IMG/VR virus record: IMGVR_UViG_3300033993_000945
Span: 1 to 29,259 of that record
Reading direction: 5' to 3' (one strand)
From: a virus
Length of the DNA stretch: 29,259 nt
A program made the position numbers and the translations under genes. The stretch's first letter is position 1; the number at the start of each line of letters is the position of its first letter. Below, one piece after another: positions 1 to 29,259 of this stretch. The notes beneath the pieces were generated by a model. It was given only the letters and a program-made list of their open reading frames with translations, did no database searches and was not told where the DNA came from.

Positions 1-1
1 G

Positions 2-1174
2 ATCCAGCCGACGCCTGACCCAACGGAGTATCGGCAGGACGAGATTTTTCATCTTCGCTGGCTTTCATCCGACGGGGTGACAGGGTACCTGCCAACTACC
101 CTGTCGCGAGACGCGATCGGCTTGGCGCGAGCTACGGAACTGCACTCCGGCAGCTTCTTCGGGCACGGCGCGCAGGTCGGAACCTACATCGAAACCGACC
201 AGCCTCACAAACCCGAGGTGCTCGCCCGGTTCAAAGACCAGTGGAATGACGCCCATCAAGGGCCGGACAAGGCATACAAAACCGTCATCATGCCGTTCGG
301 CTTTCACCGCAAGCAGGTCGAAGTCAGGAACGACACGTCTCAGCTCGTCGAGACCAGACGCTTTCAGTTGGCTGAAGTGGCACGCTGCTATCGTGTGCCA
401 CAGTATTTGATCGGCGACTTGTCGGATGTTCGGCACAGTACCGTCGAGCAGCAGGCGATCGACTTCGTCACGTTCTCGCTGTTGCCCTGGTGCCGGCGGT
501 GGGAGATGGCGTGTCGGCGAGACCTCGTGGTCGACGACAAGCAGTATTTCTGTCAGTTCGACTTGAACTCGCTGATGGCCGGCGACTACGCCGCGCGGTC
601 GCAGTTCATTCGTGAGATGGCGAACCTCGGCGCTCTCGACATCGACGAGATTCGCGCGCAGATCGGCTACAACCCGCTCCCCGACGGCGTCGGAAAGAAG
701 CGGTTCATTCAGGTGAACATGCAACTGCTGGAGGCGTTCACGCTTGAGAACCCAACCGGCCAGAAGCCGCAGACTCCCGCTCCCCAGGGCAGCGTTGACG
801 GGCCGCCGGAACCGACGGTTGGCGATGCCCCCGACAGAGAAGACGCCCCCGACGCCCGCCAGATCGCAGGAGCCGAAGTTGTCTTCAAGACTTCTCTCCG
901 GCGACTCGCCGCCATCGAGGCTGACGGCGTCCTTGAGCGACGCAATAAGCCCGAGAAGCTTGCTGCGTGGCTTGATCAGATGACCGGCCGGATGCGTGAA
1001 GAGCTTCGCGAGTCCGCACAGGCTACCGGAAGAGACATCGACAAGTTCGTGGGCTCGTGGATGAGTCGCTCGCGAGAACTCCTGCTCGAGTGCCATCGCA
1101 GCGGCCAGAAGTACGAATCAGTAACCGAGGACTGGTGCGACAAGCACCTGACGAGCGATGCCACAAGCACCTGA
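2..1174 (+). CDS. Phage portal protein, HK97 family (5'-truncated)
   Basis: The reading frame is open from base 2, so the N-terminal part of the protein lies outside the window. The visible 390 codons match the C-terminal half of HK97-type portals: an E-x-I-F-H-L-R-W stretch followed by SSDGVTGYLP, then Ala/Arg-rich helices, a FARFKDQWND-like wing helix, a R-x-F-Q-L-A-E-V-A-R helix followed by Y-R-V-P-Q-Y-L-I-G-D, and an E-Q-Q-A-I-D-F-V helix leading to LLPWCRRWE. These are the usual landmarks of this family. The portal dodecamer is the DNA gate at one head vertex and binds terminase and connector. The last ~130 residues are a Pro/Asp-rich tail plus charged helices, less conserved. The stop overlaps the next gene by 17 nt, implying translational coupling. 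Family assignment is firm; the true start is not visible. Confidence 0.9.
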   Translation: MQPTPDPTEYRQDEIFHLRWLSSDGVTGYLPTTLSRDAIGLARATELHSGSFFGHGAQVGTYIETDQPHKPEVLARFKDQWNDAHQGPDKAYKTVIMPFGFHRKQVEVRNDTSQLVETRRFQLAEVARCYRVPQYLIGDLSDVRHSTVEQQAIDFVTFSLLPWCRRWEMACRRDLVVDDKQYFCQFDLNSLMAGDYAARSQFIREMANLGALDIDEIRAQIGYNPLPDGVGKKRFIQVNMQLLEAFTLENPTGQKPQTPAPQGSVDGPPEPTVGDAPDREDAPDARQIAGAEVVFKTSLRRLAAIEADGVLERRNKPEKLAAWLDQMTGRMREELRESAQATGRDIDKFVGSWMSRSRELLLECHRSGQKYESVTEDWCDKHLTSDATST

Positions 1175-1631
1175 AGGCGTGATCGACGCCCTGCAAGCCT
1201 CCGTTCGGCTGCACATGACCGCGATTGAACACTATCAGTCGCTGGCCGAGCACTTCGACCGCTGGGGCTACGGCAAACTTGCCGACACGAGTCGCGGCGA
1301 GGCCGAAGAGGAACGCCGGCATCTGCATGAGGTTCAGGCGCGGCTCGAATACTACGACGTTCAGCCGACCTACGACCACGACCAGCCCGATTGGCCCAGG
1401 CACGACTACGAGGGCATCCTCGCAGCCAACCTCTCGCTTGAAACCGCCGCCGCGGAGGTCGAGCGAGCCAACGTGGCGGCCTGCCGCGCCGTCGGCGACG
1501 AGATTTCTGCCGTCATCTTCACTCAGTTGCTCGAAGGCAGCGAAGAAGCGGTGGCGGCGATCGAGGCAAAACAGCGTGTTATCGAACAGATCGGTCTGGA
1601 CAACTACCTCGCGAATCAGGTGACGGCATGA
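1158..1631 (+). CDS. Bacterioferritin-like protein in the head operon
   Basis: 157 aa, aligning by eye to E. coli bacterioferritin (158 aa) over nearly its whole length without gaps, offset by one residue. Shared landmarks are the A-I-x-x-Y of helix A, W-G-x-x-K-L, the E-x-x-R-H of helix B, L-x-L-E of helix C, and a C-terminal I-E-Q-I-G-L-D-N-Y-L that is close to the bacterioferritin ending. Of the six di-iron ligands, three are kept (E52, H55, E95). The other three appear changed: E18 to H19, E127 to S128, H130 to A131, although E129/E130 lie adjacent. The haem-ligand Met52 is Arg53. The fold is therefore probably a ferritin four-helix bundle with a partial or altered metal site. It sits between portal and prohead protease (17-nt and 4-nt overlaps), so it is made with the head proteins. 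A structural, iron-carrying or iron-sequestering role is inference. Confidence 0.8.
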   Translation: MPQAPEGVIDALQASVRLHMTAIEHYQSLAEHFDRWGYGKLADTSRGEAEEERRHLHEVQARLEYYDVQPTYDHDQPDWPRHDYEGILAANLSLETAAAEVERANVAACRAVGDEISAVIFTQLLEGSEEAVAAIEAKQRVIEQIGLDNYLANQVTA

Positions 1632-3298
1632 GCAACGAGATTGAGCGGCGCACGACGGTTTCGGACGCGACGATCGAGTACCGAGACATGGGTAACGGCG
1701 AAAAAAAGCCCGTGATTTCGGGCTACGCCGCCGTTTTTAACGCCGAAAGCCGCAACCTGGGTGGCTTCATCGAGACGATTCACCCGAATGCGTTCGACGA
1801 AGTGCTCGCCGAGAACCCCGATGTCATCGGCGTGTTCAATCACGACCGCAACCTGCTGCTCGGACGTACCGGAAATGGTACTATGCGACTCAAGAAAGAC
1901 CCGTATGGGCTTCGCTACGAGATCACGCCGAACGAAAACACCTCCATCGGCCGCGACGTGGTCGAATGGGTGAAGGATCGGACGGTTGTCGGGTCCAGTT
2001 TCGCCTTCGCGATCAAGCGAGAAGGCGGTGATTCGTGGTCGACGGACAGTCAGCGTGGTCTTCGCAGGCGTGAGGTGCGTGCGATCGGGCTGCTCGAGGA
2101 CGTTGGGCCCGTGGTTCGGCCCGCATACGACTCTTCCAGCGTGGTTGTGAGCCGTCGAGCCATCGAAATGGCCCTGGGTGAGTCATTCCGGCCCATCCAG
2201 ACGATGGCGAATGCGTCGAAGCGCGGCCTGAAGCTGGCCCAGAGGCACGAAAGCATCGATTCTCGCCTTCTTTGCATCGCCGAACGAGTCGCGAACCGCG
2301 AAATCGTCAGTGTCGAGGAGGTTTCGTACCTCTCCGGCGTCTACGAGCGGTGTTTGGCGGCGAAAGTGACGGGCTGGTCAGGCTCGCCAGCCTGGATCGA
2401 GTGGCAACTGGCCGGCGGCGACGCTGGCGAGAAGTGGGTGGATCGGCGTGCTGCTTCCGCGCCCGCGGAGGCAGCCCCGTCGGTGGACTCTTCTGCTGAA
2501 ACCACCCCCGAGGCTGCCTCAGATGAGACCCGCGCCGCCTCCGACGTAAATCTGAAGCCCACCGCGGGCATGGCAGCCGCCGCGAAGCGCGGTCTGGCCC
2601 TGCACGAGGAGGGCCGATCGGGCGACGGGCTGAAGCCTGAGACGGTGGCCCGTGCCGGCAAGATCGCCGCACGCGAAGAACTGACGCCCGAGCACGTTCG
2701 CGAGATGCGAGCGTGGTTCCGACGCCACAAGGTCGACAAGAGACCCGGCTGGTCGAATAAGGGCGAGGAAACGCCAGGGTACACCGCCTGGATGCTGTGG
2801 GGCGGCGATCCAGCGTGGCGGTGGAGTGAGGCCAAGGTCTCGCAGATCGAGCGGGCGAGCGGCAAACGTGACATCGGCGAAGACGGCGTCGAAGGTGAGT
2901 ATGCGGACACGCTGTCGGCGGTGAACCTCGCGCTTGCGGAGTGCTACGAGGGCATCGCCGAGGAGTACGGTCCCTGGAGCCCGGATGACGCTCACTACAT
3001 GACCGAGAACCCGTTCGCAAATGACGGATTGAAGTGCAGCAACTGCGTCTTCTTCGAGTCCGAGGAAGGCAGATGCTACATCGTGAGTGGAGAAATTGCG
3101 GCCGACGCCGTGTGCAAGCTGTGGATCATCCCCGAGGAACGTATGAGCGCAGAAGAGAAGAAGCCGGAGCCGGTTGATGACAAGCCCGCCGAGGACATGC
3201 GTGCGGAGCAGGAGAACATCGACATCGCCGTCAAGCTCGCGAACCTGAAGGCGACAATTCTTCGGACTCAGTTGCACGGCGCAAGTCAAGGTCGCTAG
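1628..3298 (+). CDS. HK97-type prohead protease with long multi-domain C-terminal extension
   Basis: 556 aa; starts at an ATGA overlap. Residues 1-185 are the S78/U35-type prohead protease: SGYAAVFN near the start, catalytic-type His72 in V-F-N-H-D, Ser124 in S-S-F-A-F, and a L-L-E-D-V-G-P-V-V-R-P-A-Y strand. It should cleave the capsid N-terminal scaffold domain during maturation. Usual family length is about 200 aa; the remaining ~370 aa are extra. Residues 193-274 and 315-404 are two diverged copies of one domain (KRGLxL start, GW then A/W-rich GGD end), linked by an Ala/Ser/Glu-rich stretch. Residues 470-496 hold C470-x2-C473-x9-C483-x12-C496 followed by K-L-W, spaced like a high-potential iron-sulfur protein. 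The end is charged. The extension could act as an internal scaffold or be a fused structural protein; this is inference. Confidence 0.88.
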   Translation: MSNEIERRTTVSDATIEYRDMGNGEKKPVISGYAAVFNAESRNLGGFIETIHPNAFDEVLAENPDVIGVFNHDRNLLLGRTGNGTMRLKKDPYGLRYEITPNENTSIGRDVVEWVKDRTVVGSSFAFAIKREGGDSWSTDSQRGLRRREVRAIGLLEDVGPVVRPAYDSSSVVVSRRAIEMALGESFRPIQTMANASKRGLKLAQRHESIDSRLLCIAERVANREIVSVEEVSYLSGVYERCLAAKVTGWSGSPAWIEWQLAGGDAGEKWVDRRAASAPAEAAPSVDSSAETTPEAASDETRAASDVNLKPTAGMAAAAKRGLALHEEGRSGDGLKPETVARAGKIAAREELTPEHVREMRAWFRRHKVDKRPGWSNKGEETPGYTAWMLWGGDPAWRWSEAKVSQIERASGKRDIGEDGVEGEYADTLSAVNLALAECYEGIAEEYGPWSPDDAHYMTENPFANDGLKCSNCVFFESEEGRCYIVSGEIAADAVCKLWIIPEERMSAEEKKPEPVDDKPAEDMRAEQENIDIAVKLANLKATILRTQLHGASQGR

Positions 3299-3312
3299 GC
3301 TACATAGAGAGA

Positions 3313-3346
3313 CATTGCCTCACGACGGATGTCGTGAGGGGCAGTG
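3313..3346 (+). promoter_or_regulatory. Strong hairpin in the leader of the capsid gene
   Basis: A perfect 9-bp stem (3318-3326 with 3331-3339) closes a GGAT tetraloop. The stem can alternatively extend to about 14 bp by pairing 3313-3319 with 3340-3346 (one G-U pair, two-base bulge). No T-run follows, so it does not look like an intrinsic terminator. It lies 15 nt after the protease stop and about 100 nt before the capsid start. RNA processing, stability or translational control are possible. Confidence 0.6.
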
Positions 3347-3353
3347 CGAGCGA

Positions 3354-3367
3354 CTTGAGGATTCAAG
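3354..3367 (+). promoter_or_regulatory. Second small hairpin in the capsid leader, GGAT loop
   Basis: A 5-bp inverted repeat (CTTGA/TCAAG) with a GGAT loop. It follows the larger hairpin by 7 nt and repeats the same loop sequence. Stability alone is modest; its interest is the matching loop. Confidence 0.4.
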
Positions 3368-3381
3368 CACGCGGCGCGCTA

Positions 3382-3424
3382 GCGGGATCACCCGCCGGCC
3401 GCCGCGATTGTGCGTTTGGCCGGC
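3382..3424 (+). promoter_or_regulatory. Alternative GC-rich hairpins just upstream of the capsid ribosome binding site
   Basis: GCGGG at 3382-3386 pairs with CCCGC at 3391-3395 (loop ATCA). GCCGGCC at 3394-3400 pairs with GGCCGGC at 3418-3424 (17-nt loop). The two stems share two bases, so they compete. The second stem ends 7 nt before the AAGGAG at 3432-3437, leaving the ribosome binding site exposed. Confidence 0.45.
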
Positions 3425-3446
3425 TCAAACCAAGGAGCAGGCCAAA

Positions 3447-4799
3447 ATGGCGTCGAATCTCAAGCGTCTTCAGGAACGTGCAGCGGCTGTCGCCGCTCGG
3501 ATGACCGAACTGTCCGGTATCGAGGATCGCTCGGCCGAGCAGACCAAGGAACTCATCTCGCTCGGCACTCAGGCCGACGACCTGAAGACCTCCCTGGACT
3601 TCGAGGAGCGGATCGCCGCGAAGGAAGCCGAACTGCGGGCCGTGGTCGAGAAGGCCGCCCCTGCCCCGGCTCCGGCTGCTGAAGTCGCCGCGAAGGTCGA
3701 GGAGAAGAAGGTCGAGATTCGTTCGATCCAGCCTCACCACACCAGCCTGCGTGCATTCAACGACGGCCCCGAGGCTGTCGAGAGTGCCTACCGCTGCGGC
3801 AGGTGGCTCCGGGCTCACATCTTCAAGAACGCCGAAGACCTCCGGTGGTGCAAGGATCACGGCGTCGAGAACCGCGCGATGGGCGAGAACAGCAACGCTT
3901 CTGGCGGTGCTCTCGTCCCAGAGGAGTTCGCTTCTCGCGTGATCAGGTTGGTGGAAAATTTCGGCACCTTCGCAGCGAGCAATGTCGAGAAGGTGACGAT
4001 GACCCGCGACACGATGATCATCCCGAAGCGTGTCACGGGCACCACGGCCTACTTCGTCGGCGAAGGCACCGCGGTGAGCGAGAGCGAGCCGACCTACTCG
4101 AACGTGCAGCTCATTGCCAAGAAATTGGCCGTGGGAACCCGCATGTCGAGCGAGGTGGTGGAAGACGCTCTTGTGTCGATCGCTGATGCCGTGGCTACGG
4201 AGTTCGCGACGAGCTTGGCCTACAAGACCGACTTGGTCGGCTGGCTCGGCGCGGGCGACTCTGCTTCGGGCGGAATCTACGGCGTGGTGCCGAAGGTCAA
4301 TGACGGCACGCACAACGCGGGCGTCGTGACTGCCGGTGCTGGTGCCACGGGCTTCGAGACCCTGACCGTGACCGACTTCATCAAGGTCATCGGCAAGATG
4401 CCTCTCTACGCCCGCCAGGGTGCAGCGTGGTACATCTCGCCGGCCGGCTTTGCTGCCTCGATGGCCCGCCTCCGCTACGCGGCCGGTGGCAACACCGTCG
4501 AGCAGGTCGGCGGTGGCGTGACCGAGCAGTTCATGGGATTTCCTGTGAACTACGTTCACGTCCTCGACGGCACGCTCGGTGCCGATCCGGGCAAGGTCAA
4601 GGTTCTCTTCGCGAACCTGGGTCTGTCCAGCATCTACGCTCGTCGCCGCGACTTCGCAGTGCGGATGTACGACCAAGTCTACGCCACGACCGATCAGCTC
4701 TTGCTCCAAGGCACGATGCGGTTCGACGTGGTTCATCACTCGCTCGGCGACAACACGACCGCCGGCCCCGTGGTTGCTCTCAAGTCCGCGGCGTCGTGA
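3447..4799 (+). CDS. Major capsid protein, HK97 fold
   Basis: 450 aa. The ATG at 3447 is chosen over the in-frame upstream start at 3315 because AAGGAG lies at 3432-3437 with proper spacing, and the upstream 44 codons are the hairpin leader. Residues 1-~105 are a charged coiled coil plus Ala/Pro/Glu-rich linker, the delta (scaffold) domain expected to be removed by the protease. The shell begins around residue 140 with N-A-S-G-G-A-L-V-P, then V-T-M-T-R-D-T-M-I-I-P, A-Y-F-V-G-E-G, and the long spine region with K-K-L-A-V-G-T-R-M-S-S-E. The C-terminal half has W-Y-I-S-P-A-G and a final R-M-Y-D-Q-V-Y. All are typical of the family. It forms the icosahedral shell. No lysine/asparagine crosslinking can be judged by eye. 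Confidence 0.93.
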   Translation: MASNLKRLQERAAAVAARMTELSGIEDRSAEQTKELISLGTQADDLKTSLDFEERIAAKEAELRAVVEKAAPAPAPAAEVAAKVEEKKVEIRSIQPHHTSLRAFNDGPEAVESAYRCGRWLRAHIFKNAEDLRWCKDHGVENRAMGENSNASGGALVPEEFASRVIRLVENFGTFAASNVEKVTMTRDTMIIPKRVTGTTAYFVGEGTAVSESEPTYSNVQLIAKKLAVGTRMSSEVVEDALVSIADAVATEFATSLAYKTDLVGWLGAGDSASGGIYGVVPKVNDGTHNAGVVTAGAGATGFETLTVTDFIKVIGKMPLYARQGAAWYISPAGFAASMARLRYAAGGNTVEQVGGGVTEQFMGFPVNYVHVLDGTLGADPGKVKVLFANLGLSSIYARRRDFAVRMYDQVYATTDQLLLQGTMRFDVVHHSLGDNTTAGPVVALKSAAS

Positions 4800-4837
4800 G
4801 CCTGACAACACCCCTCTAGAAGGAGAACCCTAGAACC

Positions 4838-5263
4838 ATGATCCATTCTCAGAACGACAAGGTTGTCGGCTCCGTCCCAGCGGCCGTCGGCACCAGCGCA
4901 GTGACCCTGACGATCGACACCCGCGGCTACGATCACGCGAGCGTGACCGTGATGCGGGCGAGCAACGCCTCGACGGTTTTCGCCAGCGTGCTGAAGGTCG
5001 AAGAGTCGGACGACAACGTGTCCTACTCGAACGTGCCCGGTCTCGTCGGCGGCACCGACTTCACGATTCCGACCGTGTCAGACACGGCCGTGGCATCGAT
5101 CGTGAAGCTCGATGTCGACACCAAGGCGAAGAAGCGTTACCTCAAGGTCACGGCGACCCCCGCGGTCAGCGTGAACACTGTGGTGACGGCTCGTCTGTCG
5201 CGTGGCGAAGAGGCTCCGGTGACGGCGGCTGATGCTGGCGTGCTCGGCTGGGTTAAGGGCTGA
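4838..5263 (+). CDS. Probable head decoration (capsid-associated) protein
   Basis: 141 aa, beta-rich, starting at ATG 4838 behind AAGGAG (about 4820). The pattern (V-T-L-T-I-D-T-R-G-Y near residue 30, V-E-E-S-D-D-N-V-S-Y-S-N-V at mid-length, K-K-R-Y-L-K-V-T-A-T before the end, then L-S-R-G-E-E-A-P) is one I associate with small proteins encoded directly downstream of HK97-type capsid genes in many siphoviruses. These are usually taken to be decoration or minor head proteins. No catalytic motif, signal peptide or membrane segment. The role rests on position and general resemblance. Confidence 0.6.
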   Translation: MIHSQNDKVVGSVPAAVGTSAVTLTIDTRGYDHASVTVMRASNASTVFASVLKVEESDDNVSYSNVPGLVGGTDFTIPTVSDTAVASIVKLDVDTKAKKRYLKVTATPAVSVNTVVTARLSRGEEAPVTAADAGVLGWVKG

Positions 5264-5264
5264 T

Positions 5265-5317
5265 TCCCGACTTGCGGGACGGCCATGACGGCCGACAAAG
5301 GCGCATGGATGCGCGCC
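5265..5317 (+). promoter_or_regulatory. Three tandem small hairpins before the glycosyltransferase gene
   Basis: The 76-nt gap holds TCCCG/CGGGA (5265-5279), CGGCC/GGCCG (5280-5294, directly abutting) and the palindromic 5300-5317 (GCGCA, loop TGGA, TGCGC). An AAGGAG follows at 5328-5333. No T-tract is present, so these resemble the capsid leader rather than terminators. Confidence 0.45.
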
Positions 5318-5339
5318 CGCTCCACATAAGGAGCGATCC

Positions 5340-6068
5340 ATGCTGATGCGAGTAGGCAACGTCGAAGCGGAAATCAAAGTCGCGGCGGTCATGTCGACCC
5401 CGCGACTGGGATTCACCGACAACTTTTTCTGCGTCTCGTCGGCACTGGCCCCGCATGGCATCAGTCCCATCAAGGTGACGGGTGCTTTCTGGGGCCAGTG
5501 CCTTCAGCGAGCGATGGAACAGGTCATCGACTCACACGACGTGATCCTGACCGTCGACTACGACACGGTCTTCAACGCGAAGACGGTCGAGGCGTTGCTG
5601 ACGCTGCTGATGCACTCTGGTTTCGACGCAATCGCGCCGCTCCAGACGAAGCGGGAGGCGAACGCCGTGATGTTCGCCCTGGCAGGAAGCGACGCTGACG
5701 AGAGGACGACGGTCGACGGCGAATTCTTTGGCAAGGTGGTGCAGCCGGTCGAGACGGCACACTTCGGGCTGACGTTCCTGCGAACCGCCGCCCTGAAGAA
5801 GATGAAGAAGCCCTGGTTCATCGCTCGTGCGAACGACCAGGGCGAGTGGAACGGCGGGCATACCGACGAAGACATCGCCTTCTGGAAGTCCTGGGCGGCC
5901 TGTGGGAACACGCTGGGGCTAGCTACGCACGTCAGCGTCGGGCACGCCGAGTTGATGGTGACGTGGCCCTCAAGGAGCGCCGATGGCGGCAAGGTGCAGC
6001 AGCACACGACCGAGTATTGGACGAACGGCCAGAAGGCACCGGAAAACGCCTGGGGGCAGGTCAATTGA
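5340..6068 (+). CDS. Glycosyltransferase, GT-A fold (GT2-like), in the head module
   Basis: 242 aa. ATG 5340 lies 6 nt after AAGGAG. Residues 60-80 include V-I-L-T-V-D-Y-D-T-V-F, a DxD motif (D73, D75) at the end of a beta strand, as used by GT-A enzymes to hold the metal and sugar nucleotide. Later come A-H-F-G-L-T-F-L-R-T-A-A-L near residue 142, and H-T-D-E-D-I-A-F-W near residue 178, which has the form of the catalytic-acid region. The final part has V-G-H-A-E. There is no membrane segment, so it acts in the cytoplasm. Its place between decoration protein and connector genes suggests a head or tail protein may be the acceptor, but modification of a host glycan is not excluded. Sugar donor unknown. 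Confidence 0.7.
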   Translation: MLMRVGNVEAEIKVAAVMSTPRLGFTDNFFCVSSALAPHGISPIKVTGAFWGQCLQRAMEQVIDSHDVILTVDYDTVFNAKTVEALLTLLMHSGFDAIAPLQTKREANAVMFALAGSDADERTTVDGEFFGKVVQPVETAHFGLTFLRTAALKKMKKPWFIARANDQGEWNGGHTDEDIAFWKSWAACGNTLGLATHVSVGHAELMVTWPSRSADGGKVQQHTTEYWTNGQKAPENAWGQVN

Positions 6069-6256
6069 AGATTCGCATCCTCCAGAACTTCGACTGCTAC
6101 GAGAAAGGCCAAGTCTTCGAGGACTGGGCCGCTGGCATGTGCGACATCCTCATCCGCCGCGGGCTGATCGAGGAGGCCGAGACTGCCGAGTTGGTTCCCG
6201 AGACCATTGAGCGGGCTGAAGTGGCCGTGAAGCACACACCGAAGAAGAGGCGGTAA
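6065..6256 (+). CDS. Small conserved phage protein near the connector (TTG start)
   Basis: 63 aa, read from TTG 6065, which overlaps the previous stop by 4 nt; no ATG is available in frame near that point. The pattern K-I-R-I-L-Q-N-F then Y-E-K-G-Q-V-F-E-D-W-A-A-G then L-I-R-R-G-L-I-E-E-A-E is the shape of a short protein often found between capsid and connector genes. The second half is Glu-rich with a Lys/Arg end. Function unknown. It abuts the next ATG with no gap. Confidence 0.6.
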   Translation: MKIRILQNFDCYEKGQVFEDWAAGMCDILIRRGLIEEAETAELVPETIERAEVAVKHTPKKRR

Positions 6257-6898
6257 ATGGACACGATTGTCTTCGGTACGCCGCAGAGGCCGACAGCGAC
6301 GATTACGCCGTATCGCAGTCTGCGGCGCGTCACAAACCCGGCCGTGGAGCCGGTCAGCCTGTCGACGGCGAAGCAGCACTGCCGCGTGGACACTGAGGTC
6401 GACGATCTCTACATCCAAGGCTTGATCGCGGTGGCGCGGCAGTACGTCGAGGACGTGCTGGACATCACGATCTGCACGACGGTGTGGGAGGCGAAGTACG
6501 ACCTTTTCCCCGTGTGGGCGATTGTTCTGCCCAGACTCCCGATGCGAGATGCGGCGGTCACAGTCACCTATCGGAACGGCGACGGAACTTTCGGCACGAT
6601 CTCGAGCGCAAACGGCGACTTTCAGGTTGATGCGAGCGTGATGCCTGGGCGGGTTTACCCGCAATGGGCTCGCTCGTGGCCGTCGACTCGAGGTGACGAG
6701 AACTCGGTGGTCGTTCGGTATTCGGCGGGCTACGGCGACGACGGGCAGAGTGCGCCTCCCATCGTGAAGCACCTCATCTGCCTGCTTGTTGCCCACTGGT
6801 ACGACACTCGCCAGCCGGCGGTCACCGGGGCACCCGTCTCGGTGCCACAGACGTTTGAAACGCTCCTGGCCGCGGCCAGCATGGGGGTATATCGATGA
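6257..6898 (+). CDS. Head-tail connector protein, gp6-like / phiE125 gp8 family
   Basis: 213 aa. After a short variable start it reads E-P-V-S-L-S-T-A-K-Q-H-C-R-V-D-T, then D-D-L-Y-I-Q-G-L-I-A-V-A-R-Q-Y-V-E, with helical pattern and position typical of phage gp6-like connectors (the 'Lxx(A/V)K x h(c/l)rvd' start is characteristic). The middle has W-x-x-x-L-P-R-L-P-M-R-D-A-A-V-T-V-T-Y. The end has V-V-V-R-Y-S-A-G-Y-G-D and P-P-I-V-K-H-L-I-C-L-L-V-A-H-W-Y. It should form the ring beneath the portal. It starts immediately after the previous stop and ends in an ATGA overlap. Confidence 0.85.
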   Translation: MDTIVFGTPQRPTATITPYRSLRRVTNPAVEPVSLSTAKQHCRVDTEVDDLYIQGLIAVARQYVEDVLDITICTTVWEAKYDLFPVWAIVLPRLPMRDAAVTVTYRNGDGTFGTISSANGDFQVDASVMPGRVYPQWARSWPSTRGDENSVVVRYSAGYGDDGQSAPPIVKHLICLLVAHWYDTRQPAVTGAPVSVPQTFETLLAAASMGVYR

Positions 6899-7224
6899 CT
6901 GTACGAGCTAGGATCGACGTTGACGCCGTCTACCACGACGCAGGCGACTCATCGCTGACGGTCGGCGTGATCTCGGAACACATCGCCCCGTCGCTGACGA
7001 CGGCCCAGACGATCAATGGGAGCGTCGGCACAGCCGCTGTGCAGATCGTCGGGGCGACGCCTTTGTCGACGCTGGTGGTCAAGAATACGGGCTCAAGCGT
7101 ACTGCGGCTGGCAGGTGCCATTAACGTGGCTGCGGGCCGCGTGGCGGTTCTGCCGGTGACGACGACGATCACAGTGTCGGCTCCCTCTGGGTCGGGTTCC
7201 TATACCGCTCTCTGGATGGGCTGA
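6895..7224 (+). CDS. Small beta-rich protein of unknown function in the connector module
   Basis: 109 aa starting in an ATGA overlap. After ~40 residues it is almost all short hydrophobic/Thr/Val beta strands, ending T-I-T-V-S-A-P-S-G-S-G-S-Y-T-A-L-W-M-G. No charged catalytic cluster, Cys or membrane segment. Lying between connector and head closure genes, it may be a minor head or neck component. I do not recognise the family. Confidence 0.55.
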   Translation: MTVRARIDVDAVYHDAGDSSLTVGVISEHIAPSLTTAQTINGSVGTAAVQIVGATPLSTLVVKNTGSSVLRLAGAINVAAGRVAVLPVTTTITVSAPSGSGSYTALWMG

Positions 7225-7225
7225 A

Positions 7226-7546
7226 ATGATCAACTCCGGCAGCATGCGTGAGCAGGTGACGATCCAGAAGCCGGTCGAGCAGCAGAGTTCGTTCGGCGAG
7301 ACGACGCTGACCTGGGTGGACGAGTCCACGGTCTACGCCAGCATCATGGGCGTCAGGGCCAGCGACTACTTCGCCGCCCAGCAGGCAGGCGCTCTGGTCA
7401 CTCACCGCATTCGCATTCGGTTCTTCCCCAGCCTCACTCACCAGCATCGCCTGCTCTGGCGAGGCCGCGTGATGGAGATTTCCAGTGTCCTTGAGCGGGA
7501 GAACCGCTCGATCCACGAGATACTAGCGAGGGAGGCCGCGACATGA
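7226..7546 (+). CDS. Head closure / head-tail joining protein
   Basis: 106 aa. Starts G-S-M-R-E-Q-V-T-I-Q-K-P-V-E, followed by a W-V-D-E-S-T-V-Y-A-S-I strand, R-A-S-D-Y-F-A-A-Q-Q-A helix, T-H-R-I-R-I-R-F and R-L-L-W-R-G-R-V-M-E-I-S-S-V. This is the characteristic layout of the SPP1 gp16 / HK97 gp9-like head-tail joining family (about 100-115 aa). It seals the connector and binds the tail. Overlaps the next gene by 4 nt. Confidence 0.85.
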   Translation: MINSGSMREQVTIQKPVEQQSSFGETTLTWVDESTVYASIMGVRASDYFAAQQAGALVTHRIRIRFFPSLTHQHRLLWRGRVMEISSVLERENRSIHEILAREAAT

Positions 7547-8280
7547 TTACGCAGGGTCAAGGATCGCCGAGGACGTTTGGCGGCAGCACGGCGAAGTCGC
7601 TAGCCGAGGGGTTCGTAACGGTCAAAACAGCCGGCATTCGCGAGCTGGCCGAGGAATTGCAGTCGCTCGCCGCGAAGATGGGCGAGCCCAGAGCGCTCGA
7701 GGTCGCCGTCAGGAAGGCGGCAGAGCACATCAGGAAGGGCTACCAGTCCAAAGTCCGCAACGTCACAGGCAACTTAAAGAAGTCCGTCAGGATCAAGACC
7801 AAGTCTTACGAAGCCGCGACGGTAGCCATTGTCGGCCCGTGGCAGTCAGGCACGTCCGGCAGTCGCGAGGGCGCAGAATCTGGGAATGCAGCGTGGTTGG
7901 TGGAGTTCGGCAGCGACCGCAGAAAACCGGGGACAAAAGGGCGTCGCACCTACGTCAACGTGCATCAGATGATCAACGGGAAGATGCGTAGGCACTCGTC
8001 TGCGAATGACCAGCAGTTCGCAAATATGTCGAAGGGGCACTACTTCCTCATGGGCAGCATAAACGAGGTCACGCGGCAAGCCGGCATGGGGAAAGGATAT
8101 CCGCACGACTTTGGGCATACGAACGGAAAGATGCACCCAGTCACGCTACACCCAGGCGAGACGTATGGGGCCATGCCTGCGTCTCACGCCATGCAGAAAA
8201 CCATCGACGAGCAGCAAGAGGCCGTGTTTAACACGCTCAAGACGGCAATCGAAAACACGCTATTAAGGCTGACTCAGTGA
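7543..8280 (+). CDS. HK97 gp10-like neck/tail-completion protein
   Basis: 245 aa from ATG 7543, behind GGGAGG. Residues ~27-70 hold G-I-R-E-L-A-E-E-L-Q-S-L and a helix A-L-E-V-A-V-R-K-A-A-E-H-I-R-K; then V-T-G-N-L-K-K-S-V-R-I at ~85 and A-W-L-V-E-F-G-S near 125. These are the usual landmarks of gp10-like proteins: the VTGNLxxS loop and xxLVEFG strand. At 245 aa it is longer than the usual 130-160. The extra residues 130-215 include a His/Gly/Tyr-rich insertion. It acts at the head-tail interface. GTG of the next gene overlaps its stop. Confidence 0.8.
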   Translation: MITQGQGSPRTFGGSTAKSLAEGFVTVKTAGIRELAEELQSLAAKMGEPRALEVAVRKAAEHIRKGYQSKVRNVTGNLKKSVRIKTKSYEAATVAIVGPWQSGTSGSREGAESGNAAWLVEFGSDRRKPGTKGRRTYVNVHQMINGKMRRHSSANDQQFANMSKGHYFLMGSINEVTRQAGMGKGYPHDFGHTNGKMHPVTLHPGETYGAMPASHAMQKTIDEQQEAVFNTLKTAIENTLLRLTQ

Positions 8281-8702
8281 TCATCTCCCCAGAAAAACAC
8301 GTCTTCCAGAGGCTCGTGACCACGCCGAAGGTGGCGAGGTTGGTCGGCTTTCAGGTGTATCCGATCGCCGTGCCGAAAAACGCCGTCCTGCCGTTCTGCA
8401 TCTACAAGCGCAACAACATATCGAGGGAGTCGTCGCTGTCTGGTCCGCTGTTCTTACCTGTGGTGAACCTTCAGATCGCCTCGTGGGGGCTCTCTTACGA
8501 CACGGCGAGAGAGCTAGCGGATGAGGTACGGATCACTCTGGATGGTCACACTGGGATTCTGGCGGGCGTTACAATACATGATATGAGGCTCGTCTCTGAA
8601 ACAGACGACTACCTCGACCCGGCCGCCGTGGGCGCACAGCTCCCCCCGGCCTACGAAGTGCGGCAGCTTTATCAAATTCGTTGGAGCGAATCACAGGAGT
8701 AG
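8277..8702 (+). CDS. Tail terminator protein, DUF3168-like (GTG start)
   Basis: 141 aa starting at GTG 8277 in a 4-nt overlap. The pattern V-Y-P-I-A-V-P near residue 27, L-P-F-C-I-Y-K-R, S-S-L-S-G-P, N-L-Q-I-A-S-W-G-L-S-Y, then T-A-R-E-L-A-D-E-V-R and L-D-G fits the DUF3168 / tail-terminator family: a 'vyp...lPfivy' start, 'vqid.wa.sy..a..la..vr..L.g' core. Such hexameric rings cap the tail tube at the head-proximal end. Its position between neck and tube genes agrees. Confidence 0.78.
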   Translation: MIISPEKHVFQRLVTTPKVARLVGFQVYPIAVPKNAVLPFCIYKRNNISRESSLSGPLFLPVVNLQIASWGLSYDTARELADEVRITLDGHTGILAGVTIHDMRLVSETDDYLDPAAVGAQLPPAYEVRQLYQIRWSESQE

Positions 8703-8705
8703 CTC

Positions 8706-9041
8706 ATGGCATATGCAGTTTCGCAGGGTATCACGCTCACGCTCGGCGGAGCGGCCGTGCCGAGTGTGACGCAGGTCACTGTCAGCGAGAACGCGCCGAA
8801 CGTCGACACGTCCCACCTCGGTCTGGCGAACGGTGCGTACCGGACGTTCATTGCGGGCCTCAAGGACGCGGCCGAGGTGACAATGAACCACATCGGCGAC
8901 CCCATCAGCGTCGGCGACAAGGTGGGCGGCCTGACGGCCGGAAGCATCTCGTTCGCCGGTGCCACTGTGATGTCCAGCGAAGTTGCGTACCGAGTCGGCG
9001 AACTCGTTGCGTACACAACCACGATTCGGGCCTCAAACTAG
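8706..9041 (+). CDS. Tail-tube-like protein, copy 1
   Basis: 111 aa. Opens with G-I-T-L-T-L-G-G-A-A-V-P-S-V-T-Q-V-T-V, an early beta hairpin, then N-V-D-T-S-H-L-G and A-E-V-T-M-N-H-I-G-D, ending with Y-T-T-T-I-R-A. These match the general outline of small siphovirus tube subunits (beta-sandwich; 'vdvT.l....r....g..da..v.ve' pattern). It is related in layout to the next two genes. Position after the tail terminator and before the chaperones is where the major tail protein is expected. Which copy forms the bulk of the tube cannot be told. Confidence 0.65.
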   Translation: MAYAVSQGITLTLGGAAVPSVTQVTVSENAPNVDTSHLGLANGAYRTFIAGLKDAAEVTMNHIGDPISVGDKVGGLTAGSISFAGATVMSSEVAYRVGELVAYTTTIRASN

Positions 9042-9074
9042 CATTGGCTACCCAGTAACACAAGGAGCACAACA

Positions 9075-9395
9075 GTGCCAGCCGCACTTTCCAACACGAC
9101 GATTTCCTTTGGAAGCACCAACTACACGGCCACTTCGGTCACCGTCCGCGACATGCGGGACCAGATCGACGTGACCGCGCTGGACGACACGCAGCGGCAG
9201 TATCAGGTGTCCCCGCTCTTCAATGCCGCAGAGGCCCAGGTCGAGTTCGTCGGCTACGGCCCTCGGGCTGGAGTGTCGGGCGCACTGACGGCCCCCGGCG
9301 TAAGCGGCATCAGCGGCACCGTGGTGTCCAGCAGCGTGACGTTCAATCTCAACGAACCGATTCGGTCGCAGGCGACCATTCAGTTCTCGAGGTGA
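9075..9395 (+). CDS. Tail-tube-like protein, copy 2 (GTG start)
   Basis: 106 aa from GTG 9075, behind AAGGAG at 9062-9067. Shares with copies 1 and 3 the opening T-I-S-F-G-S-T-N-Y-T-A-T-S-V-T-V, then Q-I-D-V-T-A-L-D-D and a later A-Q-V-E-F-V-G-Y-G, ending with a S-Q-A-T-I-Q-F strand. Sequence identity with the neighbours is low, so divergence is old. A second tube, a tube-decorating or tail-tip-proximal ring are possible. Confidence 0.6.
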   Translation: MPAALSNTTISFGSTNYTATSVTVRDMRDQIDVTALDDTQRQYQVSPLFNAAEAQVEFVGYGPRAGVSGALTAPGVSGISGTVVSSSVTFNLNEPIRSQATIQFSR

Positions 9396-9430
9396 GCTTC
9401 ATGAGAGGTGCGTCGTCGCAGAGGTGACTC

Positions 9431-9790
9431 ATGCCAGGCGCAACCGCTCACGGCGCTACATTCTCGTTCGGGGCGTTCTCGGGCGTCGTTACGGGACTTT
9501 CGTTCGACTCGCCTGCCGCCGAGATTGTCGACATGACATCGCTCTCGCATGGATCGCGAATGATCATTGCCGCGCCGACCGGAGCCTGGACGGGCGGCGT
9601 GATCACCGTGGAATACATGGGAGGTGATGCTCAGGGGCTGGTAGGCGCGGTCGCGCCGCTTGCTTTCTCGTCGCCGGGCCTGTCGGTGTCTCGAAGAGCT
9701 GTCTGCGAGTCGGCGTCGTCTTCGGCGCAAATCGGAGACGCGGTTCGCGGCACGCTTCGATTCCGTATTACTGACTACATGGGCAGCTAG
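9431..9790 (+). CDS. Tail-tube-like protein, copy 3
   Basis: 119 aa. Opening A-T-F-S-F-G-A-F-S-G-V-V-T-G-L-S-F, then E-I-V-D-M-T-S-L-S-H-G-S, G-G-V-I-T-V-E-Y-M-G-G and a final L-R-F-R-I-T-D repeat the layout of copies 1 and 2. One Cys (C92 region). A short upstream GTGA and a GAGGTG at 9420-9425 provide the ribosome binding site. Same functional uncertainty as copies 1 and 2. Confidence 0.6.
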   Translation: MPGATAHGATFSFGAFSGVVTGLSFDSPAAEIVDMTSLSHGSRMIIAAPTGAWTGGVITVEYMGGDAQGLVGAVAPLAFSSPGLSVSRRAVCESASSSAQIGDAVRGTLRFRITDYMGS

Positions 9791-9791
9791 A

Positions 9792-9804
9792 CGGCAGGAT
9801 GCCG
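9792..9804 (+). promoter_or_regulatory. Small hairpin with GGA loop after the tail-tube genes
   Basis: CGGCA pairs with TGCCG around a GGA triloop, directly after the stop of copy 3. No T-run follows (an A-run does). It may stabilise the upstream tail-tube mRNA end or regulate the chaperone gene. Confidence 0.35.
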
Positions 9805-9835
9805 CATCAACCAAAAAAGACTTGGAGCATTACTC

Positions 9836-10207
9836 ATGCCTCTTGATAAGAAAAGCATCCTGGCCGCTGACGACGTTCGCAAAGAGAAGGTACACGTCCC
9901 AGAGTGGAAGGGCGACGTGTTCCTGCGGGTGCTGACGGGCACCGACCGCGACAGGTTCGAGGAGAGCTACGCCGACCAGAAGATGAAGGCGTTCCGCATC
10001 CGCTTCCTCCTGCTGGCCCTGTGCGACGAGGACGGCGAGCGGTTGTTCTCCGACGAAGAGGCCGACATTCTCGGCAGGAAGTCGTCGGTGGTCATTAATC
10101 GCTTGTTCGAGGCTGGCTGGAAGCTGAACGCCTTCACCCAGGAGGCAGTTGATGCCTTGGGGGAAGGTTCGCCCTCCGACCAGAAAGACGATTCTACTTC
10201 CGCCTAG
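9836..10207 (+). CDS. Tail assembly chaperone, G-like
   Basis: 123 aa. Begins K-S-I-L-A-A-D-D-V-R-K-E-K-V-H-V-P-E-W, then V-F-L-R-V-L-T-G-T-D-R-D-R-F-E, L-C-D-E-D-G-E-R-L-F-S-D-E-E and an L-F-E-A-G-W-K-L-N helix. This order (E-V-x-V-P-E-W, L-T-G-x-x-R-D, D-x-x-G-x-x-L-F-x-D-E-D) is the signature of siphovirus G-type chaperones, which coat the tape measure protein during tail assembly and are not in the virion. The tail after residue ~108 is Ser/Asp-rich and covers the zone where a -1 shift into the next frame is possible. Confidence 0.8.
   Translation: MPLDKKSILAADDVRKEKVHVPEWKGDVFLRVLTGTDRDRFEESYADQKMKAFRIRFLLLALCDEDGERLFSDEEADILGRKSSVVINRLFEAGWKLNAFTQEAVDALGEGSPSDQKDDSTSA
10153..10207 (+). 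other. Predicted -1 programmed frameshift zone between chaperone genes
   Basis: The -1 frame relative to the upstream gene is open from 10153 (after a TGA at 10150-10152) through 10482, overlapping the G-like gene by 55 nt. A run of five G at 10159-10163 lets a GGG codon (10160-10162) re-pair on GGG one base back; the A-site codon would pair less well, so it is only a candidate slip site. In the -1 frame the residues before the downstream ATG read R-R-F-Y-F-R-L-A-A-T-L-G, which is conserved-looking T-chaperone sequence, so the downstream protein truly begins inside the overlap. Confidence 0.65.
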
Positions 10208-10221
10208 CGGCAACGCTTGGC

Positions 10222-10482
10222 ATGAGCGTCAAGCGTTTGCTCAAGGAGGTCGACAGTAAGGAAATCGCTGAGTGGTACGCATACGACCAGCGGTGGCCGC
10301 TGCCTGACCCTTGGGCGCAAACGGCGAGGATATGCAGGGTGATCATGGCAGCATCAGGCAACTACAAGAGAAACGACCTGCCTGATGAGTCCGCGTTCAT
10401 TCCTGCTGTTGTCAGGCCAGAGCATTCGCAGGCGAGGATTTTGGCCGAGTTGAACAAGCTAAACGCGCTGAAGCGGGAGTAA
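10222..10482 (+). CDS. Tail assembly chaperone, T-like part (probably made as a -1 frameshift fusion)
   Basis: 86 aa if read from ATG 10222, but no Shine-Dalgarno precedes that ATG and the family-like sequence extends upstream to about 10183 in the same frame. The joined stretch F-Y-F-R-L-A-A-T-L-G-M-S-V-K-R-L-L, then S-K-E-I-A-E-W-Y-A-Y, is the usual T-domain pattern (xRLAxxLGxxVxxLxxExxxxExxEWxAY). I therefore read it as the C-terminal part of a G-T fusion protein that bridges tube subunits and the tape measure. The tape measure gene follows 4 nt after its stop. Confidence 0.72.
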   Translation: MSVKRLLKEVDSKEIAEWYAYDQRWPLPDPWAQTARICRVIMAASGNYKRNDLPDESAFIPAVVRPEHSQARILAELNKLNALKRE

Positions 10483-10486
10483 GGCG

Positions 10487-13400
10487 ATGGCGAGCGGCTA
10501 TCTCGGCAAAATCAGTGCGATTGTCTCGGCGAATACGGCCGACTTCCAGAGCAAGCTGAACGCCTCTGCGAAGGACGTGCAGTCTTTCGCTCGCAGCGTG
10601 CAGAGCAACCTGACTTCTGCGTCGCGAGACGCCGCGAGGTCATTCGAGAGCATCTACACGCCGCTCCAGAAGTTTGAGCGGTCGCTCCAGGCCGCGGCTT
10701 CGATGAAGCTGTCGTTCAAGGGCTTCGCCGGTGCCGTCAAGGACGTGGATGTCCTGCGGCAGCGGCTGGGGTCAATGAAGGACTCGCAGATTTCGCTGGT
10801 TCTCAAAGCCAGCGGGCTGAAGAACATCACAGAGGTGCGAGAAGCACTTGTTGGGCTGCGTGCAAAAGACCTCCAGATCGTCGCCAAGGTCGGCGGCATC
10901 GAGAAGGTCAGGGAGCTTCGGGCGCTCTCGGCCGAGAAGCGAGTCGATTTCGCGATAAACCTGATCGACTCTGGTCTCGGCAGGAAGCTTGCTGATGCGA
11001 AGTCAAAGGTGCAGGAGCTAAAGGCCGCGGTGGCCTCCGTCAGGGACGGCGGGACTGTGCCGGAAGGCGGCGTCGGCGGCCTTGCTAGCGAGTACCGCGA
11101 GGCGACTGCGGAAGTCCGACGCCTTCAGGAGCTTGGGCGGCAGTCGATCAAGACGACGCTCGGCGTCAACGTGCAGAAGGACGCAGACGTTGACCGAATC
11201 CTCCAGGCGGCCGAGCGTGCAGATGCAATCCGCCTCCCCGTCGTGCTGGACGTTCTCGGCGAAGCCGCCGTCAAAGAGGCGGTCACCCAGAGCCAGCGAC
11301 TCCGCTCTGTGGCCGAGCAGATCAATAAGCCGTTCGGCGAGGCGGTGGGCAAGCTCCAGGCGATGTCAATCGAGACCCAGGCCGGACTGCTGCCGGCGTT
11401 CAAGCGAGTCCAAGCCCAAGTTGAGTCGCTAAAGTCGAATATAGAGAGTGGCGTTCTGCCCGCGACCGCGATAGCGCAGCAGTTCGACGAGGTTGAGAAA
11501 CGTGCTCTGGCAGCCGCGGGGGCCGTCGGCCGCCTCGCGGAGGCAGAGCAGAAGACAGCCCGACTAAAAACAGGTCGTGAGCTTGCGTTCGCGGCACCGC
11601 AACTTGCCGCCACGCTTGGACGCGGGGAAGAGGTCGGCAATAGGGCTGCATCTCTTCCTTCGTCGGTGATTCAAGCGAATCCTCGCATCGCTGAAATGCT
11701 GACCGAGATCGACGGTCTAGCGAACAAAGCCGTCGCTGCGTTTGCGAAACTTGAGTCCCGCGCAGCGAGGGGACTCGACACAAGCAGCTCGCAGAAGCAA
11801 GTGGATGCGCTCCGGGCAAAGCTCGAGGTGCTTTTCGACGAGTTCGACAGGACATACCAGATACACGTCGACACCGAGCAGGCGAAGAAGGATTTCGACG
11901 AACTGACCGCCAAGGCCGCGGCGATGCGCGAGAGAAACGCCTTCGTCATCACTGGCCGCCCCCAGAACATGGAGCAGGCCGACGCCCGTCGCGGCCAGCT
12001 TGAAGGCGACATCAGCGGCCTGGACCGCTCGCAGCGTCAGAACTACAAGCCCCTCTTGGAGGACGCCTCGCTGGCCCGCCTGATGGGCGACTTGGACAAG
12101 GTTAATGACGTTCTTGACCAGATTGCATTCAAGGTGGCAACAGACAAGGCATTCAACGTCAAGACCGCCCAGGCCAAGAAGGACTTGAACGACCTCAAGG
12201 CCACGATGGACTCGTTGAGGGACGAGTCGAACTTCGTCATCTCCGCGAAGGTGCAGAATGCAGGGCAGGCCGAGGCTGAGATTAAGCGAATCGTCGGGAG
12301 CATGGAGCAGCTTGACGCAGGTCAAAGACAGGCTTTGCAGCCGAAGGTCGACGCTGCCATATCGTCTCTCGGTGCGAAGGACGCCAAGACCGGCCTCCCC
12401 GACATCGCAGCCATGTCGGCGGCCGTCAAAGACTTGAGCGACGCAGCCGAAAACGAACTTGTTATCAAGGTCAAGGCTGACGAGGCAAAGAAGAGCGTCG
12501 ACTCCCTGAAGGACTCACTCGGTTCGATTGCAGACAGGATCGGCGACCCGAGCGAGCCGGTCGACAGGCTTCGCAAGGCCGTTGACGCCGCGAATGCGGC
12601 GATCGCCAAGATGCCGGCTGGAGCGCTTAAGACAAAGCTTGAGGGCGACCTCAACTCAGAGAAGATTCGGATCGAGGCGATGGCCCGCCCTAGTGCGCCG
12701 CCGCCGATCCCAGTTAACATCGATGCCGCTGCTGGCAGGGCGAACGCCATCGCAGCCGCTGCTGTAGCCGGCACGCCAGCGAAGGCCGCATCGAACCCGC
12801 TGGGGGCAGACTTCGGCACGGCTGAGAGGCAAGTCGCCTCCCTTCAGTCGACCGTGATGTCGCTTCAGAGCAGCCTAGAGAAGCTGCCGGTGCCGATGCA
12901 GGCGCAGTTCATTCCGGCGATCAACAAAGTTCGCGATGCGTTCCAGAAGCTCACCCCATCGTCCACGGCTGCTGAGATCGATGCCGTCACAAAGAAGGCC
13001 GCCGGCCTTGAGCGAGCGTTCGCCAGGGCTGGTCAGGCTGCCGAGTTCGGCGGCACGCTCGGCGAAGCACTCAACGCAGCGGCGATCACGAAGACTGAGA
13101 AGCAGCTCGGTTTCATCCGGTCAAAGCTACTCGAGGTTGGTGCGACTGCGAGCGGTCCAGTGGCCGCTGCGTTCAACGCATACTCGGCCGCTGCCGCCGC
13201 CGCCGCGAACGCCGGTGTTTCTGGAACCGCCGCCACAACAAAACAGCTTGACGGCCTGATCGCCAAGATCGGCGAAGCCCTAGTCGCCGAGGGTAAGCTC
13301 ACTGCGGCGCAGGGCAAGGCGTTCAGCAAGAGCGTCGGCGACGTTGGGCGAGCAGGGGCCGACAAGTTTGCCCTTTTTCTTAACCAGGCTGCCTTTGCTG

Positions 13401-16348
13401 TGGACGACTTCATGTCGTCGACCGGCGGACTTGAGTTCAAGCTTCGCGCAGTCAGCAACAACATCACGCAGATGGGCTTCGTACTTGGAGGCACGACGGG
13501 ACTGTTCGTCGGTCTCGGCGCCGTCATCGCGGGGCAGGCGGCCGTTGGGCTCATCAAATGGATCAACAACGGCCGTTCGGCAGAAGACCAGACAAAAGCG
13601 CTCAACGAGGCGTTGGCACGACAGAAGAGCTTGGTCGAGGAGTTGGCAGAGGCGTTCAAGTCGCTTGGGGAATCCATGTCTCGCGGAACGCTTTCTGCCG
13701 TGGGTGAGCAGGCCGCTGATTTCGCTCGTCAGGTCGAAGAAATCCAGAAGAAGCAAGCGGAGGTTCGCAAAAGCAGAGTCGCGGACCTTGATCCAGAAGT
13801 TCAAAAAGAGAGAGCCGAGCAAAACAAGCTTAAGGGCCAGTTGGAAAAGGAGACGGACCCCGGCAGACGAATCGCTATAACTCGCGAGATGGCAGATTCG
13901 CAACGCCGCGAGCGGGACGCAAGCGCCGCCGCCGTTGCAAGACTGCCAGCCGAGGATGAGGCAAGGGTCAGGGTTCGCGAGTCAATGATTCGCATAGGTC
14001 TCTCAGAGCTAGGCCCGAACCGTGGCGATGACCCAACGAGAGGGGCAAGAGAGCAGCAAGTACGAGAGCGAGCGGCCGCCAGGGCGGAAGCGATACCCGT
14101 AGGCGCTCGGCCCGAGGACATCCGAGCCCAGATGGCGGGCGTGAACCAGCAAATCGAAGACGCGAAGGCCGCCGCCGCCAAGCCGAGTCCGCTGGGGTTT
14201 GCGACATCGGAAGTAGCAGCCAAGGAAATACTGAAGCTTGAGCAGCTTCTCAGAAGTCTTGAGCAACCGCTCGCAAAAGCCATCGATGACGCCGCCGTTG
14301 AGATCGCAGACTCCTCTCGCGGTCCCGCCGAGCAAATCCGTCAAGCGCAGGAAGAGGTTGCCAAGGCCGTCGAAGCTGGCTTGCCAGGAGCCCGCGTATT
14401 CGGCGCGGAGCTGGACAAAATCGGCGGCAGGCTGTCGGAAGCATACAAGAAGCTGAGAGAGGTCGTTTCCGGCAAAGACGCCAGCGGCAGGGAGCTGACA
14501 GTCGACGAGAAGGAAGCCCGCACCAGGCAGGCGCAAGGCGAAATCGACGGCCTCAACGCCGAACGCGTCCGCATCGCCGCCCAGGCCGACGCCTTCCGCT
14601 ACGAACGCACTGTTGATCCGCAGCGGCAGATTGATGCGAGGATGGCCCGCGCCCGCAGCAACCTGGGGGCCGCCGGCCTCGAGGACGGCCGCATCGCCCG
14701 TCGTATGCGGGAGATTGAGAACGAGCGGGCGACCATCCAGCGACAGTCGACATTGCCTGAGTTCCAGAATCCTCTAGCGCAGGGAGCCTTGCAGAAGCGA
14801 GAGCAGGCACTAAACGCGGAAGCCGCCGCCATCGAGGCTGCGACGATCGCGATCAAGGCATTCGCCGCCGCCCTTGATCAGGCATCGCAGGAATCAAAGA
14901 GCAATCTAAACGCCGCGCAGCAGGCCGCCGACGAGGCACGCAGGGCCGATCTGGGCAACAGCACGCCGCAGACGCGAGAGGCCCGCCAGCGAGCAGAGGC
15001 AGACCTTCAACGGCAGCGCGAGGCCGAGCAAAAAGTGCAGGTCGAGGTCGCAGTCGCGCGAGATCAATTGGAGAAGCTACAGAAAACAGACGCCGACCGG
15101 ATAAGGCAGATTGACGAAGAGTTGAAGGGCGGCGGAAAACCAGCCGACAAGGCCAGGGCTCAACTTGCCGAAGAGCGTGCGGCAGTGGAGGCGAAGGTCA
15201 GCGGCAGCAACTCGGCGGCCACCTCCGATGCCGAGCAGGCGAGAAAGAGGAGTGAGGCCGCGAAGGCACGCAGGCTGGCTGTTCTTGACGAATTCAAAGC
15301 CGCAAAAGACCTGGGAATTGACACAACAGGCATGCAACTTGGTGCCGTCAGGGAAGCAATTCGAGGTGCAGGCCGTGGAGATGTTGCCGACAAGCTTGCA
15401 AAACGAAGTGATGCGACTTTTGACGAAATGCTCAATGCCGGATTCGCCGCGGAAGAGGCTGGATCAGGGCTCTGGGACGCCATCACGCAGGCGGGCGAGG
15501 AACTCGCGGCCGCCACGGCTCGCCGAGCCGAAGTCGTCAACGAAGGCACCGCACGACTTGCCGAAATGGACGCGAAGATCGCGGCCGTGCCAGCGGGCGA
15601 TGGTCGTGAGGAGCTTATCCGCGAGCGTGCCGCGCTCTCGGCAAAGCTGGAGGCCAGGGCTCTTGAGTTTCAGGACAAAGTCGACAAGGCAGGGCTTGAC
15701 GCTAGTTCGCGAGAAGAGGAGCAGCGTAAGTCTGCTGCCCGCGGTCTCGATCTTGCTAGGACGCCATCAGGGAAGTTTGCAGAACAGACCAATAGGGGGC
15801 TGGCAGATATTCAGGCTTACTTCCAGCGGCGTATCGACGAGAACCGCGGCCTTCGGCCAGTCGGCGACGCCGAGGCCCAGGCCGCCTCCGAGGAACGCTT
15901 CCGCAGGGAACGCGAGAAGGAAGCGCGCACGGCGACTGCCGAAGGCCGAGGTCGCGATCTCGGCATGACCGACCGCGAGCGATTCCGTCGCGACTTCGCC
16001 GAAGGCGCAGGTGCCGACATCAACGCCCGCGCCAAGCAGCTTCGCGATGGCGGCCAAGACCCGACCGACTTCCTCCGCCAAGCTATCTCCAACCAGATGA
16101 AGCAAGTAGCTCCAATGCTTCAGTCATTCCAAGACGAACGGCAGAACGCCCTGCTCCAAGGCCCATCCCGCGCCGCCCTCAACGTCTCCGACGTGTCGAC
16201 GAGTCAGGGGCAGAGCGAACTCACTAGGCTTCTGCGAGGCGACGACCCGGCGAAGGACGTGAACCTCGCCGAGCTACAGAGGCAGACTCAGGCGCTCGAG
16301 GACATCAAGAACACACTCAAGGACGCAAACCCCGGAGTCCTGCTGTAA
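10487..16348 (+). CDS. Tape measure protein
   Basis: 1953 aa, by far the largest gene and immediately downstream of the chaperone pair, as in siphoviruses. The start G-Y-L-G-K-I-S-A-I-V-S-A-N-T-A-D-F is typical. The protein is nearly all Ala/Lys/Glu/Arg-rich helix. Diverged ~100-aa repeats start near residues 461, 558 and 662, each opening V-x-x-x-x-A-K-K and, in the first two, containing N-F/A-F-V-I-x-x-x-x-Q-N and a R-Q-x-x-x-P tail. A single hydrophobic stretch (about residues 996-1026, G/V/L/F-rich) is the membrane-type segment usual in this family, used at DNA entry. Length predicts a tail of about 290 nm using 0.15 nm per residue. No peptidase or lysozyme motif was recognised. Confidence 0.93.
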   Translation: MASGYLGKISAIVSANTADFQSKLNASAKDVQSFARSVQSNLTSASRDAARSFESIYTPLQKFERSLQAAASMKLSFKGFAGAVKDVDVLRQRLGSMKDSQISLVLKASGLKNITEVREALVGLRAKDLQIVAKVGGIEKVRELRALSAEKRVDFAINLIDSGLGRKLADAKSKVQELKAAVASVRDGGTVPEGGVGGLASEYREATAEVRRLQELGRQSIKTTLGVNVQKDADVDRILQAAERADAIRLPVVLDVLGEAAVKEAVTQSQRLRSVAEQINKPFGEAVGKLQAMSIETQAGLLPAFKRVQAQVESLKSNIESGVLPATAIAQQFDEVEKRALAAAGAVGRLAEAEQKTARLKTGRELAFAAPQLAATLGRGEEVGNRAASLPSSVIQANPRIAEMLTEIDGLANKAVAAFAKLESRAARGLDTSSSQKQVDALRAKLEVLFDEFDRTYQIHVDTEQAKKDFDELTAKAAAMRERNAFVITGRPQNMEQADARRGQLEGDISGLDRSQRQNYKPLLEDASLARLMGDLDKVNDVLDQIAFKVATDKAFNVKTAQAKKDLNDLKATMDSLRDESNFVISAKVQNAGQAEAEIKRIVGSMEQLDAGQRQALQPKVDAAISSLGAKDAKTGLPDIAAMSAAVKDLSDAAENELVIKVKADEAKKSVDSLKDSLGSIADRIGDPSEPVDRLRKAVDAANAAIAKMPAGALKTKLEGDLNSEKIRIEAMARPSAPPPIPVNIDAAAGRANAIAAAAVAGTPAKAASNPLGADFGTAERQVASLQSTVMSLQSSLEKLPVPMQAQFIPAINKVRDAFQKLTPSSTAAEIDAVTKKAAGLERAFARAGQAAEFGGTLGEALNAAAITKTEKQLGFIRSKLLEVGATASGPVAAAFNAYSAAAAAAANAGVSGTAATTKQLDGLIAKIGEALVAEGKLTAAQGKAFSKSVGDVGRAGADKFALFLNQAAFAVDDFMSSTGGLEFKLRAVSNNITQMGFVLGGTTGLFVGLGAVIAGQAAVGLIKWINNGRSAEDQTKALNEALARQKSLVEELAEAFKSLGESMSRGTLSAVGEQAADFARQVEEIQKKQAEVRKSRVADLDPEVQKERAEQNKLKGQLEKETDPGRRIAITREMADSQRRERDASAAAVARLPAEDEARVRVRESMIRIGLSELGPNRGDDPTRGAREQQVRERAAARAEAIPVGARPEDIRAQMAGVNQQIEDAKAAAAKPSPLGFATSEVAAKEILKLEQLLRSLEQPLAKAIDDAAVEIADSSRGPAEQIRQAQEEVAKAVEAGLPGARVFGAELDKIGGRLSEAYKKLREVVSGKDASGRELTVDEKEARTRQAQGEIDGLNAERVRIAAQADAFRYERTVDPQRQIDARMARARSNLGAAGLEDGRIARRMREIENERATIQRQSTLPEFQNPLAQGALQKREQALNAEAAAIEAATIAIKAFAAALDQASQESKSNLNAAQQAADEARRADLGNSTPQTREARQRAEADLQRQREAEQKVQVEVAVARDQLEKLQKTDADRIRQIDEELKGGGKPADKARAQLAEERAAVEAKVSGSNSAATSDAEQARKRSEAAKARRLAVLDEFKAAKDLGIDTTGMQLGAVREAIRGAGRGDVADKLAKRSDATFDEMLNAGFAAEEAGSGLWDAITQAGEELAAATARRAEVVNEGTARLAEMDAKIAAVPAGDGREELIRERAALSAKLEARALEFQDKVDKAGLDASSREEEQRKSAARGLDLARTPSGKFAEQTNRGLADIQAYFQRRIDENRGLRPVGDAEAQAASEERFRREREKEARTATAEGRGRDLGMTDRERFRRDFAEGAGADINARAKQLRDGGQDPTDFLRQAISNQMKQVAPMLQSFQDERQNALLQGPSRAALNVSDVSTSQGQSELTRLLRGDDPAKDVNLAELQRQTQALEDIKNTLKDANPGVLL

Positions 16349-17400
16349 TGCCGAAGCTCGTATCAGAACTCGCGCAGGGCAAATCATTCAGCCGCAGCGC
16401 CGAAGGCGGCACGCTCGCAGATCGGGCGACGCGAACGTGGAAGATTCTGCTCAACACGCCGAATGAGTCGTTCAACATCGCGCAGGCTGTCGGCGTTAAC
16501 ATCGGCGACCCGTTGGGGAGCGCGAATCCGATTCCGTGCGTCAGCCTGGACGTGAAGGCTGACGGCGAAAGCCGGCTGGTGCGGATCGTCACTGCTGAGT
16601 ACCGAAGCAGCCCGAGCATCGGCGGCACAGACCCTGGGCTCCAAGAGCCCGCCGTCCGGCCTGCGATGTACTCGATGACCACGTCGCTGACGGAAATCGC
16701 GGCCTGGGGCGGGTCGCTCGTGTCTGGGGGGGCGTCCGGCGATTGGTCGCCCATGATCAACCCAGTAGGAGACTTGGTCGATGGGATCACGCGGCTCGAG
16801 CCCGTCGTGAACATCAATGTTGACCAATACTCATACAGCGACATGAGCCAGTTGCTCGCCTACTGCGGGTACGTCAACAGCGACGGATTCACGTTCTCGA
16901 ACCTCTCGATCGGCGTCCACTGCTGCATGCTCCAGAGCATCTCGTCGAACGCGGTGGTCGAGCAGTTCGGCGACGTGACATTTCGTGGCTTCAAAGTGTC
17001 CTTTGGTTTCGCCGTCAGGGCGCACTGGACCCTCACGCGAAATGGCTTCCAGGCCATCGGGTGGGACATGGCCGTGCCGCAAACGGGGTTTAATATCAAA
17101 AACTCCAACAGCGGCGGCGCAGACCAAGAGACTCTTATGTGGGAGATGGACGACGGCAAGGTCAAAATGCCTCTGGTCTTGGTGAAGCCCGGCCAACGAG
17201 TCCCCGCACAGGTCACAATCGCTGCCGGTAACGGGAGCTGGGCGCAGCGGCCAGCGTCGAGGCCCGTGGCCCTGAACGATGACGGCACGCCGCGGTCGCC
17301 GAGCGCCTCGCCGCCGGTCCTTATCAACCGCATCTGCATCCAGCCTGAGATGGCGTTTGGCACCAACTTCTCGAACTTTGGCATCCGCTGGTTCGCATAG
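16348..17400 (+). CDS. Putative distal tail protein, unknown family
   Basis: 350 aa; its ATG shares a base with the tape measure stop (TAATG). The N-terminus has T-W-K-I-L-L-N-T-P-N-E-S-F-N-I-A-Q-A-V-G then I-G-D-P, followed by a strand L-V-R-I-V-T-A-E-Y-R-S. Later parts alternate strands and Gly/Asn/Ser loops, with F-G-D-V-T-F-R-G-F-K-V-S-F and a Pro/Ser-rich segment near 310. The gene directly after the tape measure usually encodes the distal tail protein, and the all-beta look agrees, but I do not recognise a distal-tail signature. No enzyme motif. Confidence 0.55.
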   Translation: MPKLVSELAQGKSFSRSAEGGTLADRATRTWKILLNTPNESFNIAQAVGVNIGDPLGSANPIPCVSLDVKADGESRLVRIVTAEYRSSPSIGGTDPGLQEPAVRPAMYSMTTSLTEIAAWGGSLVSGGASGDWSPMINPVGDLVDGITRLEPVVNINVDQYSYSDMSQLLAYCGYVNSDGFTFSNLSIGVHCCMLQSISSNAVVEQFGDVTFRGFKVSFGFAVRAHWTLTRNGFQAIGWDMAVPQTGFNIKNSNSGGADQETLMWEMDDGKVKMPLVLVKPGQRVPAQVTIAAGNGSWAQRPASRPVALNDDGTPRSPSASPPVLINRICIQPEMAFGTNFSNFGIRWFA

Positions 17401-17414
17401 GCCGAAGGTGAATA

Positions 17415-18026
17415 ATGTCTCTGACACTGCCCATCAACCGTCGCGTGACCGTAAGCGAGCGGCGCAACTACACGCTGACCTACAGTTTCTGCGATTTCAC
17501 CAACGTCCCAGCGTCAGGCAGCCAGATACTCGCGAAAGCGCTGCCGCGATTTCAGGGTTTTCTTTCCGATGTCGGCTTTTGGCAAGAAACCACCTCGAGC
17601 CCCTACGCGACCTACGCCAGCCGCCGCACCTTTGGGACCGGCGACATGCTCTGGCGACAGACAGGAACTCGAAGCGGAAAAGAAAGCCAGTTCTCCGCCA
17701 CGAGGGATTACAACGTCTACACGAAGGTTGTCACAGCCGTCGATCTGCCGGTGAGCATAGGCGGCGGCCTGCTGTCTGTCACGATTCCGTTCGGCGCGAC
17801 GTTTACACGCAGACTGCTCGATAACAATGCGATGGATTTAGAGGACACATTCATCGGAAACGACCCGATGAATTACTATTATTACATCTCCGTCGCTGGC
17901 TCTCAGTACGCAGGCGGCTCTCTGGCGGTCGGCGTTGGCTCGATCGTCGTGGAGATCGACTTGGGGCAGCCCGCCCCTGTCACGCCAGTGACTCCGCCCA
18001 CGGTGTGCTCCGTAGAGATCGCATAA
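17415..18026 (+). CDS. Hypothetical tail-tip protein
   Basis: 203 aa from ATG 17415, preceded by AAGGTGA. Mixed beta content with aromatic clusters (Y-N-Y-Y-Y-Y-I near 150), a G-G-G-L-L-S-V-T-I-P-F-G-A-T-F strand region, and a Pro/Thr-rich end P-A-P-V-T-P-V-T-P-P-T. No membrane segment or catalytic motif. Tail-tip placement is from position only. Not recognised. Confidence 0.5.
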   Translation: MSLTLPINRRVTVSERRNYTLTYSFCDFTNVPASGSQILAKALPRFQGFLSDVGFWQETTSSPYATYASRRTFGTGDMLWRQTGTRSGKESQFSATRDYNVYTKVVTAVDLPVSIGGGLLSVTIPFGATFTRRLLDNNAMDLEDTFIGNDPMNYYYYISVAGSQYAGGSLAVGVGSIVVEIDLGQPAPVTPVTPPTVCSVEIA

Positions 18027-18035
18027 GGCTACTTC

Positions 18036-18806
18036 ATGTCTGGCAAATACCTCATCGGCGAGAGTCTCCGCGAGAAGCTGAAAAGCACGATCGCGAAGGT
18101 GGACTCTATCCCCTTTGGCGGGCCGGTGAGCCGGATACCGACGATCGCCAGCAGCGACGGGCCGACCTATGTGCCCAAGGTCTTTCGCGTTTGCACCGCA
18201 ACAGGTGCATGGCCGATAAATTCGTCAAAGACCGTGACTTTCTACGGTGTCACGTCCACGCCGAACACGGTCGACGTTGTCAATCAGATCGTCAGCCTAC
18301 CCGCCCCTAGGAGCACGGCGACCAGCCGCATCGTCAACGTGGCGAAAGACGGCACGCAGTGGTATCTGATCAGCTTTCAGATGGGGACGCAAACCGCAGT
18401 GTTTGCTACAGCCACGCAAACCATGACGTTTGTCGGCACGGGTTCGACGCAGGCGATTACGTTCGTCGGAGCAGCATCGACGCAGACGATTTCGTTTGTG
18501 GGAAGAGCGGCGACGGAGACGATTTCTTACCCCACGCTCGGGCCGACGGTAAACGCGCTGGTGGACGTTTCTGCCGTTCTCAACACCAACAACTGCACCA
18601 TCACGGTCAACAAAACTACGAGGAGCGTGCAGACTGTTGGAAGCATGCAGTCAGCCACTGTGGTCAATATAGCGGGCACGCAAACGGCCACGGTGGTCAA
18701 CATGGCAGGCACGCAAACAGCCACGATCATGTCCATGTCCGGCACGCAGACCGCCACTGTATTTGCCGGCACGTTCACGGCAACATACATCACGCTGGAG
18801 CTGTGA
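18036..18806 (+). CDS. Protein with two blocks of 11-residue TQT repeats
   Basis: 256 aa. Residues ~1-115 are an unrecognised mixed domain. Residues ~118-169 contain successive units TQTMTFVGTGS, TQAITFVGAAS, TQTISFVGRAA, TETISYPTLGP; residues ~202-250 contain SMQSATVVNIA, GTQTATVVNMA, GTQTATIMSMS, GTQTATVFAGT. Every unit is 11 residues. The regular Thr-x-Thr and hydrophobic alternation suggests a beta-solenoid or repetitive beta stalk. A fibre-like or adhesion role at the tail tip is inferred from position and repeats. No family recognised. Confidence 0.55.
   Translation: MSGKYLIGESLREKLKSTIAKVDSIPFGGPVSRIPTIASSDGPTYVPKVFRVCTATGAWPINSSKTVTFYGVTSTPNTVDVVNQIVSLPAPRSTATSRIVNVAKDGTQWYLISFQMGTQTAVFATATQTMTFVGTGSTQAITFVGAASTQTISFVGRAATETISYPTLGPTVNALVDVSAVLNTNNCTITVNKTTRSVQTVGSMQSATVVNIAGTQTATVVNMAGTQTATIMSMSGTQTATVFAGTFTATYITLEL
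18387..18543 (+). repeat. 33-bp coding repeat, block A (TQT units)
   Basis: About four to five imperfect 33-bp units in frame, each encoding an 11-residue T-Q/E-T-x-T/S-F-V-G unit. Third-position variation exceeds amino-acid variation, so selection is on the protein. Confidence 0.55.
18639..18791 (+). repeat. 33-bp coding repeat, block B (GTQTATV units)
   Basis: Four to five imperfect 33-bp units, each with GTQTAT or close variant. Units share much of their DNA sequence (GGCACGCA[AG]AC...GCCAC), implying recent expansion or ongoing slippage compared with block A. Confidence 0.6.
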
Positions 18807-18807
18807 C

Positions 18808-19461
18808 ATGGTTTGCCCGTGCTGCGTAAAATACTGCCACGCACCAAGCCCTTGCCAAAAAGAAATCCGCATTCGCGCGACCTGGGGACCAGTCACGGGC
18901 GTGTCGACGCTAGTGCTGGCCCCCCAAGGCGCTAACGGTGCATGCGGGACAACCTCGGGCGGTCTTTCTGGCACTGGGCGGTTTTCTTCATTCTTAGGGC
19001 GATGCACTGACACGGGCCAAAATCCACACTATGACGCAACCGCCAGCATTCAGATCGGCTGGTCCCAAAACGCCGATGGTCGTTACGCCTTGCCATCCTG
19101 CTGTCGACGTACTGGGCAGCGAACCGCAGAGATTTTTGGAGGCGGGATAGGCTGCCTGATAGATCATGGGCCACTGTATTTATTTGGGCGACAACGCTCC
19201 TATCGTTTTTCGTTTGCGTCGCTCGACGCCGCCGCAGTGGTGACGCAGTTCGGTGTGAATGACGTAGGAGGCACAACGCCCTGCGGCGAGGCGCTCTGGC
19301 AGGATTTCTTTCAAGAGCCGCCAGAGATAGAGCTAATCGTGACGGGCAACCCGCCGGATTTTTGTGACAGGTCGGAGTTTCTGGGCGGCTTTCCTGCCGT
19401 GAGCGGGCCTTACGGCACTAACGTGCAGTGCTTGGCTTCCTGCGGAAACCCGCTCCCATGA
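18808..19461 (+). CDS. Cysteine-rich hypothetical protein
   Basis: 217 aa from ATG 18808, one base after the previous stop; an earlier in-frame start at 18763 would run into the repeat gene and is not favoured. It has about 14 cysteines, including the opening C3-P-C5-C6-x3-C10-x5-C16 cluster, a C-C pair near residue 96 and three more near the end. The middle is Gly/Thr/Ser-rich. Without a signal peptide these residues more likely bind metal or form disulfides in the virion after release. Not recognised. Confidence 0.55.
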   Translation: MVCPCCVKYCHAPSPCQKEIRIRATWGPVTGVSTLVLAPQGANGACGTTSGGLSGTGRFSSFLGRCTDTGQNPHYDATASIQIGWSQNADGRYALPSCCRRTGQRTAEIFGGGIGCLIDHGPLYLFGRQRSYRFSFASLDAAAVVTQFGVNDVGGTTPCGEALWQDFFQEPPEIELIVTGNPPDFCDRSEFLGGFPAVSGPYGTNVQCLASCGNPLP

Positions 19462-19943
19462 TCACATGCCACCGCTCGCACCTTGAAGCCCGTTGCGCCG
19501 AGCGAGGCTACACGCTTGACGAGGTTCTGCCATGTGTAGTCTCGCAGGACGGCGACGATTGGACGATTGACGTGGAGCATCCGGCGTTCCCAAGGACGCC
19601 CAGGGCGGGATACGAGCCGTTGCGGCTAGAACCCATGACCGACCTCGCCCGCACCGACGCGCCCTCGTTCCTCGCCAAGGTAAGGAACTTCGCTATTGCC
19701 GCTGTCTCGCACGTCGCTGCGGGGATGCCGACATGCAGCGATGAGGAGATCATCAGAAGGCACGACATATGCCTGGACTGCGAGCACCTCCAAAACAACG
19801 CCTGCAACCTCTGCGGATGCTCGGTGTCGAGGGCTGCGGGTTATGTCAGCAAGCTCTCGTGGGCCGACCAATCCTGCCCGGCTGGCAAGTGGGGGCCGGT
19901 CGCTGCTAGCACGCCTGCAACCAAAAACAGCATTGACCCCTAA
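19458..19943 (+). CDS. Cys-knuckle (metal-binding-like) protein
   Basis: 161 aa from ATG 19458 in an ATGA overlap. The N-terminal unit C-H-R-S-H-L-E-A-R followed by G-Y-T-L-D-E-V-L-P-C-V-V and then D-G-D-D-W-T-I-D-V-E-H-P resembles a motif I associate with uncultured phage tail-region proteins. The C-terminal part holds C105-x2-C108-x7-C116-x2-C119-G-C121 and S-C140-P-A-G-K-W, a knuckle pattern fit for zinc or iron. Function unknown. Confidence 0.6.
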   Translation: MITCHRSHLEARCAERGYTLDEVLPCVVSQDGDDWTIDVEHPAFPRTPRAGYEPLRLEPMTDLARTDAPSFLAKVRNFAIAAVSHVAAGMPTCSDEEIIRRHDICLDCEHLQNNACNLCGCSVSRAAGYVSKLSWADQSCPAGKWGPVAASTPATKNSIDP

Positions 19944-19967
19944 AGCCTACTAGGCGACACTATCCCT

Positions 19968-20189
19968 ATGGGCAAGGCACCTCCACCTGACGCGAAGGGG
20001 TTCGTCTTCTCGGATGACGACGACGACGAGATTACGGGCGGCGGCGTCCCCGACGAAGACGGGTGGATTCACCTCAAGGGCAAAACGGATGGACTTGGCG
20101 AAGGAGATTCTGGAAAGCGCAAAGCCGTCGGCAGGAAACCAAAGCTGGTTCAGCGCTCTGTCCGAAGAGCACCAAAGCGCAATCCTTGA
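19968..20189 (+). CDS. Possible small acidic-to-basic protein overlapping the next gene
   Basis: 73 aa from ATG 19968. The N-terminal half (D-D-D-D-D-E followed by D-E-D-G-W-I-H-L-K) looks like coding sequence; the last ~35 residues overlap the next reading frame and are Lys/Arg-rich, as an out-of-frame read would be. No clear ribosome binding site. It may be a separate gene or the N-terminal part of the next protein after a frame change. Confidence 0.35.
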   Translation: MGKAPPPDAKGFVFSDDDDDEITGGGVPDEDGWIHLKGKTDGLGEGDSGKRKAVGRKPKLVQRSVRRAPKRNP

Positions 20190-20334
20190 GGTCCGCGACT
20201 CCTGGCGAAAGACGGCCAAGGCCAGCGGAGTCTCGGCCAGCCAGATGGCGAAGACGATCGTCGACAAGCTCGCGGCACGCGGCTACGAGGTCGTCAAATA
20301 CCGACAGGTGCAACGATGGCTGACACAGGGCTAA
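20089..20334 (+). CDS. Small helical, HTH-like protein
   Basis: 81 aa from ATG 20089, chosen because upstream residues in this frame look non-coding. It reads L-A-K-E-I-L-E-S-A-K, then W-F-S-A-L-S-E-E-H-Q-S-A-I-L-E-V-R-D-S-W and S-A-S-Q-M-A-K-T-I-V-D-K-L, ending V-K-Y-R-Q-V-Q-R-W-L. Three helices with a final 'V..WL' recognition-like helix suggest a DNA-binding fold. Overlaps the metallophosphoesterase start by 19 nt. Confidence 0.55.
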   Translation: MDLAKEILESAKPSAGNQSWFSALSEEHQSAILEVRDSWRKTAKASGVSASQMAKTIVDKLAARGYEVVKYRQVQRWLTQG

Positions 20335-21491
20335 CCGGCGACATCCTCTCGGCCGCAGCAGCGGCGTCCACCCCGAAGCCGGCCCAAGACGCCGAGCAGG
20401 TGACGCAGCGGCGCGACGGCGACGTACTCGAGGCGAGGTCGACGAGCCGTCGAATCAAAACGGTCGCCGATCTCCTCGAGCACATCGAGGCTGACTTATC
20501 CAAATACGATGTAGCCGCATCTGAAGCCACCAAATGGGAGGTCGCGACCGCCGACGCAAGCGGCGAACCGACGGTTACCGAACTTCATCGCGTGTGGGTG
20601 AGGCTCAAGCCCAAGGCAGGCCCAGGAGTCAAGGAAATCGTCGAGGCGATGATCGCCGGGGCGAACTTGCCCAGGACGAAGCAGAAGCCAAACAAGCCCA
20701 AGGGGCGAGGCGACCTGTGGCAGGTTGTCGTCATTGCTGACACCCATTTCGGAAAATACGCCTGGGCGAAGTCGACCGGCCACGATGACTACGATCTGTC
20801 GATTGCCGAGAAGATGGTCGGCGAGGCGGGGATGTCCCTGATCGATATAGGCGACTCTTATCAGCCGGCCCGCCGCACGATCCTGTTCCTTGGTGACCTT
20901 TTCAACGCCGACGGGCCTGCCGGGAACACGACGGCGGGGACGCCGCAGGACAACGACGGGCGGTTTCAGAAGATGATCCAAGTCGGCTGCGACACGCTCA
21001 TCGGTCTTGTCGAGCGGTCTGCTACCACCGTCCCAACAGACGTGCTTGTCGTCAACGGGAATCACGACGAGACCTTGACGGCTGCGTTTCGGCGCATCCT
21101 GCAAGAGCGTTTCCGAAACGATGGCAGGGTCGCAGTATCCCCTCGCTACACGCGGCGGCAATACGTCACGCATGGCAGCAACTTGATCGGCGCGGCCCAC
21201 GGCGACAAAGCGAAGAAGCGGCTGCCGCAGATCATGGCGATGGAAGCATCGGCCGAGTGGTCGCGGTGCTGGTATCGAGAGTTCCACACCGGCCACTACC
21301 ACGCCCAGGCCGCCGAACGGTCGATCGAGTCTGTGGATTCAGTGGTGCTTAGAACCGCCCCCTCGATCACTCCGCCGGATGAGTGGCATTCGGGGAGCGG
21401 CTACATTTGCTCGCGCCAGTGCATGGAAACATTTATCTACCTCCCCGAAGGCGGCCTCACAGCCATGCACATCGCGGGGCCGACCCGATGA
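20316..21491 (+). CDS. Metallophosphoesterase (calcineurin-like)
   Basis: 391 aa. Metal-binding motifs appear in order: D142-x-H144 in I-A-D-T-H-F-G, G-D194 in F-L-G-D-L-F-N, G-N249-H250-D251-E, A-H-G-D, and G-H327-Y-H329. All the blocks needed for a binuclear metal centre are present. The N-terminal ~110 residues carry I-K-T-V-A-D-L-L-E-H-I-E-A-D and a T-K-W-E-V strand, an extension I associate with phage members of the family. Likely substrates are nucleic acids or nucleotides; the sequence does not choose. It heads a three-gene run with nucleotide-metabolism enzymes, overlapping the deaminase by 4 nt. Confidence 0.85.
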   Translation: MADTGLTGDILSAAAAASTPKPAQDAEQVTQRRDGDVLEARSTSRRIKTVADLLEHIEADLSKYDVAASEATKWEVATADASGEPTVTELHRVWVRLKPKAGPGVKEIVEAMIAGANLPRTKQKPNKPKGRGDLWQVVVIADTHFGKYAWAKSTGHDDYDLSIAEKMVGEAGMSLIDIGDSYQPARRTILFLGDLFNADGPAGNTTAGTPQDNDGRFQKMIQVGCDTLIGLVERSATTVPTDVLVVNGNHDETLTAAFRRILQERFRNDGRVAVSPRYTRRQYVTHGSNLIGAAHGDKAKKRLPQIMAMEASAEWSRCWYREFHTGHYHAQAAERSIESVDSVVLRTAPSITPPDEWHSGSGYICSRQCMETFIYLPEGGLTAMHIAGPTR

Positions 21492-21967
21492 GCGACCTCG
21501 ACCGGCTCCACGATGCCTGCCGCTACGCCGCGCAGCACTCCCACGACCCTGACACGCAGAATGGGGCTGTGCTGGTGGCGGCGTCTGGAACCATCTACGC
21601 AGCCAACTGCTTTCCGCCGGGGGTGGCTCGGCATGAACACAGGCTGGCTCGCCTCCTCAAGTACGACTTCGTCGAGCACGCCGAACGCGCGGCGATCTAC
21701 AAGGCCGCTGAGATGGGAGTGGCGACGGCCGGCGCGACGCTCTACTGCCCGTGGTTCGCCTGCACCGACTGTGCCAGGGCGATCATCCAGGCAGGCATCA
21801 CAGAGGTCGTCGGGCTCATCTCCCTCCGCAACGCCACGCCGGCCCGATGGCTGCTCAACGTGGAGATGGCCGAGAAGATGCTCGAGGAGGCCGGCGTCAG
21901 CCAGAGGCTCCTGGCAGGCAGCGTAGGGGTCACGATCCGCTTCGATGGGAGGGATTTCCAGTGCTAA
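21488..21967 (+). CDS. dCMP deaminase-like (zinc-dependent deoxycytidylate deaminase)
   Basis: 159 aa from ATG 21488 (ATGA overlap). The zinc site is complete: H64-A-E66 in V-E-H-A-E-R-A, and P88-W-F-A-C92-T-D-C95. Before it stands D-P-D-T-Q-N-G-A-V-L-V, the family's substrate-binding opening. The enzyme converts dCMP (or a related cytidine nucleotide) to dUMP, feeding dTMP synthesis. Cytidine versus deoxycytidylate preference cannot be fixed by eye; the kinase directly downstream favours dCMP. Stop overlaps the next GTG by 7 nt. Confidence 0.82.
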   Translation: MSDLDRLHDACRYAAQHSHDPDTQNGAVLVAASGTIYAANCFPPGVARHEHRLARLLKYDFVEHAERAAIYKAAEMGVATAGATLYCPWFACTDCARAIIQAGITEVVGLISLRNATPARWLLNVEMAEKMLEEAGVSQRLLAGSVGVTIRFDGRDFQC

Positions 21968-22488
21968 TTGGACTCTGCGGCCCCGCGGGGGCCGGGAAGA
22001 ATACCGTGGCAGAATTTCTTACGGATTGCCGGCAGATCGCCTTCGCCGACCCGCTCTACGAGTGCGTCTCGACGATTACTGGCATCCCGGTCAGCAGGCT
22101 GCAAGACCGGGACGTGAAGGAAGCCGTCCTCCCCTGGCTCGGCAAGTCCCCCAGGCAGATGCTCCAGAGTCTTGGGACTGAATGGGGGCGGGACACCATT
22201 CATTCAGAAATCTGGATTCGCATCGCAATGGAGCGGGCCAAGGCCGAGCTGGCTGCGGGCCGCGGCGTCGTGATCACCGACGTGCGGTTCGACAACGAGG
22301 CCCAGGCGATCGTCGCCGCCGGGGGCGAGGTGTGGAGGGTCGTCCGGCTGGGGTGGAGGTGCCTCTCTGGCGACACAGCGGCGCACCAGAGCGAAGCCGG
22401 GGTGAGCGACCACCTGATCGCCAGAACTATCGACAACTCAGGCTCCCTGGATGATCTCAGAACGCAACTGCCCGCTGCTACAATTTAG
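21961..22488 (+). CDS. Deoxynucleoside monophosphate kinase-like (GTG start)
   Basis: 175 aa from GTG 21961. The P-loop G7-P-A-G-A-G12-K13-N14-T is the GKN/GKD variant typical of phage dNMP kinases. Later come F-A-D-P-L-Y near residue 28, L-Q-S-L-G-T-E-W-G-R-D near 70, a V-V-I-T-D-V-R-F-D-N-E-A Walker-B-type strand near 100, and H-Q-S-E-A-G near 141, matching the family layout. It phosphorylates dNMPs for phage DNA synthesis. Together with the two upstream genes it makes a compact cassette sitting between tail-tip and fibre genes. Confidence 0.82.
   Translation: MLIGLCGPAGAGKNTVAEFLTDCRQIAFADPLYECVSTITGIPVSRLQDRDVKEAVLPWLGKSPRQMLQSLGTEWGRDTIHSEIWIRIAMERAKAELAAGRGVVITDVRFDNEAQAIVAAGGEVWRVVRLGWRCLSGDTAAHQSEAGVSDHLIARTIDNSGSLDDLRTQLPAATI
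22476..22484 (+). promoter_or_regulatory. Candidate extended -10 promoter
   Basis: TGCTACAAT matches an extended -10 (TGnTATAAT) with one mismatch, inside the last codons of the kinase gene, about 47 nt before the next ATG. No good -35 hexamer is present at the right spacing. It could start transcription of the fibre region, but a chance match in 29 kb is likely enough. Confidence 0.2.
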
Positions 22489-22489
22489 A

Positions 22490-22504
22490 TAGGCTACCGG
22501 CCTA
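22490..22504 (+). terminator. Weak hairpin after the kinase gene
   Basis: TAGGC (22490-22494) pairs with GCCTA (22500-22504) across TACCG, followed by CATTTTG. The 5-bp stem and four-T run are too weak for confident terminator status, though this is the longest non-overlapping gap in the region. Confidence 0.25.
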
Positions 22505-22530
22505 CATTTTGTGGCTTCGCGGAGTTCCAG

Positions 22531-22830
22531 ATGAGCAGCGAATCGTTCGTTGAGGCCGCGTTCCGCGTGGCCGAGAGGTTCGGCGTTCCCGTCGTGCTTT
22601 TGGTTGTCCTGGTCTGGTTTCTGCGGGACGCGGCCGTGACCCTGCATGGAACCGTGGTCGTTCCGATCGTGAAATCGCACACCGAGTTCCTTGATTCCAC
22701 GAGAGAGACGCTCGACGAGATCGGGAAGACCCAATTCAAACAAGCTGAGACCCTCCAAGAGATCGCCGCCGGCCAGCAGGAAATTCGGCAGGCCGTAGTC
22801 AAGAAGACCGGCGAAGCGCCACACAATTAA
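22531..22830 (+). CDS. Small membrane protein, holin-like in appearance
   Basis: 99 aa. Residues ~17-33 (G-V-P-V-V-L-L-V-V-L-V-W-F-L) are one strong membrane segment, followed by a weaker hydrophobic stretch (L-H-G-T-V-V-V-P-I-V) to ~47. The remainder is an amphipathic coiled-coil-like helix ending in charged residues. Ends in TAA, which stands in the same frame as, and five codons before, the next gene. Holin or membrane-anchored structural roles are both possible; no endolysin is nearby. Confidence 0.6.
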   Translation: MSSESFVEAAFRVAERFGVPVVLLVVLVWFLRDAAVTLHGTVVVPIVKSHTEFLDSTRETLDEIGKTQFKQAETLQEIAAGQQEIRQAVVKKTGEAPHN

Positions 22831-22831
22831 A

Positions 22832-22838
22832 GAGGTGA
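22832..22838 (+). promoter_or_regulatory. Shine-Dalgarno (GAGGTGA) serving an AUC start
   Basis: GAGGTGA is a full seven-base match to the consensus anti-SD target. GAGG ends 7 nt before ATC 22843, optimal for initiation there. No ATG, GTG or TTG in the downstream gene's frame exists between the TAA at 22828-22830 and the first conserved residues. Confidence 0.65.
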
Positions 22839-22842
22839 CGCC

Positions 22843-23208
22843 ATCGCTACCTTCGAGCAGCTTCCAGGCGTTTTAGACCTGCGATTTGTCCCTTCTGACG
22901 AGGTCAACGTCGCACTCAACCTGCAAAGGTCGGTTTCCGGCTACACATTCACGTCGTTCATCTACCAGACGAACATCACCAGTGGTGGCGGTGGCGTGGG
23001 GACGATCAACAGCTTCGGGCAGACGGTAACGGCCCCGACGATAGGCATCACTGACACCGCGACCGGGACCATGATTCTGGGCCTCTCGGAAACCCAGACA
23101 GCCATGCTTTCCCCGAACAACAACTACCGCTGGTTTCTCCGGTGGGTGGCCCCTGGCGAGATCACTCGCACCATCGTCAGCGGCAGCGTGACGGCGGTGG
23201 CACCATGA
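22843..23208 (+). CDS. Ig-like small tail protein, copy 1, apparently initiated at AUC
   Basis: 121 aa if initiated at ATC 22843. The start choice rests on the strong Shine-Dalgarno at 22832-22838 and on its paralogue at 27704, whose ATG aligns at or within one residue of this codon (M-TYSVLPG against I-ATFEQLPG). The body runs L-P-G-V-L-D-L-R-F, a V-S-G-Y-T-F-T-S-F-I-Y strand, L-G-L-S-E-T-Q-T-A-M-L, Y-R-W-F-L-R-W-V-A-P-G and T-I-V-S-G-S-V-T-A-V. All-beta, Ig-like by eye; seems a small fibre/baseplate-linked protein. ATGA overlap with the collagen-like gene supports coupling. Confidence 0.65.
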   Translation: MATFEQLPGVLDLRFVPSDEVNVALNLQRSVSGYTFTSFIYQTNITSGGGGVGTINSFGQTVTAPTIGITDTATGTMILGLSETQTAMLSPNNNYRWFLRWVAPGEITRTIVSGSVTAVAP

Positions 23209-25796
23209 GCGAAATCAGCGTCGTTGTCGTCGGTTCGACGAGCATCAACAGCGTCGTCGGCAACGGCGACACCGTCAAAGTCAACGTCGGCAATCAGACG
23301 ATTGGCGGCGGTAACGGGGCGGCGGCGACGATCGAGGCGGGGTCGATCACAATCCTCGACTCGACGCAGACGGCCAGCATCACGAATGTCGGCACAGCCT
23401 ACGCTGCCAAGTTCAATTTCGCCCTGCCTCGCGGGTTCACCGGAGTCGCCGGCCCAGCGAACTCCCTGTCGATCGGCAGCGTGAGCACCGGCACAACGGC
23501 TGCCGTCAGCATCAGCGGCACCGCACCGTCGCAGTCACTTTCGTTCGTGCTCCAGCCAGGGCCAACCGGCCCAGCGAACTCTCTGTCGATCGGCAGCGTC
23601 AGCACAGGCACGACGGCGGCTGTCAGCATCAGCGGCACCGCACCGTCGCAATCGCTCTCGTTCGTGCTGCCGCAGGGGCCGCAGGGGCCGGCGACAACGC
23701 TCCAAATCGGCACCGTAGTCACGGGTGTAGACGCGGCGGCCACCCTGACCGGCACCGGGCTGACGCAGACCTTGAATCTTGTCCTGCCCCAGGGCGCGAC
23801 TGGGGCTCAAGGGATTCAAGGAATTCAGGGGGAAGTGGGGCCAGCGAACTCGCTCTCTGTCGGCAGCGTCAGCGTCACGACGGCCGCGACGGCTGCGGTG
23901 AGCATCACTGGCAACGCCCCGTCGCAGCAGATTTCGTTTGTCATCCCGCAGGGGCCACAAGGCCCGCAAGGTGACGGCGGGCCGTACACGACCGTCCAGG
24001 TGGGCTCGGTTGCGACGGGGGCCGCGGGCTCGAGCGCGAAGATCGACACCGTGACCAGCGGTGGCACCGTGACCCTGAACTTCACCATACCGAGGGGCGC
24101 TGACGGAACGTCGAGCCTCGCCGACGAGACGCCGCAACCGCTGGGGGTAGCGTCGGCAGGGTCGGCGCTCACCGCTGCGCGGGCTGACCATGTGCATTCT
24201 GTGCCAGTGATCAGCTACACAAACCTCACGAATGTCCCGCTGACATTCGCACCCGCAGCCCACCAGCACGCCGTCAGCGACGTGACGGGGCTGCAAGCGG
24301 CACTCGACGGCAAGCAGGCTGCCGGCAGCTATGCAACACTCGTTGGGGGCTTGGTTCCCAGCAGCCAACTGCCGACGTTCTTAGACGACGTTCGAGAGGC
24401 GGCAAGCCTCTCTGCGTTTCCAGGCACTGGCGACGCGGGCGTGGTCTATGTGGCCGTTGATACGCGGAAAATATACAGATGGAGCGGCTCGGCATACGTC
24501 GAGCTTGCGTCGGCACCCGTGCAGAGCGTGGCGGGTCGCACGGGCACGATAACGCTCGCCCATCTCGGCAGTTCGGGCACGGCGTCGTCTACGACGTTTC
24601 TGCGAGGCGACGGGGCGTGGGCTGCTGCTGGCTCGACAAACGCAGGCGACATCACCTCTGGAACTCTTGCAGCGGCGCGGCTCCCGCTTGCGACGACCAC
24701 GGCGGCGGGCGCGGTGATTGTCGGCAACGGTCTGTCGGTCACCGACGGCGTGCTGGCGGCGAGCGGTAGCGGCGGTAGCGGTGGCGTGGTCACGTTCGCC
24801 AGTATTGCCGCCCTGCCTGCCACGGGTGCAGCAAACGTCGTGTACCTTGCGATCAACTCTAGCCGGTTCTATCGCTGGGACACTGACGCCGCCGTATACA
24901 TCGAGCTTGGGCCAGAGGGCGAGGACGACTCGACTTATTATGGCATAGTGGCGAGATACCTACTCGTCGGAGGCGGCGGCGCAGGCGGTGGTTGTGCAGG
25001 CGGCGGCGGCGGCGCAGGCCGGGTCGCCACTGCCACAGACCTGTCCCTGACACGCAACGTAACGTATTCGGTCGTGATTGGCAGCGGCGGCGTGGGCACG
25101 ACCGGCAACGGCGGAAACGGTGCGGCTTCGAGCTTTTCTGGCGGCGGCGTGACGCTGATTGCGGCCGGTGGCGGCGGTGGTGGCGGTGTGAGAAGCAGCG
25201 AGGCGCAGGGTGCAGCGGGGCCGTCTGGCGGCGGTGCTGGTGGTGGGCATCCTGACGGTGCAGGACAAATTCAGGGCGGCGCAGGCACTTCTGGTGCGGG
25301 TTTTTCTGGCGGCAATAGCGGATCGTCGCCATCTAGTTGCGTCCGCACTGGCGGCGGCGGCGGCGGGTCAACGTCCGCAGGCGGTAACGCTGACGGTTAC
25401 GTTGCGGGCAGCGGCGGCAACGGAACATCAAGCGACATCGGTGGCGCGACGTTGTTGGTTGCTGGCGGCGGTGGGGGCGGTGCGATGGACGGCCCACTTT
25501 TCAACTGCCCGACACACACCGCCGGGCTTGGCGTTGCCGGTGGCGGCAATGGCAACCTGATAAATAGCGGCGGCATCTCGGGCAACGGTCAGGCCGCGCT
25601 GCCCAACACTGGCTCAGGCGGCGGCGGCGGCGCATTTAGCGGTACCAGCGATTGGGTTGGTGGAAACGGCGGCAGTGGAATTTTCATCATTCGCACGAGT
25701 CTTACGGCCGCTGCTACCACCGGATCGCCGACCGTCACAATCGTTGGCGGTCAAACAGTCTACACGTTCACGCAGTCTGGAAGCATTACGTTTTAG
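23205..25796 (+). CDS. Tail fibre with collagen-like linkers and a large glycine-rich tip
   Basis: 863 aa from ATG 23205 (ATGA overlap). Residues ~1-85: beta-rich start. Residues ~86-280: four units ending in G-P-T-G-P / P-Q-G-P-Q-G-P collagen-like linkers, alternating with L-S-I-G-S-V beta units. Residues ~310-460: fibre modules with A-D-H329-V-H331 and H353-Q-H355, D-V-T-G-L-Q-A-A-L-D-G-K-Q, and Y-R-W-S-G-S-A-Y-V-E-L. Residues ~530-580: F-A-S-I-A-A-L-P module. Residues ~585-826: glycine-rich domain (runs of 4-7 Gly) like the poly-glycine-II tips of phage adhesins. Last ~35 residues: beta strands ending T-F-T-Q-S-G-S-I-T-F. Function: receptor-binding fibre, by architecture. Confidence 0.85.
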   Translation: MSEISVVVVGSTSINSVVGNGDTVKVNVGNQTIGGGNGAAATIEAGSITILDSTQTASITNVGTAYAAKFNFALPRGFTGVAGPANSLSIGSVSTGTTAAVSISGTAPSQSLSFVLQPGPTGPANSLSIGSVSTGTTAAVSISGTAPSQSLSFVLPQGPQGPATTLQIGTVVTGVDAAATLTGTGLTQTLNLVLPQGATGAQGIQGIQGEVGPANSLSVGSVSVTTAATAAVSITGNAPSQQISFVIPQGPQGPQGDGGPYTTVQVGSVATGAAGSSAKIDTVTSGGTVTLNFTIPRGADGTSSLADETPQPLGVASAGSALTAARADHVHSVPVISYTNLTNVPLTFAPAAHQHAVSDVTGLQAALDGKQAAGSYATLVGGLVPSSQLPTFLDDVREAASLSAFPGTGDAGVVYVAVDTRKIYRWSGSAYVELASAPVQSVAGRTGTITLAHLGSSGTASSTTFLRGDGAWAAAGSTNAGDITSGTLAAARLPLATTTAAGAVIVGNGLSVTDGVLAASGSGGSGGVVTFASIAALPATGAANVVYLAINSSRFYRWDTDAAVYIELGPEGEDDSTYYGIVARYLLVGGGGAGGGCAGGGGGAGRVATATDLSLTRNVTYSVVIGSGGVGTTGNGGNGAASSFSGGGVTLIAAGGGGGGGVRSSEAQGAAGPSGGGAGGGHPDGAGQIQGGAGTSGAGFSGGNSGSSPSSCVRTGGGGGGSTSAGGNADGYVAGSGGNGTSSDIGGATLLVAGGGGGGAMDGPLFNCPTHTAGLGVAGGGNGNLINSGGISGNGQAALPNTGSGGGGGAFSGTSDWVGGNGGSGIFIIRTSLTAAATTGSPTVTIVGGQTVYTFTQSGSITF
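23463..23696 (+). repeat. Tandem 117-bp (39-residue) repeat in the fibre gene
   Basis: Two adjacent copies starting at 23463 and 23580 encode identical S-L-S-I-G-S-V-S-T-G-T-T-A-A-V... stretches of about 34 residues, while the DNA differs mostly at third positions. Diverged further units follow near 23697 and 23850. The linkers between them are collagen-like. Confidence 0.75.
24673..24730 (+). repeat. Direct repeat shared by two fibre genes, copy 1
   Basis: 58 nt matching 25963-26020 with three mismatches, offset 1290 bp, in the same reading frame (A-R-L-P-L-A-T-T-T-A-A-G-A-V-I-V-G-N-G). Possible site for homologous exchange between fibre genes. Confidence 0.85.
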
Positions 25797-25805
25797 GGTA
25801 TCCAC

Positions 25806-27575
25806 ATGCCGTTCTCCTTTCCATCCAGTCCGTCGATAGGGCAGCAATCCGTCCAGAATGGGCGTTCGTATACCTACGCTGGCCTCGGTGTCTGGCAGTT
25901 GACGCCTGTGAGCGGCGGCGGCTCTACGGACGCATCGTCGCTCACGTCTGGCACGGTGGCGTCGGCGCGGCTCCCGCTTGCGACAACCACTGCGGCGGGT
26001 GCGGTGATTGTCGGCAACGGCCTGACCATTACAAGTGGTGTGCTGGCGGCTAGCGGCGGTGGCGGCGAAGACACGACGCTGCGAGCGTTCTTCGTGCCGC
26101 CTGCTCCTACGAGCCTGACGACATCCGCTGCCAACGCACAAGTCTCTCTCTCGTGGACTGCACCGACCGTGCTGGCTCAGACGCCGATCACCGACTATGT
26201 CGTGCAGTATCAGTCGCAGGGGTCGTCAATCCCCGGCGACAATCAATGGTCAAGCGTCAAACTGCTGCTGCCGCTGGACTCAAGCTTCGCGGACGCATCA
26301 ACCACAAACACGACGTTCACTGCAATCGGCAGCACGACAATCGACACTGCAAACAAGAAGTTTGGCGCGGGTGGTTTGCCGGTCGGCGGCTCAGTCCAGG
26401 GTATTTCGACGACAAATGCACCCGCGATAGGCACTGGTGATTTCACGCTTGAGTGGTGGCAGTCGTTCGCGTCAGTTGGCACCTCTGACAATCAAACGCT
26501 CCTGTCGTGGAATACCCCCAACTTCAACACTGCGTATTTGCGGATGCGACGCAACGGCACGCAGTGGGCGGTCGAGGCGGTGCGGTATGACAACATAGAA
26601 GAGCGAAACGATGTAACGCAACTATTGTTTGACAACCCATCTGGATGGTCGCATATCGCTATTGTTCGACAGAGCGGCACATGGCGCGTGTATGTGAACG
26701 GGGTGCAAGCCGCCAACGCTGCCGAAAACGCGCCGGGCACGTCAGCCACGGGAGTGTCAGGGGCACTCAATCTGCTGGGCGGAAACGTGTCGTTTGGCCG
26801 CGAACACAACAATGGGAACTCTAGTTTTTTTGCACCACCGGGATACATCGATGACGTTCGGCTGACGCTGGCGGCGAGATACCCCAGCGGTACTACATTC
26901 ACTGCGCCAACCGCCGCGCACCCCGTCGGGGCTGGCTCTGTTTCGGGTCCGGGCGAGTGGACGACGTTCAGCGACGGCACCTCGACCGCGACTTCAGCGA
27001 CGGTCACCGGGCTGACGAACGGCACGGGCTATGTCTTCCGCGTGGCGGCAGTGAATGGCGTTGGGCAAGGGGCGTACACCAGCGCGACGAGCAGCGTGAC
27101 GCCGGGCGACGTGTTCCGTGCGATTCCGACGATGACTTCGCTCACATCGCCCAGCGGCGAAGTGTCGGGCGTCAATAACATTGAAAGCCCCACCTTTCAG
27201 CCGCGATGGATGGCTTTTGACGGCGACTCGTCAACGTGGGCGCAGTTTCAGCGTGCTGGCTCCAACAACCCCGCTCGGACATTGCAATATGCGTTCCCAG
27301 AAGGGCAGAAATCCAGAACTACGGGCTACATGCTGAGAGTAGCATTTCCGGGCTATGGCGAATCGCCAACTCAATGGAAGTTTTTTGGCAGCGACAACCT
27401 GACAGATTGGACGCTGTTGGACTCGCGCAGCGGTCAGAGCTTTTCGTCCGGTTCTCCCTCCAGCAATTTTACGCTGGCAAGCCCCGCGAACTACACAGCC
27501 TACCGCTGGGTTTTTCAGGACGTCTCCGACCTTGGCGATTCCATCCTGATTGCCACAGCCCAGCTACTCGAATGA
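25806..27575 (+). CDS. Multi-domain tail adhesin: Fn3 split by LamG-like domain, then F5/8C-like domain
   Basis: 589 aa. Residues ~1-90: short fibre start and a segment shared with the previous gene. Residues ~98-139: first half of a fibronectin type III domain (P-A-P-T-S-L-T, V-S-L-S-W-T-A-P, I-T-D-Y-V-V-Q-Y). Residues ~148-375: LamG/concanavalin-like domain (F-T-L-E-W-W, W-S-H-I-A-I-V-R, W-R-V-Y-V-N-G-V-Q, Y-I-D-D-V-R-L-T). Residues ~384-430: rest of the Fn3 (T-T-F-S-D-G-T, V-T-G-L-T-N-G-T, Y-V-F-R-V-A-A-V-N). Residues ~435-589: F5/8C (discoidin)-like with A-F-D-G-D, W-K-F-F-G-S-D-N, L-L-D-S-R-S-G-Q and Y-R-W-V-F. Carbohydrate binding to the host surface is the likely use. Confidence 0.85.
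   Translation: MPFSFPSSPSIGQQSVQNGRSYTYAGLGVWQLTPVSGGGSTDASSLTSGTVASARLPLATTTAAGAVIVGNGLTITSGVLAASGGGGEDTTLRAFFVPPAPTSLTTSAANAQVSLSWTAPTVLAQTPITDYVVQYQSQGSSIPGDNQWSSVKLLLPLDSSFADASTTNTTFTAIGSTTIDTANKKFGAGGLPVGGSVQGISTTNAPAIGTGDFTLEWWQSFASVGTSDNQTLLSWNTPNFNTAYLRMRRNGTQWAVEAVRYDNIEERNDVTQLLFDNPSGWSHIAIVRQSGTWRVYVNGVQAANAAENAPGTSATGVSGALNLLGGNVSFGREHNNGNSSFFAPPGYIDDVRLTLAARYPSGTTFTAPTAAHPVGAGSVSGPGEWTTFSDGTSTATSATVTGLTNGTGYVFRVAAVNGVGQGAYTSATSSVTPGDVFRAIPTMTSLTSPSGEVSGVNNIESPTFQPRWMAFDGDSSTWAQFQRAGSNNPARTLQYAFPEGQKSRTTGYMLRVAFPGYGESPTQWKFFGSDNLTDWTLLDSRSGQSFSSGSPSSNFTLASPANYTAYRWVFQDVSDLGDSILIATAQLLE
25963..26020 (+). repeat. Direct repeat shared by two fibre genes, copy 2
   Basis: Partner of 24673-24730. 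The repeat places the same 19-residue stretch near the N-terminus of the adhesin and in the middle of the preceding fibre, consistent with a past copy event. Confidence 0.85.
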
Positions 27576-27700
27576 TCCGCCTCCCGCTCTATCTCGCCGC
27601 GATCCTGACAGCCGCAGCAGCGTGTGGCGTGGTCGCAGCGCGCACCTCGGCGGCGGCGATGCGGTGGGCAATTGGCAGGGCAATCCTCTCCTACTGGTGA
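27572..27700 (+). CDS. Very small membrane protein
   Basis: 42 aa from ATG 27572, in an ATGA overlap with the adhesin stop. Residues ~4-22 (L-P-L-Y-L-A-A-I-L-T-A-A-A-A-C-G-V-V-A) form one membrane segment; the rest is short, Arg/Ala-rich, ending S-Y-W. It could be a lipoprotein-like or lysis accessory peptide (A-A-A-C-G resembles a lipobox), but it lacks a typical n-region. Tight coupling to neighbours supports that it is translated. Confidence 0.45.
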   Translation: MIRLPLYLAAILTAAAACGVVAARTSAAAMRWAIGRAILSYW

Positions 27701-27703
27701 CAC

Positions 27704-28024
27704 ATGACCTATTCCGTACTTCCCGGCCAACTCCCGCTCGCATTTAAACGCGCAAACGATTTTGCGGCCGTCGTCGACTTCAACGGCACCGACCTCGTCG
27801 GCTACACCGTAACAGCGAACCTGACGAGCCTCGTCACCGGTGCGACCGTCGTGCCTTTCACCACGACGATTGCCGACGCTTCGGCGGGGCAAGTCTCCGT
27901 AAGCCTCACTGACACGCAGACCGCCGCTCTCGCCGCTGGCACCTACGGATGGCAGCTTGACTGGACCGCACCCGGCGGCGTGCAGAGGACGGCACTGTCT
28001 GGCACCGTGGAGGTCTACGCATGA
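27704..28024 (+). CDS. Ig-like small tail protein, copy 2
   Basis: 106 aa from ATG 27704. Paralogue of the 22843 gene: shared L-P-G, D-L-V-G-Y-T-V strand, V-S-L-T-D-T-Q-T-A-A-L, Y-G-W-Q-L-D-W-T-A-P-G-G and T-A-L-S-G-T-V-E-V. Entirely beta, no charged clusters. Like copy 1 it overlaps the next gene, a collagen-like protein, by ATGA. Probably a small fibre-associated or fibre-adaptor subunit. Confidence 0.65.
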   Translation: MTYSVLPGQLPLAFKRANDFAAVVDFNGTDLVGYTVTANLTSLVTGATVVPFTTTIADASAGQVSVSLTDTQTAALAAGTYGWQLDWTAPGGVQRTALSGTVEVYA

Positions 28025-28308
28025 GTCAGATCACAGCGACTGTTTCATCGCAGCCGATCACGGCGACCGTCAGCGGTTCAGGAAACATCTCCGCGAGCGT
28101 AGGGTCGTCGGTCGTCGCGGCAAGTATCGGCGGCGGTATCGGGCCGCAAGGGCCGGCAGGCCCCCTCGGGCCTCCGGGGACCGCTCTGTCGGCGGCGAGC
28201 GATGTGCAGTTAAGCGGCGTGGCAGATGGCGATGTGCTGCGGTACTCGAACAGCAAATGGCGAAACTATCCCGAAAGCGACATCGTGATCGACGGGCAGA
28301 ATTTTTAA
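28021..28308 (+). CDS. Short collagen-like tail fibre protein
   Basis: 95 aa. The start I-T-A-T-V-S-S-Q-P-I-T-A-T-V-S-G-S-G matches the style of the long fibre's N-terminus (23205). It has one collagen-like stretch (G-P-Q-G-P-A-G-P-L-G-P-P-G) at ~41-53, then L-S-G-V-A-D-G-D-V-L-R-Y-S and W-R-N-Y-P-E-S-D. This ending is a familiar fibre module. It looks like a miniature fibre or a trimmed duplicate. Confidence 0.7.
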   Translation: MSQITATVSSQPITATVSGSGNISASVGSSVVAASIGGGIGPQGPAGPLGPPGTALSAASDVQLSGVADGDVLRYSNSKWRNYPESDIVIDGQNF

Positions 28309-28317
28309 GGAGGAGTC

Positions 28318-29025
28318 ATGGCAAATCGTCTCAGGCTGAAGCGTCGAGTCTCGGGAAACGCGGGCGCGCCTGCAACGCTCCTGAACGGCGAGTGCGCCGT
28401 GAACGAGGTGGACAATGTCGTTTGGTACGGCAAGGGCTTGGGGCAGGATGGCAACGCGACAAGCGTGATCGCGATCGGTGGCGACGGCGTGTTTGCGACC
28501 AAGTCCTATGTCACCTCTGCGGTCGCTGCCGTTGACGTTAGCTCGCAACTCGCAAACTACCTGACCGCCGCGAACGCGGCGACGACCTATCTCACGATCT
28601 CGTCAGCGAGCAGCACTTACCTCACGCAGTCTTCTGCGAGCAGCACCTACGCGCCTCTGGCGTCGCCTGCACTGTCAGGGTCGCCGACGGCACCAAACGT
28701 GAGTGCTGGCGACTCTTCGACCAAGATAGCGAACACCTCGTTCGTGATGACCGCTGTCGCAAATCTGGTGGCGAGTGCTCCAGAGGCGTTGAACACACTC
28801 AACGAGTTGGCTACGGCTTTAGGAAACGACGCCAGCTTCTCCACGACGATCAGCAACAGCATCGGCGGCAAGCTGGCGAAGGCGTCGAATCTCGGTGACT
28901 TGGCGGACGCTGCGACTGCTCGCACGAACCTCGGGCTGGGGTCGATGGCGACTCAGGCCGCGAACAACGTGAACATCACTGGCGGCTCCATCGACAATCT
29001 GGTTCTTGACTCAGGAACCTTCTGA
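28318..29025 (+). CDS. Tail fibre protein with T4 gp36-like shaft motifs
   Basis: 235 aa; AAGGAGG at 28306-28312. N-terminal R-L-K-R-R-V-S-G-N-A-G-A-P, then N-G-E-C-A-V-N-E-V-D (a conserved fibre attachment-type module). Residues ~85-115 are Ser/Tyr/Leu repeats (S-S-A-S-S-T-Y-L-T-Q). Next come S-P-A-L-S-G-S-P-T-A-P, I-A-N-T-S-F-V-M-T-A-V-A, L-N-T-L-N-E-L-A-T-A-L-G-N-D and A-A-T-A-R-T-N-L-G-L-G-S-M-A, all widespread in phage shaft regions. The end N-I-T-G-G-S-I-D-N-L is short; no receptor domain is seen, so a further subunit likely provides it. Confidence 0.85.
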   Translation: MANRLRLKRRVSGNAGAPATLLNGECAVNEVDNVVWYGKGLGQDGNATSVIAIGGDGVFATKSYVTSAVAAVDVSSQLANYLTAANAATTYLTISSASSTYLTQSSASSTYAPLASPALSGSPTAPNVSAGDSSTKIANTSFVMTAVANLVASAPEALNTLNELATALGNDASFSTTISNSIGGKLAKASNLGDLADAATARTNLGLGSMATQAANNVNITGGSIDNLVLDSGTF

Positions 29026-29026
29026 A

Positions 29027-29259
29027 GTGGCAAACGTACTCCGCAACCCGTATAGCAACACGGCTGGCAATACGCCGGCATCGCTTGGAAACGGCGTTCT
29101 CGCCGTGAACCAAGCGGATGGTCGCCTGTTCTTCCGCTCTGCGGCTGGAGCAGTGACGGCTTTTTCTCCGGTTGCGTCGTTCGCCACGATCGGGAGCTTC
29201 CCCGCAGTCGGGGCCGCAAATGTCCTCTATCTAGCGCAGGATAGCTCCCGCGTCTACCA
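29027..29259 (+). CDS. Tail fibre protein (3'-truncated, GTG start)
   Basis: 77 codons visible from GTG 29027, open to the window end. The start V-L-R-N-P-Y-S-N-T-A-G-N-T-P-A-S-L-G-N-G-V-L-A-V-N parallels the N-terminal module of the previous gene (NG-x-x-A-V-N-x-x-D). Residues ~51-77 (F-A-T-I-G-S-F-P-A-V-G-A-A-N-V-L-Y-L-A) match the F-A-S-I-A-A-L-P module inside the long fibre. So this is another fibre built from the same module set. Confidence 0.7.
   Translation, partial: MANVLRNPYSNTAGNTPASLGNGVLAVNQADGRLFFRSAAGAVTAFSPVASFATIGSFPAVGAANVLYLAQDSSRVY

Follow-up and report, generated by a model that had tools for sequence, protein, structure and literature searches.

What does a bacterioferritin-like gene do in the head operon of a phage? 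The question is raised by a stretch of 29,259 nucleotides of IMG/VR virus record IMGVR_UViG_3300033993_000945 (the window), in which an earlier note, made from the sequence alone, had placed a bacterioferritin (Bfr) homologue between portal and protease genes and called its ferroxidase site half-eroded. The note suggested a structural capsid protein or a particle-linked iron carrier, the latter as a head-linked twist on the Ferrojan horse hypothesis, which concerns tails. The head genes of the window are the following.

2..1174, + strand: portal gene, open at the window start (PF04860, E 6.6e-54)
1158..1631, + strand: bacterioferritin-like gene, 157 aa, ATG to TGA (Pfam Ferritin, model and fold match)
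1628..3298, + strand: S78 prohead protease gene (PF04586, E 3.3e-37)
3315..4799, + strand: major capsid gene, HK97 type (PF05065, E 4.2e-25)

The profile matches bear out the placement, with PF04860 upstream and PF04586 downstream of the ferritin gene. The ATGA-type coupling that had been described holds at the 3' side, where the ferritin TGA (1629-1631) overlaps the protease ATG (1628) as ATGA, but not at the 5' side, where the portal end (1174) overlaps the ferritin start by 17 nt. For the capsid gene (3315..4799) a TTG start is listed, and an internal ATG is likelier. A weak glycosyltransferase-like gene (5340..6068; PF13632, 21.8 bits, below the cut-off of 27) lies between the capsid and head-tail adaptor genes.

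The gene encodes a bacterioferritin fold

The window protein matched Pfam Ferritin (PF00210) at an E-value of 1.4e-12 and 48.2 bits, above the curated cut-off of 24.5. Fifty PDB sequences matched at E<=1, named bacterioferritin, ferritin or ferroxidase. The best was the Achromobacter Bfr 5zur (E 1.2e-14), aligned without gaps over residues 8-156, and the C-terminal IGLDNYL is present. PHROGs held no match at E<=0.1. An AlphaFold2 model built from 42 aligned relatives had a mean pLDDT of 95.6 and five helices, of which 8-36, 39-65, 84-111 and 115-145 form a four-helix bundle and 147-152 follows. Superposition on solved Bfrs (50 entries listed) gave Z-scores of 22.9-24.2 and rmsd values of 1.0-1.4 Å over 152-156 residues, with 5zur at Z 24.2 and 1.0 Å. 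The homology claim of the note, which had named a profile search and structure prediction as checks, therefore stands on both, and a true bacterioferritin fold and descent is well supported. A chance match or composition artefact was ruled out by the profile match, the model and the relatives found in viral contigs.

Relatives in viral contigs and cellular genomes

Scanning viral contigs with the single protein found 54 loci, while a profile scan found 208 relatives; the analysis went on with the best 80. Residue counts below refer to these best 80 of 208 plus the window (81 sequences, 64 distinct), all of which had intact frames. Bacterial and archaeal genomes yielded five loci, all in metagenome-assembled genomes (MAGs). 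L119 has Glu127 and His130 and is an ordinary Bfr, which leaves four loci in the family. Distant members were seen on Chitinophagia and Alphaproteobacteria MAG contigs (L117:897-1364 and L118:3067-3534), where His stands in place of the haem Met. Unknown genes of phage-like character surround one of them, and genes for a dehydrogenase and a glycosyltransferase the other.

A close relative was also sought among isolated phages, where only six of 50,697 phage records matched at E<=1, all below 60% identity. Four of the six are named 'Acinetobacter phage MD-2021a', are 134-240 kb long and carry genes annotated as bacterioferritin. These records look like bacterial DNA.

The ferroxidase and haem sites are changed in a fixed way

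Residues were numbered against an E. coli Bfr reference sequence identical to 1bcf. E52, H55 and E95 align with E. coli E51, H54 and E94 (codons checked), H19, S128 and A131 with E18, E127 and H130, and R53 with the haem ligand Met52. All residue assignments of the note, including Arg for the haem Met, are correct by this alignment.

1212..1214, + strand: His19, replacing ferroxidase Glu18 (His in 81 of 81 viral members)
1311..1322, + strand: Glu52, Arg53 (haem Met place) and His55 (Glu 81, Arg 80 and His 81 of 81)
1440..1442, + strand: Glu95, equivalent to E. coli Glu94 (Glu in 55, Asp in 26 of 81)
1539..1550, + strand: Ser128 to Ala131, at E. coli Glu127/His130, including Glu129 (Ser128 in 81, Glu129 in 80 of 81)

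The dinuclear ferroxidase centre (E18/E51/H54/E94/E127/H130) is incomplete in all 81 sequences, which carry His19, Ser128 and Ser, Ala or Gly at 131; of the six ligands, two have been lost and a third has become His. Position 131 is Ser in 53, Ala in 22 and Gly in six members and His in none. The haem Met52 position (53) is Arg in 80 and Gln in one, never Met. The haem pocket has also changed among the viral members: Ile49 is replaced by Glu in 47 and is never Ile, and Phe26 is replaced by Gln, Asp, Glu, Thr or Ala. The inner-surface His (position 47) is found in none of the 81. The distant members L117 and L118 have Val at position 95.

Many of the counted positions are invariant in all 81 sequences: His19, Tyr26, His32, Arg35, Trp36, Gly37, Glu52, His55, Arg62, Glu64, a fixed Arg-His-Asp at 81-83, Glu102, Asp114, Ser128, Gly146 and Asn149. 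The patterns of the profile scan require either H32 with R35-Y38 or R62-D67, so these positions are partly fixed by the search and the invariance of R62 is not a fully free observation. H19, E52, H55, S128, E129 and E136 lie outside the patterns. The dN/dS ratio was 0.06-0.17 to nine relatives of 77-94% identity, and 0.25-0.42, at a dS of about 1, to three relatives of 55-65% identity. Together with the fixed residues, this indicates that the site is kept under selection in its present form. It is not half-eroded, since H19, E52, H55 and S128 are fixed in 81 of 81 and the losses on helix D are common to planctomycete Bfrs (see below). A decaying or chance remnant without function would fit the repeated loss of the gene in relatives, but the dN/dS to the nine closer relatives, the fixed residues and the 81 intact frames make it hardly credible, and we reject gene decay.

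In Bfr, E18, E51 and H54 are the ligands of one iron, E94 and H130 those of the second, and E51 and E127 bridge the two. By this chemistry, H19/E52/H55 would keep one metal position and abandon the second, and the triad, with Glu or Asp at 95, is probably a single-metal site. The lost ferroxidase ligands and the lack of His at position 47 in all 81 also weaken the idea of an iron carrier in the Ferrojan sense.

These changes bear on whether the gene could be an auxiliary metabolic gene for an ordinary viral bacterioferritin, with iron storage through ferroxidase activity. The Pfam Ferritin match and the Bfr fold would agree with this, and viral Bfr genes have been reported (PMC10904782). According to a passage of that report, the Bfr described there is likewise viral and under purifying selection, but was assigned to an archaeal host and is described as oxidising Fe2+; the passage names neither a place in a head operon nor a changed site. 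Against ordinary storage, two of six ligands and the haem Met are gone and a third ligand is changed in every one of the 81 members. We therefore consider it very improbable, in agreement with the note, which had doubted an ordinary host-type iron store. Ferroxidase activity should not be assumed when a virome gene is annotated as bacterioferritin.

The family is related to planctomycete bacterioferritins

Where did the changed site come from? The group names of the genome sets used here (Planctomycetota and others) were inferred via L116, L117 and L118. In 392 genomes of the L116 phylum (Planctomycetota), the family was present only in the L116 genome, while 19 others had ordinary Bfrs (E<=1e-20). 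These 19 keep Glu18, Glu51, Met52, His54 and Glu94. Both helix-D ligands are replaced by Ser (E127S and H130S) in 13 of the 19, and by Thr/Ser in two more, although the profile by which these rows were selected, as its best matches, has Ser at 128 too. The loss of both E127 and H130 was found in none of 24 Pseudomonadota and none of 24 Bacteroidota rows (the 24 best of 78 and the 24 best of 33 other matching genomes, respectively). Single changes did occur: E127 is Thr in nine of the 24 Pseudomonadota rows, which retain His130, and H130 is Asp in one Bacteroidota row.

A tree of 82 rows placed the 14 phage-family rows in one group (100/100), on a long branch. Support of 99/94 separated these rows, together with 17 of the 19 planctomycete rows, from all others. 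Constraining all 19 planctomycete rows to group with the phage rows cost 6.0 log-likelihood units (p-AU 0.37), which neither rejects nor establishes such a grouping. Given the shared losses and the tree grouping, a planctomycete Bfr is the probable source of the E127 and H130 losses. The phage family's own steps would then be the change of E18 to His, of Met52 to Arg and the charging of the haem pocket.

In the tree, the planctomycete MAG copies L115 and L116 fall within the family, which is mostly viral, next to L029; the contig of L029 (locus L075) carries an integrase. Barring wrong binning of these contigs, the gene has therefore also passed between phages and cells. The surroundings of L115 include a PfkB kinase, a GntR-type regulator and ankyrin repeats. 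The frame of this copy (L115:9884-10465) extends upstream, and the added stretch resembles a signal peptide by eye. We also looked for the host via prophages, where the window portal found only portals of 23-34% identity, in 13 of the 392 planctomycete-group genomes. A planctomycete host is therefore not proven.

Contacts of the 24-subunit cage are partly kept

A passage of PMC3179174 names Arg61, Glu128 and Glu135 among the contacts that hold the Bfr 24-mer, where changing them gives dimers, and likewise names Tyr114 and Arg30. Glu129, the equivalent of Glu128, is kept in 80 of 81 viral members, and the other two equivalents are listed here.

1341..1343, + strand: Arg62, equivalent to cage contact Arg61 (81 of 81)
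1563..1565, + strand: Glu136, equivalent to cage contact Glu135 (80 of 81)

Equivalents of the E. coli assembly residues R30, K33, Y45, D56 and Y114 are not kept, and E60 is found in 29 of 81. As Tyr114, Arg30 and other assembly residues are missing, a full 24-subunit cage is not certain. Judged by the contact residues kept in the sequence, assembly into such a cage is likely but not sure.

The kept contacts also allow a different use of the subunit. It might mix into host Bfr cages, dilute their ferroxidase and haem sites and so free or block iron late in infection. Besides Arg61, Glu128 and Glu135, the kinship with planctomycete Bfrs would agree with this, and hetero-Bfrs with specialised subunits exist, as passages of PMC6529640, PMC12120770 and PMC8945002 describe. 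However, residues of the two-fold (haem) interface are now charged, unlike those of host Bfrs, which speaks against mixed dimers, and the planctomycete host is not proven. Cages of two dimer kinds could still form, but we regard such a host-directed subunit as quite improbable.

The gene is frequent in head operons and repeatedly lost

The survey of gene order that the note had proposed found its arrangement widely repeated. The portal gene lies directly upstream of the ferritin gene in 73 of the 81 viral loci. In 72 of these 73 the protease lies downstream (65 by a distance rule and seven added by eye: L027, L084, L088, L089, L095, L097 and L098), and the remaining contig (L057) ends first. 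The order portal-ferritin-protease thus recurs in 72 of 81 viral loci.

The remaining eight members are away from a recognised portal. Among them, L101 adjoins a primase and a helicase, L111 a helicase, and L075 is near an integrase; a scan of the neighbours of L079 gave no result. In the tree, relatives of the non-portal L100, L102, L105 and L106 stand beside L111. The S78 protease was absent from seven of the eight contigs, which are possibly fragments.

A second survey started from the protease and used the best 80 of 88 relatives, many of them on contigs shared with the ferritin set (best 80 of 208). Ferritin was present in 62 of the 80, and 16 had portal and protease without ferritin. Two loci (L199 and L205) begin inside the protease and were dropped, leaving 78 informative loci. 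The gene lies between portal and protease in 61 of the 62 ferritin-bearing loci; L196 is cut before the portal. Ferritin is thus absent from 16 of 78 informative head cassettes and does not occur in every member. On the protease tree, this pattern needs at least six gains or losses, five of which are forced by well-supported branches. Ferritin distances correlated only moderately with protease distances (r 0.46), compared to r 0.88 between protease and portal.

Three of the ferritin-less loci carry scars. The protease domain of L197 is identical to those of L032, L040 and L174, which all have ferritin. L197 keeps the first and last ferritin codons in what by appearance is a clean in-place deletion, and its flanks are 98.2% (943 bases) and 94.7% (3342 bases) identical to those of L040. 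The 55.9-kb L197 contig held no other ferritin by a query that finds the family in 10 of 10 other records. L163 (3860-4010) has a natural fusion, in which the C-terminal end of the portal is continuous in frame with the final residues of the deleted ferritin, and L203 retains a ferritin tail in the portal-protease interval. The sequences thus record at least three losses. A pattern scan for scars found none in the other 13 of the 16 loci, where original absence is possible.

These results run against the suggestion that the protein is a structural part of the capsid: the gene is missing from 16 of 78 cassettes, three of them scarred, and eight of 81 members are away from the portal. A structural capsid role is unlikely.

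The constant place in the head operon could equally mean that the protein is linked to the virion as cargo or as a minor head protein, a packaged or attached cage that carries metal or guards DNA in the manner of encapsulins. The recurrent portal-ferritin-protease order (72 of 81 viral loci), the overlapping frames and the nearby HK97-type capsid gene would all fit. So would gp217 of the Vi01-like phage Sajous1, a ferritin-like phage protein like that of the window, which passages of PMC10892097 describe as detected by mass spectrometry and as a proposed part of a 'ferrojan horse'. It differs in that its proposed operon includes a tail completion protein and that it was identified by fold prediction at 22% identity; infection by this phage was independent of TonB or FeoB in the host tested. 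Two host Bfr peptides were also found in CsCl-purified AXL1 virions, as a passage of PMC9206674 reports. Encapsulin cargo ferritins and Bfrs (passages of PMC8346489) likewise pair a ferritin-like gene with an HK97-fold shell gene, but here the shell is a phage capsid with portal and protease, and the protein has no targeting-peptide extension. The window protein and the alignment rows shown extend, by eye, no more than two or three residues beyond the part homologous to Bfr. A virion-linked role is further opposed by the absence of the gene from 16 of 78 cassettes, by its loss in L197 between flanks 94.7 and 98.2% identical to those of L040, and by the eight members off the portal, seven of them on contigs (possibly fragments) without the S78 protease. 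We consider it unlikely; packaging of the protein, if it occurs, would give phages an equivalent of the ferritin cargo of encapsulins.

A proposed accessory role

The reading that we favour, with about as much doubt as belief, is an accessory, haem-free, Bfr-like metal-binding cage of planctomycete-type descent that is made with the head proteins and is not essential to the shell. An ancestral planctomycete-type bacterioferritin gene would have been acquired as an accessory phage gene. The subunit fold and the dimer-locking residues of the 24-subunit cage would have been kept, and the haem ligand and dinuclear centre lost, so that H19/E52/H55 with Glu or Asp at 95 may bind one metal per subunit. 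Because its frame overlaps those of portal and protease, the protein would be translated together with the head proteins, presumably late in infection. In the infected cell the cage might then bind free Fe2+ or another divalent metal and so protect the DNA and proteins being assembled. We infer cage assembly, the number and kind of metal, the time of expression and the benefit to the phage. That related phages do without the gene and some relatives carry it elsewhere argues for a helper rather than a capsid wall, and its repeated loss suggests a useful but dispensable gene rather than a shell component.

A more specific proposal joins the single-metal site to the two destinations weighed above. 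A haem-free cage with a single-metal His2-carboxylate site, derived from a planctomycete bacterioferritin and produced together with the head, may be packaged in the HK97-fold particle as metal cargo, or may join host Bfr cages and so seize the cell's iron store late in infection. We regard this as possible but doubtful.

How does the accessory cage that we favour compare with known bacterioferritins? The family shares with the Bfrs of E. coli (1bcf), Achromobacter (5zur) and planctomycetes the whole-length fold, equivalents of Glu51, His54 and Glu94, the Arg61, Glu128 and Glu135 contacts and the IGLxNYL ending, and with most sampled planctomycete Bfrs also the E127 and H130 loss. It differs from Bfr in the change of E18 to His and of the haem Met to Arg, in its charged haem pocket, its fixed Arg-His-Asp at 81-83 and its place mostly in head operons. 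Magnetospirillum Bfr2 is also a Bfr subunit with changed ferroxidase ligands, but contributes haem binding, according to passages of PMC6529640, whereas the phage family has no haem Met.

In the literature covered, which included few subscription papers, we found no description of a ferritin between portal and prohead protease, and the passages of PMC4981718 and PMC10980836 contained nothing on the family described here. Viral Bfrs have already been reported; the combination of a head-operon Bfr, changed sites and kept cage contacts was new to us. With 208 relatives in viral contigs, the family offers an extensive and testable example of phages taking a metal cage into their head operon. Natural deletion pairs, fixed site changes and kept cage contacts are available for comparison, and make the question of whether phages handle or carry iron directly testable.

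Additional domains in prohead proteases

The window protease (1628..3298) has a C-terminal four-Cys domain (3035..3115) that resembles high-potential iron-sulfur proteins (HiPIPs). A profile of this tail from 41 relatives matched the HiPIP 3h31 in the PDB (E 6.1e-5). Pfam HIPIP matched 37 of the 41 members at E<=1 (best 7.6e-5), with the window at 15.3 bits, below the cut-off of 22. The AlphaFold2 model of the tail had low confidence (pLDDT 58.5). These sequence matches would make the tail an iron-sulfur module of a head protease; the literature covered described no HiPIP in a phage. A link between tail and ferritin was considered, but the four-Cys tail is present in 52 of 58 complete proteases with ferritin and in nine of 11 without, and no link was found.

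Three BFVD proteins annotated as prohead proteases (A0A6J7XDU5, A0A6J7WIS1 and A0A6J7WPK9) weakly matched the ferritin model (E 4.5e-3 to 1.7e-2, TM by query 0.65-0.72). They have ferritin/Dps-like helices in the same kind of head gene, but joined to the protease. These model matches hint that ferritin-like parts may have met the prohead protease gene more than once.
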